The notes under the pieces were generated by a model, which made no database searches, had not been told where the DNA came from, and worked only from the letters and a program-made list of their open reading frames with translations. From Photobacterium angustum (GTDB lineage: Bacteria; Pseudomonadota; Gammaproteobacteria; Enterobacterales; Vibrionaceae), in assembly GCF_002954615.1 (NCBI RefSeq), contig NZ_MSCJ01000003.1, forward strand, positions 1,054,001-1,118,000: 64,000 nucleotides of DNA. The letters are read 5' to 3'. Shown here one piece after another: positions 1 to 64,000 of this stretch. The stretch's first letter is position 1. Each line of letters opens with the position of its first letter. Made by a program: the position numbers and the translations under genes.

Positions 1-383
1 GTAAATTCCTCTTCATCATAGTTAGTTGGCATCCAAAAACCTAAACCGTAAAACGTCGATGAATTGTGATCCATTAAAACAGGTGAGTCTGCAAATTTAT
101 CATCCCAGTGCAACCAGAATTTATCTCCATAGCTGCTGGAATCAACTTTCCACGGTATATCGTTATCGTGTAGTGAAGGCATTTGCGCATTGTTTATATA
201 ATTATTACGCTCGATGCTATAAATAGGTACTGAACAGTCTTTAGTATTATTGGGATAATCGATACTAAAAGGTTGAGAAACGGTATCTAAAGAATAATAA
301 TTTTCGCAATTAAACGCGTAAGTTGACGAAGACAACATAAATGGTAAGCAACAAAAAACACCTAATGAGATTTGTTTAAGCAC
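1..383 (-). CDS. Secreted protein of unknown function (truncated by window edge)
   Basis: The reading frame is open from a GTG at 383 to the left edge, about 127 codons, so the C-terminus lies outside. The N-terminus MLKQISLGVFCCLPFMLSSS followed by TYA-FN looks like a Sec signal peptide with cleavage after an A-x-A-like site. The exported part is rich in aromatic residues and acids (for example KFWLHWDDKF) and ends with a run of acidic residues at the edge. I do not recognise the family. An AGGGG element lies about 12 nt before the GTG. The gene begins 19 nt after the stop of the NadD-like gene on the same strand, so the two are probably co-transcribed. Confidence 0.6.
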   Translation of the reverse strand, partial: MLKQISLGVFCCLPFMLSSSTYAFNCENYYSLDTVSQPFSIDYPNNTKDCSVPIYSIERNNYINNAQMPSLHDNDIPWKVDSSSYGDKFWLHWDDKFADSPVLMDHNSSTFYGLGFWMPTNYDEEEF

Positions 384-402
384 TTCGCCGTATCCCCTAA
401 AG

Positions 403-924
403 TTAAAAATGATAACGCTTATCGGTCATTAATAACTGGCTAACACTTGCAGTTGTTAAGTCACTGATATTTTTATTATTTGCTAATGCCTCTCTAATTA
501 GAGTACTTCTAATCGGTAACGTTTCAGGACACGCAAGCACTTGCCATTGACTAAGTATTTCTTTTGACTTGAAAAACTTTCCAAAGTTCAAGAAATTATC
601 AGGGCCAATAACAAATGTAATTTGATGGTTTGGGTAGCGCTTTTGTAATTCAACAAGTACTGCGTAAGTCGTGATAGGTTCATCACCTACTGCGATATCT
701 TGCTCTAACGTGGACAACACGAGGTTATCTTGAGAAATGTCATCGATAAAAGCAGAAACTAATTCACAACGTAATGAATAATCCAACATATTCTTACCCC
801 AAGCATGATTGTAACTTGGAAGTAAAAGCACTTCATCGTAATGCGTTAATCGTTCTAAAACCGAACGATGCCCTAAACTAGGCGGATTAAAAGCGCTGCC
901 GAATACAGCAAGTGTTTGTTTCAT
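403..924 (-). CDS. nadD: NadD-like nicotinate(nicotinamide)-nucleotide adenylyltransferase
   Basis: A 173-residue nucleotidyltransferase-fold protein that would transfer AMP from ATP to NaMN or NMN in NAD synthesis. The N-terminal signature GSAFNPPSLGH matches the family's GxFxPxHxGH loop, and IRSTLIR near the C-terminus matches the ISSTxxR phosphate-binding motif. Two oddities: it is shorter than classical NadD (about 210 residues), and the first His of the HxGH pair is Ser (SLGH). It is divergent from nadE, the next enzyme of the pathway, which supports a role in NAD metabolism. It may be a second, specialised NadD rather than the housekeeping enzyme. Confidence 0.75.
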   Translation of the reverse strand: MKQTLAVFGSAFNPPSLGHRSVLERLTHYDEVLLLPSYNHAWGKNMLDYSLRCELVSAFIDDISQDNLVLSTLEQDIAVGDEPITTYAVLVELQKRYPNHQITFVIGPDNFLNFGKFFKSKEILSQWQVLACPETLPIRSTLIREALANNKNISDLTTASVSQLLMTDKRYHF

Positions 925-1168
925 CCATCAAACCTTTCGTTCTATCAATTTACTTATATTCACACTAGAGATTTCTAATGATGTAACTATTATTTAAGCA
1001 TTTAATAGGAAAATGCCCCTTAATTTTAGTAATATCTATCTTTAGCATTGATCATAATAACGAGTTATCGCATGATTTTGCCAAAGGTGTAATGGTTTAT
1101 CTCTCATTTATCCATTATATCGCTTCAAATGATTAATATTTGGGCTAACTCTCTTAAGGATTTATACC

Positions 1169-2005
1169 ATGGAACAGCTTATCCGCACTGAAATGCGCGT
1201 GCTACCTGTCATTGACGTTGATTTTGAAATCCAACGCCGAGTTGAATTTATTCAAAAAAAACTTAAACAATCAGGCTGTAAATCACTTGTACTAGGCATT
1301 AGTGGTGGCGTGGATTCAACAACATGTGGTCGTCTTGCTCAACTTGCTGTTGATGGTTTAAACCAAGTTTCTAACAGCAACGAGTACCAGTTTATTGCCG
1401 TTCGTCTACCCTATGGTGAACAACAAGATGAAGACGAAGCACAACTCGCATTAAGCTTCATCCAGCCTAGTCACTCTGTAAGCGTTAATATTAAAAATGG
1501 TGTTGATGGCACTCATGCAAGCACCCTTTTAGCATTAGAAGGTACTGGGCTTATTCCTAGCGACAACGCTAAAGTTGATTTCGTAAAAGGCAATGTTAAA
1601 GCTCGCACACGTATGATTGCTCAATACGAGATAGCAGGACTTGTCGGCGGCTTAGTTATTGGCACCGATCATTCAGCTGAAAACATTACTGGCTTTTATA
1701 CAAAGTTTGGTGATGGTGCCTGTGATTTAGCACCTTTATTTGGTTTAAACAAACGTCAAGTACGTGCTATTGCAGCAAAACTTGGTGCACCAGAACAATT
1801 GGTTTATAAAGTACCTACAGCTGACCTAGAAGAATTAGCGCCACAAAAAGCTGACGAGGATGCTTTACAAGTTTCTTATGATCAGATTGATGACTTCTTA
1901 GAAGGTAAGCCCGTAACCGATTTTGTCCGCGATCGCTTAGTGTCTATTTATAAAGCAACCCAACATAAGCGCCAACCTATTCCGACGATTTACGATGAGG
2001 AATAA
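1169..2005 (+). CDS. nadE: NH3-dependent NAD+ synthetase
   Basis: A 278-residue enzyme that amidates nicotinic acid adenine dinucleotide to NAD+ using ATP and ammonia. The PP-loop SGGVDSTT is at about residues 45-52, and [20 protein letters not shown] is the conserved nucleotide-binding segment. The length equals the NadE family of enterics and vibrios, and there is no glutaminase domain, hence ammonia-dependent. The AAGGA at about 1156 fixes the ATG at 1169. It is divergent from the NadD-like gene across a 244-bp AT-rich spacer that must hold both promoters, and it ends in a strong shared terminator. Confidence 0.95.
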
Positions 2006-2042
2006 TGACTGACAGCTATATGTCGTCATAAATAACTTATAA

Positions 2043-2077
2043 AAAAGCCCGTGTATTTATCAAATACACGGGCTTTT
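2043..2077. terminator. Bidirectional rho-independent terminator between nadE and the HD gene
   Basis: A perfect 16-bp inverted repeat (arms 2043-2058 and 2062-2077, core GCCCGTGTATTT) has a 3-nt loop. A-rich and T-rich flanks let it act for both converging genes. Confidence 0.9.
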
Positions 2078-2113
2078 CATATCAACTATCTATTAAACCG
2101 TAAAGCTTCAGCA

Positions 2114-2638
2114 TTAAGCACAGTTAACACAATCTTTAGAATGAATAAGCGCATCTAATTGTTGCCATAATGGGTCACATAGACCTGCACGATAAACTGC
2201 GTGCTTAAAAGCATCATGCTCAGCTTGATACATTAAGAAATGACGACGCGAATTATTGCTGCTTGATTGAACATTAGCTAAGCGATCGCAGGTTTTAACA
2301 ATTAATGCTAGGCGTGCTGCATCTTCGGCAGGATCAAGCGATAATAACCGTTGGTTTATCTCTAATTTTCGCTTCACTCGATCTTCTAATTTTACATCAG
2401 TGACATAATTCACTGCGTCAGCAATAGTAAAACCAAATAAATCAGCCAACTCATCAAAACTGGTATCAGTATCTTCAATCACATCATGCAGTTGAGCTAC
2501 AATCATTGCATCAATACCATATGGTCGTGCAATTTCAGCAACTGTATCTAAATGTACGTGGTAAGGATAATCTCCGTATTTTTGCTCGCCATGTCGACTT
2601 TTAGCAAAAGCTTGAGCCTGTAAATATCGGTCATTCAT
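2114..2638 (-). CDS. RSH-type HD domain protein, candidate small (p)ppGpp hydrolase
   Basis: A 174-residue single-domain HD phosphohydrolase. The metal and catalytic motifs of SpoT/MESH1-type hydrolases can be read in order: H29 (YHVHLD), H51-D52 and E55-D56 (HDVIEDTD), and D118 with N122 (KTCDRLAN, the equivalent of KLADRLHN). There is no synthetase, TGS or ACT domain, so it would be a stand-alone small alarmone hydrolase if the assignment holds. The C-terminus has two Cys (CVNC). SD AGGG precedes the ATG. It is monocistronic and convergent with nadE. Substrate is inferred from motifs only; other nucleotide pyrophosphohydrolase activities are possible. Confidence 0.65.
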   Translation of the reverse strand: MNDRYLQAQAFAKSRHGEQKYGDYPYHVHLDTVAEIARPYGIDAMIVAQLHDVIEDTDTSFDELADLFGFTIADAVNYVTDVKLEDRVKRKLEINQRLLSLDPAEDAARLALIVKTCDRLANVQSSSNNSRRHFLMYQAEHDAFKHAVYRAGLCDPLWQQLDALIHSKDCVNCA

Positions 2639-2736
2639 ATAATTACCCTAATAAAATTATGCTTTAATTATTTGTATAATAAAAACATATAATTGGACAA
2701 GCTTTTATTTGAAAATAAAGTATCCAATTATAAAAA

Positions 2737-2754
2737 AAGAGCCGTTAAGCTCTT
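2737..2754 (-). terminator. Terminator of yoaH
   Basis: AAGAGC/GCTCTT stem with a 6-nt loop, followed on the minus strand by a run of T (plus-strand A tract 2732-2738), just after the yoaH stop. Confidence 0.8.
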
Positions 2755-2761
2755 CTTTTAA

Positions 2762-2947
2762 TTACTCTTCTTCATCACTGAAAGTTTCGCCAGCAGCTTC
2801 TCGACGCTTAATATCCGCTTCTCGGATCTGATGAGCAACAATCATAATCGCTTCACCGCTACTAATACCTTGTGCCATCAGCTCATGAATACGCTCAGCA
2901 GCTTCTTGTTGTTGTTCATGATTAAGCGTTGGAGTGTGATTGTACAT
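2762..2947 (-). CDS. yoaH: UPF0181 family protein YoaH
   Basis: A 61-residue small acidic protein. The central block [18 protein letters not shown], then [10 protein letters not shown], matches the UPF0181/YoaH family closely, and the tail is acidic (SDEEE). The molecular function of the family is unknown. The gene is monocistronic with its own terminator. Confidence 0.85.
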
Positions 2948-3048
2948 AACTATCTTCTTGTTGATGATCGAAGTGATATTTTAGAGCTAATAGCCAATAA
3001 TGTCACTGATTATCAAGCTTATCAATACACCCTCTTCGTTCTGATTAT

Positions 3049-4248
3049 TCACCCTGGGTGACCATCAACACGAGGTTTTGTGAGTACAGGAAAATAGACT
3101 ATGGTGAAAATTCCAAAAGCAACAACCCACAAACTTGCAGAAATAACATAGCTATCAAGTAACATGCTAGGTGCAACTGTTGTCAATAATACTCGTGCTA
3201 ATAATGATAGAAATAAGGCGATAAAACCAACCTGCATGAAGCGTCCTACTTGCAGTTTACGTCCTGTGTGCCCTAAAGATACACGCGAGATCATTGCTAG
3301 TATCATTCCACCTAGTCCGCCAATGGTAATTATATGAATAGCAATAGATTCACTGATAGCTGTCGTATAAAAGCTGCAACCAAGTAAAAATAGACCAATA
3401 ATTAACGACAAATAAGCTAGATGCAAAGACCACAGTAACGGTATACGTCGTGTTGAGATTGTGCGCCAGCGAGAAAGACGAACAAAGTTTGTTATGGCTG
3501 CAATGATCGATAACGGAGCAATAAGCCAATTTATTGTTTCGTTATTTATAAAGAATGTCGTCAAAAGCAACAACCATGCAGGTATAAGCGCAAGATATTC
3601 AATCGTTTTAATTCGTTCAATAACTTCGGTATTGGTTCCGCGTGAAGTAAAAAACGGGATAACTCGACCACCAACAACTAAGGTAATCACAGTAACAACA
3701 AGCACGACAGGTAAAGCAATATCAGTAATAGATTGATGACTCTTGCCTAATGCAATGAAATGAAATTGAATATTGGTAAAAGCAAACAGAAGTAAAACCG
3801 GCACAAAGAAAAGATTACGCCACTGTTTAACTTTTATAATAGGTATTGCAAGATAATAAATAGAAACAGCAATCCATAGTGTATCAATAAACAGCCAAAT
3901 ACTGCTCACTGAGCCCAACATTAAGCCAATACGAGCAATCAACCATAGGCTGAAAACCAACAGCAGTTTAGTACCTTTAATGCTAGCTTGTCCCGTCCAG
4001 TTTTGTACTGCTGTCAATAAAAAACCAATAATGACTGCACCTGAAAATCCAAACAACATTTCATGACTGTGCCACCAAATAGGATTTGAATACATAAAAC
4101 TAGATAATTGAGATTCACCAGACCAGAACAATGCCCACATTATCATTGCGATAACTGAAAAAGTACTAGCTCCAAGGAAAAACGGTCGAAAACCTAGTCG
4201 TAAAATTGCAGGTATTTTGTCTTCTTTTGCTTTGTCGATGATTTGCAT
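3049..4248 (-). CDS. nnrS: NnrS family heme/copper membrane protein (nitric oxide stress)
   Basis: A polytopic membrane protein of about 399 residues with roughly 12 hydrophobic segments. It shows the NnrS hallmarks RLGFRPFFL near the N-terminus, WHSHEMLFGF, GGRVIPFFTSRG and ITIGGLGGMILAMISR. NnrS proteins protect against nitrosative stress and are classic NsrR-regulon members. A longer frame starts at 4269, but that ATG lies inside the palindromic operator. The ATG at 4248 (MQIIDKAKED) has GGTGA 5 nt upstream and leaves the operator in the promoter, so I chose it. Confidence 0.9.
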   Translation of the reverse strand: MQIIDKAKEDKIPAILRLGFRPFFLGASTFSVIAMIMWALFWSGESQLSSFMYSNPIWWHSHEMLFGFSGAVIIGFLLTAVQNWTGQASIKGTKLLLVFSLWLIARIGLMLGSVSSIWLFIDTLWIAVSIYYLAIPIIKVKQWRNLFFVPVLLLFAFTNIQFHFIALGKSHQSITDIALPVVLVVTVITLVVGGRVIPFFTSRGTNTEVIERIKTIEYLALIPAWLLLLTTFFINNETINWLIAPLSIIAAITNFVRLSRWRTISTRRIPLLWSLHLAYLSLIIGLFLLGCSFYTTAISESIAIHIITIGGLGGMILAMISRVSLGHTGRKLQVGRFMQVGFIALFLSLLARVLLTTVAPSMLLDSYVISASLWVVAFGIFTIVYFPVLTKPRVDGHPG

Positions 4249-4260
4249 AATTGTCACCAT

Positions 4261-4291
4261 TTTAAACATGTATTAATTATACATGTTTAAA
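4261..4291. promoter_or_regulatory. NsrR-type operator upstream of nnrS
   Basis: A 31-bp palindrome has perfect 13-bp arms (4261-4273 and 4279-4291) around TAATT. Its core AACATGTAT-N5-ATACATGTT fits the gammaproteobacterial NsrR consensus (AAnATGyATTT-type half sites). On the minus strand it contains TATAAT, a likely -10, so occupancy would block the promoter. The link to NsrR is by motif and by the known NsrR control of nnrS. Confidence 0.75.
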
Positions 4292-4299
4292 GGTATAAA

Positions 4300-4324
4300 A
4301 AAACCACTCTTATAAAGTGGTTTT
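4300..4324 (-). terminator. Terminator of the vxr operon
   Basis: AAAACCACT/AGTGGTTTT hairpin right after the vxrC stop, followed on the minus strand by TTTTTTT. It separates the vxr operon from nnrS. Confidence 0.85.
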
Positions 4325-4328
4325 AAAC

Positions 4329-5198
4329 TTAATGAGTATCATCAGAGTAATCAATGGGTCGAGTGATACTTTGAATGTCTAAAATAGATATCTCACCTTG
4401 CCATCGACTATTTATTAAACCAACATCAAGCCAATATCGCCCTTCTGGAATATTTAACTTTGGCAGCTTAGTCGGTAGATAGGTGTCAGTTTCTTCGCTC
4501 CATAATGGACGCCAATCAGTATCATTTAAATCATACAGTTTTATCGACAAAGTCGGTGCAGGACATGATGAATTCAATTTAGCCACATGATCAATACGCC
4601 ATGAATTACTATCTTTCCAGCCTAAGTTCTGTTTAGCTGGCGGCTCATTTAGCACAATCCATTTATTCCAAGCGGGTTCACCATCAGCAATAATCGTTAA
4701 CTTATATAATCCAGCTTCTACTTTATGATCGAGCTTATTCGCATCAACTGTAAAATAACCACCATCATCAATCACAGGTTTGGCATCAATTAAATTATCA
4801 TTAGGCCACTTAGAAAAACTAATCTGAGTTATCTTAGCTCGTGTTAAGCCAACGATAGATAACTTAAGTAACTGCTGGTTAATATTTTGAACCACAGAAC
4901 GTTCAATCGATAACTTTGATAACCAAGAAGGCAATACTGTTTTATCAAGGCTATGACCACAGTCTTCTGTAATAGCAAGATCTAGCAAACCATTAAGATT
5001 TGCTTTCTGATCTATTGTCGGAGATTGCTGCCAAGCCTCTATGATAGATTCAAATGATTTATCTGTGTGACCTTCAAGTAAGTGTCTATGAGCAGCCGCA
5101 TAAGAGCTTTGATCAACAAACCAAGCTGCGTTAGCGTTAGGTATTAGGAACAATGCGCTAATACCTAACTGACACAAGAAAAAGGTTATTTTTCTCAT
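4329..5198 (-). CDS. vxrC: DUF2861 family periplasmic protein, VxrC-like
   Basis: A 289-residue protein with a signal peptide (hydrophobic to about residue 22, NANA-AW cleavage region) and no lipobox or later membrane segment. The sequence and its position 14 nt after a VxrB-type regulator match the VxrC (DUF2861) genes of vibrio vxr operons. Its biochemical role is unknown; the location suggests a periplasmic modulator of the kinase. The weak SD and short gap suggest translation coupled to vxrB. Confidence 0.75.
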   Translation of the reverse strand: MRKITFFLCQLGISALFLIPNANAAWFVDQSSYAAAHRHLLEGHTDKSFESIIEAWQQSPTIDQKANLNGLLDLAITEDCGHSLDKTVLPSWLSKLSIERSVVQNINQQLLKLSIVGLTRAKITQISFSKWPNDNLIDAKPVIDDGGYFTVDANKLDHKVEAGLYKLTIIADGEPAWNKWIVLNEPPAKQNLGWKDSNSWRIDHVAKLNSSCPAPTLSIKLYDLNDTDWRPLWSEETDTYLPTKLPKLNIPEGRYWLDVGLINSRWQGEISILDIQSITRPIDYSDDTH

Positions 5199-5212
5199 TG
5201 AGTAACCAATAG

Positions 5213-5872
5213 TTATGGTTTCATACGATAGCCGACACCACGTAATGTTTCGATATCAATACCTGGTAATTTTTGGCGTAATTGCAGAATATGAGTATCA
5301 ACGGTACGTGTCGTTGGGTAGTGATTATAGCCCCATACTTGATCAAGTAACTCGTCACGTGTAAACACACGACCTGCATTTTTTGATAAGAAAACAAGTA
5401 GCTCAAATTCAGTACGCGTTAACGTAATATTTTCATCATCAAAAATCACTTCACGGCTTTCTTGATTGATAATGATATCGCCAACTTTAATGATATTTGC
5501 AGCTGCAGTATCTTCATCGTCACCACGAAGATGTACACGTACTCGTGCAAGTAACTCTTCTTCAGCAAAAGGCTTCGTTAAATAGTCTTTTGCACCAGAA
5601 TCTAAACCAACAACTTTATCGTTAATCGATACCATTGCAGTTAATAAAATAACAGGAACATGCTTCTTTTTAAGCCATGAGCCTAAATAATTTAATGAGT
5701 CACCTTCAGGTAATTGACGATCTAGGACAACAAGATCTGCCTCTTTCCATAAAGCGTCTACCTTACTAGCACAATCTGCATATAAACAGTTATAACCAGC
5801 TTGCTTTAAGCAATCGAGTAAACCATCAGCAAGGTTGCGGTCATCTTCAACCAGTAGCAGAGTTTGATTCAC
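5213..5872 (-). CDS. vxrB: OmpR-family response regulator, VxrB-like
   Basis: A 219-residue regulator: receiver domain (LLLVEDD acidic pocket, VLDRQLPEGD phospho-acceptor, LTKPF lysine) followed by a winged-helix DNA-binding domain (LTRTEFELLVFL, TRTVDTHILQLRQKL, RGVGYR). A longer frame from 5908 exists, but GGAGA lies 6 nt before a GTG at 5872 (MNQTLLLVEDD), which fits the family N-terminus. The start overlaps the end of vxrA by 26 nt, so translational coupling is likely. In Vibrio cholerae VxrB (also WigR) governs cell-wall damage responses, biofilm and T6SS. Confidence 0.88.
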   Translation of the reverse strand: MNQTLLLVEDDRNLADGLLDCLKQAGYNCLYADCASKVDALWKEADLVVLDRQLPEGDSLNYLGSWLKKKHVPVILLTAMVSINDKVVGLDSGAKDYLTKPFAEEELLARVRVHLRGDDEDTAAANIIKVGDIIINQESREVIFDDENITLTRTEFELLVFLSKNAGRVFTRDELLDQVWGYNHYPTTRTVDTHILQLRQKLPGIDIETLRGVGYRMKP

Positions 5873-7286
5873 ACGGTATCTCCAATATAAATGTGGTTGG
5901 TGGGCCAATTAATTTCAATTTCCCCCCCATTCTATTAATCATTGATTCTACAATCGTCAAACCTAAACCTAAACCTTGTTCACTAACAAAAGGTTTACGC
6001 AGTCTAGACCAATCTTTGCCGCTTAATGGGCCTTGGTCTTGAACCACAATTTTAAGTTTTCCATCATAGTATGATGTCGTTAATGTAATTGGTGCTACGC
6101 CATATTTATGAGCATTAGAAAATAAGTTATCTAAACATGTACCAAGCCAATAAATATTTACGTAAACACTTCTATCTTCAGCAAGATGTAAAGTTACATC
6201 ATACTCTTCAGCAAGATAGCCTAACCATTCATTGACGGATTCAACTTCTTGCGTACTTAATTGTTGTTGGTTAGCTTGTAAGTAATCTTTACTTGCTTCA
6301 GCTAACTGTCGTAATCGCCTTGAATCATCAGTCAAACGTCTAAACTCATCATACAGACCTTCTGGTAATTCATCAAAGTGACGTCTAAAGCCTTCAACAG
6401 TCATCGCTAAACTGGCTATAGGCGTTCTTAATTCATGCGTCAAAATTTGCAGAACTAACATACGTTCTTGCATATCTCGTCTACGAATACGGAAACGATA
6501 AACACCCCAACTTAACAGTAATAAGGCATTACTTACTAATAAACATATAAGTAAGTAGTACGTTAAGTGCGATTTATTCTCTTCACGCCAACAAATATTT
6601 CCATTTTGAGCCAAGCAAAAATCATGGCGATTTAGGCGTTTTAAATGCAAATCATGACGTGCTAACACCTTTAACCATGTTGACTGGTTATAAAGATTAT
6701 ATTCATTACCATTACGTACCCACAACTCCCCATTCGCAACGAAGAAACGAGCGCCCGAAATTAATACTTTAATTTCATCACTATTCATCCGTTGTAAACG
6801 ACCAAGCAAGGTTGTCGCTGACGCCAATGGGTGCTCTTTAATATGCAGATACTTACTGAGTTCTGACACCTTGCCTGGATGTTTGGCTAAATAACGATAT
6901 GCATAACTACCACCGCCGGGATGAATATATCCTGAACGAACAAACCACCCTTTTGGTAACGTTGTCTTATTACAAATAGCTCGAGTAAAAACTACGGGCT
7001 GTGTTACCAATGGTGAATAAGGCCACGGTCCCTTACATGTTAACGAGTTTTGATATAACTGCCTTAGTGCTGAAAGAGGATATTTTTTGGTTTGAGGTAG
7101 TAAGCTAGAAGGCAACAGTAAAGGAGATGGATAAGTGCTTTGTAGCTTACGAAAATCGTATGAAGATACAGGTTCACTTTCCAATAGATCTGTTCGAACA
7201 GCCGCCAATCTTTCAGGTAATGAAACACCTTCAGCATGGCTAGCAGTAGTAAATAATAGTGAGAATAAAAGTACATACGTTTTCAT
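5847..7286 (-). CDS. vxrA: Membrane sensor histidine kinase, VxrA-like (DUF3404 sensor)
   Basis: A 479-residue kinase: signal peptide (residues 1-18), periplasmic DUF3404-type sensor domain to about residue 240, one transmembrane helix (about 242-262), then the H-box ILTHELRTP with phospho-His at about residue 284, N-box (NLFSNAHKYG), G1 (VQDQGP) and G2 (GLGLTIVE). The periplasmic part has several Cys (CKGPW, RAICNK, DFCLAQNGNICW) that could form disulfides. It is the first gene of vxrA-vxrB-vxrC. The V. cholerae counterpart (VxrA/WigK) responds to cell-wall-active antibiotics. Confidence 0.88.
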   Translation of the reverse strand: MKTYVLLFSLLFTTASHAEGVSLPERLAAVRTDLLESEPVSSYDFRKLQSTYPSPLLLPSSLLPQTKKYPLSALRQLYQNSLTCKGPWPYSPLVTQPVVFTRAICNKTTLPKGWFVRSGYIHPGGGSYAYRYLAKHPGKVSELSKYLHIKEHPLASATTLLGRLQRMNSDEIKVLISGARFFVANGELWVRNGNEYNLYNQSTWLKVLARHDLHLKRLNRHDFCLAQNGNICWREENKSHLTYYLLICLLVSNALLLLSWGVYRFRIRRRDMQERMLVLQILTHELRTPIASLAMTVEGFRRHFDELPEGLYDEFRRLTDDSRRLRQLAEASKDYLQANQQQLSTQEVESVNEWLGYLAEEYDVTLHLAEDRSVYVNIYWLGTCLDNLFSNAHKYGVAPITLTTSYYDGKLKIVVQDQGPLSGKDWSRLRKPFVSEQGLGLGLTIVESMINRMGGKLKLIGPPTTFILEIPCESNSATG

Positions 7287-7437
7287 TCATATACTTTAAC
7301 ATTGTTTCTCACTAAATTGTCAATGTAATGTCATGTGAAAAACTGCAAACTTTAAATATTCCGTTAATTTATGCCATTACGCAAAGAGTGCATGCCATAT
7401 ACACATAACAATTTCTGTTTTTGTAAATGAGCTGAAA

Positions 7438-7599
7438 ATGCAATATGTAGAGTACGACGTTGGTACTGCTCATTTTACCTTATCAATAGAATATTACGCT
7501 TTACTTAATGTACAGAGCGCCCCATCAACATTTGATATTCTATACGAACAACACATCTTTTTTACTTATTGTTATAAATTACGTAATAACTACAAATAA
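7438..7599 (+). CDS. Possible small protein, 53 residues, unknown
   Basis: An ATG-initiated frame encodes a 53-residue protein rich in Tyr/Phe (for example SIEYYALL and HIFFTYCYKL). It is followed within 2 nt by a hairpin that could serve as its terminator. No strong ribosome-binding site is seen (TGAGC at -8). It sits in the 358-bp gap between vxrA and pntB. No family is recognised; it may be chance coding. Confidence 0.3.
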   Translation: MQYVEYDVGTAHFTLSIEYYALLNVQSAPSTFDILYEQHIFFTYCYKLRNNYK

Positions 7600-7600
7600 A

Positions 7601-7624
7601 AATGCCACTCATGTGAGTGGCATT
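7601..7624. terminator. Terminator downstream of pntB
   Basis: AATGCCACTC/GAGTGGCATT stem with an ATGT loop. The minus strand continues with TTTTT, so it best serves the pntAB operon. Confidence 0.85.
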
Positions 7625-7644
7625 ATTTTCTTACTTATTAGCGA

Positions 7645-9021
7645 TTAAAGATGTTCAAGTATTTTCAAACATGAGTCTTTTGCATCACCGAACAACATAT
7701 GGCTATTATCTTTAAAGAATAATGGGTTTTGAACCCCTGCATAACCAGTATTCATTGAGCGTTTAAACACAACCACTTCTTTGGCATTCCAAACTTCAAG
7801 TACAGGCATACCAGCAATTGGACTGTTAGGATCTTCCATCGCGGCAGGGTTAACAGTGTCGTTTGCACCAATAACAAGTACAACATCAGTTTGTGGGAAA
7901 TCATCATTGATCTCATCCATTTCTAACACGATGTCATAAGGTACTTTCGCCTCAGCTAATAGCACGTTCATGTGTCCAGGTAGACGACCAGCAACAGGGT
8001 GAATACCAAATCGAACATCAATGCCTTTTGCACGTAACTTCTCAGTGATCTCGTGAACAGGATATTGCGCTTGAGCAACCGCCATTCCGTATCCTGGAGT
8101 AATGATAACTGAGCGTGCATCTTTTAGCATTTCAGCCACTTCTTCTGCTGAAGCTTCACGGTGTTCGCCGTATTCTTCATCAGAGCTTGCTGCTGTACCA
8201 TCTGAACCAAAACCGCCAGCGATAACACTTATAAATGAACGGTTCATCGCCTTACACATAATGTAAGAAAGGATAGCACCAGAAGAACCCACTAATGCAC
8301 CAGTTACGATAAGAAGGTCGTTTGCTAACATGAAACCAGCCGCTGCTGCTGCCCAACCAGAATATGAGTTAAGCATTGATACAACCACTGGCATATCAGC
8401 GCCACCGATTGAAGCAACAAGATGGTAGCCAAATACAAACGCAATAATCGTTACTAAGATTAGTGCAGTTAATGAACCTTCTGACTGTACAAACCAAACT
8501 AGCAATAACGCTGAAACAACAAGCGCTAACAAGTTTAATTTATGACGGTGAGGAAGCATAAGTGCTGATGATGAAACTAATCCGCGTAACTTAGCAAATG
8601 CAACTAAAGAACCGGTAAAGGTTACTGCACCGATGAATACGCCAAGGAAAATTTCAACCAAGTGTATGTTTAACATTACACCTGTAAGGTCGCCGTGATC
8701 TAAGTAAGTATTAAAACCTACTAGTACCGCAGCCATACCTACAAAGCTATGTAGCATAGCAACAAGCTCTGGCATCTCAGTCATTTCTACTTTTTTAGCG
8801 TAGAAAATACCAATTGCACCACCAATGATCATCGCAAGGATAATCCAAACCGTACCTTCAGTTTGAGGCCCAAAAATAGTAGCAATCAGAGCGATAGCCA
8901 TACCAGCAATACCAAAGTAATTACCGTTACGTGCTGTTTCTTGCTTAGACAGTCCCGCTAAAGACTTGATAAACAGTACGGCAGCAACAAGATAAGCTGC
9001 TTGTACGATTCCTGCAGACAT
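7645..9021 (-). CDS. pntB: NAD(P) transhydrogenase subunit beta
   Basis: A 458-residue subunit of the proton-translocating transhydrogenase, which drives NADH + NADP+ to NAD+ + NADPH with the proton gradient. The first half is the multi-helix membrane domain II. The second half is the NADP(H)-binding domain III with [10 protein letters not shown] and the conserved [20 protein letters not shown] region. Start ATG follows AAGGAG. It lies 10 nt after pntA in the same order as in E. coli. Confidence 0.96.
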
Positions 9022-9031
9022 GTGTTACTCC

Positions 9032-10585
9032 TTATTTATCTTTACGGAACATTTCTAGCATTCTCTTGGTCACCGTAAAGCCACCAAAAATATTAATACT
9101 AGCGATGAGAACAGCAATAAACGCGAGGAAGGATACAACCCCGTTTCCCTGCCCAATTTGGAGCAAAGCACCAACAATAATGATGCCCGAGATAGCGTTA
9201 GTTACTGACATTAAAGGAGTATGTAAAGAGTGGGATACATTCCAAACTACGTAGTATCCAACGACACATGCAAGCACGAATACAGTGAAGTGTGCTAAGA
9301 ACTCTGCTGGTGCATAATTAGCAACCCAAGCAAAAAGTGCAATACCCGCCCCCATTAAGCCAAATTTCTTAACCGGTGATGCTGGCTCTTCAACTTTAGG
9401 TTCAACTTTTGCTGCCGCTTTAGGTTGTTGAGCTGCGGCAGAAACTTTAATTGGCGGAGCAGGCCATGTTAATTCACCCGCTTTCACAATCGTTAGGCCG
9501 CGTAATACTTCATCATCAAAATTGATGTCAATATTACCGTCTTTCTCTTTGCAAAGAAGTTTAAGTAAGTTAACAAGGTTTGTTCCGTATAACTGAGAAG
9601 ATTGTGTTGGTAAGCGACCAACCATATCTGTATAGCCGATAACTTTTACACCGTTTGGTGTCGTTACAACTTTATCAGCTTCAGTGTATGCACAGTTACC
9701 GCCATTCGCAGCAGCAAGATCGACAATAACACTGCCAGATTTCATTGAATCAACCATTTCTTTGGTGATCAATTTAGGAGCCGGACGCCCAGGGATAAGT
9801 GCGGTCGTGATGATAATATCAACATCTTTCGCTTGCTCTGCGTATAGACGCTCAGCCGCTTTATTGAATTCATCAGACATTTCTTTAGCGTAGCCATCTC
9901 CCGTTGAAGTATCTTCTTTGTAATCAACTTCAAGGAATTCAGCCCCCATTGATTCAACTTGTTCTTTTACTTCAGGACGCACATCAAAAGAACGAACAAT
10001 CGCACCAAGGCTACCAGCAGCACCAATAGCTGCAAGACCTGCAACACCAGCGCCAGCCACTAAGACTTTAGCTGGCGGCACTTTACCTGCAGCGGTAATT
10101 TGACCAGTAAAGAAGCGGCCAAACTCATGAGCGGCTTCAACAACAGCACGGTAACCCGCGATATTAGCCATTGAGCTTAATGCATCAAGCGCCTGTGCTC
10201 GTGAAATACGCGGAACAGAATCCATCGCCATAATATTAATATTTTTAGACGATAGTTTTTCTAATAATTCAGGGTTTTGTGCCGGCCAAATAAAACTAAC
10301 TAAGCTTGCACCCTCTTTGATGAGCTCAAATTCGTCTACACCTGTTTCAGGATTAACCTGCGGCGCATTGACTTTAAAAATAAGATCCGATTGCCATACT
10401 TCATCTGTAGAAACAACCGTTGCGCCAGCCGCTTCATAAGCAGCATCATCAAAGCTTGCTAAACGTCCAGCTCCTTGTTCAACAACAACGCTGAACCCCA
10501 TTTTCAATATCTGCTCGACCGTTTTAGGTGTTGCAGCTACTCGCGTTTCATGAGCGAGTACCTCTCTCGGTACACCAATCTGCAT
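9032..10585 (-). CDS. pntA: NAD(P) transhydrogenase subunit alpha
   Basis: A 517-residue subunit with the NAD(H)-binding domain I ([19 protein letters not shown] at the N-terminus; nucleotide fold [20 protein letters not shown]), a Pro/Ala/Lys-rich linker at about residues 395-415, and four C-terminal membrane helices. The frame extends upstream to 10639, but the ATG at 10585 (MQIGVPREV) has CAGGGA 7 nt before it and matches the family start, so the upstream 18 codons are excluded. It is the first gene of pntAB. Confidence 0.95.
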
Positions 10586-11032
10586 TATTATTCCCTGTAC
10601 ATTGGCTATAACATAATCATTTTGTATCCAACCCAACAAGCAATATCAAGCTTTTTGTAGTAAAGATACAAAAATCCCCACATCTACAAGTCAAAAACCC
10701 TAGTGATTGTCATTATAATACTGAAATAAAACTACATTTATATTTCTAGTATCCATAATAGTACGTATAAAAATAATCACTCAATCACTTTTTATATCAG
10801 CTTTTGACTCTAAAACGATAATTGTCAGCTATATACTCAATAAGCAACATTAAACCTAATCAACTTATTGTTTTAAAAAACAACCAACCATAAATACACT
10901 TAACTGATAATTTGTTATCTAGAAATTCACAAAAACGATAACTGTATAATGTGAAATCCATTTTTATTGTTTAAGAAGATACTTTCATACCAACATGATT
11001 GCAATGAAATTTGTTGAATATTACTACAATTT
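10586..11032. other. Intergenic region with the pntAB promoter
   Basis: 447 bp of AT-rich sequence without a convincing gene on either strand. Two similar boxes, AAAACGATAATTGT at about 10812 and AAAACGATAACTGT at about 10932, lie 120 bp apart. Their meaning is unknown. The pntA promoter should be within the first 150 bp. Confidence 0.5.
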
Positions 11033-11314
11033 TCATTTGAACATTTTATCGCCCATTTGTTTAATAAACATTTCTGATTTTTTGATCATGAATGTTTCAG
11101 CATCATGACGAGAACTGAGTAAATCTGAACGAATAAAGTAGTGTGTATTTAATTCTCCGTTGACCTCTTTACATATTCTCCCAGCGATTCTAAATTGCCC
11201 TCCTTCTTGCTTCGGCTCAGGATAAATTAAGTAACCATTATAAAGAGTTGGCTCAACTTCCTGAGTGTTAGATTCTGATTTTTTTGAACCAAATAGCTTT
11301 GAAAAAAAGCCCAT
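11033..11314 (-). CDS. HlyU domain protein (PF10115-type)
   Basis: A 93-residue protein beginning MGFFSKLFG, followed by YNGYLIYPEPKQEGGQFRIA and YFIRSDLLSSRHDAETFMIK, ending KQMGDKMF. These blocks match the small HlyU-domain family, which is annotated as a transcriptional activator but is different from the ArsR-type HlyU of V. cholerae. The real function is uncertain. AGGAG lies 8 nt before the ATG. The gene stands alone. Confidence 0.8.
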   Translation of the reverse strand: MGFFSKLFGSKKSESNTQEVEPTLYNGYLIYPEPKQEGGQFRIAGRICKEVNGELNTHYFIRSDLLSSRHDAETFMIKKSEMFIKQMGDKMFK

Positions 11315-11441
11315 TTTTATACTCCTACAACTAAATGAATTGAGACTATTTTTATTTCTAGTAATAAATATTTTACTTTAACTAAAGCCAAATAATACTC
11401 ACTATTTTTAGGTGGTTATAGCGGAATTTTAAGCAAAAAAA

Positions 11442-11463
11442 AAGCCGGCAATCATGCCGACTT
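11442..11463 (-). terminator. Terminator of the frameshifted small gene
   Basis: AAGCCGGCA/TGCCGACTT stem (one G-U pair) with ATCA loop, followed on the minus strand by a run of T (plus-strand A tract 11436-11443). Confidence 0.8.
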
Positions 11464-11484
11464 TAAAAATCTCAATACAAAATG

Positions 11485-11675
11485 TTATCGATAGATGCCA
11501 ATATCTTTCTGTAAATGAACTGGGATATCTTTAATACTGTAAGTAACTGACTTTTTTGATCGGTTAAATACAATATCAAATAGGTGTGCAATCAATCCTT
11601 TGATCGTTACTTCGTAACTTTTTTATCCTGAAGATGCAACGTTGTAGGTGCGTCCACATCAAATGTATGTGCCAT
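11485..11675 (-). pseudogene. Frameshifted small protein gene (about 60 codons)
   Basis: From ATG 11675 (SD AGGGG at good distance) the frame reads MAHTFDVDAPTTLHLQDKKV then stops at 11607 after 22 residues. A second frame continues immediately as VTIKGLIAHLFDIVFNRS and ends at KDIGIYR, stop 11485. Removing 8 bp (GTTACGAA on the minus strand, next to the near-identical GTAACGAT) joins the two into one 60-residue protein. The C-terminal DIPVHLQKDIGIYR resembles the end of DUF1127-type small proteins. Own SD and terminator show it was a real gene. Either an 8-bp duplication broke it, or the read is wrong. Confidence 0.6.
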
Positions 11676-11943
11676 GATTGCCCCTGAAAAAGGTATTAAA
11701 TTCAATAAACGTGAGTAGTTTATCGTCTGTTTACATAACCTATAAATGACAAAATTTCTTTCATAACATTAGTTTTTCTTATGTGTTAACACTTGATTAC
11801 TAACGGTTATCTCTCTAAAGCACAAAAGACTATTAAGAACGATTACATTACGAGATAAGTAGTTTTTTGTTTCAAATGGCATCTTTTTTTGTATTTGCAC
11901 AAAAACAATGATAACAATAAGTTAACAAAAGGATTTTTAACTT
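11676..11943. other. Intergenic region before the BASS-like gene
   Basis: About 270 bp, AT-rich, holding divergent promoters for the frameshifted gene and the transporter. No further coding signal is seen. The whole 11315-11943 gap otherwise contains only the pseudogene and its terminator. Confidence 0.5.
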
Positions 11944-12891
11944 ATGCTTTTTTTTATTAATAAACATTCAGCTTATTTATTGATGGTTGCTGGTATCATC
12001 GGTTTTAGCTTTCCAAGTATTAGTCGTATTGTCTTTCCTGCTTTACCGTATATCTTATTTTTCTTGATGCTTTTTACTTTGTTAGGTATCAAACAAGAGT
12101 TACTCATCCGTAAGTTGTTATCTAAAAGTGTTTGGTCTTATGCGCTTTTCCATAGCTTTGGGCTCACTTTATTCGCCGCTATACTGCTATATCTCTTTAA
12201 CATTTCAACCCCACTGTTTATTGCCATCACGGCGGTAACTGCAACAGGAACATTATTTGCAACCCCAGCCATAGCGAAAACCTTAGGTTTTGATGTATTA
12301 CATGCGATGGCGTTAACTATTGCATCAACATTAATGATGCCAATCGTATTATTTTTTAATCTTACATTCCTTCAAAGTGACGTAGTGAATTTAGATTTTG
12401 GTCAATATATACAACGACTCACGATATTCATTATTGGACCAATGGCTATATCAGCGTTTTGCTACAAAATGATAAACCAAAAACTATTGCATAAAATTCA
12501 TCAAAAAATATCTAAGTTAACCGTACTGCTTATTTTTGCTTTTCCGCTTGGGCTTGTCGCTCCTTTAAGGGAAATGTTTGAACGCTCATTACAAGAAGGG
12601 ATGAGTTATTTATTACTAGGTTGTTTACTTTGCGGGTTATTTTTCGGAATCACTTACTTAGCCTATTACAAGAAGAATCAGCAAGCCAAAACGCTGTATG
12701 CCATTACTGCAACTAATCGTAATGTATTACTTACCTACACCATAGCAAGCAGTTATTTAGGATTTGAATATTTAGCACTGATGGCAGCGATTCAAATACC
12801 AACTTATGCATTACCTGTTCTTCTTAAACTCATCGCCAAGACTAAATTTGATAACCAAAACTCTTTTGCCGATAAAAAGAAAGCCGACTAA
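11944..12891 (+). CDS. Bile acid:sodium symporter (BASS)-like membrane transporter
   Basis: A 315-residue protein of about ten hydrophobic segments with short loops. The layout and motifs such as ITAVTATGTLFATPAIAKTL and AITATNRNVLL (the two discontinuous-helix regions of BASS transporters) suggest the SBF/BASS fold with sodium-coupled uptake of an organic anion. The substrate cannot be told. AAGGA lies about 10 nt before the ATG. The terminator overlaps its last codons. Confidence 0.6.
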   Translation: MLFFINKHSAYLLMVAGIIGFSFPSISRIVFPALPYILFFLMLFTLLGIKQELLIRKLLSKSVWSYALFHSFGLTLFAAILLYLFNISTPLFIAITAVTATGTLFATPAIAKTLGFDVLHAMALTIASTLMMPIVLFFNLTFLQSDVVNLDFGQYIQRLTIFIIGPMAISAFCYKMINQKLLHKIHQKISKLTVLLIFAFPLGLVAPLREMFERSLQEGMSYLLLGCLLCGLFFGITYLAYYKKNQQAKTLYAITATNRNVLLTYTIASSYLGFEYLALMAAIQIPTYALPVLLKLIAKTKFDNQNSFADKKKAD

Positions 12892-12914
12892 CGGTAAATT
12901 GTTAGCCGGCTTTC
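12879..12914. terminator. Bidirectional terminator between the BASS-like and 5'-nucleotidase genes
   Basis: A 14-bp inverted repeat (arms 12879-12892 and 12901-12914) overlaps the stop codon of the transporter gene. The minus strand continues with CTTTTT. Confidence 0.85.
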
Positions 12915-12937
12915 TACACGATGAGATGACCTAGTAT

Positions 12938-14698
12938 TTACGCGACATCTTTATTGCCAGCGCAAGGTATATAAACCGTTTTATTATCAACTGGCGCGTC
13001 AAAGTGTTTTTTCTGTTTTGCATAAGCTTCAAAAGCTTCAGCCATTGTAACGTTAAGCGGCATAGGCTCTTTAACGTAGTCTAACAATGGCGCATAACCT
13101 TCTTTACCTGTTGCGGTATAGCCCGATGAAACTGAACTATAAACTTTATCATCTTCAACGGGTATCCACTCACCGTCTTGTAAATGCTCTAATAGCTCAA
13201 TGCGTGTACCTTTAACTGCACAACAACGATAGGTATATCGAAGATCTGCTACATAGGGAAAACTTCCATCGCCAGTTCCCTCTACACCATTATTAATCGC
13301 ATTATCAATCGCTCCTTCAAGCGCTTGACGAATACGTTTACCTTTAACGCTATAAATCATAATACCAATAGCAAACGGTAATAATTTCCCTGCGATATCT
13401 GCAGGTGTAATAATACCTGGATTTAACGAGCATCTAACGCCACCAGCATTATGAATACCAAAATCAACGTTATAGCCTAGCTCACGGGCTTTCCAGACAA
13501 AACTTTCAACAACCCAAGGAGCGATTTGGCTTGGGCCACGTTGATCGGGAATACGAATATGACGAAGCGGCTCGTTAATGACAGCAATTTCTTCTGTTTG
13601 AAGTGCTCGTACTGCAGGACGATAATGCTCATTAAGAATATTCTCAATGATAGGGTCTTTCACTACAAAACGAATGTTATCTTGCTCGCTTAAAAAATGA
13701 CGAACGATTTCATGATCATCAAGTTCTAAATGCTCGGTACGGCTTGCATCTACCGTAAATTGACGCCCAAGTAATAGTTGATTGGCACCAAACGCCTGTT
13801 CAATAGTTCCGTCTTCTGCAAACTCCAGTGTTATATGTCCCACAGCCAGAGCATTGCAGCCCGCTTGAACAACACAGGTATGATTAACAGTGTGTGCGTA
13901 TTGATCAGTTTTACCGTAACCAATGTTGGTGAAATCACCTTGCATGGTGTGAGTATGGCCACCAATAATAACGCCTATTCCATCAACAGATTCAGCAAGC
14001 TCAATATCATGGTCATAGCCTAGATGGCTTAATACAACAATCTTATTAATACCCTGCTTATGTAGATGCTGAACAGTATTACGGGCAACCGTCGCAACAT
14101 TCATAAAGTGAGTATCAGGATCTGGATTCGCAATGCCAGCCATATTTTCAATAGCTAAACCAAAAATCGCAACAGGCTCACCATGTACATCTTTTACAAT
14201 GTATTTCGCAGTTGAAGTGCTATTGTCATAAGCATAAACATTGGTTTTATTTCGCAGCGGATTAGGCTTAGTTTGATCTTCTTGAGATAAATCCCAGTTA
14301 CCTGCTAATAATGGGAAGTGCGTATGATCAAGAAAATCCGCCACGCAGCCGTTACCCATATCAAGTTCATGATTACCAAGCGCCATTGCCTCTACACCAA
14401 TAGCATTTAGTAATACAGCATTAGCCATACCTTTATATAGTGAGAAATACAACGTACCTTGGAAACAATCACCCGCGTGTAAAAACATGAATTCACGCTG
14501 ATTCAAATACGCTTCAGCTTTTAATTCACTCACTGCCGATGAAATACGAGAAAAACCACCACAACTGGCATAGACCGATGATTCAGTATCTAAAACGTGT
14601 TGAGGTAAATTCAGTGATATAGATGATGGTTCAAAATTTGAATGCGTATCATTGATATGAGCAAATGTAATCTTTGCTTTTTTATTATTCTTTGTCAT
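12938..14698 (-). CDS. Bifunctional metallophosphatase / 5'-nucleotidase
   Basis: A 586-residue enzyme of the UshA-like family. The N-terminal calcineurin-type metallophosphoesterase domain shows FAHINDTHSN, GDCFQG, ALGNHELDMG, LSHLGYDHD and IIGGHTH, covering the metal ligands. The C-terminal 5'-nucleotidase domain begins at about residue 340. Unlike UshA there is no signal peptide: the protein starts MTKNNKKAKITFAHIN directly at the catalytic domain, so it is predicted cytoplasmic. It would hydrolyse nucleotides or related phosphoesters. It ends at a shared terminator. Confidence 0.88.
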   Translation of the reverse strand: MTKNNKKAKITFAHINDTHSNFEPSSISLNLPQHVLDTESSVYASCGGFSRISSAVSELKAEAYLNQREFMFLHAGDCFQGTLYFSLYKGMANAVLLNAIGVEAMALGNHELDMGNGCVADFLDHTHFPLLAGNWDLSQEDQTKPNPLRNKTNVYAYDNSTSTAKYIVKDVHGEPVAIFGLAIENMAGIANPDPDTHFMNVATVARNTVQHLHKQGINKIVVLSHLGYDHDIELAESVDGIGVIIGGHTHTMQGDFTNIGYGKTDQYAHTVNHTCVVQAGCNALAVGHITLEFAEDGTIEQAFGANQLLLGRQFTVDASRTEHLELDDHEIVRHFLSEQDNIRFVVKDPIIENILNEHYRPAVRALQTEEIAVINEPLRHIRIPDQRGPSQIAPWVVESFVWKARELGYNVDFGIHNAGGVRCSLNPGIITPADIAGKLLPFAIGIMIYSVKGKRIRQALEGAIDNAINNGVEGTGDGSFPYVADLRYTYRCCAVKGTRIELLEHLQDGEWIPVEDDKVYSSVSSGYTATGKEGYAPLLDYVKEPMPLNVTMAEAFEAYAKQKKHFDAPVDNKTVYIPCAGNKDVA

Positions 14699-14905
14699 AA
14701 AAAATTACGTCTCTCCCTGAAGGACTCATATGAATGAGAGATATGTTTAGTTTAAGTCACCTATTTAGCCTAAAGGATTTCACTACAAGACAAAATAACT
14801 GTGATAGATATCAATATAGCATGATTCATTGTGATCATTTAAGGAATAGTAAGACTAATTGCTATTTATCATCTTACTATCCATTAAATCTTCTATGCTT
14901 AAATG

Positions 14906-15301
14906 TTATTGGTAACGAGCATGGCGTTGTAAAAACTCAATTTTGTAACCATCAGGATCTTGAACAAAGAAAAACTTCGCTAGTAAAGTCCCCTCACGGA
15001 AAAACTCTTTAATCTCTAAAGGCGCATAACCACATTCTGTTAGCTTGGCATGTTCAGCTTCTAAATTATCAACAGCAACAGCAATATGACCATAACCCGT
15101 ACCATGAGTATACGGTTCTTCCGTTCCCTCATTCCAAGTCAGTTCAAGCTCCATATCATTTTCTTCGTTGCGTAAGTAAACCAAACTAAACCCTTCAAAA
15201 TCTAAACGCTCAGCAATCTCTAAATCTAATGCTTCTTTGTAAAATTTTAATGAAGCGTCAAGATCTAACACACGGATCATTGAGTGAATTATCTTAGCCA
15301 T
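14906..15301 (-). CDS. Glyoxalase I-like VOC family protein (lactoylglutathione lyase)
   Basis: A 131-residue VOC-fold protein. The four metal ligands of GloA can be placed at H6, E53, H72 and E122 (IIHSMIRV, ELELTW, GHIAVAV, KIEFLQ). That arrangement supports isomerisation of the methylglyoxal-glutathione hemithioacetal to S-lactoylglutathione. AAGGA precedes the ATG. It stands alone, divergent from the YbjD-like gene. It could be a second GloA in the genome. Confidence 0.85.
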   Translation of the reverse strand: MAKIIHSMIRVLDLDASLKFYKEALDLEIAERLDFEGFSLVYLRNEENDMELELTWNEGTEEPYTHGTGYGHIAVAVDNLEAEHAKLTECGYAPLEIKEFFREGTLLAKFFFVQDPDGYKIEFLQRHARYQ

Positions 15302-15444
15302 CTAACTCTTCCTTCTATTATTATTTGTTTGAAATTACTTAACTATTTAAAGCATATCATGCTATCAATATGTGATCAGTTCTTGCGAATAAACAAGTGG
15401 TTTATTATATCGTATACAGGAATAAACGAGGTTTGTAGAGTTTT

Positions 15445-17103
15445 ATGCATTTAGAGAGAATTGAAATATCCGGTTTCCGTGGTATTAAGCGTTTATCCTT
15501 GTCTTTTAAAGAGTTAACGGTCCTTATTGGTGAAAATGCGTGGGGTAAATCCTCTTTGCTCGATGCGCTTTGTTTAGCATTATCTCCAGATGCTGAGTTT
15601 TACGAGTTTAACTTTTCCGATTTCCATATCGATCATGCATTAGGTAATGAGCGAGCGACAGAAATTCAGATTGTTTTACATTGGTATGAAGATTATAAAG
15701 GCGAACATAATGCCCGTCGTTATCGCGGCTTTCAGCCATTTCTCACCGAAAAAGACGGTATAAAGCATTTTTATTATCAAATTCACAGCCATATTGAAAA
15801 CGATAAGATAATCACTAATAGACAATTTTTACATCCAAATGGTCATGGCATTTCACATCCAGATACTGATAAGTTCATTCGCCAACTAATGGTGCTTCAC
15901 CCTATTGTTCGTATTCGAGATTCGAGACGACTACACGATGAACGTCATGACGGTAATAATGAGCAACCATCAGCACAAACGCCGCAAGAACTTCGCGTAC
16001 AAAAACGCTTAGATAATACTTGTCGACGGTTAATGACACAGCCCGGTCATGTCAGTACAGCAGAAATTAAAAGTAGTATTACTACATTACGATCATTAGT
16101 AGATCACTACTTTGCCTTTGCGCCCCACCAGCGTAGTAAAGCATTGTCGCCACACTACTCCTCATTACAACAAACCAATACGCATGGTTTATACGCAAAT
16201 CCGTTTGATCAATTGATTCAGCCCCACATGACAAAGCAAGCGCGTTTATTGTTAATGGGCTTATTGAATGAATATATTCGTGCAAGAGGTCCTGTCGAGT
16301 TAAAACGCATTTCACGACCTATTATGATCTTAGAAGATCCAGAAGGTCGTTTGCATCCAATCATGCTCCATCAAGCTTGGGCGTTTATTCAAAATATGCC
16401 GATGCAAAAGATCTTAACCACTAACAGTCCCGAGCTTTTAACCTCAGCACCATTAACAGCGATCAAGAAATTGATCCGCCAGTCACATAAAACAGAAGTG
16501 TATGGCGTAGACAATGGGGAATTGAGTAAAGATGATACCCGTAAAGTCACTTTTCATGTACGTATGCATCGCCCAAGTGCTTTCTTTGCAAGAGTATGGC
16601 TGCTAGTTGAAGGGGAAACGGAAGTATGGCTATTTAATGAAATGGCACACCTAAATGGTTATAACCTTGCCGCAGAAGGAATTCAAATCATTGAGTTTGC
16701 ACAAAGTGGATTAAAGCCATTGATCAAGTTAGCAAAGATACTCGGTATTGAATGGCATTTAGTGGCAGATGGCGATCCCGCAGGTAAAAAATATGCTGAA
16801 AAAGTGCGTAATATGCTTGGCGATGATCCCGAGCGTGAACGATTAACCGTATTACCGGCAAGAGATATTGAGCACTTCTTATATAAGAATGGCTATGAGC
16901 CCTTGTTTCGTGACTTAGCAAACATCACGGATACTAAAATACCGATGCGAAAAATTATTCATAAGGTATTAAGAAAAACAGCAAAACCCGATATGGCGTT
17001 GGCAATCGTTAAATATACTCGCGATGAGAAAGACAACCGCACACCTCTGCTTATCCGTTGGGTATTAAAACGTATCGTTGCAATGTCGCGTGGTTTTGGG
17101 TGA
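15445..17103 (+). CDS. ybjD: OLD-family ATP-dependent nuclease, YbjD-like (DUF2813)
   Basis: A 552-residue protein. The ABC-type ATPase N-terminus has Walker A GENAWGKSS (about residues 29-37) and an ATPase region containing ILEDPEGRLHP, followed by a C-terminal TOPRIM domain (LLVEGETEVW; VADGDPAG). The length and N-terminus (ERIEISGFRGI) match E. coli YbjD. OLD-family proteins are nucleases with roles in DNA repair or phage defence; the role of YbjD is not settled. Monocistronic with its own terminator. Confidence 0.88.
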   Translation: MHLERIEISGFRGIKRLSLSFKELTVLIGENAWGKSSLLDALCLALSPDAEFYEFNFSDFHIDHALGNERATEIQIVLHWYEDYKGEHNARRYRGFQPFLTEKDGIKHFYYQIHSHIENDKIITNRQFLHPNGHGISHPDTDKFIRQLMVLHPIVRIRDSRRLHDERHDGNNEQPSAQTPQELRVQKRLDNTCRRLMTQPGHVSTAEIKSSITTLRSLVDHYFAFAPHQRSKALSPHYSSLQQTNTHGLYANPFDQLIQPHMTKQARLLLMGLLNEYIRARGPVELKRISRPIMILEDPEGRLHPIMLHQAWAFIQNMPMQKILTTNSPELLTSAPLTAIKKLIRQSHKTEVYGVDNGELSKDDTRKVTFHVRMHRPSAFFARVWLLVEGETEVWLFNEMAHLNGYNLAAEGIQIIEFAQSGLKPLIKLAKILGIEWHLVADGDPAGKKYAEKVRNMLGDDPERERLTVLPARDIEHFLYKNGYEPLFRDLANITDTKIPMRKIIHKVLRKTAKPDMALAIVKYTRDEKDNRTPLLIRWVLKRIVAMSRGFG

Positions 17104-17129
17104 TAACCAGCATCAAGTTTAGTTAAATC

Positions 17130-17153
17130 AAAGCCTGCTTAGATGTAGGCTTT
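17130..17153 (+). terminator. Terminator of the ybjD-like gene
   Basis: AAAGCCT(GC)/(GT)AGGCTTT hairpin followed by TTAATCTTTT, 27 nt after the stop. Confidence 0.75.
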
Positions 17154-17345
17154 TAATCTTTTGATTAAAGATGTGCTAGAAGAGAACGATCTCTCGTATT
17201 TAATGGTTACCGTTTTCTTCTTTCTGTTTCTTTATCACATTTTGATATCGAATTTCAGCAAATATCCATCCAAAGAAGTATCTAGATTCCAAAGTACCGA
17301 TTTTAATCAATATAAGGGAGAACACGTGATAATTCGCACAAAAAA

Positions 17346-17364
17346 GCCAGTCAATCAAACTGGC
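17346..17364 (-). terminator. Terminator of the ten-gene photo-response operon
   Basis: GCCAGT/ACTGGC stem with a 7-nt loop. The minus strand continues with TTTTTT (plus-strand A tract 17340-17345), 52 nt after the DUF3833 gene stop. Confidence 0.8.
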
Positions 17365-17415
17365 CTATTATTGCGCTATAAATAGATAGAGAAAATGTGG
17401 TATTACATATTTAAG

Positions 17416-17943
17416 TTAATCATCTTTTTGGAAAAACAACGTCACTTTACCCACTTCAAAGCCAAATTTGGTCATGGTTGCAACATTGAACATGTGCTTT
17501 TCGTCTTGGCGATACATCCAGTCATTAAACTTAATATTATAAACTGAATCATCTACGGGAATCGCTAAGGTATATTGCCATTGCAATGCATTACCGACCT
17601 CAACCCCTTGCGCTTCACCAATAACATCGCCAGCAGTTCCAGTATATCGTCCATCAGCTTGTTTCTTTATCGTCCAAATACGCTGTTGGGTTTCACCATC
17701 ATCAAATACAAAGTCTTCGACAAGGGTTAAGGTATCATTTTTTACTGTACCAACAATATCAACCGTAAATCGGCGAGTTTGTTTACCTTTATAATCTTGC
17801 AACATTCCCCATGCCGTTGTTTTACCGGAAAAGTAACCAAATAAATCAAACTTGGGTTGTGAAGATTTATAATCAGAAATAGACGCTGTACACCCTGTTA
17901 AAACCAACATTAATGCTAATAATATTGACGTTATTTTTTTCAT
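17416..17943 (-). CDS. DUF3833 family lipoprotein
   Basis: A 175-residue lipoprotein: signal sequence MKKITSILLALMLVLTGC with lipobox LTGC, mature protein starting at Cys18. The body (FDLFGYFSGKTTAWGMLQD, FTVDIVGT) matches the DUF3833 family, a predicted beta-barrel fold that often accompanies the Cfa/DUF1365/SDR gene set. It is the last gene of the operon, 62 nt after the chalcone-isomerase-like gene. A role in binding or handling lipids is an inference from context. Confidence 0.85.
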   Translation of the reverse strand: MKKITSILLALMLVLTGCTASISDYKSSQPKFDLFGYFSGKTTAWGMLQDYKGKQTRRFTVDIVGTVKNDTLTLVEDFVFDDGETQQRIWTIKKQADGRYTGTAGDVIGEAQGVEVGNALQWQYTLAIPVDDSVYNIKFNDWMYRQDEKHMFNVATMTKFGFEVGKVTLFFQKDD

Positions 17944-18005
17944 GCCATGACCTTATTTCGATTATCTAACTTTACATAATTAACATACAGAATGGTTGAT
18001 ACTTG

Positions 18006-18566
18006 TTATTTCCCAATTAACTGCTGACGTAATTCTGGATACGATGTTTTTGGTGATAACCAAATAGCAATAAAGCTTTGTGATAATGATTGTGATAGAA
18101 CATTCCCTAGTGGCTTACCTTGTTGATAAAACTGCCCTTCACCATTACGGAGAATGAAGGTTAATCTGTCGCCCTTTTTAACGTCTGGCCATATGGTTGA
18201 TAACGTTTTTAGCCACGGTGTTATTTGTTGGCTGCTATAACCTAAATGTTGCCATTGCTCTTCAGTCGCATCTAATAACGCATCTTTATCTATATTACGT
18301 AAATAACGAATAATTAAGGCTAAATCATTTTTAGTAGCCTTGTAACGCCCTGTTGGCGTTTTAAGCTCTGAGTTATAAATATCCCATATTCCCCATTCAA
18401 GTGTTGCTTCACCCACTTTTTTCCATTGATGCCATGGGTATTTATCACTCAGGGTCTGCAGCTGTGAAGATGCGTTATTTTTAATCGGTTTATTGCTATT
18501 GTCTGATTCTGCTATTGCAATATTGGAGCACATCAATACACCAAAATAGATAACAAGTGATCGCAT
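18006..18566 (-). CDS. Chalcone isomerase-fold periplasmic protein
   Basis: A 186-residue protein with a signal peptide (IYFGVLMCSNIAIAES). The region WHQWKKVGEATLEWGIWDIY with TPTGRY and LTFILRNGEGQFYQQGKPLG matches the bacterial chalcone-isomerase-like family. Such bacterial proteins are not expected to act on flavonoids; eukaryotic relatives bind fatty acids, which suits the lipid-modifying operon. SD AGGAG. It starts 9 nt after the DUF2878 gene. Confidence 0.8.
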   Translation of the reverse strand: MRSLVIYFGVLMCSNIAIAESDNSNKPIKNNASSQLQTLSDKYPWHQWKKVGEATLEWGIWDIYNSELKTPTGRYKATKNDLALIIRYLRNIDKDALLDATEEQWQHLGYSSQQITPWLKTLSTIWPDVKKGDRLTFILRNGEGQFYQQGKPLGNVLSQSLSQSFIAIWLSPKTSYPELRQQLIGK

Positions 18567-18575
18567 TTATTGCTC

Positions 18576-19139
18576 CTAAGCTGTCGAGTTATTTGGATCT
18601 TTATTTAAAATACGGAGTAACCATAAAAGATACGCCGATACCGCAAACCAGATCACTATCAGCACAAAGAATGTATCTAATGTTTCTAGCTGCCAAATTA
18701 CCGCACCTAATTTCATTCCAGACCAATAACTCAATGCACCGCCCAGACTGCCAGCCACCAGCAACCAATGTGTAGCAAAGCTAAAAATTGAGGTGCGTAA
18801 AACCCAAACAAAGGTTGTGAAACCCAACCAAAGCAATATAAGCCATGTTGGGATCAAACCAATACTCTCAACATTAAAGAAAAGTGGTGTTCGATTCGGT
18901 ATTGGAAAATCAAATACCTGCCAATGTCTGAGCATTGAATCGATCACAATACCGGGTATCGATGCTAATACAGAGAAACGCCACGCCTTAGATTCCATAA
19001 ACCATGTGGCTATTAGTATGAAAACCAAGATGTAACTAAAACGATATTGCCCCCAAACAGCGAGTAACCAATAGAAGTTAAACACCATACCGGCCAATAG
19101 TACTTTTAGTTTGTTTCCCAATGGATTTACTCTCTCCAT
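18576..19139 (-). CDS. DUF2878 family inner-membrane protein
   Basis: A 187-residue protein with about six hydrophobic segments (for example LLAGMVFNFYWLLAVWGQYR, LIPTWLILLWLGFTTF, FFVLIVIWFAVSAYLLWLL). It matches DUF2878, of unknown function, found in the same operon type in other proteobacteria. The start overlaps the end of the cfa-like gene by 13 nt, implying coupled translation. Confidence 0.82.
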   Translation of the reverse strand: MERVNPLGNKLKVLLAGMVFNFYWLLAVWGQYRFSYILVFILIATWFMESKAWRFSVLASIPGIVIDSMLRHWQVFDFPIPNRTPLFFNVESIGLIPTWLILLWLGFTTFVWVLRTSIFSFATHWLLVAGSLGGALSYWSGMKLGAVIWQLETLDTFFVLIVIWFAVSAYLLWLLRILNKDPNNSTA

Positions 19140-20374
19140 TGCGGGCGACTTGCGACAAATTGAATAGTACTAATGGTGCGCTCTAAGAAACCACCTTCGC
19201 AATAAGAAAAGTAAAAACGCCACATCCTCATAAACCTTTCGTCGTAGTTATATTTCTCTAATGCTACGGCATTCTCATTAAATTGCTGGTGCCAATCTTC
19301 AAGAGTTTTCGCATAATCTAAGCCAATATCTTTGATATCTCGCATCACGAAATCACTATGCTGTGTTAGATTTTCAAGCAATACGGTAATTGACGGTAAG
19401 AAACCACCAGGGAATATGTGTTTCTGAATAAAGTCGACACCACGGCTATAACTATCATAACGTTGGTCGGCAATTGTGATCGCCTGAATCGCCATTAAGC
19501 CAGTTGGTTTTAACAATGACTGGCACTTTTCAATATAAGTTTTAAGGTATTGTTTACCAACGGCTTCTATCATTTCAACCGATACTAGCTTATCGTATTG
19601 CCCCGTTAAATCACGGTAGTCGTCCATGAGTAAGGTAATACGATCGGATAGGCCTTCTTTTTCAACTCGCTCTTTAGCCCATAAATATTGTTGCTCAGAA
19701 ATTGTGGTAGTGGTGACACGGCAACCGTAATATTTCGCAGCATGAATAGCCATACCGCCCCAACCGGTACCAATTTCTAGTAAATGATCGTCTTCAGTCA
19801 ATTTTAATTTCTGACACAAACGATCCATCTTATTCCATTGTGCTTGATCCAACGTGTCATTTTTATTGAGGTAAATAGCCGAAGAATAAAGCATATTAGG
19901 ATCAAGAAAGTGACGATAAAGATCGTTACCAAGATCGTAATGTGCTGATATGTTTTTGCGCGCATTCTTAATGGTATTTTTACGCAGCAAGTGCCCAATC
20001 TGTTCGGAGATTCGACTCATCCAACCCATTTTTGCTTCTAGCTTATCTAACGTTGTCAGGTTCTTAGCCAAAACCCGTACTACATTGGTTAAGTTTGGTG
20101 AATCCCACCAGCCTTCCATATACGCTTCACCTGCACCAATACTGCCATCCGTCAGTAAGCGTTTATAAAAAAGCGGGTTATGGACATTAATACTCGCTTG
20201 TAGCGGTGCTTGTTTGTCACCAAAGAAGACGGTGCCTTCCGTTGAATCAGATACACTTAAGCCCGCATTAGAAAGGTGTTTTAATACTTTAAATAAAATA
20301 TGCCGAGATGCATGATCAGAGGCTGATACATTAACTGATGATGATTGTTGTACGTCGCTTCTAAGCATTGTCAT
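19127..20374 (-). CDS. cfa: Cyclopropane-fatty-acyl-phospholipid synthase family methyltransferase
   Basis: A 415-residue SAM-dependent enzyme that modifies unsaturated acyl chains of membrane phospholipids. Motif I is LEIGTGWGGMAIHAA; SAHYDLGNDLYRHFLDPNMLYS, SVEMIEAVG and FIQKHIFPGGFLPS are Cfa signatures. It overlaps the DUF1365 gene by 14 nt. A second ATG at 20368 has the better spacing from GAGG and may be the true start. Because it is embedded with SDR, FAD and DUF1365 genes, it may act like the UfaM-type methyltransferases of furan fatty acid synthesis rather than as housekeeping Cfa; that is inference. Confidence 0.9.
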   Translation of the reverse strand: MTMLRSDVQQSSSVNVSASDHASRHILFKVLKHLSNAGLSVSDSTEGTVFFGDKQAPLQASINVHNPLFYKRLLTDGSIGAGEAYMEGWWDSPNLTNVVRVLAKNLTTLDKLEAKMGWMSRISEQIGHLLRKNTIKNARKNISAHYDLGNDLYRHFLDPNMLYSSAIYLNKNDTLDQAQWNKMDRLCQKLKLTEDDHLLEIGTGWGGMAIHAAKYYGCRVTTTTISEQQYLWAKERVEKEGLSDRITLLMDDYRDLTGQYDKLVSVEMIEAVGKQYLKTYIEKCQSLLKPTGLMAIQAITIADQRYDSYSRGVDFIQKHIFPGGFLPSITVLLENLTQHSDFVMRDIKDIGLDYAKTLEDWHQQFNENAVALEKYNYDERFMRMWRFYFSYCEGGFLERTISTIQFVASRPQWRE

Positions 20375-21215
20375 TCCCTCGTTTAATCTTGTGTTTATTT
20401 ACTTTTTCATACGGTGTGTTATTTGGGTGATCATAAATTGGTACGCCTTTAATAAATAATTTAAGCGCTTGCCAATAAATACCTATAACAACCTTTATTG
20501 TCATAATCGGTGTAAGCAGTAATTGCTTGATAAGTATTGCAGATGTGAAGTTTTGCTTACGCATCTGCATGGTGGCATCAAATACTTTTTGATGGCTATT
20601 TTTCGAACCCCCCGAATGCCCGCTCGGAGAGATGCAATCTTTGTATCGACTCACAGCCAAGTTAACCAGCAAATTGCTATCAGGCTCTGTTAATCGCCAA
20701 TGATACTGTTGATGTATAGGGTTAAAAGGTGAAACATGAAACGCCTTATCATGACTATATTCACGCCCCTGCCAATATTGCGGGGCCGGTATCGCATAGT
20801 AATGACGTTCGTTCCAAGGTGTATTACTGACTTCAGCTAACATATATTGCCATTGACCTTCATCATCATGGAGGTAATACAAATTAAGAGGACTGAAATA
20901 CAATCCGCAATAACGTAAGTGACATAGCATAGTGACATTGCCATCAATCATTTTACCTGTTAGCGCATAGACCTTATCTTTTACAGCTTGTGCTAAATCA
21001 GGATCACCTTTTACGTAATCATCACGTCGAAATCGAGCGAAATTAAACAGTGATAATCCAAAGCCTTTTACTTGTTTATCCAACTGATCTAATTCATTTA
21101 AGTGGATATGGGGCATAAACATAGAATATGTGAATCTATGATCCACTGGTGTAAAACGTCGATGCCTAACCCATCCCTGAAAAATGCCGCTTTTAAGCTG
21201 ATTATCTTTCCCCAT
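20361..21215 (-). CDS. DUF1365 family protein
   Basis: About 284 residues with the DUF1365 landmarks SGIFQGWVRHRRFTPVDHRF at the N-terminus, LCHLRYCGLYFSPLNLYYL and the HVSPFNP block. A longer frame begins at 21263 inside the previous gene. The ATG at 21215, 1 nt after the FAD gene's stop, gives the family's usual N-terminus and suggests stop-start coupling. Function is unknown, but the gene is almost always beside a Cfa-like enzyme and a FAD protein, so a lipid role is likely. Confidence 0.85.
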   Translation of the reverse strand: MGKDNQLKSGIFQGWVRHRRFTPVDHRFTYSMFMPHIHLNELDQLDKQVKGFGLSLFNFARFRRDDYVKGDPDLAQAVKDKVYALTGKMIDGNVTMLCHLRYCGLYFSPLNLYYLHDDEGQWQYMLAEVSNTPWNERHYYAIPAPQYWQGREYSHDKAFHVSPFNPIHQQYHWRLTEPDSNLLVNLAVSRYKDCISPSGHSGGSKNSHQKVFDATMQMRKQNFTSAILIKQLLLTPIMTIKVVIGIYWQALKLFIKGVPIYDHPNNTPYEKVNKHKIKRGNDNA

Positions 21216-21216
21216 A

Positions 21217-22560
21217 CTAATAACTTCGTATGACACTTTTGTATGATGGTTCATGAGAAACATTCAGAGATTGTGCTGTTTGATCTTCACCTTCTGATTG
21301 TGTCAGTGATTGCATTTTTATCGCTTCAACAACATCTAACGCACTACGTACCCCGTCTTCATGAAAACCGTTATACCAATACGCTCCACAGAACCATGTT
21401 TGATTTTCTCCATTTATCAGATGACGTTTCTGCTGAGCCGCAATACTTTGAGTATTGAAAACAGGATGAGAATAAACAAATTTGCGCAGTATTTTGTCTT
21501 TATCTATCGATTCAGTTTGGTTAAGGGTTACACAAAATGTTTCAGGAGCTAGAATGCCTTGAAGTATATTCATGTTATAAGTCAGTGACGCTAAGTTACG
21601 TTCTCGAGCATCACGAGATTTAGGTAACGAATAATTCCAAGATGCCCATGCAGCCTGACGTTTTGGTAATAACGATGTATCGGTATGAAGAACCACTTCG
21701 TTTTCTTGATAATGAATATCTGATAACACGTAGTTTTCTTCTGATGTTGCGTCAGACAGCATTTTTAACGCTTGATCACTATGACAAGCGAAAATCACTT
21801 GATCAAATTCTTCTTGCTTAGTATTAACCGTAACAATTACCTTGCCTTTACTACGCTTCACCGAAGAGACAGGGCTATTTAGTTGAATACAATCTCCGAT
21901 ATAAGACATCATTTTTCTAACATATTCACGAGAACCACCCGGTATTACACGCCACTGTGGACGATTAGTTATGTCTAACAAACCATGGTTTAAGAAAAAA
22001 CGCAGAAAGAAAGCTAAGGGAAAACGCCTCATATCAGATAACGTTGAAGACCAAATAGCAGCCCCCATCGGTAAAATATAATTTTCAGCAAAGTAATCAC
22101 TAAACTGATGCTGAGTTAAAAAATCACCTAGCGTTTGATTCATTAACTCACTATCACCTACAACCTGTTTAGCAAGCTTATTAAACTGGGTGATCTCATA
22201 CAAAAAGCGATAAAAGGTCGGGTTCAATAAATTACGTTTCTGGGCAAACAGTGATGAAATAGTATGCCCATTATATTCAAGCCCCGTACGCTCATTGTGA
22301 ACACTAAAGCTCATTTCGCTTGGCTTACCTGTTATTTCAAGTTGTTCAAGCAAATTTTCAAAGTTTGGATATGTACGATCATTAAAAACAATAAACCCAG
22401 TATCGATGGCATAGTCACCACTATCTACGGTGACATCTACCGTTGCAGTATGCCCACCGACATAACTGTTTGCCTCATAAACAGTAACTTCGTGTTCTTG
22501 ATGTAAATACCAAGCGGACGTCAAGCCTGAAATACCGGAACCTATAATGGCTATTTTCAT
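21217..22560 (-). CDS. FAD-dependent amine oxidase-like protein
   Basis: A 447-residue flavoprotein. The N-terminal Rossmann motif IAIIGSGISGLTSAWYL and downstream GGHT block bind FAD. The C-terminal FAD-contact region reads GAYWYNGFHEDGVRSALDV. It belongs to the NAD(P)-binding amine-oxidase/phytoene-desaturase superfamily and is the usual partner of DUF1365 and Cfa. It could oxidise or desaturate the acyl chain; the reaction is not known. Its start codon overlaps the SDR stop codon by 1 nt. Confidence 0.85.
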   Translation of the reverse strand: MKIAIIGSGISGLTSAWYLHQEHEVTVYEANSYVGGHTATVDVTVDSGDYAIDTGFIVFNDRTYPNFENLLEQLEITGKPSEMSFSVHNERTGLEYNGHTISSLFAQKRNLLNPTFYRFLYEITQFNKLAKQVVGDSELMNQTLGDFLTQHQFSDYFAENYILPMGAAIWSSTLSDMRRFPLAFFLRFFLNHGLLDITNRPQWRVIPGGSREYVRKMMSYIGDCIQLNSPVSSVKRSKGKVIVTVNTKQEEFDQVIFACHSDQALKMLSDATSEENYVLSDIHYQENEVVLHTDTSLLPKRQAAWASWNYSLPKSRDARERNLASLTYNMNILQGILAPETFCVTLNQTESIDKDKILRKFVYSHPVFNTQSIAAQQKRHLINGENQTWFCGAYWYNGFHEDGVRSALDVVEAIKMQSLTQSEGEDQTAQSLNVSHEPSYKSVIRSY

Positions 22561-23288
22561 TATGATTTCCCCGTCATTCGTTTAATTACTGCCAATCGAA
22601 ATGTAATTGGCAAAAGCGCAATAGTTTTAAGAAACAGTGTAAAGGTGGCAGGAAAACTAATTTCTTTTTTTCCTGCAGCAATACCTGATCTTATTTTTTT
22701 TGAAGCATGTTCGGGTGACACTAACATTGGCATCGTAAAATCGTTTTTATCTGTTAATGGCGTTTTTACAAAACCAGGATTCACTAACGTAATTTTCATA
22801 TTCAAATAAGCGAGATCAACAGCAAGTGCTTGGGTGATATAACTCATTGCAGCCTTAGAAGCGCCATAGGCTTCTGCACGTGGTAAAGCAACGAAACTGG
22901 CAGAAGAACTGATAATGACTAAATGCGTTTTTTCATTAAATCGCGCTTGTAAGGCTTCTATGCAATGGAGAACTCCGTAAACATTGACATCAAAAACGCG
23001 TTTAACTAATGCTGTATCAATTTTTCCTTCATCAATGTATTCACACGTGCCGGCATTTAAAATAATTAACTCTGGTAGAGTCTCTAAGGATGTAAGCGCT
23101 GATAGTGTGCTTTCAAAATCTGTTACATCGAAACGTAATGTTTTTATCGCTTGATGTTCTTCTTCTAATTCATTTAAACGCTGCGCATTTTGACCGCAAG
23201 CAATAACACGCCACCCGTCATCTGCATAATCACATGCAAGCTGTTTGCCAATCCCTGAACTAGCACCTGTGATCAATACCTGATTCAT
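22560..23288 (-). CDS. Short-chain dehydrogenase/reductase
   Basis: A 242-residue SDR: cofactor loop TGASSGIGKQLA, LNAGT in the NNAG position, Ser at SSSAS, and YGASKAA holding the catalytic Tyr-Lys pair (YxxxK). NAD(P)-linked alcohol/carbonyl conversion is expected; the substrate is unknown. It overlaps the NTF2-like gene by 4 nt and the FAD gene by 1 nt. Confidence 0.88.
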   Translation of the reverse strand: MNQVLITGASSGIGKQLACDYADDGWRVIACGQNAQRLNELEEEHQAIKTLRFDVTDFESTLSALTSLETLPELIILNAGTCEYIDEGKIDTALVKRVFDVNVYGVLHCIEALQARFNEKTHLVIISSSASFVALPRAEAYGASKAAMSYITQALAVDLAYLNMKITLVNPGFVKTPLTDKNDFTMPMLVSPEHASKKIRSGIAAGKKEISFPATFTLFLKTIALLPITFRLAVIKRMTGKS

Positions 23289-23722
23289 TGCCCTAACCTT
23301 GATTTAATGTGTCGAATAATGCGTCCAAACATGGGTAGACCTTCATAAATCATTTCCCCCATATCGAAATAATCACGATGATAAATCACTTTATCTTGTT
23401 CAAATTTCAGCTGAGTACAGCCTTCTAAACTGCGTTCTTTGCCATTTTGTAATCGAGGATGTGAAAAGTGCATTGTCCATTGAACAAACGCTTCATGATC
23501 ATCTTCTACATAGCTATTAATAATAAATCGACAGCTATTTATATTTTGATAAAGGTTAAAAAAGTAAGCTTCTAAAGCACTAAAACCTTCAATTTTATGT
23601 GCAGGATCTTCAAAAATAACTAAATGATGATAAACGTCAGACAGTTGAGAGAGGTTGTCCTTTCCTAGTTGTCCATACACATTAAAAAACTTAATTAATG
23701 CAGGGTTTATCACTGCGTCCAT
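23285..23722 (-). CDS. Nuclear transport factor 2 (SnoaL-like) family protein
   Basis: A 145-residue protein of the NTF2-like fold (LSDVYHHLVIFEDPAHKIEG; FVQWTMHFSHPRL; HRDYFDMGEMIYEGLP). Members are small lipid- or polyketide-binding proteins or isomerases. It lies 20 nt after phrB and overlaps the SDR gene. It is a standard member of this operon type, with function unknown. Confidence 0.82.
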   Translation of the reverse strand: MDAVINPALIKFFNVYGQLGKDNLSQLSDVYHHLVIFEDPAHKIEGFSALEAYFFNLYQNINSCRFIINSYVEDDHEAFVQWTMHFSHPRLQNGKERSLEGCTQLKFEQDKVIYHRDYFDMGEMIYEGLPMFGRIIRHIKSRLGQ

Positions 23723-23742
23723 TATTTATTCCTCCACCAGTG

Positions 23743-25212
23743 TTATTGATGAATATCCATATAAGCCTTTGCTTGTTTAAAAGACTCAATTGCGACTAGA
23801 CGGGCTTCCTTATGATCGACAATTGGCAATGGATAATTCAGTGATTCTGCACTCGCCCATTGATGCGGCGTGTGTATGTATTTATCCGGAACATGTTCTA
23901 ATTCCTTAACCCATGTACGGATGAAATCACCTTTTGGATCAAATCGTTGCCCTTGTAGTGTTGGATTAAATACTCTGAAATAAGGTTGTGCATCGGTACC
24001 TGTTGATGCGGCCCATTGCCAACCTCCGTTATTGGAAGCGAAATCACCATCAATGAGGTGCTGCATAAACCACTGCTCACCGACACGCCAATCACATAAC
24101 AAGTCTTTCGTTAGAAAACTTGCAGTGATCATACGTAAACGATTATGCATCCAACCTGTTGCACGTAATTGCCTCATAGCGGCATCGACAATAGGAAACC
24201 CCGTTTTTCCTTCTTGCCATGCTTTAAGTAATGTTGCGTCATCTTTCCATTTGACAAACTGAGTAAACTTTTGAAATGGCTGATGTTGGCTTAATTCAGG
24301 GTAGCGATGAAGTAAATGACCATAAAACTCACGCCAAACAATCTCGTTCAACCATGTGAAAGCGCCATCATCCTTATTAATCTCTAATGCATTTGGAAAG
24401 TGCTGCAATAGCTGATGCAAACACTGCCTAGCGGATAGCGCACCAATTGCTAGATAAGGAGATAAACAACTAGTACCATCAATAGCAGGAAAATCTCTGT
24501 TTTGGTGATATGATTCGGCTTTAGTTTCACAAAACGTTTCTAATCTTTGTGCAATAGTTTCTTCATCTACTGGCCATAACACACTATCGATAATGGGATA
24601 GTTGAAAGCTTTGATTTGATGACAGGCAGACAATAACTTAATCACCACGTCACTAGTTACAGTGTCACCCTTATTTGTTACAGGGTAACTAGGTGATAAT
24701 AAGAAACGCTTGATCCATGCATTTCTAAATGGGGTGAAAACTTTGAATAATTCCCCATCACGGGTCAAAACCATTTCAGGCTGCAAAATATAATTATCAT
24801 CAAAGATACTGAATTTTATAGTATTTTTTGCAAGCAATTCCCCTACAGCTATATCACGTTTATGCTCATTAATTGGATATTGTTTATTCGCAAAAACATG
24901 CACAGCATTATAATCAAAACAAACTTGCTCAATAACCTTAACCGATTCTGAGAAGTCATTAACTTCAATAACTTGCAAAGGAATATTTTGTTTAACCAAC
25001 TGTTGCTTTAATACTTGTAACCGACGATGAACAAAATCTACTTGAACTGCCGCCATATTATGTTGGTGCCACTGCATAGGCGTTGCAATAAAGAGTGCGA
25101 TGATAGGAAGTCCACTATCGATTGCATGATTTAATGCTGTATTATCAACAACACGTAAATCTGAACGAAACCAAATAATAACGTGCTGCTCTTTTACTGT
25201 TTTATTTGTCAT
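23743..25212 (-). CDS. phrB: Class I CPD deoxyribodipyrimidine photolyase
   Basis: About 489 residues. It uses blue light via FAD and an antenna chromophore to split cyclobutane pyrimidine dimers. N-terminal antenna domain IIWFRSDLRVVDNTAL; C-terminal FAD domain with WREFYGHLL, GKTGFPIVDAAMRQLRATGW, MHNRLRM, and WQWAASTGTDAQPYFRVFNP. GTG, ATG and ATG codons follow each other at the start; AGGAG is 5 nt before the third (25212), which I chose. It is second in the operon, 52 nt after the MerR gene. Confidence 0.95.
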   Translation of the reverse strand: MTNKTVKEQHVIIWFRSDLRVVDNTALNHAIDSGLPIIALFIATPMQWHQHNMAAVQVDFVHRRLQVLKQQLVKQNIPLQVIEVNDFSESVKVIEQVCFDYNAVHVFANKQYPINEHKRDIAVGELLAKNTIKFSIFDDNYILQPEMVLTRDGELFKVFTPFRNAWIKRFLLSPSYPVTNKGDTVTSDVVIKLLSACHQIKAFNYPIIDSVLWPVDEETIAQRLETFCETKAESYHQNRDFPAIDGTSCLSPYLAIGALSARQCLHQLLQHFPNALEINKDDGAFTWLNEIVWREFYGHLLHRYPELSQHQPFQKFTQFVKWKDDATLLKAWQEGKTGFPIVDAAMRQLRATGWMHNRLRMITASFLTKDLLCDWRVGEQWFMQHLIDGDFASNNGGWQWAASTGTDAQPYFRVFNPTLQGQRFDPKGDFIRTWVKELEHVPDKYIHTPHQWASAESLNYPLPIVDHKEARLVAIESFKQAKAYMDIHQ

Positions 25213-25264
25213 CATCACTCCTATTAGCTTATTAAAAGAATAATGCTGGTGGATCTTTTTACTT

Positions 25265-26056
25265 CTACTGCTTGTGGATCATTTTTATGCTTCCAATGAA
25301 AGAAACTTGAACATTGCTTTCTTTTTCTATTATTTCAATATCAGCTAACTGCTTATTATCAAGTTTGTTTTCTCCAACGATATAGACGTGGTTAATGTCA
25401 TGCTCTGTTATAAATGCTGACAATCCTGTTACTTTTCCTAATAAATCTGATAAAACAATCGCGTAATAACCTTCATACGCTAATTTTAAGGCCTGTTGCC
25501 ACACAAAGTGATTATCAGAAGATGAAAAACTCAACACGAGACTTCGGGGATTTTTATCTGAATTAACTTTCGCTAATACAGTAATAAAACATTGCGTAAG
25601 TGCTGAGTTCCACACACTTTTTTGTAATGTTTTTAATGGATTATCACTGCGTGTTATATGTTGCTCAATTGGCTTTAAAAATTGCTCTTCTAAAACATTA
25701 AATGGATAAAGTTTTAATGCTTCACGTACGCGTTTTTCTATTTGTTGTGCTTTACCCTGCTCGATTAAACAGATGGTTTCGTCAACCATTTCTATTTTTT
25801 CAACATTTAATTCATGATGTTCAGCAGTACCTTCTAATAAAGGTTTAACCTTACCAATTGATACTCCTTTGGCTAACCAAGTTAAAATTTCATGAATTTT
25901 AGCAATATCGCTATCGGTATAAAGACGGTGACCTTTAGGTGTTCGTTGAGGAACTAATAAACCATATCTGCGTTGCCAAGCACGTAAGGTTACAGAGTTA
26001 ACACCCGTAGCTTCAGATACTTCACTAATTGAATACAACTTAATTTCAACGTTCAA
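25265..26056 (-). CDS. MerR-family regulator of class II LitR type (B12-fold without B12 ligands)
   Basis: A 263-residue protein. N-terminal MerR winged helix YSISEVSEATGVNSVTLRAW, RRYGLLVPQRTPKGHRLYTD, then a helical linker and a C-terminal region resembling the cobalamin-binding fold. The DxHxxG cobalamin ligand motif of CarH/LitR class I is absent (SSSDNHFVWQQ occupies that region). This fits class II LitR proteins such as PplR1 of Pseudomonas putida, which act with a separate LOV photoreceptor; no LOV gene is in this window. Start is TTG at 26056 with AAGG 7 nt upstream. It heads the operon, downstream of two TGTACA-N12-TGTAYA operators, so autoregulation is likely. Confidence 0.82.
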   Translation of the reverse strand: MNVEIKLYSISEVSEATGVNSVTLRAWQRRYGLLVPQRTPKGHRLYTDSDIAKIHEILTWLAKGVSIGKVKPLLEGTAEHHELNVEKIEMVDETICLIEQGKAQQIEKRVREALKLYPFNVLEEQFLKPIEQHITRSDNPLKTLQKSVWNSALTQCFITVLAKVNSDKNPRSLVLSFSSSDNHFVWQQALKLAYEGYYAIVLSDLLGKVTGLSAFITEHDINHVYIVGENKLDNKQLADIEIIEKESNVQVSFIGSIKMIHKQ

Positions 26057-26112
26057 ATTATTACCTTCATTCGTAATTTCATAATTAGTTTAAGAACATA
26101 ACAATACAAACT

Positions 26113-26136
26113 TGTACAACTGCTCTTTCATGTATA
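26113..26136. promoter_or_regulatory. LitR-type operator 1 (TGTACA-N12-TGTATA)
   Basis: Half sites at 26113-26118 and 26131-26136, exactly 12 bp apart, located 57-80 bp before the merR start. The pattern equals the T(G/A)TACA-N12-TGTA(C/T)A consensus I recall for class II LitR of Pseudomonas putida. Confidence 0.7.
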
Positions 26137-26159
26137 ACTATAGTGTTAAACCTCCAACT

Positions 26160-26183
26160 TGTACAATAATTTAATCTTGTACA
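26160..26183. promoter_or_regulatory. LitR-type operator 2 (TGTACA-N12-TGTACA)
   Basis: Half sites at 26160-26165 and 26178-26183, spacing 12 bp, 23 bp beyond operator 1. Only the merR operon starts from this gap, because metY ends at its other side, so both operators should serve merR-phrB. Confidence 0.7.
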
Positions 26184-26253
26184 AGATTGAAGTTAGAGTT
26201 GTATCACATCAAAAAAAGAGGTGGTGAGTAGTAATTCGAAATAAGCTAAGTAT

Positions 26254-26281
26254 TGTGGCAATCAAAATAATGATTGCCACA
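26254..26281 (-). terminator. Hairpin after metY, probable terminator
   Basis: Perfect 11-bp stem TGTGGCAATCA/TGATTGCCACA with a 6-nt loop just after the metY stop. There is no T run on the minus strand, so intrinsic termination would be weak. Confidence 0.5.
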
Positions 26282-26291
26282 TTGAAAAACG

Positions 26292-27560
26292 CTATGCGTT
26301 AAGTGCTTGTTCTAAATCAGCAATGATGTCATCAATATGTTCTATGCCGATAGAAAGTCTGATCATTTCAGGATGAACACCAGCTTGGCTCTGTTCTTCT
26401 GGTGTCATTTGTCGATGTGTGGTTGAGGCAGGATGACAAGCCAGTGATTTAGCATCACCAATATTCACCAACCGTTTAAACAAACCGAGTGCATCATAAA
26501 AACGAACACCTGCTTCATAACCATTTTTCAGTCCGAACGACAAGATAGCAGAGGGTTTACCCTTGGTATATTTTTGTGATAACTCGTAATAATCCGAATC
26601 AGGAAGACCAGCATAGTTAACCCAACTAACTTGGTCATGGTTAGCGAGATATTGTGCAACTTTAAGTGCATTTTCAGTATGTCTCTCCATGCGTAATGGT
26701 AAGGTTTCCAAACCTTGCATCAGCATAAACGCATTCATCGGAGACAGCGCAGCACCTGTATTTCTTAGTGGCACAGTTCGCGCTCTACCAATAAATGCCG
26801 CTTCACCAAACGCTTCATTATATACAACACCATGATAAGACGGTTCTGGTTGGCTAAATACAGGGAATCTATCTTTGTACTGTGCCCATGGAAATTTCCC
26901 TGAATCAACAATAACGCCACCTAATGTTGTTCCATGTCCGCCCACATATTTAGTCAATGAGTGAACAACAATATCAGCGCCAAATTCAATTGGTTTACAT
27001 AGCACAGGTGTTGCAACAGTGTTGTCGACGATAACAGGTACGCCTTTATCATGTGCTAACTGAGATACTCTTTCGAGATCAATGATGTTACCACTAGGAT
27101 TACCAATACTTTCACAATAGACCGCCTTGGTCTTTTCATCGATTAACGCAGCCATAGATTCTGGTTTATCATCTTTTGCAAACCGAACTTCAATCCCTTG
27201 GCTTGGTAACATATGAGCAAATAACGTATAGGTTCCGCCATAAAGTTGTGGTGTTGATACAATATTATCCCCTGCTTGAGCTAGGGTTAGAATCGCATAG
27301 TTAATCGCCGCGCTTCCAGCACTGACCACTAAACCCGCAATACCTCCTTCAAGCGCAGCCATACGTTTTTCTAATACGTCATTGGTCGGGTTCATGATAC
27401 GGGTATAAATATTGCCCGGCACTTCAAGATTAAAAAGATCAGCACCGTGCTGTGCATCATCAAACTCGTAGGCTACCGTTTGATAAATTGGTGTTGCGAC
27501 TGATTTAGTTGTCGGATCGGTTTCGTAACCACTGTGAATGGATAGCGTTTCGTCTTTCAT
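26292..27560 (-). CDS. metY: O-acetylhomoserine sulfhydrylase (aminocarboxypropyltransferase)
   Basis: A 422-residue PLP enzyme of the Cys/Met metabolism family that makes homocysteine from O-acetylhomoserine and sulfide. N-terminus LSIHSGYETDPTTKSVATPI, PLP region NPTNDVLEKRMAALEGG, PLP lysine in SLTKYVGGHGTTLGG, C-terminal LACHPASTTHRQ and IRLSIGIEHIDDI. AAGG precedes the ATG. It is monocistronic. It could also use O-succinylhomoserine, though the sequence looks MetY-like rather than MetZ-like. Confidence 0.9.
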   Translation of the reverse strand: MKDETLSIHSGYETDPTTKSVATPIYQTVAYEFDDAQHGADLFNLEVPGNIYTRIMNPTNDVLEKRMAALEGGIAGLVVSAGSAAINYAILTLAQAGDNIVSTPQLYGGTYTLFAHMLPSQGIEVRFAKDDKPESMAALIDEKTKAVYCESIGNPSGNIIDLERVSQLAHDKGVPVIVDNTVATPVLCKPIEFGADIVVHSLTKYVGGHGTTLGGVIVDSGKFPWAQYKDRFPVFSQPEPSYHGVVYNEAFGEAAFIGRARTVPLRNTGAALSPMNAFMLMQGLETLPLRMERHTENALKVAQYLANHDQVSWVNYAGLPDSDYYELSQKYTKGKPSAILSFGLKNGYEAGVRFYDALGLFKRLVNIGDAKSLACHPASTTHRQMTPEEQSQAGVHPEMIRLSIGIEHIDDIIADLEQALNA

Positions 27561-27687
27561 TTTTCTACCTTGAATAATTGAAAAGAATAATAAGTATACA
27601 GACTACATTTAATAATCTATTGATGTAGCCTAATGGTAATTTTAGTTCAACATATGGCGTTTATATCTTAAAAACCACAATACGTAT

Positions 27688-28641
27688 TTATAATGAATAA
27701 CGTAACTTCAATGCTTCAGGATAAGGCGCTAAATAAGCTTGTTTTGATAAATACTCATTAGGGTTTAATGCTAAATGATGATTGATGAGTGTTAACGGTG
27801 CGATTAATGGCAGGTTACCTTCACGATAGCGCATAATAACATCGCGTAATTCTGCTTTTTGTTGTTTATCTAAATTACGTTTAAAGTAACCTTGAATATG
27901 TAGCAGTACATTCGTATTCGTTTTGCAATTTGAACGATGCTTTAAACCGTCCATTAATAATTGACGATACTCTACAAAGAACGCATTAATATCGTTCCAT
28001 TGATGACTTTTAGCTAATAACTGACCAAGCTTACGGTACGTTGCTGGGTGGTTTGCCATCAACGCTAATTTATAACGAGCATGGAATTTCATTAATTTAT
28101 TACTCGTAATTCCGTCCTCACCTTTAATACTCTCATATAAATCATTAAGTGCATAAACCCGAAAAACAAAGTTCTCCCTTAATACGGGATCGCATAAGCG
28201 ACCATCTTCTTCAATCGGTAACCAAGGCATTTTCTGCATAAGGCGTTTAGTATAAATACCAACAGAACCACCAGGTACTGAGTGACCATTATCAAGATAA
28301 AGTTTAACTCGCTCCATACCGCAAGAAGGCGATTTAGCACATACAATGTAACCACACAGTGTTTCTAATGAAGGTAAAACCTTATCAGTAAATGCGTTCA
28401 TTTTATCCGTATAATCAAGCGTATTATCTTTACTATCAACTAAACGCACATCAATACTGTTATCCAATAAACGAATAACTGGACGTGGGATTGTCATGCC
28501 AATGCCAACCTCTGGACAAATAGGCTTGAACTCAAAATAATCACTTAATTCTTCGTCTGCGAATTTAAAACGCTTATGACCACCGTCAAAACGTACTTGT
28601 TGTCCTAAAAGGCAACCACTTATTCCTACTATAATCGCCAT
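27688..28641 (-). CDS. DUF523-DUF1722 fusion protein, copy B
   Basis: A 317-residue protein with DUF523 (GISGCLLGQQVRFDGGHKR; CAKSPSCGMERV) followed by a YbgA-like DUF1722 domain (HARYKLALMANHPATYRKL; YREGNLPLIAPLTLINHH). It is closely related to copy A 0.4 kb upstream. The conserved Cys suggest metal or Fe-S binding, but function is unknown. DUF1722 (ybgA) is next to phr in E. coli, so a link to photorepair is plausible. SD GGAG. It is probably the third gene of the operon led by copy A, though the preceding gap is 129 bp. Confidence 0.82.
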   Translation of the reverse strand: MAIIVGISGCLLGQQVRFDGGHKRFKFADEELSDYFEFKPICPEVGIGMTIPRPVIRLLDNSIDVRLVDSKDNTLDYTDKMNAFTDKVLPSLETLCGYIVCAKSPSCGMERVKLYLDNGHSVPGGSVGIYTKRLMQKMPWLPIEEDGRLCDPVLRENFVFRVYALNDLYESIKGEDGITSNKLMKFHARYKLALMANHPATYRKLGQLLAKSHQWNDINAFFVEYRQLLMDGLKHRSNCKTNTNVLLHIQGYFKRNLDKQQKAELRDVIMRYREGNLPLIAPLTLINHHLALNPNEYLSKQAYLAPYPEALKLRYSL

Positions 28642-28770
28642 AAATACTCCGTTGACGCTTAACCATATAAACCATAAAATTATTAGGGGTAATATTGCTA
28701 TAAAATAATATTGAATGTAATAATGCTGTAATGATTAGTTACATCTTTTCTATTAATAACATTGCTCACA

Positions 28771-29007
28771 TTATTTCCACCCTTGATGCCACAACGAAGT
28801 ATTTCTTAAATCTTGCCAATTAATTATAAATTCACGTTTAGACATTACTGCTTCCATCGTGCAATGCAGTACCTTACCTTCCTCGTTAATTTCAAGTTCA
28901 GTAATAATAAAATGTTTTTCTTTATTTTTAGGGACTGCAGCAGTCCACTTACTGTTTAACAACTTTTTAGGGTTGAATTGATTCACTATATTTACCCTTA
29001 ATTTCAT
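28771..29007 (-). CDS. TIGR02450-type small Trp-rich protein
   Basis: A 78-residue protein whose core FNPKKLLNSKWTAAVPKNKE, KHFIITELE, MEAVMSKREFIINW and WHQGWK match the small tryptophan-rich TIGR02450 family. Function is unknown; family members often lie beside photolyase or DUF1722 genes. It begins 2 nt after the stop of copy A, so it is translationally linked to it. Confidence 0.85.
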   Translation of the reverse strand: MKLRVNIVNQFNPKKLLNSKWTAAVPKNKEKHFIITELEINEEGKVLHCTMEAVMSKREFIINWQDLRNTSLWHQGWK

Positions 29008-29009
29008 TA

Positions 29010-29957
29010 TTACAATGAGAAACGAAGCTTTAGTTTTTCAGGGTAAGGAGATAAATATGCTTGCGTTGCAAGATATTCATCAGGGTTTACTGTTAAGTGA
29101 TGATTAATAAGTGTTAGCGGAGCGATTAAAGGAATATTTCCCTCACGATAGCGCATAATTACATCACGTAACTCTGCTTTTTGATCCTTATCTAAATCAC
29201 GCTTAAAGTAACCTTGAATATGCATTAACACGTTGGTGTTATTTTTACGGCTTGCACGGTTTTTCAGAGCGTCCATAAATTGCTGACGATAAGTTAAGAA
29301 GAACTCAATTAAGTCATCCCACTCATGAATTTTCGATACTAAGCGTCCAAGCGAACGATAAGACTCTTGATGATGTGCCATTAAGCAAAGTTTGTAACGA
29401 GAATGAAACTTAATGATTTTTCCTCGAGTAATACCACCGTCAACACTACGATAGAGGTCATCAAGTGCATAAACACGGAAGATAAAATTCTCTCGCAGTA
29501 CCGGATCACATAGTCGGCCATCTTCTTCAATAGGTAGCCATGGCATTGCTTCCATTAGACGTTTGGTATAGATACCAACAGATCCGCCTGGTACTGAGTT
29601 ACCATTTTCTAAATACAATTTAACTCGTTCCATACCACAAGAAGGTGATTTAGCGCACACCACATAGCCACGTAACCACTCAAAACTAGGTATAATTTCA
29701 TCGGCGAACGCCTTCATTTTATCTGTGTGATCAATAGCATTATCTTTACTATCAACAAGCCGTACTTCAATGCCATTATCTTGTAAACGGATCACCGGAC
29801 GCGGCGTAGACATCCCAATAGCCATTTCAGGACATACCGCTCTAAAGCTGAAGTATTCAGCTAAGTCTTCTGCTACAAAACGATTACGTTTATGCCCGCC
29901 ATCAAAGCGTACTTTCTCGCCTAATACACATGAACTGATTCCTACAGGGATACCCAT
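29010..29957 (-). CDS. DUF523-DUF1722 fusion protein, copy A
   Basis: A 315-residue paralogue of the 27688-28641 protein with the same order: DUF523 (GISSCVLGEKVRFDGGHKR; CAKSPSCGMERV) then DUF1722 (HSRYKLCLMAHHQESY). The frame opens at a TTG (29969), but the ATG at 29957 (MGIPVGISSC) has GGAGG 5 nt before it, so I chose that. It is the first gene of a light-type operon; a TGTACA-N12-TGTACA operator lies 16 bp upstream of the start. Confidence 0.85.
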   Translation of the reverse strand: MGIPVGISSCVLGEKVRFDGGHKRNRFVAEDLAEYFSFRAVCPEMAIGMSTPRPVIRLQDNGIEVRLVDSKDNAIDHTDKMKAFADEIIPSFEWLRGYVVCAKSPSCGMERVKLYLENGNSVPGGSVGIYTKRLMEAMPWLPIEEDGRLCDPVLRENFIFRVYALDDLYRSVDGGITRGKIIKFHSRYKLCLMAHHQESYRSLGRLVSKIHEWDDLIEFFLTYRQQFMDALKNRASRKNNTNVLMHIQGYFKRDLDKDQKAELRDVIMRYREGNIPLIAPLTLINHHLTVNPDEYLATQAYLSPYPEKLKLRFSL

Positions 29958-29972
29958 ACCCGCCTCCAAAGT

Positions 29973-29996
29973 TGTACAGTTATTTCTTGTTGTACA
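29973..29996. promoter_or_regulatory. LitR-type operator 3 (TGTACA-N12-TGTACA)
   Basis: Half sites at 29973-29978 and 29991-29996 with exact 12-bp spacing, immediately upstream of DUF523-DUF1722 copy A. Same motif as the two operators before merR-phrB, 3.8 kb away. Confidence 0.7.
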
Positions 29997-30021
29997 ATTA
30001 ATGTAGACAAATAGATCACCT

Positions 30022-30044
30022 TGTACAAGTTTTTTTATTGTATA
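30022..30044. promoter_or_regulatory. LitR-type operator variant (TGTACA-N11-TGTATA)
   Basis: Half sites at 30022-30027 and 30039-30044, one base short of the usual spacing, 25 bp beyond operator 3. It could be a second, weaker site for copy A, or a site for the divergent 62-residue protein gene. Confidence 0.45.
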
Positions 30045-30124
30045 AGTATTGGTGATGACGAATGAAAGCGCCTATAAGGCTTAAAACACACTTATCGTTA
30101 ATATTTAATTAACAATACTTTAAC

Positions 30125-30138
30125 TTGATCTAAATCAT
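30125..30138. promoter_or_regulatory. FNR-like box TTGAT-CTAA-ATCAT
   Basis: Matches the FNR/CRP-family palindrome TTGAT-N4-ATCAA at 9 of 10 positions, 54 bp before the start of the 62-residue protein gene, a position suited to activation. Confidence 0.45.
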
Positions 30139-30191
30139 TATGATGATTTGGAAAGAAGCTTATTGTTAAGTTATTGTAAATAGGAGGTGGT

Positions 30192-30380
30192 ATGAAATTA
30201 AGAAAAGATAAAAGATGCTATACCGATCTTTGTATTAACGGTAAATGGTTCCATCATGATCACTGCACAAATACGGCTTATATGCTGAAAGGACGTGATT
30301 CTCCTCTATTAGAATTGGCAAGAATACCGCAAACAGAGAGTGAGCTTATTGGACTGCTAGAGGAAGCAACATTAAATTAA
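30192..30380 (+). CDS. Small Cys/His-rich protein, unknown function
   Basis: A 62-residue protein starting MKLRKDKRCYTDLCINGKWF then HHDHC, a cluster of three Cys and three His in about 20 residues that could bind a metal. The C-terminal half is an acidic helix (SPLLELARIPQTESELIGLL). A perfect AGGAGGTG ribosome-binding site precedes the ATG and a terminator follows, so it is very likely expressed. It is divergent from the DUF523-DUF1722 operon. The family is not recognised. Confidence 0.7.
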   Translation: MKLRKDKRCYTDLCINGKWFHHDHCTNTAYMLKGRDSPLLELARIPQTESELIGLLEEATLN

Positions 30381-30445
30381 CATAGTGGTATGTTCTATGA
30401 TTCTAATTCTGTGTAAACTTTGGATATTAATGAGAACCAATCATA

Positions 30446-30473
30446 AAGCGATGTATTGATAAATACATCGCTT
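30446..30473. terminator. Bidirectional terminator between the small Cys/His gene and rlmF
   Basis: Perfect 12-bp stem AAGCGATGTATT/AATACATCGCTT with GATA loop, between converging genes. Confidence 0.8.
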
Positions 30474-30492
30474 ATTTATGGCAAAAGCTAAA

Positions 30493-31515
30493 TTAGCTCC
30501 AGCGCTCTTGGCGCCATTCTTGTTGCTGTTCTTCGTTTAAGAACGTCCAAGCAATAAGACGTGAGATCTTTTGACCTTGTGACATTTCAATAGTTTTTAC
30601 CGAAACCGCACCCACTTTCTCAAGTTGCTTGTAAAGTACACCTAAGTTTTCTTTCTTCGATACTAAGGTTGTAAACCAGAAGCACTGTGTAGACTTACTT
30701 GCACTTTGGTTGATCATTTTTTTGATAAAACCGACTTCACCGCCTTTACACCACAATTCAGCTTTTTGACCACCAAAGTTTAATACAGGTGTTGTTGATG
30801 ACTTCGCATTATTAAAAGCAGGCGATACTTTACCGCGAGAACGAGCTTGTTGTTTCTTATTCGCATTTGCTGCAAGGTTACGAACTTTTCGTTCAGAACC
30901 TGCCATTGCTTCTTCTTCAGAGCTATGGAATGGCGGATTACATAACGTAAAATCAAACACTTCTTCATCATTGATCGTATCTGTAAAGATATTATCAGCA
31001 TTCTTTTGTAGACGAATTTGAATAGCGCCTTTTAAACGTGGATTGTTACCTGCAATGAATTTTGCTGATTTCACAGCAAGAGGATCGATCTCTGAACCAA
31101 CAAATTGCCAGCCATAAACACGATGTCCAATAATTGGGTAGACGCAGTTTGCACCGATACCAATGTCTAAACCACGAATACCTTTACCTTGAGGAATCGC
31201 CCCTTCGTTAGATTGCGCTAATAAATCAGCAATGTAATGCAAATAGTCGGCACGACCAGGAATTGGAGGACATAAAAAACCAGCAGGAATATCCCAATGA
31301 TCCACTTGATAAAAATGCTTTAATAACGCTTTGTTTAATGTTTTAACTGCGAGTGGATCGGAGAAGTTTACAGAAAGATCACCATAAGCATTTTCGCTAA
31401 CATGCTGATCTAACTCTGGGGTTGCTTTAATTAGTGTCGCAAAATCATAACGCGCACGATGTGGGTTACGTGGGTGTAAGCCTTGCTTAGGCTGTGCGTT
31501 TTTCTTTTGGGTCAT
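30493..31515 (-). CDS. rlmF: 23S rRNA (adenine(1618)-N6)-methyltransferase
   Basis: A 340-residue SAM methyltransferase. N-terminal [16 protein letters not shown] is the RlmF signature, [16 protein letters not shown] is the SAM motif, and LCNPPFHSS carries the NPPF catalytic motif of N6-adenine methyltransferases. It methylates A1618 of 23S rRNA. Basic patches ([10 protein letters not shown]) fit RNA binding. Monocistronic. Confidence 0.92.
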
Positions 31516-31668
31516 CTTTGCTTCTCGCAGAATTGGATCTTATCAAAGCGCAGCATTGTACATGCTTATCGATGATAAACTTAGCGTTTAAGTGTCTAAT
31601 AATTGAATAATTCCCAAATTGTCTATTTCTTTATCACCTTATCAACACTTAATAACACAACACTCTCT

Positions 31669-32469
31669 TTACTCTTCCTTACTGCGGTCTAAACCTTGTA
31701 ATTTAATTTTAGCCATTTCTGACACATCATCTGCCGTTAACTTATCAATTAAATTAATTGGCAGTGGGAAAACGATAGTCGATGTACGTTCATTGGCGAC
31801 TTCTGTTAGGGTTTGAAAATAACGTAATTGAATCGCGTTTGGCGATTTATTTAACTCATTAGCAGCCTGCTGTAATTTTACCGATGCTTCTAACTCACCT
31901 GTCGCATGAATGACTTTTGCACGACGTGAACGCTCAGCTTCAGCTTGTCTTGCTAAGGCTCTAACCATACTGTCATCTAAATCAACATGTTTTATCTCAA
32001 CATTGGCGATTTTTATTCCCCAATTATCAGTATGTTGATCAAGAATACCTTGAAGACCACGATTTAGTTCCTCTCGTGCAGACAATAACTCATCCAATTC
32101 ATGTTGACCAAGTACAGAACGAAGCGTTGTTTGTGACAGTTGACTGGTCGCTTCTAAATAATTCTCTACATTGTTGATCGCCATTTTTGGATCAACCACT
32201 TTAAAATAAACAACAGCATTTACATGTACAGATACATTATCACGGGTTATTAAATCTTGAGTGGGCACATCAAGCACAATAGTACGTAGATCAACTCGCA
32301 CCATTTGTTGTACAAACGGCACAATAATGACCAACCCCGGCCCTTTTACGTCATAGAAACGCCCAAGGAGAAATACAACAGCCCTTTCATACTCTCGTAA
32401 GACCTTAAACATGCTGATAATTAATATAACCACCAGCACGACAATAATCGCAATGGAATAAGTAACCAT
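31669..32469 (-). CDS. Slipin family SPFH-domain membrane protein
   Basis: A 266-residue stomatin/slipin-like protein: one N-terminal transmembrane helix (residues 4-22), then the SPFH domain ([30 protein letters not shown]) and a helical region with [16 protein letters not shown]. It pairs with the NfeD protein 36 nt upstream; NfeD-slipin partners act together at membrane microdomains. SD AAGGAG. Confidence 0.9.
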
Positions 32470-32505
32470 AGTACTCTCCTTACAATGTCTTTATTAGCCA
32501 ATTAG

Positions 32506-33894
32506 TTAGGGATCAATTTCGAGCCATAACCCACGAATTGCAGTCACAATTACCGTATCCCCTTTATGAAAAACCCCAGTGCTGGTTGCTTGCCATATTT
32601 CACCTTCAACTAATACTCGATATTTACCCGCTTCATTGTCCACATACATCACTGTCGCTTTCTGACCTATTAATGTACTGATTCCTGTTACAACAGGCTT
32701 TTTGCGTGATTTAACCAACATGGTAAGAATAATAAAGAAGAAGGCTGCAGATACCGCGGTAAAACCTATTATCAGTGGTACTGCGATTTGATAACCAGGA
32801 AGATCGGTATCCATTAACATAACCGAGCCTAGTGCAAATGACACTATGCCCCCTAAACCTAATATACCGAAACTTGGACTAAAGGCTTCAGCAACCATTA
32901 ACATGACACCTAGAATAATCAGTGCTAGGCCTGCGTAGCTGATCGGTAACATTTGAAGCGAATACATCGCCAGTACAAAACAGATCCCACCAAGCACCCC
33001 AGGTAATCCGACTCCGGGATTATAAAACTCCAGTAACAACCCATACATGCCGATCAGCATTAAAATATACGCAACATTTGGATTTGTTAGAACTGATAAC
33101 AACTTAAAACGCCAGTCTTGCTCTCGTTCAATAAAACGTACATTACTTAGCTCAATTGGTGTTTCTACGCCATTTAGTTTCACCATCCTACCATTGGATT
33201 TTTCTACTACCTTTGCTACATCTTGAGCAATGAAATCAATCACGTTCTTCTGCAATGCCGTTTCTGCGCTAATGCTTGCAGATTCTGTTACCGCTTTAAC
33301 TGCCCATTCAGCATTACGATTATGTAATTTGGCCAAACTTTCGATATAAGCCGCTGCATCGTTCATCACTTTATTTTCCATAGCGGAACCACTTTTAATC
33401 GCAGCTGGTTGTTTAGATGATTGGTCTGATCCCTCACTACTTTTTACTTCATCCTCACTTTTAGATTGCTCATCACTTTTATCACCATTAAACGGCGACT
33501 CACCTGCGTTTCCTCCACCAATGGATACCGGTGTTGCAGCACCTAAATTTGTACCATTTGCCATAGATGCAATATGGCTTGCCAATAATATGTAAGTACC
33601 GGCACTTGCAGCTCGAGATCCTGATGGACCCACCCATGTTGCAACGGGTACTGGAGAAACCGTAATAGCCTGAATAATTTGCCGCATGGAAGAGTCTAAA
33701 CCACCAGGAGTATCAACTTGTAAGATAATCATCGCTGCGTTATTTTTTTGTGCTTCGGATATTTCACGCGTCACGTAATCGCTTGTAGCAGGTCCAATCC
33801 CTCCTTTTATATTTATCACCCACACATCTTGGGCTACTACTGGTGAACAGAAAATAATAAGGCTTAGCAGTAAGTATTGAATAAACGTTTTCAT
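32506..33894 (-). CDS. nfeD: NfeD family membrane-bound ClpP-class serine protease
   Basis: About 462 residues: signal peptide, ClpP-like protease domain (LQVDTPGGLDSSMRQII; WVGPSGSRAASAGTYI with the likely nucleophile Ser), a low-complexity Ser/Lys/Asp/Glu linker at about residues 135-165, several transmembrane helices, and a C-terminal OB-fold NfeD domain (LIGQKATV...VLVEGEIWQA). The frame opens at a TTG upstream, but the ATG at 33894 (MKTFIQYLLL) has GGTGA 5 nt away and starts the signal peptide. Operon with the slipin gene. Confidence 0.9.
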   Translation of the reverse strand: MKTFIQYLLLSLIIFCSPVVAQDVWVINIKGGIGPATSDYVTREISEAQKNNAAMIILQVDTPGGLDSSMRQIIQAITVSPVPVATWVGPSGSRAASAGTYILLASHIASMANGTNLGAATPVSIGGGNAGESPFNGDKSDEQSKSEDEVKSSEGSDQSSKQPAAIKSGSAMENKVMNDAAAYIESLAKLHNRNAEWAVKAVTESASISAETALQKNVIDFIAQDVAKVVEKSNGRMVKLNGVETPIELSNVRFIEREQDWRFKLLSVLTNPNVAYILMLIGMYGLLLEFYNPGVGLPGVLGGICFVLAMYSLQMLPISYAGLALIILGVMLMVAEAFSPSFGILGLGGIVSFALGSVMLMDTDLPGYQIAVPLIIGFTAVSAAFFFIILTMLVKSRKKPVVTGISTLIGQKATVMYVDNEAGKYRVLVEGEIWQATSTGVFHKGDTVIVTAIRGLWLEIDP

Positions 33895-34098
33895 ACGCTT
33901 CACCCACAAATAAATGAATAAAAGCTCTAACGATTGAGACTGATATAATAAACAGTTGGTTATTTAACTATACGTGTAACAAAAGGAATTAGTTTTCTTA
34001 AAATTGAAGCCTTACCTTATGAGTGTCACAAGGCAGCCCCTCAAAACAAGAGAAAGGATTTATACTTAAGAATAAAAACAACAAAAGGATAGTTAATA

Positions 34099-35325
34099 AT
34101 GCCGCAAGCAAATACTCTTGTTATTTACTGTTCTCCACGCCTTGCTATATATCATCACCTACTTTTACTCGTTCTATTTATCATTCTTTTTGCAGGAAGT
34201 TATTCACATAGCGCCATCGCAAATACACAAATGACAGCAATAACGGATACCTCAAAGACAAACCATCAAGCTGTTGATACATCGCGAGATCTGCCAACGA
34301 TCTCATCCTCACCCAGTAACAAAGAACTGGTCATCGGAACTTATATTTGCCCACCTTTTGTTATGCAAGATCAATTTGGTGAATATACAGGATTAAGTAT
34401 TTTACTGTGGCAACAAATAGCAGAAAAATTAGAGCTACCCTACACCTTCAAAAATTACCCTTTGAAAGACCTATTAAAAGCAGTTGCAGCGAAAGAAATC
34501 GACATTGGATTGTCGTGTTTATCGATTACACCAGAGCGAGAACAAATCATTGATTTTTCGCACTCATTCTATGAAACACACCTTGCAATTGTCGTTAAAT
34601 CTGCAAGTCATTTCGATACATTTAAAAGTATTATTACTAACAGACATCTCTTAACAATTATTGCTATTTTCATCACGGCTGCGGCAATAGTAGGCGGTTT
34701 ATATTATTTATTAGAGCACCGTGTTAATGACAAGCTTTACTCGATGCGATCAAGACCCGCACAGTTAATTGAAGGATTTATTTTAGGCTTATTATTTATA
34801 ACTAAAGGCCCTTTCAATTATTACGAATTTAAAACATTAACAGGACGAGTGTTAACGGTTGGACTTGCGGTTTTCACTACGCTATTTATTGCCAGCATAA
34901 CCGCAGTTTTGGCGAGTACATTTACTATCGGATTAATTAATAGCGATATAAAAAGCCCCAACGATTTAGCGAATGTTAGTACTGGTGCAAAGACCGCTTC
35001 AACTTCGTCGCAATTTTTAACTCGTCACAGTATTACTCATCGTCAATACGACACAGTCGTTGAAATGTTGGATGCTTTAGAGCGTGGAGAAATAGATGCT
35101 GCTGTCAATGATGATGCAATCGTTAAGTATGAAATAAAGATAGCGCAACAAAACGGTAAATATGAAAAATTAACCGTCTTACCTTATCAATTTGAAAAAC
35201 AAAATTATGGTATCGCGTTAATAGAACAAAGCCCTTATGAAGAATCAGTAAACCGAGAATTATTACAATTTAGGCAGAGTAATGAATGGCGTAATGCATT
35301 ACTTGAGTACTTTAAAATCAAATAG
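34099..35325 (+). CDS. Ionotropic glutamate receptor-like channel / substrate-binding protein
   Basis: A 408-residue protein built like bacterial GluR0: N-terminal membrane anchor or signal (about residues 19-40), substrate-binding lobe S1 (about 75-170; LVIGTYICPPFV, GLSCLSITPEREQIIDFS), helix M1 (184-205), a pore-loop-like stretch (222-245), helix M2 (250-273) and lobe S2 (282-405; SPNDLANVSTGAK, ALERGEIDAAVND). In the filter position K+-channel-type TVGYGD is replaced by TKGPFNYY. The ligand is probably an amino acid. Its ion selectivity, or whether it conducts at all, is unclear. Monocistronic, SD AAAGGA. Confidence 0.75.
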   Translation: MPQANTLVIYCSPRLAIYHHLLLLVLFIILFAGSYSHSAIANTQMTAITDTSKTNHQAVDTSRDLPTISSSPSNKELVIGTYICPPFVMQDQFGEYTGLSILLWQQIAEKLELPYTFKNYPLKDLLKAVAAKEIDIGLSCLSITPEREQIIDFSHSFYETHLAIVVKSASHFDTFKSIITNRHLLTIIAIFITAAAIVGGLYYLLEHRVNDKLYSMRSRPAQLIEGFILGLLFITKGPFNYYEFKTLTGRVLTVGLAVFTTLFIASITAVLASTFTIGLINSDIKSPNDLANVSTGAKTASTSSQFLTRHSITHRQYDTVVEMLDALERGEIDAAVNDDAIVKYEIKIAQQNGKYEKLTVLPYQFEKQNYGIALIEQSPYEESVNRELLQFRQSNEWRNALLEYFKIK

Positions 35326-35351
35326 TGCTAAACATACAAAGAATAAAACAG

Positions 35352-35396
35352 TTATTCACGCTATAGCGTTACAGAATTAAGCTATAACGCGAATAA
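35352..35396. terminator. Probable bidirectional terminator between the GluR-like gene and viaA
   Basis: Imperfect inverted repeat, arms 35352-35367 and 35381-35396 (TTATTC...GCTATAGC / GCTATA...GAATAA), in the 79-bp gap between converging genes. No long T run. Confidence 0.5.
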
Positions 35397-35404
35397 TGTA
35401 ACTA

Positions 35405-36862
35405 TTAACGAATTCGGAATAATTTACCTAGTTGACTCAATTTAGATGGATGGTAAGACCAACAATGATCGAACATCTCTAAAAGTTCTGGATTACCATA
35501 TTTTGACAGGTTAACGGCATGAAAACGGTTCTTCTGGGCTTTCAGTTTTTCTACTCGACTCAGCATAGCCTCAGGCTGGCTGGGTGCAATAAAGTCAGAT
35601 AACACCACGAGATCAGCGTTTTTATATTTACCGTCGCTCATCAAATCAATCGATTGATCTAATACAGGACCAAGATCCGTGCCGCCATGGAATGAATAAG
35701 ATAAAAAGTTAACCACTTCGCTTAACCCATCTTGCTTAGTCAACTCGTACGTAATCTGTTGAGTTGAAAACATAATGACATAACAATCACGCTCATCAGC
35801 AAGCGCTATTTGCATCAAGCCATAAGCCAGTGCTTTAGCACAATTTTCAGGGAAACCCGACATAGAACCTGAAGCATCAATACAAACAATAAATGGACCT
35901 TTATCTTGATCCACCTGTTTGGTTTGTCGCTTATACGCTTTTACCTTGCGTAGTTTACGCTGCGTACCTTGCATACGGTAATTCATTAAGCGTTTATCGG
36001 CTAAGTGTTTATAGAACACCACTTCCAATTCAGGATAGGCTAAAAACATTGCTTCATTAGGTAAAAGCTTGGCGAGATCGTCACTTTCATGGATCCCGAC
36101 AATATCATCGGTGACATTGTCACTTTTTTCTTCCACCAGCTTAAGTTCTTCTGCTTTTACGCGCTCTTTATTAGGATCATCGACTTCACTTGCCATACGC
36201 CCTAACTTCTCAGCGATATCTTGCAAGCCATTATTGTTTTTCAAAAACTTTGCAATTTTCTTCATGACATCGACATCAGTCTGTGTCAATTTCGCTTTTG
36301 CCATATCCCATAAACGGCCAGCCTTTTTCTCATCGCCAGCTTCTGTTACCTCTTCCACTTGCTTTAACGTTTCAATACGTTGATACAAGTCTTTCAACAG
36401 CTCTTCTTTATTTTCTTCAATTTCAGATTCTTGCGCTTCTTTTAAGGCATAAGCAATATACTCATACCATTTGTCACAAAAGAAGCGTTGAAACATCGGG
36501 TTATGTTTCTGATGTTCTTTAGCAACAAGATTTTTTGCTTTGAAATAAAACGAAGACTGCCCTTCCAATTTTTTTACGACTTCATCAGCATGCTCGATAA
36601 AATAATCTTGATCCCATTTACAGACTTGTTGATAAAGCTCTATTTCATCATGAAACCGTTCTACTACCGTCCCTTTAGCGGTTTGACGGATCATTTGTCC
36701 TCGCCATTTCATGACTTGGTTTTTCATCGCTGTTTTAACACCAGGGCTAGATTCTGCCGCCATTAATAACTGCGGACGTACCATGACTTCATGAACAGCA
36801 CTATCAATAACGCCTGATTCAGCAAGCATCAATGCGAAGTTTAATCCTTCAGAGACTGGCAT
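35405..36862 (-). CDS. viaA: ATPase RavA stimulator ViaA (VWA domain)
   Basis: A 485-residue cytoplasmic protein. The helical N-terminal two thirds end in a von Willebrand A domain with the MIDAS motif DASGSMSG, the Thr in GGTDLGP and the Asp in LSDFIAP. ViaA works with the MoxR ATPase RavA; in enterics the pair affects respiratory complexes and aminoglycoside uptake. It starts 73 nt after ravA. SD AAAGGAG. Confidence 0.93.
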   Translation of the reverse strand: MPVSEGLNFALMLAESGVIDSAVHEVMVRPQLLMAAESSPGVKTAMKNQVMKWRGQMIRQTAKGTVVERFHDEIELYQQVCKWDQDYFIEHADEVVKKLEGQSSFYFKAKNLVAKEHQKHNPMFQRFFCDKWYEYIAYALKEAQESEIEENKEELLKDLYQRIETLKQVEEVTEAGDEKKAGRLWDMAKAKLTQTDVDVMKKIAKFLKNNNGLQDIAEKLGRMASEVDDPNKERVKAEELKLVEEKSDNVTDDIVGIHESDDLAKLLPNEAMFLAYPELEVVFYKHLADKRLMNYRMQGTQRKLRKVKAYKRQTKQVDQDKGPFIVCIDASGSMSGFPENCAKALAYGLMQIALADERDCYVIMFSTQQITYELTKQDGLSEVVNFLSYSFHGGTDLGPVLDQSIDLMSDGKYKNADLVVLSDFIAPSQPEAMLSRVEKLKAQKNRFHAVNLSKYGNPELLEMFDHCWSYHPSKLSQLGKLFRIR

Positions 36863-36935
36863 ACGCGATTCTCCTTTTTCGTGCCTAACGTTAGGTGTTG
36901 ATTACACCCAACGATAGACTGCTTAACAACAAGCA

Positions 36936-38594
36936 TTATTTGGCAAAATATTCAGAAAGGTGGGTAATTCGAAATGCACTCTTTTCGACAAGTCCTTTAA
37001 GCTCTGCAACTTTATCAGCGGCATCACACAAACTTTGTTCAATAAGTGCAGGAAAAGCATCATTGATAAAGTTATGTGGTAATGCTCCGTGGAAACTTGC
37101 ACGTGACTTTTTAATGTTATGCTCTGAATCAACTATTTTTGCCATGGCAACATCAACACCGTCTTGCCATGTTTGCTGCTGAGTTTCAGTGATACCTTTA
37201 TTACCTGCAATGCCAACTAATACCGAGCGATTAGCAATATCTTTAATAGTTAGGCGGTTTTGCGCGTCAATTTCAAATTGTAAGCGACACAGATGCGTGT
37301 TCTTATTTACAAAACCATAAATATCACATTTACCCGTCCTAATTTTCTTATCAAACTCATCGCCGTCTACGTATACCCATCGGCTATCACCCGGCTCTTG
37401 TTCCGAGACTGATGGATTTTGCTGTAGCATCACCAATTTGATCATACGAGGGTTGTTGTTAACGTTAAATCTTGCTGCTGTCGCAAAGTTATATTTAAAC
37501 CACTCTTTACGCATAGTGCTTTCTTTTGTGAAAGACACAACCAATTTATCAACGACATCATCGTTAATCGTATTAATGATAGTTTCCGCTTCATTAGCGT
37601 CTAAACTTGATTGAGTCTGATTAAAGGCATGTTCTGACGCGAATGTATTAATGATATTACAGATAACATTACGCGATTCTGGGCTATGCCATAAGCAGTC
37701 TTGCAGCAGTAATAAATCAAGTGGGTTGATTTCACTACGACCATTAAAAAACGCGCTGGCTTTTAATAGGCGTACAGACTTTTTCCAGCGTCGGTCAGAT
37801 ATATACAGCTCACTGTCACTATCAATCACATCGGTTTGATTAACATGATCTTCAACCATTGATTTAAGCTTAAAGATTTGTTCAAAGATCTCTTCACTTA
37901 ATTGGATCTCATCAATATGCTGCTGCCAGTTAACATACTCTTCATCTTTAATAGTGAGACTAGGATCAATTTCTTGTAGTGTTGGCCCTTCCCCCATCAA
38001 TAGAGCTTTAAAGTTCTTTTTCTCTTGAATACGATTAACGAATACACGAACGAGCATTCGGTCATATAAAGCATCAAGGCCACTATCTTCATCAGGTAAC
38101 TCGTTAGATGCTGTGATCAACAAGCGCATAGGTACAGGCAGAACATCTTGACCATTTTTGAATGTACGTTCATTAACCACTGTTAATAACGTATTTAGAA
38201 TAGCAGGGCCGGCTTTCCAAATTTCATCAAGAAAAACCACTTGCGCTGTCGGTAAGTAACCGTCAATTAAACGAACGTATTTACCGTTATCTTTTAACTC
38301 TTGAATAGATAAAGGTCCAAACACCTCTTCAGGCGTTGAAAAACGTGTCATCAAGTAATCAAAAAATTTGCTATCGTCAAAGGCTTGAATTAATCGTTTT
38401 GCAATTAAACTTTTTGCGATCCCTGGAGGTCCTAAAAGAAAAACACTCTCTCCCGCTAATGCCGCAAGCAAACACAGCTTAATCACTTCCTCACGTTCAT
38501 AGACGCCATTAGAAAGCCCTTTAATCAATTTTTGAATCCGTTCAGATAAAATAGCTTTATTCGGTGATGTTGCTGTTGTTGCCATTTTAAGCAT
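36936..38594 (-). CDS. ravA: MoxR-family AAA+ ATPase RavA
   Basis: A 552-residue AAA+ protein: Walker A GPPGIAKS, Walker B VVFLDEIWK, sensor ITASNELP, then the LARA-type and C-terminal helical regions. It is longer than E. coli RavA (about 500), mostly in the C-terminal half. It acts as an oligomeric chaperone-like ATPase with ViaA encoded downstream. A second ATG three codons in (MATTATS) is an alternative start. Confidence 0.92.
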   Translation of the reverse strand: MLKMATTATSPNKAILSERIQKLIKGLSNGVYEREEVIKLCLLAALAGESVFLLGPPGIAKSLIAKRLIQAFDDSKFFDYLMTRFSTPEEVFGPLSIQELKDNGKYVRLIDGYLPTAQVVFLDEIWKAGPAILNTLLTVVNERTFKNGQDVLPVPMRLLITASNELPDEDSGLDALYDRMLVRVFVNRIQEKKNFKALLMGEGPTLQEIDPSLTIKDEEYVNWQQHIDEIQLSEEIFEQIFKLKSMVEDHVNQTDVIDSDSELYISDRRWKKSVRLLKASAFFNGRSEINPLDLLLLQDCLWHSPESRNVICNIINTFASEHAFNQTQSSLDANEAETIINTINDDVVDKLVVSFTKESTMRKEWFKYNFATAARFNVNNNPRMIKLVMLQQNPSVSEQEPGDSRWVYVDGDEFDKKIRTGKCDIYGFVNKNTHLCRLQFEIDAQNRLTIKDIANRSVLVGIAGNKGITETQQQTWQDGVDVAMAKIVDSEHNIKKSRASFHGALPHNFINDAFPALIEQSLCDAADKVAELKGLVEKSAFRITHLSEYFAK

Positions 38595-38898
38595 ATAACC
38601 AACCTTGTGTGTTTCCTACTAACGCTGTACGGCGCCTACCTCAATCATTAAACGTAAAATCCCTACACTTAATGTTATATCTATTAATCGACTTTAGCAT
38701 TTTACTAAGTTGATTCAAAATTTTATCTTATATTAGCAATGAAATTAACCATATACACTCATAGTATTAACGTTTCACAGTGACTATTTCTAGTGACTAT
38801 TCACTCGCCAACAGATAACTTTTAGTTATGAGGTTCACATTCCTGTCACACAATCGTAATAACATACGCTCGAAATAACTAAGCTCATGGAGTAAAAA
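38595..38898. other. Divergent intergenic region between ravA and the pstS-like gene
   Basis: 304 bp, AT-rich, no gene seen. It holds a direct repeat AGTGACTATT (38779-38788 and 38792-38801, period 13) and a Pho-box-like element near the pstS-like start. Confidence 0.5.
38832..38849 (+). promoter_or_regulatory. Pho-box-like element upstream of the pstS-like gene
   Basis: CTGTCAC (38843-38849) matches a PhoB half site; 11 bp upstream GGTTCAC shares only its TCAC end. Spacing is right, but only one half site is good. Confidence 0.35.
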
Positions 38899-39726
38899 AT
38901 GCTTAAAACAGTAATTCGCTTATTAGCATTAAGCGTATGTATATCATTCAATGTACAAGCAAAAGAAACAGTGACCGTGGTTGGATCTACATCGGTAAGT
39001 CATATTATGGATGTGCTTGCAGATACCTACTCGTCAACGCATAAAAACACCACAATTGAAGTTCAAGGTATCGGTTCAACTGCAGGTATTAATGCTGTTA
39101 AGCAAGGTGCTGCTGAGATAGGCATGAGCTCTCGTGTCATTTCGCGTGCTGAGTTAGATGATAATTATAAAGCCGTTACTATTGCTCATGACGGTATTGC
39201 GCTTGTGGTAAATAAAGCGAACCCTGTAACAAATCTGACGCGCGAGCAACTTATTGGTATTTACCAAGGTAAAATCACTAACTGGAAATCAATTAACGGC
39301 AAAGATTTAGATATGGCAGTCGTAAGCCGTGAAAATGCATCAGGCTCTCGCTTTTCATTTGAACACTTTATGGGGCTAACCAAACAAGTTTCTGGTTTTA
39401 CTGTTTCTAATATCAGCCCACGCGTGCTGGTGGTAAGTACCAATGGCATGGTGAAAAGTTTAGTTTCACGTAATGAACATGCAATTGGCTATGTATCTCT
39501 TGGTTCTGTTGATGATTCAGTTAAAGCCCTATCGTACGATAATGTTTTACCGACCACAGCTAATATTGAATCAGGAAAATATAAAATTGCTCGCCCATTT
39601 TTGTTGATGTTTAAACAAAAAGACTTAGCCAACGATGCGCAACAATTTATTAAATTTGTCCTTTCTAACCAAGCGCAAAGTATTATCAAAGATAAAGGCT
39701 ATGTGGCTATTGATAAGAAAGCCTGA
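38899..39726 (+). CDS. pstS: Phosphate ABC transporter substrate-binding protein, PstS-like
   Basis: A 275-residue periplasmic protein with a signal peptide (to about residue 21, VQA-KE). TVVGSTSVSHIMDVLA, GIGSTAGINAVKQGAAEIGMSSR and SRENASGSRFSFEHF correspond to the phosphate-contacting loops of PstS. It is encoded alone, without pstCAB, so it may be a second binding protein. A terminator follows. Confidence 0.85.
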   Translation: MLKTVIRLLALSVCISFNVQAKETVTVVGSTSVSHIMDVLADTYSSTHKNTTIEVQGIGSTAGINAVKQGAAEIGMSSRVISRAELDDNYKAVTIAHDGIALVVNKANPVTNLTREQLIGIYQGKITNWKSINGKDLDMAVVSRENASGSRFSFEHFMGLTKQVSGFTVSNISPRVLVVSTNGMVKSLVSRNEHAIGYVSLGSVDDSVKALSYDNVLPTTANIESGKYKIARPFLLMFKQKDLANDAQQFIKFVLSNQAQSIIKDKGYVAIDKKA

Positions 39727-39770
39727 TCGTTACAAATTAAATACCTCACATTAATAACCTATACAAATAG

Positions 39771-39811
39771 AGGCGGCAGTGTTATCTATCGTGCTGTTAT
39801 ACTGCTCGCCT
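39771..39811. terminator. Hairpin between the pstS-like gene and sseA
   Basis: AGGCGGCAGT/ACTGCTCGCCT inverted repeat (one bulge) with a long loop between converging genes, followed by TTATATTTCTCTTTT. Confidence 0.5.
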
Positions 39812-39834
39812 TTATATTTCTCTTTTAACGGTCT

Positions 39835-40695
39835 TTATTTAACAACGGGGTAACACTCAGTTGCACCCCATTCTGTCCAAGAACCGTCATAAACAGTAAG
39901 TACTCTACGACCAATCAAATTTGCAGCTAAAGCTAGAATGCATGCTGTAACACCTGAGCCACAGCTAAAAATTAAACGCTGTTCTGGCGTTGATAACACA
40001 TCAAATTTTGCTTTTATCTCAGATAGCGCAATAAAGTGACCATTATCAAGCAATTCACCAAACGGTAGATTTTTTGCATTTGGCATATGACCACTTCGAA
40101 TGCCCTCACGCGGCTCTTTCACTGAGCCCAAGAAACGTGCGCGTGGTCTTGCATCAATCACAGCAACCTTATTATCAGTGAGTAATTCATTAAGGTGTTC
40201 AGCATCTATCACCCATTCTGATTGTAACTCGGCGTTAAAATCCATTGGGACAATACTTTCTAGCTCACCTGACTCAAGTTCAAGACCAGCTTCTATCCAT
40301 GCTGGTAATCCACCATCTAAAACAGAAACATTATTGTGTCCCATCGTTTTAAACATCCACCAGCCGCGTGGGGCAGAAAACATGCCTAAACTATCGTAAA
40401 TCACGACATGGGTATCATTACTAATACCTAGTTTACTTACCTCAAGTGAGAACTGCTCCGCCGACGGTAACATATGTGGTAAATCGGTATCTGGAGCTGC
40501 TAGCTTGTTATTGAAATCAAAAAAGCGTGTACGAGGAATACGTTGTTCAATCAGCTCTTGCTCTGGATCACGATCAACGCCTGGCATAAAAGACGTAGCA
40601 TCTAATACGACAAGATTGTCCTGTGCATTATTCGCTAATGCTTGATGTAACCATTGCACTGACACTAAGTCTTGATGTGGTACTGATGTCGACAT
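39835..40695 (-). CDS. sseA: 3-mercaptopyruvate sulfurtransferase (rhodanese family)
   Basis: A 286-residue two-domain rhodanese. The C-terminal active-site loop SCGSGVTACI has the CGSGVT signature of mercaptopyruvate rather than thiosulfate sulfurtransferases. N-terminal domain motifs include FFDFNNKLAAPDTDLPHMLP and VVIYDSLGMFSAPR. It moves sulfur from 3-mercaptopyruvate to thiols or cyanide. SD AAAGGA. It lies 45 nt after the DUF5718 gene, perhaps co-transcribed. Confidence 0.92.
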   Translation of the reverse strand: MSTSVPHQDLVSVQWLHQALANNAQDNLVVLDATSFMPGVDRDPEQELIEQRIPRTRFFDFNNKLAAPDTDLPHMLPSAEQFSLEVSKLGISNDTHVVIYDSLGMFSAPRGWWMFKTMGHNNVSVLDGGLPAWIEAGLELESGELESIVPMDFNAELQSEWVIDAEHLNELLTDNKVAVIDARPRARFLGSVKEPREGIRSGHMPNAKNLPFGELLDNGHFIALSEIKAKFDVLSTPEQRLIFSCGSGVTACILALAANLIGRRVLTVYDGSWTEWGATECYPVVK

Positions 40696-40740
40696 GACGA
40701 ATCCTTTGTTTAAGCTATTAATCAGATTTAATTTTACTAC

Positions 40741-41577
40741 TTAATCAACGGTTTGTACCAATACTGATAGCCCATCACTTTGCCAATCATTGTTTTCAGC
40801 CATGCGGAGTACATCATTGCTGCTATATAAAATGCCATCATAAACAACCACAATACTGGTATCGCCTGATTGCAAGAAATGTGTTTCTCCGTATGGCGTA
40901 TAACGAGTTGCACCAATACTAATAATGGCTTCCTTTGGATGATCGGCTTGATTTAACAGTGCATTAATATTTTCAGTTGGCCCTACATCCTGCTGGTGAT
41001 TCATTCGTTCAATTACCCAATCAAGCAGCTTTTGATAAAAGTAGCTATATCCAACTACTGGGCTATCTTCACCATAGCAATGAAGTTGACCATTAGATCG
41101 ATGAAAACTTGCGATACGGTAACGATCTAATATCCCACCGGTTTGGAAATGGTCGATATCAATCAAGGTTTCTGAAATCCCTTTACTGTTTGCTCCCCAA
41201 TTCTTTTTCTCACTAATTTTATTCGCATCAGGCTTTCTAATAGAACAATCGTTATACGCTGCAAACTGACGTGGAGTTAAACCAACGACATTAATTTCAC
41301 CATTACCTTGTTGTTGATATTCAATATCACAAACAATCGCAACTTCAGGCTCAATCTGTAGATTATCAGCATTGTTTGGTGGCGTAATACGCGTAGATGA
41401 AAGTGGGTATACGTTAAGGAATGAATTTGTATTAGAAGGGACATAAAATGGAAAAATGCCTTTGGGCTGAACTTCTTCTTTTACTTCGACATTTAAAAAA
41501 TCCCTCGCTTCACCCGCTTGTTCTAAATGCCCTGCAAAGTTGCCCGCAACACCAAAACCAATAAAAGATTTAAACAT
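40741..41577 (-). CDS. DUF5718 family protein
   Basis: About 278 residues, cytoplasmic. The N-terminus MFKSFIGFGVAGNFAGHLEQ and the block LQIEPEVAIVCDIEYQ match what I recall of DUF5718, a vibrio/photobacterium family. EPEVAIV together with later IGATRYTPYGETHFLQSGD is reminiscent of fumarylacetoacetate-hydrolase-like folds, but that is inference. The frame opens at 41628; the ATG at 41577 gives the compact N-terminus. Function is unknown. Confidence 0.65.
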   Translation of the reverse strand: MFKSFIGFGVAGNFAGHLEQAGEARDFLNVEVKEEVQPKGIFPFYVPSNTNSFLNVYPLSSTRITPPNNADNLQIEPEVAIVCDIEYQQQGNGEINVVGLTPRQFAAYNDCSIRKPDANKISEKKNWGANSKGISETLIDIDHFQTGGILDRYRIASFHRSNGQLHCYGEDSPVVGYSYFYQKLLDWVIERMNHQQDVGPTENINALLNQADHPKEAIISIGATRYTPYGETHFLQSGDTSIVVVYDGILYSSNDVLRMAENNDWQSDGLSVLVQTVD

Positions 41578-41746
41578 AATGCGTATTCTAAATTCCTCCA
41601 CACAACTTTTCTGGAGTTCAGTTATCAATATTGTGTATCTAAATTAATACAAACTCATTTTTTTGCGATTAATGACACATTATTGGTAATTTTTTGAATC
41701 GTTATAGCTACGCTTTAATAAACAACAGTTCAAGGCGGAGCTGCAC

Positions 41747-42880
41747 ATGACATTGCATTTATGGGTAAAAAAATTAACGTACTTAGTCGGTATTTTCATT
41801 GTTTTTAGTTACCAATCTCTTGTGTTGGCGCATACAACAGTTAATACACAAGCAATAGCAAAAGCCATTAATGGTACCGATGCTACCCTTTATGATTCAC
41901 AGCTGATCCCTTGGCAAGCAGCATTAAAACAAAAAGGGTTTGATAGTGTTAGCTGTGGCGCTGTTGTGATAAGTGAATATTGGTTATTAACAGCAGCACA
42001 CTGCAACTCATCAGACATTGGTGATATTGCCATTGTTGGTACTAGTCTGATTGAAGATGGTAATTTTACTAATCTTGATAGAAAGCATTTTTTTAATATC
42101 GTACAGAAAATCAGCCATCCTTATTACAATGAAGACAACTTTATCAATGATATAGCGCTTTTTCGCGTAAATCGTTCAATGTACGACGTTGCCCAACCGA
42201 TTAAGCTTGCGACTTCTAATGAACAAATCATGGCTGATATTACATTCAGTAATTCTTGGGCGACAAATATGGATTCTCCTGTCACTGCTATTGCTTCTGG
42301 TTGGGGAGACACACTTAGAAAAGGTTATCCAACAACATTACAGGTAATTAGTTTAGCGGGTGTTCCTGATAGTCAATGCGTAGGGCTCAATATCGGTAAT
42401 GAACATATTGTCTGCGCAGATTCAAACATTAATGGCTTAATTAAAGATGTATGTAGCGGTGATTCTGGCGGCCCGCTTATCTGGCAAAACCATCAAGCAG
42501 TATCTGATAGTGATAAAGGCATTCGATTAATCGGGTTAACCAGTAATGGGGCAAAATGTTCAACTCGAAATGACAATCCAGAAAACCAATATAATCAGCT
42601 TACTGGGCAATATACTCAGGTTTCTACCCATCGAGATTGGATAGAACAACAAATACAATATTATGATAATTCAACATTCACACTTAATGATTCCTCATTA
42701 CAACCAACGCTGAATATCGATCCTTTTGCCGTAATAAAAGATGCTTCAAGTAATAGAGACAATACGAAAATTGTCGTAACTGCGGCAGCAGAACACACAG
42801 AAAGTGGCGGCGCGATAACTTTTTACAGCCTGCTACTTACTCTTCTCATATTTTACTATCGTCGAAACCAAGGTAACTAA
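41747..42880 (+). CDS. Trypsin-like serine protease with GlyGly-CTERM sorting signal
   Basis: A 377-residue S1 protease: signal peptide, catalytic triad H85 (LLTAAHC), D135 (NDIALF) and S240 (CSGDSGGPL). Asp234, six residues before the Ser, sits in the S1-pocket position and predicts cleavage after Arg/Lys. The C-terminus carries SGGAITFYSLLLTLL-then-RR, a GlyGly-CTERM signal processed by rhombosortase for surface delivery, as in VesB of V. cholerae. Export by the type II system is expected. No rhombosortase gene is in the window. Confidence 0.88.
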   Translation: MTLHLWVKKLTYLVGIFIVFSYQSLVLAHTTVNTQAIAKAINGTDATLYDSQLIPWQAALKQKGFDSVSCGAVVISEYWLLTAAHCNSSDIGDIAIVGTSLIEDGNFTNLDRKHFFNIVQKISHPYYNEDNFINDIALFRVNRSMYDVAQPIKLATSNEQIMADITFSNSWATNMDSPVTAIASGWGDTLRKGYPTTLQVISLAGVPDSQCVGLNIGNEHIVCADSNINGLIKDVCSGDSGGPLIWQNHQAVSDSDKGIRLIGLTSNGAKCSTRNDNPENQYNQLTGQYTQVSTHRDWIEQQIQYYDNSTFTLNDSSLQPTLNIDPFAVIKDASSNRDNTKIVVTAAAEHTESGGAITFYSLLLTLLIFYYRRNQGN

Positions 42881-43030
42881 ACACAGCAAAATGATTACAA
42901 TGTTAAACTTGCTCTTAATAATCTTTTCATGGTACTAAATTAGTAACCTTATGAAGTAATTGATTTCTTTGTAAACATTAGCTTGTTGCACAGCTCAAAA
43001 TAAAAATGAGCGATTTAACGGATATACGAA

Positions 43031-43969
43031 ATGGATTTTTTCCCTGTTTTTCTAAAGTTAACCCATAAAAAAGTATTAGTCGTGGGTGGTGGTGAAGTCG
43101 CCTGCCGAAAAGTAGATTTATTACTTAAAGCGCAAGCTAACATTACGCTTGTCTCTCCAGATCTTCACCCTCACCTTGTATCACTACTCGATGAAGGTAA
43201 ATTTGAATATCTAAAAGCACGTTACGAAAAGTCACTTCTTACACAGTTTGACCAAGTTTGGGCGACAACCGATTCTCGTGAACTCAACCACCAAGTTTAT
43301 CATGATGCTAATGCATTAAAGATATGGACAAATGTTGTTGATGACCCTGCATACTGTGATTTTATAACGCCATCCATGATTGATCGTTCACCAATGCAAG
43401 TTGCCATTTCAAGTGGTGGCGCATCACCTGTGCTAGTCCGTTATTTACGAGAACGTTTCGAAACACAATTGCCGCAAAACTTAAGCTTATTAGCTCATTA
43501 CTCAGGTCAGCAGCGTACTCGAATAAAACAGCATTATAAAACCGTTGATGAACGTAGAAAGTTCTGGGAGGCTTTTTTCCGTTTACCTGCAGTTGAAACA
43601 GCAACAACAGAGCAAGAATTAGAACAGGCTTTTAGTGGATTATTAACATCATACCAAGATACAGGTGCTAACTTGTATTTAATTGAAACGGGTAACGATC
43701 CTGAATTATTAACACTGAAAGCATTACGTTTGATGCAACAATCAGAATTTGTTCTCTACCCTGAAGGGAAGAATGATATTTTTGTCGACCTTTGCCGTCG
43801 AGATGCAGACCGTGAAAGCTACGAACATGAGAACGTTATAGCTCGTGCGAAAGAGTTACTAAATGAAGGCATGCGTGTTTGTGTATTAGCGCCTAAAGAC
43901 CAACACCGTCCAGCATTGAAAAAATTGTGTGTAGATCGTAATGGTATTTTTGTGCCTAGCCATAGCTAA
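43031..43969 (+). CDS. cysG: Precorrin-2 dehydrogenase / sirohydrochlorin ferrochelatase with SUMT remnant
   Basis: A 312-residue siroheme enzyme. The N-terminal NAD-binding domain (FLKLTHKKVLVVGGGEVACRK), the dimerisation and catalytic region (TNVVDDPAYCDF; SSGGASPVLVRYLRE) are complete to about residue 210. The last 95 residues start like the SUMT methylase domain of CysG (LYLIETGNDPELLTLKALRL) but lack most of it, so uroporphyrinogen methylation must be done by another enzyme. It would oxidise precorrin-2 with NAD+ and insert Fe2+. Confidence 0.88.
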   Translation: MDFFPVFLKLTHKKVLVVGGGEVACRKVDLLLKAQANITLVSPDLHPHLVSLLDEGKFEYLKARYEKSLLTQFDQVWATTDSRELNHQVYHDANALKIWTNVVDDPAYCDFITPSMIDRSPMQVAISSGGASPVLVRYLRERFETQLPQNLSLLAHYSGQQRTRIKQHYKTVDERRKFWEAFFRLPAVETATTEQELEQAFSGLLTSYQDTGANLYLIETGNDPELLTLKALRLMQQSEFVLYPEGKNDIFVDLCRRDADRESYEHENVIARAKELLNEGMRVCVLAPKDQHRPALKKLCVDRNGIFVPSHS

Positions 43970-44013
43970 TACATCGTAGATAGAACAAATCTAAATTTAT
44001 TATTACATATAAC

Positions 44014-44059
44014 AATGCCGCTGATTTATCGCTTTTTTAAGCATAAATCTAGCGGCATT
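44014..44059. terminator. Bidirectional terminator between cysG-like and DUF1097 genes
   Basis: AATGCCGCT/AGCGGCATT arms with further internal pairing (ATTTAT/ATAAAT), followed by TTTTAA on the plus strand. Confidence 0.8.
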
Positions 44060-44096
44060 TTTAATAACGATAAGAACAATATTTAAGATTGTTTAC

Positions 44097-44594
44097 TTAG
44101 TCTTGAGTAATCGGAATATCTGTTTCAGCGCGAGCCGTTTTTTTTTCTGCGAGTTTCGCGTGTAGCCATAAACCAGAACTCTTCATTAAATAGCCAAATA
44201 CTACACCCACAACCAATGATGGTATAACCAATTGCCAATTACCATTTGCAGCAAACGTTGCGCATGAACCTATAAAGGTGCCAGGTATAAAAGATAACCA
44301 TGATTTATTTGCTTGTGCACACATCATAAAAGCAACTAGAGCTGTGACAACGTAACCAATAATTTCAAGGTTAACTAAAGATGATAACTTAATGATCACC
44401 ATCGCCCAAAAAACACCGCTTAAGTTTGTTGCAATGCTTAACCCAACGCCTTTAATACCATCGCGTTGAAGAGCAAAATATGTCGTGCATCCAAGAAATC
44501 CCCCCCAGCTTAATAGGCCCAGAGATACTGCTACCCAACCCCAAATTCCAGATAAAATTCCTGTTGTTAATGCGATTGCTATAAGTACCGACAT
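44097..44594 (-). CDS. DUF1097 family membrane protein
   Basis: A 165-residue protein with about five transmembrane helices (LTTGILSGIWGWVAVSLGLL, SIATNLSGVFWAMVII, FIGSCATFAANGNW) and a charged C-terminus. The length and Gly/Trp-rich N-terminus match DUF1097 (YcdZ-like) proteins, whose function is unknown. SD GAGTGAG. Monocistronic. Confidence 0.75.
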   Translation of the reverse strand: MSVLIAIALTTGILSGIWGWVAVSLGLLSWGGFLGCTTYFALQRDGIKGVGLSIATNLSGVFWAMVIIKLSSLVNLEIIGYVVTALVAFMMCAQANKSWLSFIPGTFIGSCATFAANGNWQLVIPSLVVGVVFGYLMKSSGLWLHAKLAEKKTARAETDIPITQD

Positions 44595-44881
44595 GACTCA
44601 CTCTTTTACGATGACAGAATTGTATTTAGTGTAACCTAAGATCTTCACCAATTAAGCAATAAAGATCACACATAACAGAAAGTATTACATTTTATTTCAC
44701 AAAATAATCAGCAATGATCACTCTAGTGCCTTTAATTTAATACTGATATTAGAAATGATTAAACCATATTCATCCTCTAGAAAAATTCCATTATCATCAT
44801 GCCTAAATTCGCATTAAAAATTGCGGATAAAACTGACTATGGTAATTTATCGCCTAATATAATGTTACTCGGAGTGCCGTC

Positions 44882-45886
44882 ATGGGACCTTTAATGCTTG
44901 ATGTATCAAGTTATGAACTTGATGCAGAAGAACGCGAAATTATTCAACACCCTACAGTAGGCGGTATCATCTTTTTCGCCCGAAATTATGACAACCGTGA
45001 ACAACTTCGAGCGTTAGTTAAAGACATTCGAAAAACAGCTAAACGCCCTTTACTGATTGGTGTCGATCAAGAAGGTGGACGTGTTCAACGTTTCCGCGAA
45101 GAATTTACCCAACTACCACCTGCTCGCGCTTTTGCAGCTTCTGAAAATGGAGAAGTGCTTGCTCAGCAAGGTGGTTGGCTAATGGCTGCTGAACTACTAG
45201 CGATGGATATTGATATCAGTTTTGCACCTGTACTTGATCTTGGTTATGGCTGTAAAGCGATCGGTGATCGCGCTTTCTCAAATTCCCCACAAGACATTAT
45301 CCGTTATGCGATCCAGTTTATAACTGGTATGGCGAAGGCTGGTATGGCTGCAACCGGTAAACACTTCCCTGGTCATGGTGGTGTGATTGCCGACTCTCAC
45401 TTAGAAACGCCTTACGATTCACGAGATAATATTAAGCAACATGATATGACCGTATTTAAACACCTAATCGAAAATAACCTGCTGCAAGGCATCATGCCAG
45501 CACACGTTGTATTTGATGCTTATGACGAAAAACCTGCTAGTGGCTCAGAATATTGGTTAAAACAGGTATTACGTAAAGAACTAGGTTTTAAAGGCGTGAT
45601 CTTCTCTGATGATCTTAATATGAAAGGAGCTGATGTATTAGGCAGTTATAGCGAACGAGCTATCGCGGCTCAAGAAGCTGGTTGTGACATGGTTATGTTG
45701 TGTAATAACCGTGAAGGTGCTGTACAGGCCCTTGATGGTTTACCTCAAGTTCAAGTGCCTATTTTGGAAACATTATTGAAGAAACCTACTGCTGAATATA
45801 ATGATTTAATCAGTACACGTATGTGGAAAGAAAGCCAAAAAGCGGTTTCTCGCCTTGCACAAGAGTGGAAAGAGAAAAACGTTTAA
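44882..45886 (+). CDS. nagZ: Beta-N-acetylhexosaminidase NagZ
   Basis: A 334-residue cytoplasmic glycoside hydrolase family 3 enzyme that removes GlcNAc from muropeptides during peptidoglycan recycling. MGPLMLDVSSYEL at the start, LIGVDQEGGRVQRF, KHFPGHGGVIADSHLETP (the His/Asp general acid/base loop) and IFSDDLNMKGA (nucleophile Asp) are all present. SD GGAG. It ends in a strong terminator. Confidence 0.95.
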   Translation: MGPLMLDVSSYELDAEEREIIQHPTVGGIIFFARNYDNREQLRALVKDIRKTAKRPLLIGVDQEGGRVQRFREEFTQLPPARAFAASENGEVLAQQGGWLMAAELLAMDIDISFAPVLDLGYGCKAIGDRAFSNSPQDIIRYAIQFITGMAKAGMAATGKHFPGHGGVIADSHLETPYDSRDNIKQHDMTVFKHLIENNLLQGIMPAHVVFDAYDEKPASGSEYWLKQVLRKELGFKGVIFSDDLNMKGADVLGSYSERAIAAQEAGCDMVMLCNNREGAVQALDGLPQVQVPILETLLKKPTAEYNDLISTRMWKESQKAVSRLAQEWKEKNV

Positions 45887-45916
45887 CACGTGGTTGCTGT
45901 AATCATTATCAACAAA

Positions 45917-45941
45917 AAAAGCCGACATTATGTCGGCTTTT
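45917..45941 (+). terminator. Terminator of nagZ
   Basis: GCCGACA/TGTCGGC stem with TTA loop flanked by A and T tracts (AAAA.../...TTTTCTTT); usable in both directions with the converging EAL gene. Confidence 0.9.
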
Positions 45942-45966
45942 CTTTATCCATAACTCGTTATCTTGT

Positions 45967-47574
45967 CTAAATAGCCAAAAGCTTATTCTTATTTTTAATC
46001 TCAATATTATATATCGAAAACTCTTCAGCATTCATTGGCATACCAAAATAATACCCTTGCTGAAGATAAACATCACGCTCAACAAGGTAATCAGATTGCT
46101 CTTTCGTCTCAACGCCTTCTGCTATCATTTCCATTCCAGCCTGTTTACCGAAGGCTATTATGGAATCGAGCAAAGAAAGTTTAATATCAGTCGTACCGAT
46201 ATTTTCGACAAACATTTTATCGATTTTTAAACTTCGCAAGTTCAATTCTTGAATATAACTGAACCCACCATATCCTGTGCCTGCATCATCTAACTTGATA
46301 TCAATGCCCTGAGCTTTGAGGTACTGAATAACCTCAGAAGCAATAGTTAGGTCTTCAAATTGCTTACGCTCTGTAATTTCAAAAGCGACCTGTTTAACAG
46401 GGATCTTTGAATTGCTAAATAATGCTAATGACTCGTTCATTATTTGTAAATTTTCTAATTGTTGTGGTACCAGATTAATACTGATCACTCTATCGGTTAA
46501 CTGCCAGTTGATAGTACTCAAATCTTTAATCGTTTTCTCGATCAATAAATTAGTAATAGGGATAATTTGTCCACTTTTCTCAACATAAGGAATAAATTCC
46601 ATTGGTGATATTAAACCAGCCCCTTTTTTCTTCCACCTAGCGAGTACTTCACAACCATAAAGTTCTTTCGTCTTTAAATTAATAATGGGTTGGTAGTAGG
46701 GTATAAACTCTCGTTTAACTATCCCTCGCTGTACTAATGCATGTAGCGATAAACGTCTTCTAATTAATAAACGTCGTAACAATATTAAAAATCCAGCAAT
46801 AAATGCACCAAGTAAAAACAGCGGCATTCTTAGTGCTTGCGATTCTTTATCTAATAGTTCCGATTTAATGTAATTAGAAAATTTCAAACCATTAGGCATT
46901 AAAACTTCATATATAGGTTTAGCCGTGTATGATTTATTAAAACCTTGCCAACCAAAGCGATCAATTTCATTATCTGCTGATACAGATGTTAAAACACAAC
47001 CTTCGCAGTATTTATTCCGTAAGATTTCTTCAACGATTGGCTCTAAGGACAGAACCAAACTCCCCTTTTTACCTTGCCACCGAACTTCAAAAATACGTTG
47101 TAGACTATTTTTTTCAGAAGATAACCACAAAGACATCGTATTGCTGTAAGTTTTAATTTTACGAGATTCAACACGGTGGTCATGATTTTTTTCATAAAAA
47201 CTCGAACAAGTGCTTTTGCCTGAGGGGGTTAAAGAAATCTTGCGTATAAGATAATTACTATAAGCAATACGCCTTAATTGCTCCTGCTCTTTCTCGCTAC
47301 ACGTAAAATCGAAATTACGACTAAGATTCGTTATAAATTCTTGATAATCACCTATGTTTTGAATGTAGGTTTGTACCAATTCATCAGTATCTGTTTGAAT
47401 TTTTGTTGATAACTGCTTAGTTGCAAAATATGGTGCGAGAGTCGTGAAACCAAAGCCAACTAGGATAACAAAAAACATTAAACCAATACCAATATGACCT
47501 GAAAATCGCATTAATAAAATGTCATTAATTGTTTTGGTTAATCTCTCTTTCTTAAACATTAAATAAACCATCAC
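45967..47574 (-). CDS. Cyclic-di-GMP phosphodiesterase with periplasmic CSS motif and EAL domain
   Basis: A 535-residue membrane protein: helix at about 30-50, periplasmic CSS domain with C123-S124-S125 (KSTCSSFYE) and further Cys, second helix at about 250-268, then the EAL domain. EVLAR supplies the catalytic Glu of the EAL motif; KLDDAGTGYGGFSYIQ and AEGVETKEQ are the other signature loops, so it should be active. Such CSS-EAL proteins are redox-controlled through periplasmic cysteines. A downstream ATG (codon 6, MFKKERL) is an alternative start. Confidence 0.9.
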   Translation of the reverse strand: MMVYLMFKKERLTKTINDILLMRFSGHIGIGLMFFVILVGFGFTTLAPYFATKQLSTKIQTDTDELVQTYIQNIGDYQEFITNLSRNFDFTCSEKEQEQLRRIAYSNYLIRKISLTPSGKSTCSSFYEKNHDHRVESRKIKTYSNTMSLWLSSEKNSLQRIFEVRWQGKKGSLVLSLEPIVEEILRNKYCEGCVLTSVSADNEIDRFGWQGFNKSYTAKPIYEVLMPNGLKFSNYIKSELLDKESQALRMPLFLLGAFIAGFLILLRRLLIRRRLSLHALVQRGIVKREFIPYYQPIINLKTKELYGCEVLARWKKKGAGLISPMEFIPYVEKSGQIIPITNLLIEKTIKDLSTINWQLTDRVISINLVPQQLENLQIMNESLALFSNSKIPVKQVAFEITERKQFEDLTIASEVIQYLKAQGIDIKLDDAGTGYGGFSYIQELNLRSLKIDKMFVENIGTTDIKLSLLDSIIAFGKQAGMEMIAEGVETKEQSDYLVERDVYLQQGYYFGMPMNAEEFSIYNIEIKNKNKLLAI

Positions 47575-47920
47575 TGTTATTATTAAAATCTACCATCCAT
47601 GTAGACCTCTATGAAAATCATTACTTATAATAAAGTTAAAACCTAAAGCATTATTAGACAAGCCATTGAGATAATTAAATAACAGCAGAGATCACATGTT
47701 ATAAAATATTCATTTCAACTAAGTTCCGACACTCTAATTTATAAAAACAAATCATCACAATCATATTTTAGATAAAACAATCCCATAATGGAATATATAA
47801 TACCAATATACTCTAGTAATAAAATAATCATGTGTATTCATATTATACTTTAATTTATTATCATTTCATTAAAATTAGATATATATCACATAGTACTAAT
47901 TTTAATTTTTCGGAAATAAA

Positions 47921-47944
47921 AAAAGCGCCAATCATAGCGCTTTT
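47921..47944 (-). terminator. Terminator of the 34-residue membrane protein gene
   Basis: AAAAGCGC/GCGCTTTT hairpin with an 8-nt loop. The minus strand runs on with TTTTATTT, 28 nt after the stop codon of the small gene. Confidence 0.75.
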
Positions 47945-47971
47945 TTAAATTTGGATTAGTTTGAATAAGGA

Positions 47972-48076
47972 TTATAAGCTGTCCTTGCTATAATCAATAT
48001 TCTTAGTACATTTTTTTTCTTTAAGAATGATATAAAATGCACCTACAATGAATGCTATAACTAAAGCAGTGTCCAT
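47972..48076 (-). CDS. Tiny single-span membrane protein, 34 residues
   Basis: An ATG frame with a good ribosome-binding site (AGGTGA, 4-5 nt spacing) encodes MDTALVIAFIVGAFYIILKE followed by a short polar tail KKCTKNIDYSKDSL. One hydrophobic helix covers residues 3-18, then a basic, polar C-terminus. A clean terminator follows, so it forms a complete transcription unit. The family is not recognised; such proteins often bind and modulate larger membrane complexes. Confidence 0.6.
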   Translation of the reverse strand: MDTALVIAFIVGAFYIILKEKKCTKNIDYSKDSL

Positions 48077-48265
48077 GATTCACCTGTGATAAAAATAATC
48101 TTTAATATTGGCTAAAAATTAACTCTTATTTCATGTTTAGTTAAACAAAGATAATTTTTAGAACGAAGAAATGATACAAGAATCCCATATCTATTTCACC
48201 ACAGTGGTTATCATTTTGTAAAATTCAAAATAAATGATTCGAGAAAGTATTATTACAAAATGTTA

Positions 48266-48303
48266 GTTAGGATAATCCCTACTTCGTAGTGAATTATCCT
48301 AAC
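48266..48303. repeat. 38-bp hairpin downstream of the CDF gene
   Basis: GTTAGGATAAT/ATTATCCTAAC 11-bp perfect arms with inner CTAC-TTC-GTAG pairing. There is no T run, so it is not a typical terminator; it may protect the 3' end of the CDF mRNA. Confidence 0.5.
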
Positions 48304-48331
48304 ATTAAACATAAACTCTGTTTACACTACA

Positions 48332-49246
48332 TTACAGCCAACGCTCTTGACCTGTGAAACTAACAGAAAGCCATGTTTCACCAAGATCAGCTTCCAACTT
48401 ATCCCATATGATTTGACGAATATTATCTTGTTGTTTTGTCGTCCATCTTTTTTCATCTTTTACTAAGATGTTAATTTCTAAATCATACTGACGACCGATT
48501 TTAGCAAAATGATGAGTATAATCATCAAAGTCATACTTTTCAGAAAGCTCTGCAATAACTTGATCGACGTGCTCTTGAACACTGTCTTGTGGTGCGACAA
48601 GCAATACTTCCTTTAAATTTCGTCTTAATACTTTTATCGGTAATACTGATGCTGCGATAGATAATGTTGTAACAAGAATGGGATCGACATAGGCATTCCA
48701 TTTAGAATAACCCATTGCATCAAATATAATAACTAAGATAAAACCAACCAATATTGCAGCGCTTAAGATAGCGTCAACTAACCATTCTTGCGAATCAACT
48801 CGGACTAATTCGGAATCAACACTGCGTGCGATAGAGGTTTCAAAAAAGTAAATCGAAAAACAACTGACGGTTGAGAGAACAGCATAGACAATCGCATCTC
48901 CCAAAATAATGTCGTGACCACCTTGCATTATTGTTTGTATGCCGGTCACAAAGGCAAATAAACATGTTACTAAAATTAATAGGCCATTTACCACGTTGAT
49001 AAGAGGTTCAAAATGGGCATAACCAAATTGAAACTGTTCATCATCAGGTTTTGAAACTAAGTACGCAGTATAAAGACTAAGCCCTGTCATCCCCATACTT
49101 AAAAAAGAGAACATACCGTCTAATAAAATAGCATTAGAACCAACGTACAGGCCGTATCCAATACCAAGCGTAGCAACAAAAACTGTTCCTGCTAATGATA
49201 TCTTCAGCGCCATTCTCTCTTTACTAATTTTACGGCTTGTAGCCAT
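48332..49246 (-). CDS. Cation diffusion facilitator family metal transporter
   Basis: A 304-residue protein with six transmembrane helices and a C-terminal cytoplasmic domain. ILLDGMFSFLSM holds the Asp of the helix 2 metal site, YAHFEPL replaces the usual YGYGRAE block, and VDAILSAAILVGF supplies helix 5. The helix 2 site has no HxxxD-type second ligand, so zinc selectivity is uncertain and iron or manganese export is possible. SD AGGGGG. Confidence 0.85.
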   Translation of the reverse strand: MATSRKISKERMALKISLAGTVFVATLGIGYGLYVGSNAILLDGMFSFLSMGMTGLSLYTAYLVSKPDDEQFQFGYAHFEPLINVVNGLLILVTCLFAFVTGIQTIMQGGHDIILGDAIVYAVLSTVSCFSIYFFETSIARSVDSELVRVDSQEWLVDAILSAAILVGFILVIIFDAMGYSKWNAYVDPILVTTLSIAASVLPIKVLRRNLKEVLLVAPQDSVQEHVDQVIAELSEKYDFDDYTHHFAKIGRQYDLEINILVKDEKRWTTKQQDNIRQIIWDKLEADLGETWLSVSFTGQERWL

Positions 49247-49544
49247 AATATCCCCCTAGTATTAATGATAAAAAATAACGTAACTACCCGTTACAACAAT
49301 AAAACTTCAATGAAAAACATCTCTATATTTAATAATATAGTGGCAAATACAATATCATTAAAAGTGCTTTTAGGGGAATTTTTGATGTTTGTTCAGTATT
49401 AAATAGAAGTGAAAACCGCTGGCCTAAGCCATGTAGATTTAAAGATATCACACAAAAAATTCCAATAAGTTATTAACTTATAAGAATATAATTTTCACCG
49501 TATAGAATCAGTTAAACAAAACCTAAGTGTGCTCGACATATCAA

Positions 49545-50036
49545 TTATTGCTCTTCACGAACAAGCTCTAAACGTTCAACATCACTATAAAAAGAAACCA
49601 TTTTTACTCGGCTCAAATCAAATTCAAAGCTGCTTTTATCACACATTTTTTGCTTATCTGCATCAAGCTTCATTCTGTTTCTTTGCTGCTTATTAAATGA
49701 TGCTATGTACTGATCTTTTATAAATTCACAACGCGCAAGCTTTTCACATGCTTCGTAACTTTGCTGGTTAAGCATTTCCCAATGTTCGTTAAATTGTGAC
49801 AAAGCAATATGGAGTTCTTTGTAATTTTGATCACTAATAAAACCTTTAAGCTCTGTGATTTTTTGATATTGAGAATCTAAAAATGAGCTGAAGAAATGAG
49901 AACCACGTTGAGATTGATGGTTACCGCAATGTTTATCAACAAACTGCACCCCTTCTTTATCTGAAGAATTAGCAACTTCAATTGTTGAACAAGCAGTTAT
50001 TAATAGCGATACGAATATTATTGAGGTTAGATTCAT
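49545..50036 (-). CDS. Lipoprotein of unknown function
   Basis: A 163-residue protein with signal peptide MNLTSIIFVSLLITACST and a lipobox (LITAC) making Cys16 the lipidated residue. The mature part is helical and charged with four further Cys (DKHCGN, YEACEKLARCEF, KMCDK) that may pair. No family is recognised. It stands alone; the SD is weak. Confidence 0.65.
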   Translation of the reverse strand: MNLTSIIFVSLLITACSTIEVANSSDKEGVQFVDKHCGNHQSQRGSHFFSSFLDSQYQKITELKGFISDQNYKELHIALSQFNEHWEMLNQQSYEACEKLARCEFIKDQYIASFNKQQRNRMKLDADKQKMCDKSSFEFDLSRVKMVSFYSDVERLELVREEQ

Positions 50037-50153
50037 GACATGCCCGTTTTTAAACTACATGTCTAAATTATTACTCAAAAGTTTGAATTATGTTTTCCCT
50101 GTAAGGATTATCTTAGAGATAAGACAGTAAGACACCATATTTGATACAAAAAA

Positions 50154-50176
50154 AAGCAGTGAACGATTCACTGCTT
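50154..50176 (-). terminator. Terminator of the VC0807-family gene
   Basis: AAGCAGTGAA/TTCACTGCTT perfect 10-bp stem, CGA loop. The minus strand continues with TTTTT. Confidence 0.85.
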
Positions 50177-50197
50177 AGATTTTGATAAAAACCGACA

Positions 50198-50884
50198 TCA
50201 CTGCGATTTAAATATCTCGGCCGTTTCTAGCTGTGTCATACGGCGTATTTGACGCCATACAAAATAGAATATCCCCATCATCATCAACATAGATGGAATT
50301 GCTATCATCGGGTAGCTTAGCAATGTTAAACGTCCTAATTCCTCATTAAATGCTTCGGTTCCTGATTTGCTGGTCACAATTATTGTTGCCAAAACATAAT
50401 TCATTACCGATGAGAAAAGAAACGTACTAGCAAACATATAATTTGACTGCGTTAAACAGCGATCAAATAAATGTTCGTTGTTCTTTTCTTTTAAACGTTC
50501 ATTGATCAGTCCTAAATTAAGCACGCTATCATTTAACACTAATTTACGTACAACCGGAAACTTGGTGAATGTTGAGCCAAAAACAACAATACCGATAAGT
50601 CCTGGGATCAAAGCTTCTTTAATCGCTAACCACTTGGTATCGAGCTCAAGTAAACCTATACCACCTGTTAGAAGAACACTGACAATACCTAACAAGGCTA
50701 TGAAGTTATATTTCTTATAACGAATAAGCTCATAACCGCCAAAAATAACAGGAAATGCCAATGCTGCTAGTAATCCGCCTACCGCACCGAGTTGATCAGC
50801 GCCACTAAACTTCATCAGGATCACTGACGGTATAATGACGTTAAAAACAATTTCACTTAACGGGTTTGATTTTCTCTCAGCCAT
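50198..50884 (-). CDS. VC0807 family membrane protein
   Basis: A 228-residue inner-membrane protein with about six hydrophobic segments. It matches the VC0807 family (N-terminal SEIVFNVIIPSVIL; GYELIRYKKYNFIALLGIVS; HLFDRCLTQSNYMFASTFL), whose members are of unknown function. AAAGGAAG is present but 14 nt before the ATG. Confidence 0.75.
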   Translation of the reverse strand: MAERKSNPLSEIVFNVIIPSVILMKFSGADQLGAVGGLLAALAFPVIFGGYELIRYKKYNFIALLGIVSVLLTGGIGLLELDTKWLAIKEALIPGLIGIVVFGSTFTKFPVVRKLVLNDSVLNLGLINERLKEKNNEHLFDRCLTQSNYMFASTFLFSSVMNYVLATIIVTSKSGTEAFNEELGRLTLLSYPMIAIPSMLMMMGIFYFVWRQIRRMTQLETAEIFKSQ

Positions 50885-51017
50885 AATCTGACAATACTTC
50901 CTTTGTTTACATTTATTTTACGTTAGTCACTTTGCATTGTTCCGTTTCTAAACAACACTGTAAAGAGCAATATGGTTACAAATCATTACTTTTTCAATAA
51001 ACATAAGGAATCGCGCA

Positions 51018-51563
51018 ATGCTTGATATCCACCATTCAATATTGGTTGTGATTGACATACAAGGCAACCTCGCGCAACTAATGCACCACAAGGACCACTT
51101 TTTTCGTCAAGCTGAAATTATGGTAAAAGGCGCTGAACTCTTTGATTTACCAACATTATGGCTTGAACAGTTACCCGATAAACTTGGCGCAACGATTCCT
51201 CAAATAGCACAACCTCTTACTCAGCAAGGATTAACTCCCATTGCTAAAGAAAGCTTTAGCGCAGTTCAAAATATTAGTTTTGTAGAGCAACTACAATTAA
51301 AACAACGTAAGTCGATCATCATTATTGGCATTGAAGCACATATTTGTGTTTATCAAACCGTTATTGATCTTATTTCTGAAGGCTACCAAGTAACTGTAAT
51401 AAGTGATGCGATAAGTTCACGGACAGAAGAAAACAAACAAATAGCAGTTAATAAAATGCAACGTGCAGGTGCACAAATCAGTACAACAGAAATGGTATTG
51501 TTCGAATTACAGCGGGTCGCCAATGGAGATAGATTCAAAGCCTTACTAAATTTAATTAAGTGA
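51018..51563 (+). CDS. Isochorismatase family hydrolase
   Basis: A 181-residue cysteine hydrolase. The catalytic triad is visible as Asp in LVVIDIQGNL, Lys in PIAKESFSA and Cys in GIEAHICVYQT. The YcaC-like subgroup usually has this length. The substrate is unknown; isochorismate is unlikely without siderophore genes nearby. SD AAGGA, terminator follows. Confidence 0.88.
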   Translation: MLDIHHSILVVIDIQGNLAQLMHHKDHFFRQAEIMVKGAELFDLPTLWLEQLPDKLGATIPQIAQPLTQQGLTPIAKESFSAVQNISFVEQLQLKQRKSIIIIGIEAHICVYQTVIDLISEGYQVTVISDAISSRTEENKQIAVNKMQRAGAQISTTEMVLFELQRVANGDRFKALLNLIK

Positions 51564-51612
51564 ACGTTGTTAAAATATGCAGCGCTTACCTCTTTGGCTG
51601 AAGATGATATAA

Positions 51613-51647
51613 AAAGGCATAGCATTATTGAATAACGCTATGCCTTT
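51613..51647. terminator. Bidirectional terminator between the isochorismatase and DmsC-like genes
   Basis: AAAGGCATAGC/GCTATGCCTTT 11-bp perfect arms with a 13-nt loop between converging genes. Confidence 0.85.
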
Positions 51648-51686
51648 GATGTATTGACAAGATTAGAACTGTTGTTGAAACAGTTA

Positions 51687-52445
51687 CTACATTGATAGAG
51701 CCATAAAGAAGCTGGCAACAGACATAACAACGCAACTCGTAGCAAGCATCACTGTAACGGGTTTACTCTTTGTAATAATCGGCATTAACCATAAACTTAA
51801 TGCTAAAACCATCAAACCAATACTTGAAATTCGAACAACAAAGCCCGTTAAGTCACCGAGTTCAGCCTGATGTACCAATAAGCTCATACCCTGCGTATTC
51901 GATAGTATTGCCACAACACCAAGTACTAAACCACACACAGGTAAAAAGGTATTAAGTTTTGTTAATTTATGCTCCGACTTTACTAACATACAATGTGCTA
52001 CTAGGCTTCCACCTACAATAACATTAGCGATAAATTGTATGGCTAGCGAGTAACTAATACCATGATTAATCACCCCTTCAATAAAATAAAGACCACTCCA
52101 AACCACAACCAAGAATAAAAACGACTTCCGCCATTTATCACTGCCAATTAAGTGCTTTTCACATAACCAATAAGCCATGGTCGAGATCAAAATAGTTAAG
52201 CAGAAAAAGGTTTCTAGACCAAAACTTGATTGACTATGGATTTGCGATAGCATTAATGTGCCTTCTCGCAATAACATTGCAACAATTAACAATAACCAGA
52301 TCAGGGGAAAGTTTTTAAGTACCCTATCAGATTGTCCAAAACATAATTTCCCCGATAACATAATCACACCAATAACAATAAATGCGCCGATGGAAAATTG
52401 TGATAACACCTGGGACAGTAAAAATGGCCAGTCAGTCCACTGCAT
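51687..52445 (-). CDS. DmsC-like membrane anchor subunit, orphan
   Basis: A 252-residue protein with eight predicted hydrophobic segments. The N-terminus MQWTDWPFLLSQVLSQFSIG followed by AFIVIGVIML resembles the DmsC quinol-oxidising anchor of DMSO reductases (HEWPLMIFTVxxQ type). No molybdopterin or Fe-S subunit gene is next to it, so its partners must lie elsewhere or it has another role. SD TAGGAG. Confidence 0.6.
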   Translation of the reverse strand: MQWTDWPFLLSQVLSQFSIGAFIVIGVIMLSGKLCFGQSDRVLKNFPLIWLLLIVAMLLREGTLMLSQIHSQSSFGLETFFCLTILISTMAYWLCEKHLIGSDKWRKSFLFLVVVWSGLYFIEGVINHGISYSLAIQFIANVIVGGSLVAHCMLVKSEHKLTKLNTFLPVCGLVLGVVAILSNTQGMSLLVHQAELGDLTGFVVRISSIGLMVLALSLWLMPIITKSKPVTVMLATSCVVMSVASFFMALSM

Positions 52446-52554
52446 GACAACTCCTATACAGTATGGATAGCAACTAACGCTTTAATAAGCGTTTTAACAG
52501 TACTAATAATGAGAAGGCGCTATTTTGCCCAAATGCCTAACTAAGTGCAAAAGG

Positions 52555-52584
52555 AAAAGGGATAACTTCTGCGTTATCCCTTTT
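52555..52584 (-). terminator. Terminator of the MFS gene
   Basis: AAAAGGGATAAC/GTTATCCCTTTT perfect 12-bp stem, TTCTGC loop, just after the MFS gene stop. Confidence 0.85.
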
Positions 52585-52612
52585 TGTTCACCAGTAAATA
52601 AGCCATGCTTAA

Positions 52613-53962
52613 CTAATCAAGTGGTCGTGTTTTTAACATAAATAACGTCAGCATGGTGGCCATAGCTGCAATAACTGCCATGGCTAAATAAGTTAAACTA
52701 AAACCCTGTTGTAAGATCTGTGGATTAACGACATCTGTAATATTCGTAGAAGTTACTTGGCTATGAAAGATAGCCGAACAAACGGCTACCCCAATAGCAC
52801 CACCAAGTTCCCGCCCAAAGCTAAACATTGACATCCCAATACCGCGATCTTGGGGCGGTAAAATATGCTGAACAACAACACTAAGCGCAGGCAAGGTAAA
52901 GCCAAGCCCTAAACCCGCAAATGCCAATGATATATGTACATGAAAAGAAAAATATAATTGCGCGAGTGCACATGTTGTCAAAACAAAGCCAATAACAACG
53001 ACACGCTTATAGAACCCTGTTTTAGCAATATACTTGCCGGCAAAATACGCGCCAGTGGTAATGCTAAACATAAAAATCACCATGATCATGCCGCTTTTCG
53101 ATGCCGTCATCCCTTGCTGCCACTGCATTTGTAATGGTAAATATACCAACATAGCAAACATTAATAATTGTGAACACAAGATCAAAAATACACTTGTTAT
53201 GTAGCCTGATAATTGAAATAACTTACGCGGTAAAATAGGGTCAGATACCGCTCGTTCAACCACAATGAGCATACCAATAACGAAAAGAAATAATGCAACG
53301 AGTATGCTTTTCGATAAATTCGCCTCTGGCGAGATAATCAATAGCAATAAGGTTGTCGCTACCATTAAGAGTAGCGCGCCACACCAATCAAAACGACTCT
53401 TACGGCAAACACTTAAATGATTTAGATTTTTATTGATCAACCATACTGCCAATATTCCAAGTGGTATATTTATCCAAAAAACCCAGCGCCATGTTAAATG
53501 CTCAGTAAAAAAACCGCCGAGCAATGGCCCAGCAATACTAGAAACAGCATAAACAGCAGAGATATAACCTTGGTACTTGCCCACTTCTTTAGCAGGTATA
53601 GAGTCAGCGATCACAGTAAAAGCTAGTGCAATTAAACCGCCACCTCCAATTCCCTGTAATACACGCGATGCAATCAAAGTATTAATATCTTGTGAGAGAC
53701 CACACGCGATAGCGCCAAGAACAAACAACGTAATGCTGATATTTAGCATCCGAACTCGTCCAAATATATCGCTCAATTTTCCATATAAAGGAAGTACCGC
53801 AGTTGAAGCTAAAAGATAGGCGGTAACTACCCATGTCAGCAATTCTCCCGCATGTAATTCTTGCCCTATCATGGGTAAAGGCGTCGTGACTATGCTTTTT
53901 TCTAATGAACCTAGCGCAATAACTAACGCTACACTGCCAAAAATTGTCTTAGGGGGTGTCAT
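52613..53962 (-). CDS. MFS drug exporter of the DHA2 (EmrB/QacA) family
   Basis: A 449-residue transporter of about 13-14 helices. TTPLPMIGQELHAGELLTWV, LYGKLSDIFGRVRML (motif A), ASRVLQGIGGGGLIAL (motif B) and AVSSIAGPLLGGFFTEHLTW (motif C, antiporter) follow in order. Proton-driven export of a hydrophobic compound is expected. SD AGGAG. No TetR or MarR regulator is beside it. Confidence 0.88.
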   Translation of the reverse strand: MTPPKTIFGSVALVIALGSLEKSIVTTPLPMIGQELHAGELLTWVVTAYLLASTAVLPLYGKLSDIFGRVRMLNISITLFVLGAIACGLSQDINTLIASRVLQGIGGGGLIALAFTVIADSIPAKEVGKYQGYISAVYAVSSIAGPLLGGFFTEHLTWRWVFWINIPLGILAVWLINKNLNHLSVCRKSRFDWCGALLLMVATTLLLLIISPEANLSKSILVALFLFVIGMLIVVERAVSDPILPRKLFQLSGYITSVFLILCSQLLMFAMLVYLPLQMQWQQGMTASKSGMIMVIFMFSITTGAYFAGKYIAKTGFYKRVVVIGFVLTTCALAQLYFSFHVHISLAFAGLGLGFTLPALSVVVQHILPPQDRGIGMSMFSFGRELGGAIGVAVCSAIFHSQVTSTNITDVVNPQILQQGFSLTYLAMAVIAAMATMLTLFMLKTRPLD

Positions 53963-54342
53963 ATATTTCTCCTTCCCCTATAAGATACCCCATACTGACA
54001 TACCTTGAAATAATGTGATGATATATATGTCAATTACTATAGAATTACGGTACAAATAAGAATAATCAACTTATTGTCTAATAAAAAAAATCATTTTTTA
54101 CAATGCTCTCAATGAATATTTAAAGACCGATTCTAGATACTTTTCCTGTTTATTTAATGAAAGCGTTTGACGAATCATTAACTAAACAGGTATCTTAATT
54201 TACATAGAAAAATAAGATTATTTTAATGCTTTCAATCGATGTGTCGTTGCCATTTAAGTTCAATTGACGAGGCATTGTATAAAGATGATGTATTTACTGT
54301 GACACTTGTTGTTAGCAGTACCAATTTACAAGTGAGATACCC
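53963..54342. other. Divergent intergenic region before nagA
   Basis: 380 bp, AT-rich, promoters for the MFS exporter and nagA. TGAAAGCGTTTGAC at 54158-54171 contains AAnCGnTT, the core of LacI-family operators, but the palindrome is poor. No gene is seen. Confidence 0.45.
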
Positions 54343-55476
54343 ATGATCGCAATTATCAACGTTAATGTATTTGATGGACAAACGACTCTTAACAATCAAG
54401 CTATTTTTGTTAAAGATGATGTTATTCAACGTATCATTCCAATGGCTGACGTAAACCAATCAGAACTTCCTGAAACAGTGGTTGATGGTAAAGGCTCCTT
54501 AGCATCTGCTGGCTTTATTGATCTTCAGATTAATGGCTGTGGTGGCGTACTACTTAATACTGCAATAAGTAGTAAAACACTTGAGATCATGAACGAGACC
54601 AACTTAAAAAGTGGTACAACTCAGTTCTTACCAACTTTTATTACAAGTGACGGTGCTTCATTAGTTGAAGTACTTGAAATGGTTGAAGCTACAGAGCAGC
54701 CTGAACAACAAGGTATTTTAGGTCTTCACATTGAAGGTCCTTTTATCAGCGTAGAGAAAAAAGGCGCACACCGTGAAGAATTCATTCGTGAGCTTGACGA
54801 AAAAACAGCCCACTACCTTGCTGATAACGCAGATAAAATTTGTGTTTTAACCGTTGCTCCTGAAAATACGTCACAAAAAGTAATCGATATTGTTCGTGAA
54901 GCAGGCATTACCGTGTCTCTTGGCCACACTAACGCTACTTACGATCAAGTAAATGAGAAATCAGGCCTAGAAATGGCAACTCACCTATATAACGCGATGA
55001 CACCACTTGGTTCTCGTGAACCTGGCGTTGTTGGCTACATTTTCGATAAAAAGCCACATGCCGGTATTATCGTTGATGGTATTCACGCTTCATACCCTTC
55101 TGTTCGAATTGCACATGATATCATGGGTGAACAACTATTCATGGTAACTGATGCTGTTGCACCTGCTGGTACAGACATGACTGAGTTCGATATGGCAGGT
55201 CTTAAAGCTTACGTTAAAGATGGTAAGTGTTTCTACGCTGATGGTACTATTGCTGGTGCTGCAGTTACGATGATTCAAGGCTTAAACAACTTGATTAATC
55301 ACGTTGGCCTATCTCGTGAAGAAGCATTACGTATGGCTACACTATACCCAGCAAAAGCAATTAAGATCGAAAACGAGTACGGTAAGTTAAAAGAAGGCTA
55401 CAAAGCAAACATTACGTTGCTTTCTGACGACAACCAAGTTAAGCACGTATTCCAAATGGGTAAACACGTTTTCTAA
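54343..55476 (+). CDS. nagA: N-acetylglucosamine-6-phosphate deacetylase
   Basis: A 377-residue amidohydrolase converting GlcNAc-6-P to glucosamine-6-P and acetate. LGLHIEGPFISVEKKGAH, SLGHTNATYDQ, ATHLYNAMTPL, IVDGIHAS and VTDAVAPAG give the metal and substrate residues. It is encoded alone, without nagB or a nag transporter, so it may be a second copy or serve wall-sugar recycling with nagZ upstream. Its codon use looks highly optimised, suggesting strong expression. Own terminator. Confidence 0.95.
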   Translation: MIAIINVNVFDGQTTLNNQAIFVKDDVIQRIIPMADVNQSELPETVVDGKGSLASAGFIDLQINGCGGVLLNTAISSKTLEIMNETNLKSGTTQFLPTFITSDGASLVEVLEMVEATEQPEQQGILGLHIEGPFISVEKKGAHREEFIRELDEKTAHYLADNADKICVLTVAPENTSQKVIDIVREAGITVSLGHTNATYDQVNEKSGLEMATHLYNAMTPLGSREPGVVGYIFDKKPHAGIIVDGIHASYPSVRIAHDIMGEQLFMVTDAVAPAGTDMTEFDMAGLKAYVKDGKCFYADGTIAGAAVTMIQGLNNLINHVGLSREEALRMATLYPAKAIKIENEYGKLKEGYKANITLLSDDNQVKHVFQMGKHVF

Positions 55477-55512
55477 CTTAGCCACGTAAAATAGCTAACT
55501 TAGTATCCAATT

Positions 55513-55544
55513 AAAATCCAATTGTTATTTTACGGTTGGATTTT
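55513..55544 (+). terminator. Terminator of nagA
   Basis: AAAATCCAA/TTGGATTTT stem followed by TTTATT, 37 nt after the stop. Confidence 0.85.
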
Positions 55545-55613
55545 TTTATTGATTCTCTAACGATACCGTGTAGCTATTGATTAATGACTCATTGGTAAGC
55601 AGATTAAAATAAA

Positions 55614-55642
55614 AAGGCCAACTCAGAGACTGACTTGGCCTT
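55614..55642 (-). terminator. Terminator of the four-helix membrane protein gene
   Basis: AAGGCCAA...TCAG / CTGA...TTGGCCTT stem with one mismatch. The minus strand continues with TTTTT. Confidence 0.8.
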
Positions 55643-55680
55643 AAAATTTGAGTAATTATTACCCTATCTAAACTTTATAA

Positions 55681-56109
55681 TTAATTAGTAGTTAGATGAG
55701 ATAACTGTTTTGGCGTTTTATTGTTACTTTCATCTCTTTCTTCTTGCTGTGTATTGATAACAACACGCTTACTAGCCAAAGACATTTGAAACTCTCTTAA
55801 TTTGAAATAGCCATATGTAACGACAATAGAGAAGAATAAGTAAGATAACGAGAATACAAACGGTGAGTTAATAACTTCAGCTTTTAATCCCCACATAACA
55901 CCAACAATCGTGATGGAAAGTTTAGCCATCATTCCCATTAATAGTAATAACAATGCTAATTGCGGGTAGCGCGTTGAACGAAATGCTAGCCAATATGCTG
56001 TTCCTACAGAAACGGCTGCAATACCAAAGCCGGCAGCAAATGAATGAAAATGGTCACCAGATAAAACACCACCGATCGATGACAGTAAGAAAATCAATGC
56101 TAGTTTCAT
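55681..56109 (-). CDS. Small four-helix membrane protein, unknown
   Basis: About 142 residues with four hydrophobic segments (LALIFLLSSIGGVLSG; FGIAAVSVGTAYWLAF; LALLLLLMGMMAKLSIT; FSLSYLFFSIVVTYGYF) and a polar 30-residue C-terminal tail. The frame extends to 56142, but the ATG at 56109 follows GGAGAGG and starts the first helix. The topology recalls AtpI-like proteins, but I see no clear signature. Confidence 0.65.
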   Translation of the reverse strand: MKLALIFLLSSIGGVLSGDHFHSFAAGFGIAAVSVGTAYWLAFRSTRYPQLALLLLLMGMMAKLSITIVGVMWGLKAEVINSPFVFSLSYLFFSIVVTYGYFKLREFQMSLASKRVVINTQQEERDESNNKTPKQLSHLTTN

Positions 56110-56740
56110 ATTTGCCTCTCCAATTGTGAAGCGAAAAATCATAAATATTGCTACTGGGTATATTTTCTCATTTTGAATGCAAGATGTATATATGAATTGA
56201 AAGATTTCATTTTTGAAAGATTTATGTATTAATTGTTAAAAAACATGCATTAAGCACTTAAGGCTTTGAAAATAAAGGTGGCTATATTAATATTATTATC
56301 AATTGTTAATTTATTGATAAATAAGTAACATTCTTTTTTCAACGCTAGATTTAGAAGATCCATCAGTAAATTAGTAAAAATCCAGATGAAAACACTGCCA
56401 ATAAACGTCGAAAATCACAGAATATGAGTTAATTTATCCAAAGTTTTAAAAATAGAGGTTAGTTTTTAGTGATATAAATAAATGGTTAATTTTAACCCTT
56501 TTTGTTTGTGTTCTTGTTGTAAATTTAATTTACATCGCGTTGAAGCAAGAGCTGTTAGATCATCATAAGCAAATTAATACTGTCACGTCCTCAGATAACA
56601 ATCATAAAATTAAGAGTTAGCTCACTGTTTAACATCAAACCTCATCCCTTACTCTTTATTTGATTAAATAAATCTTTTTATCTGTCGATAAACTTTAATT
56701 CGTCAATAAGGCCAATCTCTCTAACTAAGGACGGTTAAAC
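56110..56740. other. Long AT-rich region upstream of cheV
   Basis: 631 bp with no complete gene. A frame at 56468-56620 reads as a small membrane protein (SDINKWLILTLFVCVLVVNL then a polar tail), but it has no ATG, GTG or TTG start; it may be a decayed gene. Otherwise nothing is seen but the cheV promoter region. Confidence 0.5.
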
Positions 56741-57694
56741 ATGGCAACAATTCTTGATAGTGTTAATCAACGAACCCAATTAGTTGGCGAAAATAGGCTA
56801 GAACTACTTATCTTCAGACTGAACAGTCAGCAACTATTCGCTATTAATGTATTTAAAGTCCGTGAAGTTGTTAAAGTACCTCATCTGAATTCCCTTCCAG
56901 GATCGCATGTTAATGTTAAAGGGGTAGCATCTATTCGTGGCGTATCAATCCCTGTTATCGATCTTCGGACCTCAATAGGTATGAAAGAAACCGATATTAA
57001 TGAACTGAGTAACCTAATAGTGACTGAATATAATGGTTCGGTGCAGGCATTTTTAGTCGGACAAGTAATGAATATCGTCAACATGACTTGGAAAGATATT
57101 CAGCCACCACCCGATCAAGTTGGCAAGAATAATTACCTTACAGCTATTTGTGAAATACATCGTGATAACCAAAAACAGCTTGTCGGTATTATTGATGTTG
57201 AAAAGGTGCTCGCTAATATTATTGATTACAATATTAAAATTTCTGACGAATTATTGAACAGAGATATAAGTCAGCATCTACAAGGACATAAAATTCTCAT
57301 TGTTGATGACTCCCCTACCGCGCGTAATCAAATTAAGTCAACACTCGCTCAAATTGGCATCGAAGTCTTTGAAGCAAACAATGGTCAACAAGCCTATAAC
57401 TTACTAGATCAATGGTGCAATGAAGGTAAAACGGTAACCGATGAAATATTGATGATGTTTACTGATGCAGAAATGCCTGAGATGGATGGCTACCGACTTA
57501 CTCATAAAATTCGTCATGATCCTCGTATGTCAAACTTATACATAACACTCAATACCTCATTGAGTGGAAGTTTCAATGAAGCAATGACTGTCAAAGTCGG
57601 ATGCAATAAGTTTATCTCAAAATTCCAACCAGATCTGATTGTTGAAGTTGTACATAACCGAATGATGGAAAAATTAGCAGAGCATAACCATTAA
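56741..57694 (+). CDS. cheV: Chemotaxis coupling protein CheV
   Basis: A 317-residue protein: CheW-like domain (residues 20-170; FAINVFKVREVVKVPHLNSL, VKGVASIRGVSIPVIDL) plus a C-terminal receiver (ILIVDDSPTARNQI acidic pair; FTDAEMPEMDGY phospho-Asp; FISKF Lys). It links chemoreceptors to CheA, and the receiver tunes adaptation. SD AAGGA. No other chemotaxis gene is adjacent, which is usual for cheV. Confidence 0.94.
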   Translation: MATILDSVNQRTQLVGENRLELLIFRLNSQQLFAINVFKVREVVKVPHLNSLPGSHVNVKGVASIRGVSIPVIDLRTSIGMKETDINELSNLIVTEYNGSVQAFLVGQVMNIVNMTWKDIQPPPDQVGKNNYLTAICEIHRDNQKQLVGIIDVEKVLANIIDYNIKISDELLNRDISQHLQGHKILIVDDSPTARNQIKSTLAQIGIEVFEANNGQQAYNLLDQWCNEGKTVTDEILMMFTDAEMPEMDGYRLTHKIRHDPRMSNLYITLNTSLSGSFNEAMTVKVGCNKFISKFQPDLIVEVVHNRMMEKLAEHNH

Positions 57695-57703
57695 TTATTT
57701 AGA

Positions 57704-57758
57704 CTCTCTATCAAACCCGTTAACACATTTGTTTAGGTTATCACTCTTTGATAGAGAG
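57704..57758. terminator. Inverted repeat between cheV and the 30-residue membrane protein gene
   Basis: CTCTCTATCAAA/TTTGATAGAGAG perfect 12-bp arms with a 31-nt loop between converging genes; probably ends both transcripts. Confidence 0.55.
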
Positions 57759-57851
57759 CTATGCATAATTTGTAACAGCGATTAAAAATACACTTAATGC
57801 AATAACTATTGCAGCTATAACTAATAACACTTCAAATATGTGCTCTGGCAT
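57759..57851 (-). CDS. Tiny single-span membrane protein, 30 residues
   Basis: An ATG frame with AGGA 6 nt upstream encodes MPEHIFEVLLVIAAIVIALS then VFLIAVTNYA: a short polar N-terminus and one long hydrophobic helix. It stops against an inverted repeat shared with cheV. The family is not recognised; the form resembles small regulatory or subunit-stabilising membrane peptides. Confidence 0.55.
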   Translation of the reverse strand: MPEHIFEVLLVIAAIVIALSVFLIAVTNYA

Positions 57852-58182
57852 ATCATTCCTATAATACGATATAATATGAATAAGTATCTTTATTAGATAA
57901 TATGATGATTATCTACTTTTAATTTCTACATACAGTATAGAGTTCTAAACTAAATCAAAGCTGAACATAACACCTGTCTTTTCACTTCATCGTAGATTCA
58001 TGTTTTTTAAGTGCTTTGTAGAATAATGTGACCGGAAACGTGAATTTAAATACTAATTATTACAACTACCATTCTTTTATTATCTGATGATCTCATTTTC
58101 ATTAAGATGAATTTGCTCTTTATATAAAATAGCGTAATGATTATTTATAACTACAGTCTATGGAAACAAAAGAACGCATCAT
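57852..58182. other. Intergenic region
   Basis: 331 bp, AT-rich, divergent promoters for the 30-residue protein and the 58183 gene. No other feature is seen. Confidence 0.5.
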
Positions 58183-58848
58183 ATGAAAAAAGTAGTCACT
58201 ATAACTTTATTATTTTTTTCATATTTTTCAGCATTAACTGTAAAAGCAGAAGAAAATATACCCCGCGTAATAAAATTATCTCCAGAGAAAATTACACAAC
58301 ATAATGTTGATCTTCCTCTTAACCAATTTAGAGCACTTGAGATCTTAGCTGAAAAGAATGTCAGCAGCCATCAAGTACCTCGTCCTTATGCAATGCCAAA
58401 CACCGCCAACCATAATGAACTATTTGGTTTAGATCTTAATCAAAATGGTATTCGAGATGACTATGAACGTATGTTATTAACAAGCTATCAGCGTTCAGAG
58501 TATGTTGCTATGGGAATTTTAGCAGCAGAACGCTGGGATACACTTCTACGATTATTACACTCACAAGATCAAATCAAAACTCGCTTCCAAGCCTTAGAAT
58601 TATTTAACGATAACATTGCAATCAACCAATGCTATTATTCTTTACAAAAAAAAGATAAAAGTCTTATTTCACCAGTACTTAGCTATTTTAATAATGACAA
58701 ACTGTTAGAGGCTAAATATCAAGCAGAACTCTTATTGCTTGATATTATTGGAGATGATCAAACAAATTTCACCTTTCATCAACAACCATGTAAGCGCTTT
58801 GCTGATTTCGCTAAAAGTGTAAAAAAAGGCAAACTTGCCGCTTTATAA
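58183..58848 (+). CDS. Secreted protein with an EF-hand-like loop, unknown
   Basis: A 221-residue protein with a signal peptide (VVTITLLFFSYFSALTVKA-EE). DLNQNGIRDDYE at about residues 85-96 is an EF-hand/excalibur-like calcium loop (DxNxNGxxDxxE). The rest is helical with two Cys (NQCYYS and PCKRF). No family is recognised. A short hairpin (GGCAA/TTGCC, 58828-58839) overlaps the end of the gene and may stop transcription. Confidence 0.65.
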   Translation: MKKVVTITLLFFSYFSALTVKAEENIPRVIKLSPEKITQHNVDLPLNQFRALEILAEKNVSSHQVPRPYAMPNTANHNELFGLDLNQNGIRDDYERMLLTSYQRSEYVAMGILAAERWDTLLRLLHSQDQIKTRFQALELFNDNIAINQCYYSLQKKDKSLISPVLSYFNNDKLLEAKYQAELLLLDIIGDDQTNFTFHQQPCKRFADFAKSVKKGKLAAL

Positions 58849-59008
58849 CGACTAATCAAAAATTTTCGCGTCACTATATTTATTACTATCAATCATGCTT
58901 TTGTTACAAATAACCCAAGATATTAAAAGTAAGATTTATGGTAGTATCTTTCTCATTACTTATATAATGCACCAAATGTTTTTGGCTATCATAGAGATAC
59001 ATAATCTA

Positions 59009-59929
59009 ATGACTAAACTTTTCACCTTTCTAAAAGGCATGGCTATGGGGGCTGCAGATGTTGTCCCTGGGGTTTCTGGTGGCACTATCGCCTTTATCAC
59101 AGGTATTTACGACACCTTACTTGAGAGCATCCGTCGTATTAACCCGTCGCTTATTGGCATCATTCGCAAAGAAGGGCTTAAAGGCGCATTTGAACATATC
59201 AATGGAACATTTCTGATCTGTTTATTTGCCGGTATTCTAACCAGTATTTTTACCTTCGCTAAACTCATTACTTGGATGCTAGAAACCCATCCTATTCCAT
59301 TATGGTCATTTTTCTTTGGTTTGATCATCGTCTCTGTCATTCATATGTTCAAACAAGTGGAAAGATGGTCTATTAATCGATTTGTTACCATTGTGATTGG
59401 TGCTGTTTTTGCTTACGGGATTACTGTCCTTCATCCTGTCGCAATGGAGCCAACACCTATCAACGTACTTATTGCTGGTGCTATTGCAATTTGTGCCATG
59501 ATTTTACCTGGAATATCTGGAAGCTTTATTTTACTTCTTCTAGGTATGTATGCACCGATTCTTGCCGCTGCTAAATCTATTGATGTTGTTACGCTTGGTC
59601 TTTTCGCAATAGGTTGTGTTGCTGGGCTATTAACGTTTTCGCACTTCCTATCATGGGTTCTTCGTAACTACCGTGATATTGCGCTAACATTCTTAACGGG
59701 TTTAATGATCGGTACGTTAAGTAAGATCTGGCCTTGGAAAGAAGTGGTGAGTTGGCGTGTAAATTCACATGGTGAACAAGTACCATTACTTGAACATAAC
59801 TTATCACCATTTAACTTCGAGCAAGTTACTGGACAACCCGCACTGATCGGATACGCTATTTGTGCAATGGTTCTAGGTATTCTGGTTGTTTGGGGATTAG
59901 AAAAATTTGCAGCAACTGAGCAAAAATAA
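59009..59929 (+). CDS. popT: Undecaprenyl phosphate translocase (DUF368)
   Basis: About 306 residues, polytopic. FLKGMAMGAADVVPGVSGGTIA and AICAMILPGISGSFILLLLG are the two repeated DUF368 signatures. DUF368 proteins (PopT; V. cholerae VCA0040) return undecaprenyl phosphate to the inner leaflet for reuse in wall synthesis. The frame opens at 58895; the ATG at 59009 (MTKLFTFLKG) gives the family N-terminus. No strong SD. Terminator downstream. Confidence 0.88.
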   Translation: MTKLFTFLKGMAMGAADVVPGVSGGTIAFITGIYDTLLESIRRINPSLIGIIRKEGLKGAFEHINGTFLICLFAGILTSIFTFAKLITWMLETHPIPLWSFFFGLIIVSVIHMFKQVERWSINRFVTIVIGAVFAYGITVLHPVAMEPTPINVLIAGAIAICAMILPGISGSFILLLLGMYAPILAAAKSIDVVTLGLFAIGCVAGLLTFSHFLSWVLRNYRDIALTFLTGLMIGTLSKIWPWKEVVSWRVNSHGEQVPLLEHNLSPFNFEQVTGQPALIGYAICAMVLGILVVWGLEKFAATEQK

Positions 59930-59952
59930 TTTACCTATAACGCTTGTTGAAG

Positions 59953-59974
59953 AAGGCAGCCTTTTGGTTGCCTT
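59953..59974 (+). terminator. Terminator of popT
   Basis: AAGGCAGCC/GGTTGCCTT stem (one G-T pair), TTTT loop, then TTTTATC. Confidence 0.85.
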
Positions 59975-60102
59975 TTTTATCAATACCATATTTTAGAACA
60001 AGCATAAATTTACCTCACAAATGTATTAAACATACCTACACTTATTAGATAGCTAAAAGCATAATCGTAGTTGTACCATTAAACTTGTTTAAGGATAAAC
60101 AA

Positions 60103-60702
60103 ATGAAATACCAATGGGTTATTCTAGCCATCGCATTAATCGCAGGACTAACAACAAGCTATATACTTGATAGCCGCGACCCATCACTCGCTATAGAGCC
60201 TCATTACCCTCTTAATATTCTAGAGTCAGGCAATAAAGCCATTGACCTCTATAATCCCGAAGATCCTAGAATACGTTTAGTTTATTTTGGCTACACACAA
60301 TGCCCAGATGTATGTCCAACATCATTAGCAGTTATGTCTGCAGCCTTGAAACAAATTCCTGCGGAGCAACTCCAAAACATCTGGCCAATATTTATAACTT
60401 TAGATCCAGAACGCGATACTGCAATAAAAACGGCTAACTATGCAAAACACTTCCATTCATCCATTTCAGGTATGGCAGGAACCAAAAAACAAACAAAAGA
60501 GTTAGCGGAGAAATACGGTGTACTTTACATACGGACAGATTTAAAAGATTCAGCGCTTGAATATGCGATTGATCACAATTCCTATTTTTACTTCTTATTA
60601 CCTAATGGTGAACTTCTTAGTAAAGTGCCGCACCTTCTCAGCCCTGCACCACTTATTTCAGTCATTCCTGATATCATTAAAAGTGTACCCAATGCATCAT
60701 AA
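60103..60702 (+). CDS. SCO1/SenC family copper chaperone/thioredoxin-like protein
   Basis: About 199 residues anchored by an N-terminal helix (WVILAIALIAGLTTSYIL). The copper site CPDVCP within FGYTQCPDVCPTS and the distal His in IDHNSYFY are intact. LDPERDT is a family hallmark. It likely delivers copper to, or keeps reduced, cytochrome oxidase CuA, or protects against oxidative stress. The ATG at 60103 has AAGGA 8 nt before it; the upstream TTG at 60085 is disfavoured. Confidence 0.88.
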   Translation: MKYQWVILAIALIAGLTTSYILDSRDPSLAIEPHYPLNILESGNKAIDLYNPEDPRIRLVYFGYTQCPDVCPTSLAVMSAALKQIPAEQLQNIWPIFITLDPERDTAIKTANYAKHFHSSISGMAGTKKQTKELAEKYGVLYIRTDLKDSALEYAIDHNSYFYFLLPNGELLSKVPHLLSPAPLISVIPDIIKSVPNAS

Positions 60703-61149
60703 TGATGAATAACGTAACAAGATATGCAATAGCGGTAATATTAATGTGAGATTTAGATACAAATACATGAAATCGATAATCAAAAAATTATGTGAACTTA
60801 CTCTCAGTTTGTATTTGCATTTTCGTTCATTTATTCGTCTGTTGTATTCCTTTTTTTGTTAAGAATATTTTTTTACATAAACCTGACTTATTAGTTTTTC
60901 TGAAGTCATAAATATAGCGCGAGCCCTTATTACAAGCGGGATTACGCATAGTTAGTCACTAAAACGATATGAAAATTTAATGTCATAATTGTTTATTTTT
61001 TAACCGATAATTCGATATTAACGTGATTTTTTTGAACTGACCGAAAAAAATTAATGAGCAATTTTAAGAAGTTATGCCATAATGAATTTGCCAACTCAAT
61101 CTTTCACACTCAGTTGTAGTGGCAAAATCAATATGGAGATTTATAAAAA
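60703..61149. other. Intergenic region upstream of lpp
   Basis: 447 bp with no gene on either strand. The last 100 bp hold the lpp promoter (listed) and a 5' leader. Confidence 0.5.
61056..61083 (+). promoter_or_regulatory. Probable lpp promoter
   Basis: Extended -10 TGCCATAAT (61075-61083) with TGAGCA 17 bp upstream as a weak -35, about 65 bp before the lpp start; surrounding A/T tracts suit a strong promoter. Confidence 0.4.
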
Positions 61150-61410
61150 ATGAAACGTACTGTAACTATCTTAGCTGGTCTTCTACTATCTGCATCTCTA
61201 GTAGGTTGTTCAAGCACTGACGCAGACCAAATGCAAACTCTTACTAACAAAGTAGACACTTTAGCTGAGCAAGTAAGTGCACTACAAGGTCAACAAGACC
61301 AAATCGTTAGCGCTGTAAACGACTCTCGTGCAGCATCAGACGCAGCTTACCAAGAAGCTATGCGTGCTAACAAGCGTATCGACAACATTGCTGGTTCTTA
61401 CACTAAGTAA
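61150..61410 (+). CDS. lpp: Major outer-membrane (Braun-type) lipoprotein Lpp
   Basis: An 86-residue lipoprotein: signal MKRTVTILAGLLLSASLVGC with lipobox LVGC, then a heptad-repeat helix (LTNKVDTLAEQVSALQGQQD) and the end IAGSYTK with a terminal Lys available for linkage to peptidoglycan. Highly optimised codons and a strong SD (GGAG) indicate abundant expression. An L,D-transpeptidase gene converges on it 0.4 kb away. Confidence 0.92.
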   Translation: MKRTVTILAGLLLSASLVGCSSTDADQMQTLTNKVDTLAEQVSALQGQQDQIVSAVNDSRAASDAAYQEAMRANKRIDNIAGSYTK

Positions 61411-61435
61411 TTTGTCATAGCTTAAATACTTTAAG

Positions 61436-61460
61436 GAGATGGCTTTTTAAAAGCCGTCTC
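61436..61460 (+). terminator. Terminator of lpp
   Basis: GAGATGGCTTTT/AAAAGCCGTCTC hairpin followed by TTTTTTT. Confidence 0.9.
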
Positions 61461-61805
61461 TTTTTTTGTCAAAATAAACATTAATATATTCATTCACCAT
61501 ATCAATCATACCCTCACTTAATAATTACCGATAATTGCCTCTATTAACTATCCAACGCTCTATTCAGAGAAGTAAAAATCTGTTTCAATTTATCATCTCC
61601 TAACTTCAATTTGAGTAGATAGAGACGATCTTACGGTTGATAAGTTAATTTTAAATTCTCTTAATTCGTATACTTATATAGTCTTACTTAATAATAATGA
61701 GGGTTTAAAGCTTCTGTCACATATTACATCATCTATTAATACAATTATTCATATGCGTCACCAAATCCACTACCATCGTTATTACACACAATATTTAGAT
61801 AAAAA

Positions 61806-61829
61806 AAACGAGAGCATAGGCTCTCGTTT
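61806..61829 (-). terminator. Terminator of the L,D-transpeptidase gene
   Basis: AAACGAGAGC/GCTCTCGTTT stem, ATAG loop. The minus strand continues with TTTTT. Confidence 0.88.
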
Positions 61830-61848
61830 GATATCATTTCAAATATAA

Positions 61849-62805
61849 TTAATTTAAAACAACAGGAATACCAGTTTGATTATCTAATGCCTTGGTGAGT
61901 ACCTGATAAGCATCATTGTTGTAATTCAAATCATCAATCAGTTTTGCTGGCGCTGTTACCACTTTCTTTTCACCCATTTGTGATTCATCTTTCGATAATG
62001 GTGAATGAACTTCAACAACGATCTGTCCGTTAGGTTCAACTGAATACTTTACTGGTTGATTAATAATGCGAACTTGTGTTCCTAACGCAACATGTGGGAA
62101 TAACCACTCAACATCCCATGGGTTCATACGAATACAGCCACCACTAACGCGCATACCAATACCAAAATCTTTATTAGTACCGTGAATTAGATATTCTCCA
62201 TGACCATAAGCTAAACGCATTTTATAGTCACCTAATGGATTATCAGGGCCAGCAGGTACAACTGCAGGAAGAATATCTCCCCTTGCAGCATGTTCTTTAC
62301 GAATAGATGCTGGAGGTGTCCACGTTGGATTCTTCACTTTTTCATTGATACTTGTTGTCATACTTGGGGTTTCACGTCCAACTCGACCGATACCAATAGG
62401 GAAGATATAAACTTTTGATGCATCGTCTTTTGGAAAGTAATACAGACGAAGTTCAGCAAGATTAACCACAATGCCCTTGTGAGCAACATCAGGTAAAACA
62501 ACCTTTGTTGGAACTTCAAGTAAACGTCCAGGAGCAGGAAGAAAAGGATCAATGCCTTTATTCGCAGCCATCATGCCTAAAAATCCGACATTATACTTAT
62601 TGGCAATATCAGCGAGACTATCCCCTTTTTGTACTTCGTAGTAATTAGGTGTACCAACGATATTACTACCATCGGTTGGTAATTGATATTCAATTGCATT
62701 TACAGCAGATGATACCAAACAAGTAAGTGAAAGAAGCAATGCGCGGTACAAAACGACGTCTCCGTTAATTAATTTCCTGAGTCTATTTGCAACAAACCCA
62801 AACAT
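61849..62805 (-). CDS. L,D-transpeptidase with LysM domain (ErfK/YbiS/YcfS type)
   Basis: A 318-residue periplasmic enzyme: signal peptide, LysM motif (VQKGDSLADIANKYNVGFLG), YkuD catalytic domain with YLIHGTNKDFG and SGGCIRMNPWD (His and nucleophilic Cys). In enterics this subgroup attaches Lpp to peptidoglycan, and lpp lies next door, so the same job is likely. A TTG at 62751, 8 nt after GGAG, would give a cleaner signal peptide (MYRALLLSLTCLVSSAVNA) and may be the true start. Confidence 0.9.
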   Translation of the reverse strand: MFGFVANRLRKLINGDVVLYRALLLSLTCLVSSAVNAIEYQLPTDGSNIVGTPNYYEVQKGDSLADIANKYNVGFLGMMAANKGIDPFLPAPGRLLEVPTKVVLPDVAHKGIVVNLAELRLYYFPKDDASKVYIFPIGIGRVGRETPSMTTSINEKVKNPTWTPPASIRKEHAARGDILPAVVPAGPDNPLGDYKMRLAYGHGEYLIHGTNKDFGIGMRVSGGCIRMNPWDVEWLFPHVALGTQVRIINQPVKYSVEPNGQIVVEVHSPLSKDESQMGEKKVVTAPAKLIDDLNYNNDAYQVLTKALDNQTGIPVVLN

Positions 62806-63008
62806 TTTGTTGCATAGTCAGTATTACTCTCTAATACAAACTATAAACAAACCTTTACAATTCATAGTACTTTATATAAGCAATTTCTACTAGCGAGCGT
62901 TATGTTTTAGATTTAATCTGATCCTTTTAATCAATCAGTTACATAACTTAACTATGCGAATAATAGTAAAATCAATTATATCTATACTACTATACCGTTA
63001 ATACAAAA

Positions 63009-63046
63009 AAAGAGCTGTTAGGTTACGGTAAACTTAACAACTCTTT
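63009..63046 (-). terminator. Terminator of the desaturase gene
   Basis: AAAGAG...TGTTA / TAACA...CTCTTT stem with a mismatch. The minus strand continues with TTTTTTGT. Confidence 0.75.
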
Positions 63047-63079
63047 AATTACTATTTCAAGACTACGGTATTTAGCAAG

Positions 63080-64000
63080 TTACATCGTATATTGCTGCGT
63101 CAAACCCTTCCATGCTCGCCGTTGTTGCTCTAGTCGGGCTTGCATAGATTTATATTGCTGAATGAACTCAAAATTATCATAGCTGTTGGCTATTTTTTGC
63201 TTCTCCATATCAAGCAAACGCTTTTTTGCTTGATAATAATCTGAAATTTTAGCAATCAAAGCTTCATACTCTTGCTGAAGCTGCGTTAGCCTTGCGACAT
63301 TATTCGGCATCTTACTCAATTGTTGTTGGATTCGTTTAAATTGCATTTTTGCTTTGGTTTTTTCAATTCGGTCAGCAGGCGTAACTTTTAAATTTCTTGT
63401 CCAACCTATCCATGAACATGCCTTAATCAACCATTTAGTTGGGTCAAACTGCCACCAGCAAATACCATTTCGATAGTCATTTTCAAAAATATGGTGATAG
63501 TTATGATAGCCCTCACCAAAAGTTAAAAAAGCCAATAATCCGTTATCACGAGCGGTATTTCTATCAGTATAAGGCTGAGACCCCCAAATATGCGCCAATG
63601 AATTGATGAAAAAAGTCGTATGATGGCTTAGTACTAATCGTAGAAAGCCAACAAGCAATAGTGCTCCCCAAATATCACCATGAATAAACCCGAACGCTAA
63701 TGGAATACCAAAATTGGTACCAATCGCTAGCCATAGATAATATTTATGCTGCCACATAACTATTTTATCTTTTTGTAAATCACGGCAATTGTCGTAGTCA
63801 TAGTATCGACTCGCTTGATAATCACGCAACATCCAACCAATATGGCTATAAAAGAAACCCTTTTTTGCTGAATAAGGATCTTTATCATTGTTATCAACAT
63901 GTCGGTGATGAATGCGATGATCTGAAGACCAATGTAAAATACTATTTTGCAATGCAAATGCACCGCCAATTGCAAAGATGAAACGGAGCATTGCATTCGC
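63080..64000 (-). CDS. Acyl-CoA/acyl-lipid fatty acid desaturase (N-terminus outside window)
   Basis: The frame is open to the right edge; the ATG at 63991 is internal because coding continues upstream (ANAMLRF). It shows the second and third histidine boxes of delta-9-type membrane di-iron desaturases, HRIHHRHVD and GEGYHNYHH; box one must lie outside. After the catalytic region, about 100 residues form a charged, Gln/Lys/Arg-rich coiled coil, unusual for the family and perhaps mediating oligomerisation or partner binding. It likely makes cis-unsaturated acyl chains. Confidence 0.88.
   Translation of the reverse strand, partial: ANAMLRFIFAIGGAFALQNSILHWSSDHRIHHRHVDNNDKDPYSAKKGFFYSHIGWMLRDYQASRYYDYDNCRDLQKDKIVMWQHKYYLWLAIGTNFGIPLAFGFIHGDIWGALLLVGFLRLVLSHHTTFFINSLAHIWGSQPYTDRNTARDNGLLAFLTFGEGYHNYHHIFENDYRNGICWWQFDPTKWLIKACSWIGWTRNLKVTPADRIEKTKAKMQFKRIQQQLSKMPNNVARLTQLQQEYEALIAKISDYYQAKKRLLDMEKQKIANSYDNFEFIQQYKSMQARLEQQRRAWKGLTQQYTM

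Follow-up and report, generated by a model that had tools for sequence, protein, structure and literature searches.

The question raised by this locus of Photobacterium angustum is whether two neighbouring runs of genes on the reverse strand, one beginning with a MerR-type regulator and a photolyase and the other with a protein of the DUF523-DUF1722 type (RudS), are under common control, and whether the signal behind that control is light. The window, i.e., the whole stretch of 64,000 nucleotides analysed here, appears to us to hold, with good probability, a light-stress operon of the Vibrionaceae that has been split in two and has kept a LitR operator in both parts, such that both would be repressed in the dark and induced by blue light; from the sequence comparisons given below we infer the binding, the repression, its relief by light, and the enzyme activities.

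The pattern TGTACA-N12-TGTAYA occurs exactly at positions 26113-26136, 26160-26183, and 29973-29996 of the window (five strand matches, which make three places because two of the copies are palindromic), and a copy with shorter spacing, TGTACA-N11-TGTATA, lies at 30022-30044. A rescan of the window thus reproduced all operator coordinates claimed in the earlier note. In 100 shuffles of the window the N12 pattern was found 0.07 times on average and twice at most. The single hexamer TGTACA is not enriched (20 observed, 22.7 expected), so the signal resides in the spacing of the half-sites. In the entire genome (4,885,981 bases), the three exact N12 copies of the window are the only ones, with no match of a reversed-pattern control; when exact N11 or N12 copies are counted, there are five places, four of them in the two promoters under study and one at C1:1172977 (one match in the control), which agrees with the proposal of one operator common to both operons. 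A regulon widened by use of TRTACA and one mismatch was dropped, as the control yielded more places (50) than the pattern itself (42); the information within the genome is therefore limited to exact sites. The motif also matches, in line with the earlier note, the binding consensus published for class II LitR of Pseudomonas, T(G/A)TACA-N12-TGTA(C/T)A (PMC9758184).

All genes concerned lie on the reverse strand. The first unit starts with RudS1 (29010..29957), in which Pfam recognizes a TudS domain (PF04463) followed by DUF1722 (PF08349) and for which we favour the ATG at 29957, situated behind GGAGG, over the listed TTG at 29969. It continues with a small Trp-rich protein (28771..29007; family matches DUF2389 / TIGR02450), which holds the same place after RudS in the related genomes G254 (probably P. 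leiognathi) and G232, and with RudS2 (27688..28641; Pfam, alignment), a paralogue 72% identical to RudS1. A metY-type O-acetylhomoserine sulfhydrylase gene (26292..27560) between RudS2 and the LitR promoter, found at this place only in the own clade among the loci examined, is a candidate member of the unit. The other unit opens with the LitR-like MerR regulator (25265..26056; starting with TTG, where G254 has GTG) and the deoxyribodipyrimidine photolyase (23743..25218; NF007955, 633 bits, cut-off 506), and the earlier description of this operon by these two genes is borne out by the matches to PF13411 and NF007955. There follow, as assigned by Pfam, a SnoaL-like protein (23285..23722), a short-chain dehydrogenase (22560..23288), a flavin amine-oxidase-like protein (PF01593; 21217..22560), a DUF1365 protein (20361..21263), a cyclopropane-fatty-acid-synthase-like methyltransferase (PF02353; 19127..20374), whose position in the gene order resembles that of ufaM in Pseudomonas (PMC9758184), a DUF2878 protein (18576..19139), and a chalcone-isomerase-like protein (PF16036; 18006..18566), with which the run probably ends.

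Concerning the promoters, both show the same arrangement of two operator sites, 47-49 bp apart. In front of RudS1, a half-site of the N11 copy (30022..30044) doubles as the predicted -35 element of a core promoter at 30000..30028 on the reverse strand (TTGTAC at 30028-30023, a spacer of 17 nt, TACATT at 30005-30000), the predicted -10 of which is weak (4/6) and absent from the sites of a consensus scan; the exact TGTACA-N12-TGTACA site at 29973..29996 starts 3 bases past this -10, i.e., over or after the predicted transcription start and before the ATG. In front of LitR, the exact and palindromic site at 26160..26183 overlaps the -35 of a core promoter predicted at 26137..26166 on the reverse strand (TTGTAC at 26166-26161, 18 nt, TATAGT at 26142-26137), and the second site, TGTACA-N12-TGTATA at 26113..26136, follows immediately upon the -10. 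The consensus scan reads this promoter as TGTACA-17-TATAGT (9/12), in a scan that as a whole did worse than shuffles (15 sites versus 21.7). A strong sigma-70 promoter was rejected, the -10 matches being weak (scored without a shuffle control). A footprint in P. mendocina exhibits a similar two-site layout, with one site on the -35 and one downstream before the ATG (PMC9758184).

The comparison with the family covered 197 genomes of Vibrionaceae, 124 of which contain a LitR homologue (E 1e-12 or better) and 185 a RudS. Outside the own clade there are 119 LitR-bearing genomes, of which 107 were taken for their closely listed RudS and LitR places and 12 left out. The earlier note would have regarded its reading as refuted by lack of conservation upstream of orthologues; the operator is present, at one mismatch or fewer, within 350 bp upstream of RudS in 100 of these 107 (an exact copy in 71, two sites in 64), and no such site was found at this threshold in the other seven. 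In all 67 two-site loci (these 64 and three own-clade relatives) the last two sites are 45-51 bp apart. Among named loci, which were not chosen by gene distance and partly overlap the 107, RudS stands directly upstream of LitR in 80/80, with the operator at one mismatch or fewer in 78/80 and exact in 64/80. By comparison, 61 genomes (185 minus 124) possess RudS and lack LitR; the operator is found, at the same threshold, in none of the 25 examined, those with a listed RudS place, a count that stands for few independent events because 14 of them belong to one genus. On the RudS tree, four supported independent pairs differ in LitR, and the operator agrees in 3.9 of the 4 on average (sign test p 0.125). 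Among the genomes examined, then, the operator depends on the presence of the regulator.

Both spacings are common in the family, exact TGTACA-N11-TGTACA occurring in 45 and the N12 form in 42 of the 107 RudS promoters. Since, in addition, the near-identical relative G246 carries the N12 form at the N11 site, owing to one extra base in a homopolymer run, the N11 copy of the window looks like a genuine operator site.

The gene order in the family also bears on how the two operons are related. RudS, LitR, and the photolyase lie in one same-strand gene run in 107/107 LitR-bearing loci outside the own clade, a figure that is partly a result of choice because loci with close RudS and LitR places were taken; in the own clade, this run is interrupted by the second DUF523-DUF1722 gene and metY. 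The LitR promoter and the RudS1 promoter of the window can each be aligned with the promoters in front of RudS in G254 and P. lucens, a likeness judged by alignment without a statistic, and both look like copies of an ancestral promoter. The two operons are thus apparently halves of one ancestral RudS-LitR-phr operon, and this is apparently why both carry the same operator. The earlier note had joined them into one regulon: the common operator stands, but the units so joined are apparently not independent. RudS2 as a recent copy was rejected, for it branches beside RudS1 together with the RudS of G254 and G232 (FastTree, support 96); the duplication therefore seems older than the split between RudS1 and the latter two.

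The resemblance of the two promoters might suggest that the shared motif is due to chance or to mere common descent and has no current function. This is highly improbable, as across the family the hexamers and their spacing are kept while the flanks vary (in the promoter-column tally sites were picked by best match, which biases the column frequencies towards the motif), as any spacing between 8 and 16 other than N11 and N12 gives an exact match in only 0-2 of the same 107 promoters (expected values of this tally from mononucleotide shuffles), and as no examined genome lacking LitR carries the operator.

The gene at the head of the operon points to what may be regulated. 4-Thiouridine is a near-UV chromophore that crosslinks tRNA, and ThiI is its synthase; a ThiI homologue above the cut-off is encoded in the genome. 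RudS1 and RudS2 are probably enzymes that strip this light-sensitive sulfur mark from tRNA, judging from the TudS domain fused to DUF1722 in both, which is the RudS architecture, and from the three cluster cysteines and Glu51, Arg60, Ser111, and Ser113 (RudS_KT numbering; residue list from PMC11417400), all seven of which are present in both paralogues. In an alignment of 142 RudS rows, Ser113 is replaced by Thr in 106, and the other six residues are invariant. Where the published enzyme has Arg24-Tyr25-Asn26 (PMC11417400), almost every Vibrionaceae row has R-F-D. RudS has been described as a tRNA 4-thiouridine eraser, and its light induction together with LitR and photolyase has already been proposed for Pseudomonas (PMC11417400), the only paper returned by our literature search for DUF523 with photolyase; architecture, catalytic residues, and the association with LitR and photolyase are common to RudS_KT and the window, whereas the window possesses two paralogues. 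RudS, encoded immediately upstream of LitR, is an iron-sulfur protein.

Concerning the regulator itself, Pfam recognizes only HTH models, with a MerR-type HTH at the N-terminus (PF13411). Class II LitR proteins keep a four-helix B12-binding domain (match in PmlR2 with E 1.1e-05), and PmlR2 has a short LOV protein as its partner (PMC9758184). The regulator of the window yields no B12-binding_2 match at E 0.1 or better, a threshold below which a degenerate domain could fall, and no short-LOV partner was found, so that the label "class II LitR" given previously is better replaced by class IV, i.e., LitRs found mainly in Vibrio, without a B12-binding domain and of unknown function as of 2022 (PMC9758184). 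The absence of that domain and a Vibrio-type distribution (homologues in 124/197 family genomes) suggest a class IV LitR. A B12-type LitR (class I LitR/CarH) was likewise rejected on the Pfam result. Among the C-terminal histidines only H261, near the end, is common (21/26 rows), the others reaching at most 6/26. As to a LOV partner, NCRFLQ is missing from the genome and [ND]CRFLQ has two matches, both in frames of 20 aa, a search that variant motifs would escape; family-wide, [ND]CRFLQ matches in 63/197 genomes, and of 30 loci translated one (G281) gave a plausible LOV frame. BLUF proteins number zero in this genome and are found in 37/124 LitR-bearing genomes, with 0/45 in those of the genus.

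Despite the similarity to the Pseudomonas LitR/short-LOV regulon (PplR1-3, PmlR2), which shares the operator and, in its target operon, photolyase, SDR, flavin oxidoreductase, and the ufaM methyltransferase (PMC9758184), and which likewise includes RudS (PMC11417400), there are differences: the window shows no B12-binding_2 match, no short LOV protein was found, its operon is split and has two RudS, and N11 occurs besides N12.

The sensors sought in this genome (B12 domain, LOV frame, BLUF) were not found, and the regulator might accordingly be of the MlrA type and respond to a signal other than light, such as oxygen level, growth phase, or ROS, with photolyase and RudS as targets for another reason. 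Its best NCBIfam match is MlrA (99 bits, far below the cut-off of 417), its HTH is nearly identical to that of E. coli MlrA in the alignment, and the E. coli MlrA site is AAAATTGTACA(12N)TGTACAATTTT (PMC9662190); the operator alone, which had been taken to predict light control, is thus insufficient for this. However, the same family comprises LitR and the light-controlled BluR, with GTACA motifs in its footprint (PMC3509220), although the bluR/ycgZ region fetched contains no exact TGTACA-N11/12-TGTAYA. The E. coli BluR/BluF and MlrA systems share the nearly identical HTH and GTACA-type sites with the window (PMC3509220, PMC9662190) but differ in their targets and in the BLUF protein.

The nearest system with light data is that of V. 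cholerae, where blue light raises the expression of VCA0056 and VCA0057, and VCA0055, whose expression changed as well, belongs to the blue-light genes checked by qRT-PCR (PMC5241685). It likewise has a MerR regulator adjoining a photolyase and, unlike the window, is expected to be unsplit. VCA0055 is likely RudS, an identity derived from V. mimicus and V. metoecus, in which RudS-LitR-Phr follows two exact N11 sites, and VCA0055-VCA0057 are likely orthologues of the genes of the window. On the one hand, VCA0056 is described as an anaerobic virulence activator, itself activated by Fnr in anaerobiosis, which binds a different 18-bp motif (PMC9662190), and the response to blue light was ascribed by its authors to ROS and not to a photoreceptor, the sensor behind MerR not having been found; their text contains no TGTA-type motif (PMC5241685). 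On the other hand, the chrR/merR double mutant is light-blind (PMC5241685), and the targets in the window are light-damage genes, which speaks against a signal other than light. Together with the LitR-lacking lineages, in which sigma-E/ChrR-type motifs are seen at the same operon and one of which has an adjacent ChrR pair, this makes the MlrA-type explanation unlikely.

The ECF sigma-E/ChrR photo-oxidative response, which in some of these lineages seems to stand in for LitR at RudS-phr, might alternatively be the main driver in the window as well, LitR merely damping it. In 5/5 clade members, TGATC is found in the stretch that separates the two RudS1 sites (30018-30014 in the window). Against mononucleotide shuffles, TGATC occurs in 45/107 LitR-bearing RudS promoters (15 expected), TGAWC-N16-18-CGT in 14/107 (0.74 expected), and TGATC-N15-18-CGTA with at most one mismatch in 55/107 (12.8 expected). 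The RudS1 promoter, however, reads TGTA in place of the CGTA of the motif, and the LitR promoter is without TGATC or such a motif; we therefore think it quite improbable that LitR is secondary here.

Under the reading of a split light-stress operon, the LitR-like protein would bind the two TGTACA-N11/12-TGTAYA sites of each promoter, with site 1 covering the predicted -35 and site 2, 47-49 bp downstream, covering or following the predicted transcription start. In the dark it would repress both promoters, its own included, and blue light would lift the repression, so that light induction is what we infer for this Photobacterium. One promoter would then serve photolyase and lipid genes and the other RudS1, the Trp-rich protein, and RudS2; the two RudS would remove 4-thiouridine from tRNA, and the photolyase would repair DNA.

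More tentatively, class IV LitR might repress, throughout the family, a light-stress operon led by a tRNA s4U eraser, with light sensed without B12, LOV, or BLUF, via the fast-evolving C-terminal domain or an unrecognised partner such as RudS, and with an ECF sigma/ChrR pair taking over where LitR was lost. If the latter is true, s4U erasure would therefore be a standing part of the light defence, whatever the sensor. For the Vibrionaceae, the LitR-like regulator gains a candidate operator, a promoter layout, and a target operon in which a probable tRNA-modification eraser is placed first, the operator being missing from 25/25 examined genomes without the regulator. Both the nature of the light sensor and a deliberate erasure of 4-thiouridine ahead of near-UV damage thereby become testable questions in a marine Photobacterium.

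The minus strand of the window carries, in the direction of transcription, genes for RudS1 (TudS + DUF1722), for a Trp-rich protein of the DUF2389 type and for RudS2, followed by metY; then come the MerR regulator LitR, a photolyase (Phr), SnoaL, SDR, a flavin oxidoreductase, DUF1365, a CFA-like methyltransferase, DUF2878 and, last, a chalcone-isomerase-like protein. The three exact TGTACA-N12-TGTAYA copies (26113-26136, 26160-26183, 29973-29996) and the one N11 copy (30022-30044) that the earlier note had reported before two operons are all present at these positions. In 100 shuffles of the window the mean operator count was 0.07. The exact N12 operator occurs in the 4,885,981-base genome solely in these three copies (reversed-pattern control, 0); with N11 or N12 permitted there are five places, four of them in the window (control, one match). 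One-mismatch sites in the genome amount to noise, with 42 places compared with 50 for the control, and were rejected as operators. Across 52 genomes of the genus, the N12 pattern has 54 forward and 52 reverse matches, compared with 10 and 11 for the control.

LitR homologues (cut-off E 1e-12) were found in 124 and RudS homologues (E 1e-30) in 185 of 197 genomes of the same family. From 119 LitR-bearing loci outside the window's own clade, 107 were taken, chosen for RudS and LitR places listed close together, and the set without LitR consists of 25 loci from 61 genomes with RudS. TGTACA-N11/12-TGTACA, with at most one mismatch and within 350 bases upstream of RudS, was found at 100/107 loci with LitR (71 exact) versus 0/25 without it, which bears out the predicted conservation before orthologues; the seven LitR-bearing loci without a site at this threshold are L206, L221, L227, L233, L267, L268 and L269. 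Exact matches at the 107 loci number 45 for N11 and 42 for N12, and 0-2 for other spacings from 8 to 16. Two sites are found at 64 of these loci and in three of the four own-clade relatives, and the last two start 45-51 bases apart in all 67 cases. Four independent supported pairs in the RudS tree (six on all branches) differ as to whether LitR is present, and the operator changes in the same way in 3.9 of the four on average; because independent pairs are so few, the sign test (p 0.125) is unable to reach 0.05, and 14 of the 25 genomes without LitR belong to one genus. Judged from these comparisons, the operator appears to depend on the presence of the regulator.

Concerning gene order, RudS, LitR and Phr are consecutive on one strand in all 107 loci, chosen as these were for RudS-LitR proximity, with a gap between RudS and LitR alignment ends of median -8 (range -8 to 297). 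Of 80 named LitR loci, some of them also among the 107, all have RudS upstream on the same strand and 78 have Phr downstream. RudS-LitR-Phr thus most likely constitutes one operon with its promoter before RudS. In loci without LitR, Phr follows RudS after 5-112 bases in 24 of 25, and no Phr match was seen in the remaining stretch. Among the loci examined, the own clade alone (window, G246, G171, G256, G266) has the arrangement RudS1-Trp-RudS2-metY with another operator and LitR behind it. The own-clade LitR promoter aligns, some upstream flank included, with the RudS promoter of G254 (probably P. leiognathi) and of P. lucens, and so does the own-clade RudS1 promoter (alignments, no statistic). 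Both window promoters thus appear to descend from one ancestral promoter, and the two operons appear to share an operator for this reason: the shared operator stands, and the proposed two-operon light regulon finds support, recast as a split operon. RudS2 seems, from the RudS tree, to be an older paralogue. The metY gene (26292-27560), encoding a sulfide-assimilating enzyme, is a neighbour of the two RudS genes, whose products would be expected to free sulfide from s4U; among the loci examined it lies between RudS and LitR in 5/5 own-clade members and nowhere else, which may be coincidence or sulfide recapture. Divergent from RudS1 is a 62-aa ORF (30192-30380, plus strand) with no match in Pfam or NCBIfam; relatives exist in G246, G256, G171 (in split frames) and G183, there likewise divergent from RudS.

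In the upstream operator (site 1), the second half-site and its preceding base read TTGTA in 95-100% of rows, with C as next base in 61-100%. Between this TTGTA and the best -10-like hexamer downstream there are 16-18 bases; the hexamer matches TATAAT in at least 4/6 positions in 25/38 Photobacterium, 8/20 middle-group and 28/44 Vibrio rows (counts without shuffle control). Site 2 is situated at or past the predicted start, ahead of the start codon. PmlR2 has a similar layout at P. mendocina P6650, with the -35 overlapped by site 1, and with site 2 downstream of the transcription start but ahead of the ATG (PMC9758184). Repression by occlusion of the promoter would be the simplest mechanism. 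Between the two RudS1 operator sites, TGATC (30018-30014, minus strand) is present in all five own-clade members, as in many other RudS promoters of LitR-bearing loci, and is perhaps a second sigma input.

The window LitR shares 99% identity with its counterpart in Photobacterium sp. GB-56, 94% with the one in P. angustum ATCC 25915, 93% with that of SKA34 and 68% with that of P0003 (P. leiognathi according to one source); a Photobacterium belonging to the angustum group is the most likely origin of the window. Its HTH is nearly identical to those of E. coli MlrA and BluR. The MlrA site is written AAAATTGTACA(12N)TGTACAATTTT in PMC9662190 and AAAGTTGTACA(12N)TGCACAATTTT in PMC3509220, where the BluR-protected region contains GTACA repeats; a 4,001-base E. 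coli bluR/ycgZ stretch has no exact TGTACA-N11/12-TGTAYA. The operator type is therefore common at least to MlrA and by itself no sign of light control. LitRs are split by their C-terminus into five classes, of which class IV is mainly from Vibrio, without B12-binding domain and of unknown function (PMC9758184). For the window LitR Pfam gives no match beyond HTH models, and the class IV description fits it better than the class II label of the earlier note. Its C-terminus diverges fast, and H261, close to the end, is the sole histidine there that is well conserved.

Light induction of the window operons is likely by analogy, and their content speaks for it. V. mimicus and V. metoecus, which are close to V. 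cholerae, possess RudS-LitR-Phr with two exact N11 sites, and VCA0055 is therefore probably RudS. In V. cholerae, VCA0056 and VCA0057 are up in blue light, and the 21 blue-light genes examined by qRT-PCR include VCA0055, a change but no direction being given in the available part of PMC5241685. Pseudomonas LitR likewise argues for light (PMC9758184, PMC11417400), and so does the V. cholerae chrR merR double mutant, which is blind to light; the cry1 cry2 phr triple mutant is still responsive, no other photoreceptor was found, and the authors ascribe the response to ROS (PMC5241685). Against light, VCA0056 has been described as a virulence activator that is switched on by Fnr and binds another motif (PMC9662190). 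As to the sensor, no BLUF was found in this genome, and no plausible frame in it carries a LOV motif. In another Photobacterium (G281, L122), a LOV-like motif lies in a long open frame, which spans 985 codons from stop to stop within the stretch; no other of the 30 motif loci translated gave a plausible LOV.

Cys17, Cys49, Cys114, Glu51, Arg60, Ser111 and Ser113 of the reference RudS_KT, listed in PMC11417400, are kept in both RudS1 and RudS2. Arg24-Tyr25-Asn26 is also named important there, whereas the window paralogues keep Arg alone; in an alignment of 142 rows the third place is D in 142 and the second F in 141. A ThiI homologue is present in this genome. PMC11417400 shows that RudS removes s4U and already proposes that this erasure is induced by light, along with LitR and PhrB; the idea is thus not new here. 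In the literature searched, mostly without subscription papers, there was no prior description of class IV LitR having this operator and this operon throughout Vibrionaceae, of the operator's dependence on LitR, of the operon split with two RudS genes, or of a swap of LitR with sigma-E/ChrR.

Concerning this swap, TGAWC-N16-18-CGT, modelled on the sigma-E motif of PMC5241685, occurs in 18/25 RudS promoters without LitR (0.08 expected) and in 14/107 with it (0.74 expected). TGATC-N15-18-CGTA with at most one mismatch was found in 20/25 versus 2.4 expected and 55/107 versus 12.8, so that the sigma-E-type motif exceeds expectation with and without LitR, and by a larger factor without it. In G268, a Photobacterium without LitR, a pair of genes is divergent from RudS-phr (L363:1869-3168), one for an ECF sigma factor and one for its probable anti-sigma, of ChrR type (TIGR02451, 191.6 bits against a cut-off of 124.5 in a profile search); an ECF sigma is likewise divergent from the phr cluster of P. 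profundum 3TCK (PMC4019646). The same kind of pair was recognised by eye one gene off in G167, also a Photobacterium without LitR (L362:246-1575 after reversal); none was found among the two or three ORFs covered in each of the other 10 of 12 upstream regions without LitR. In some lineages the RudS-phr operon thus appears to have passed from one regulator to another, and this supports the view that RudS serves in light defence irrespective of what regulates it.
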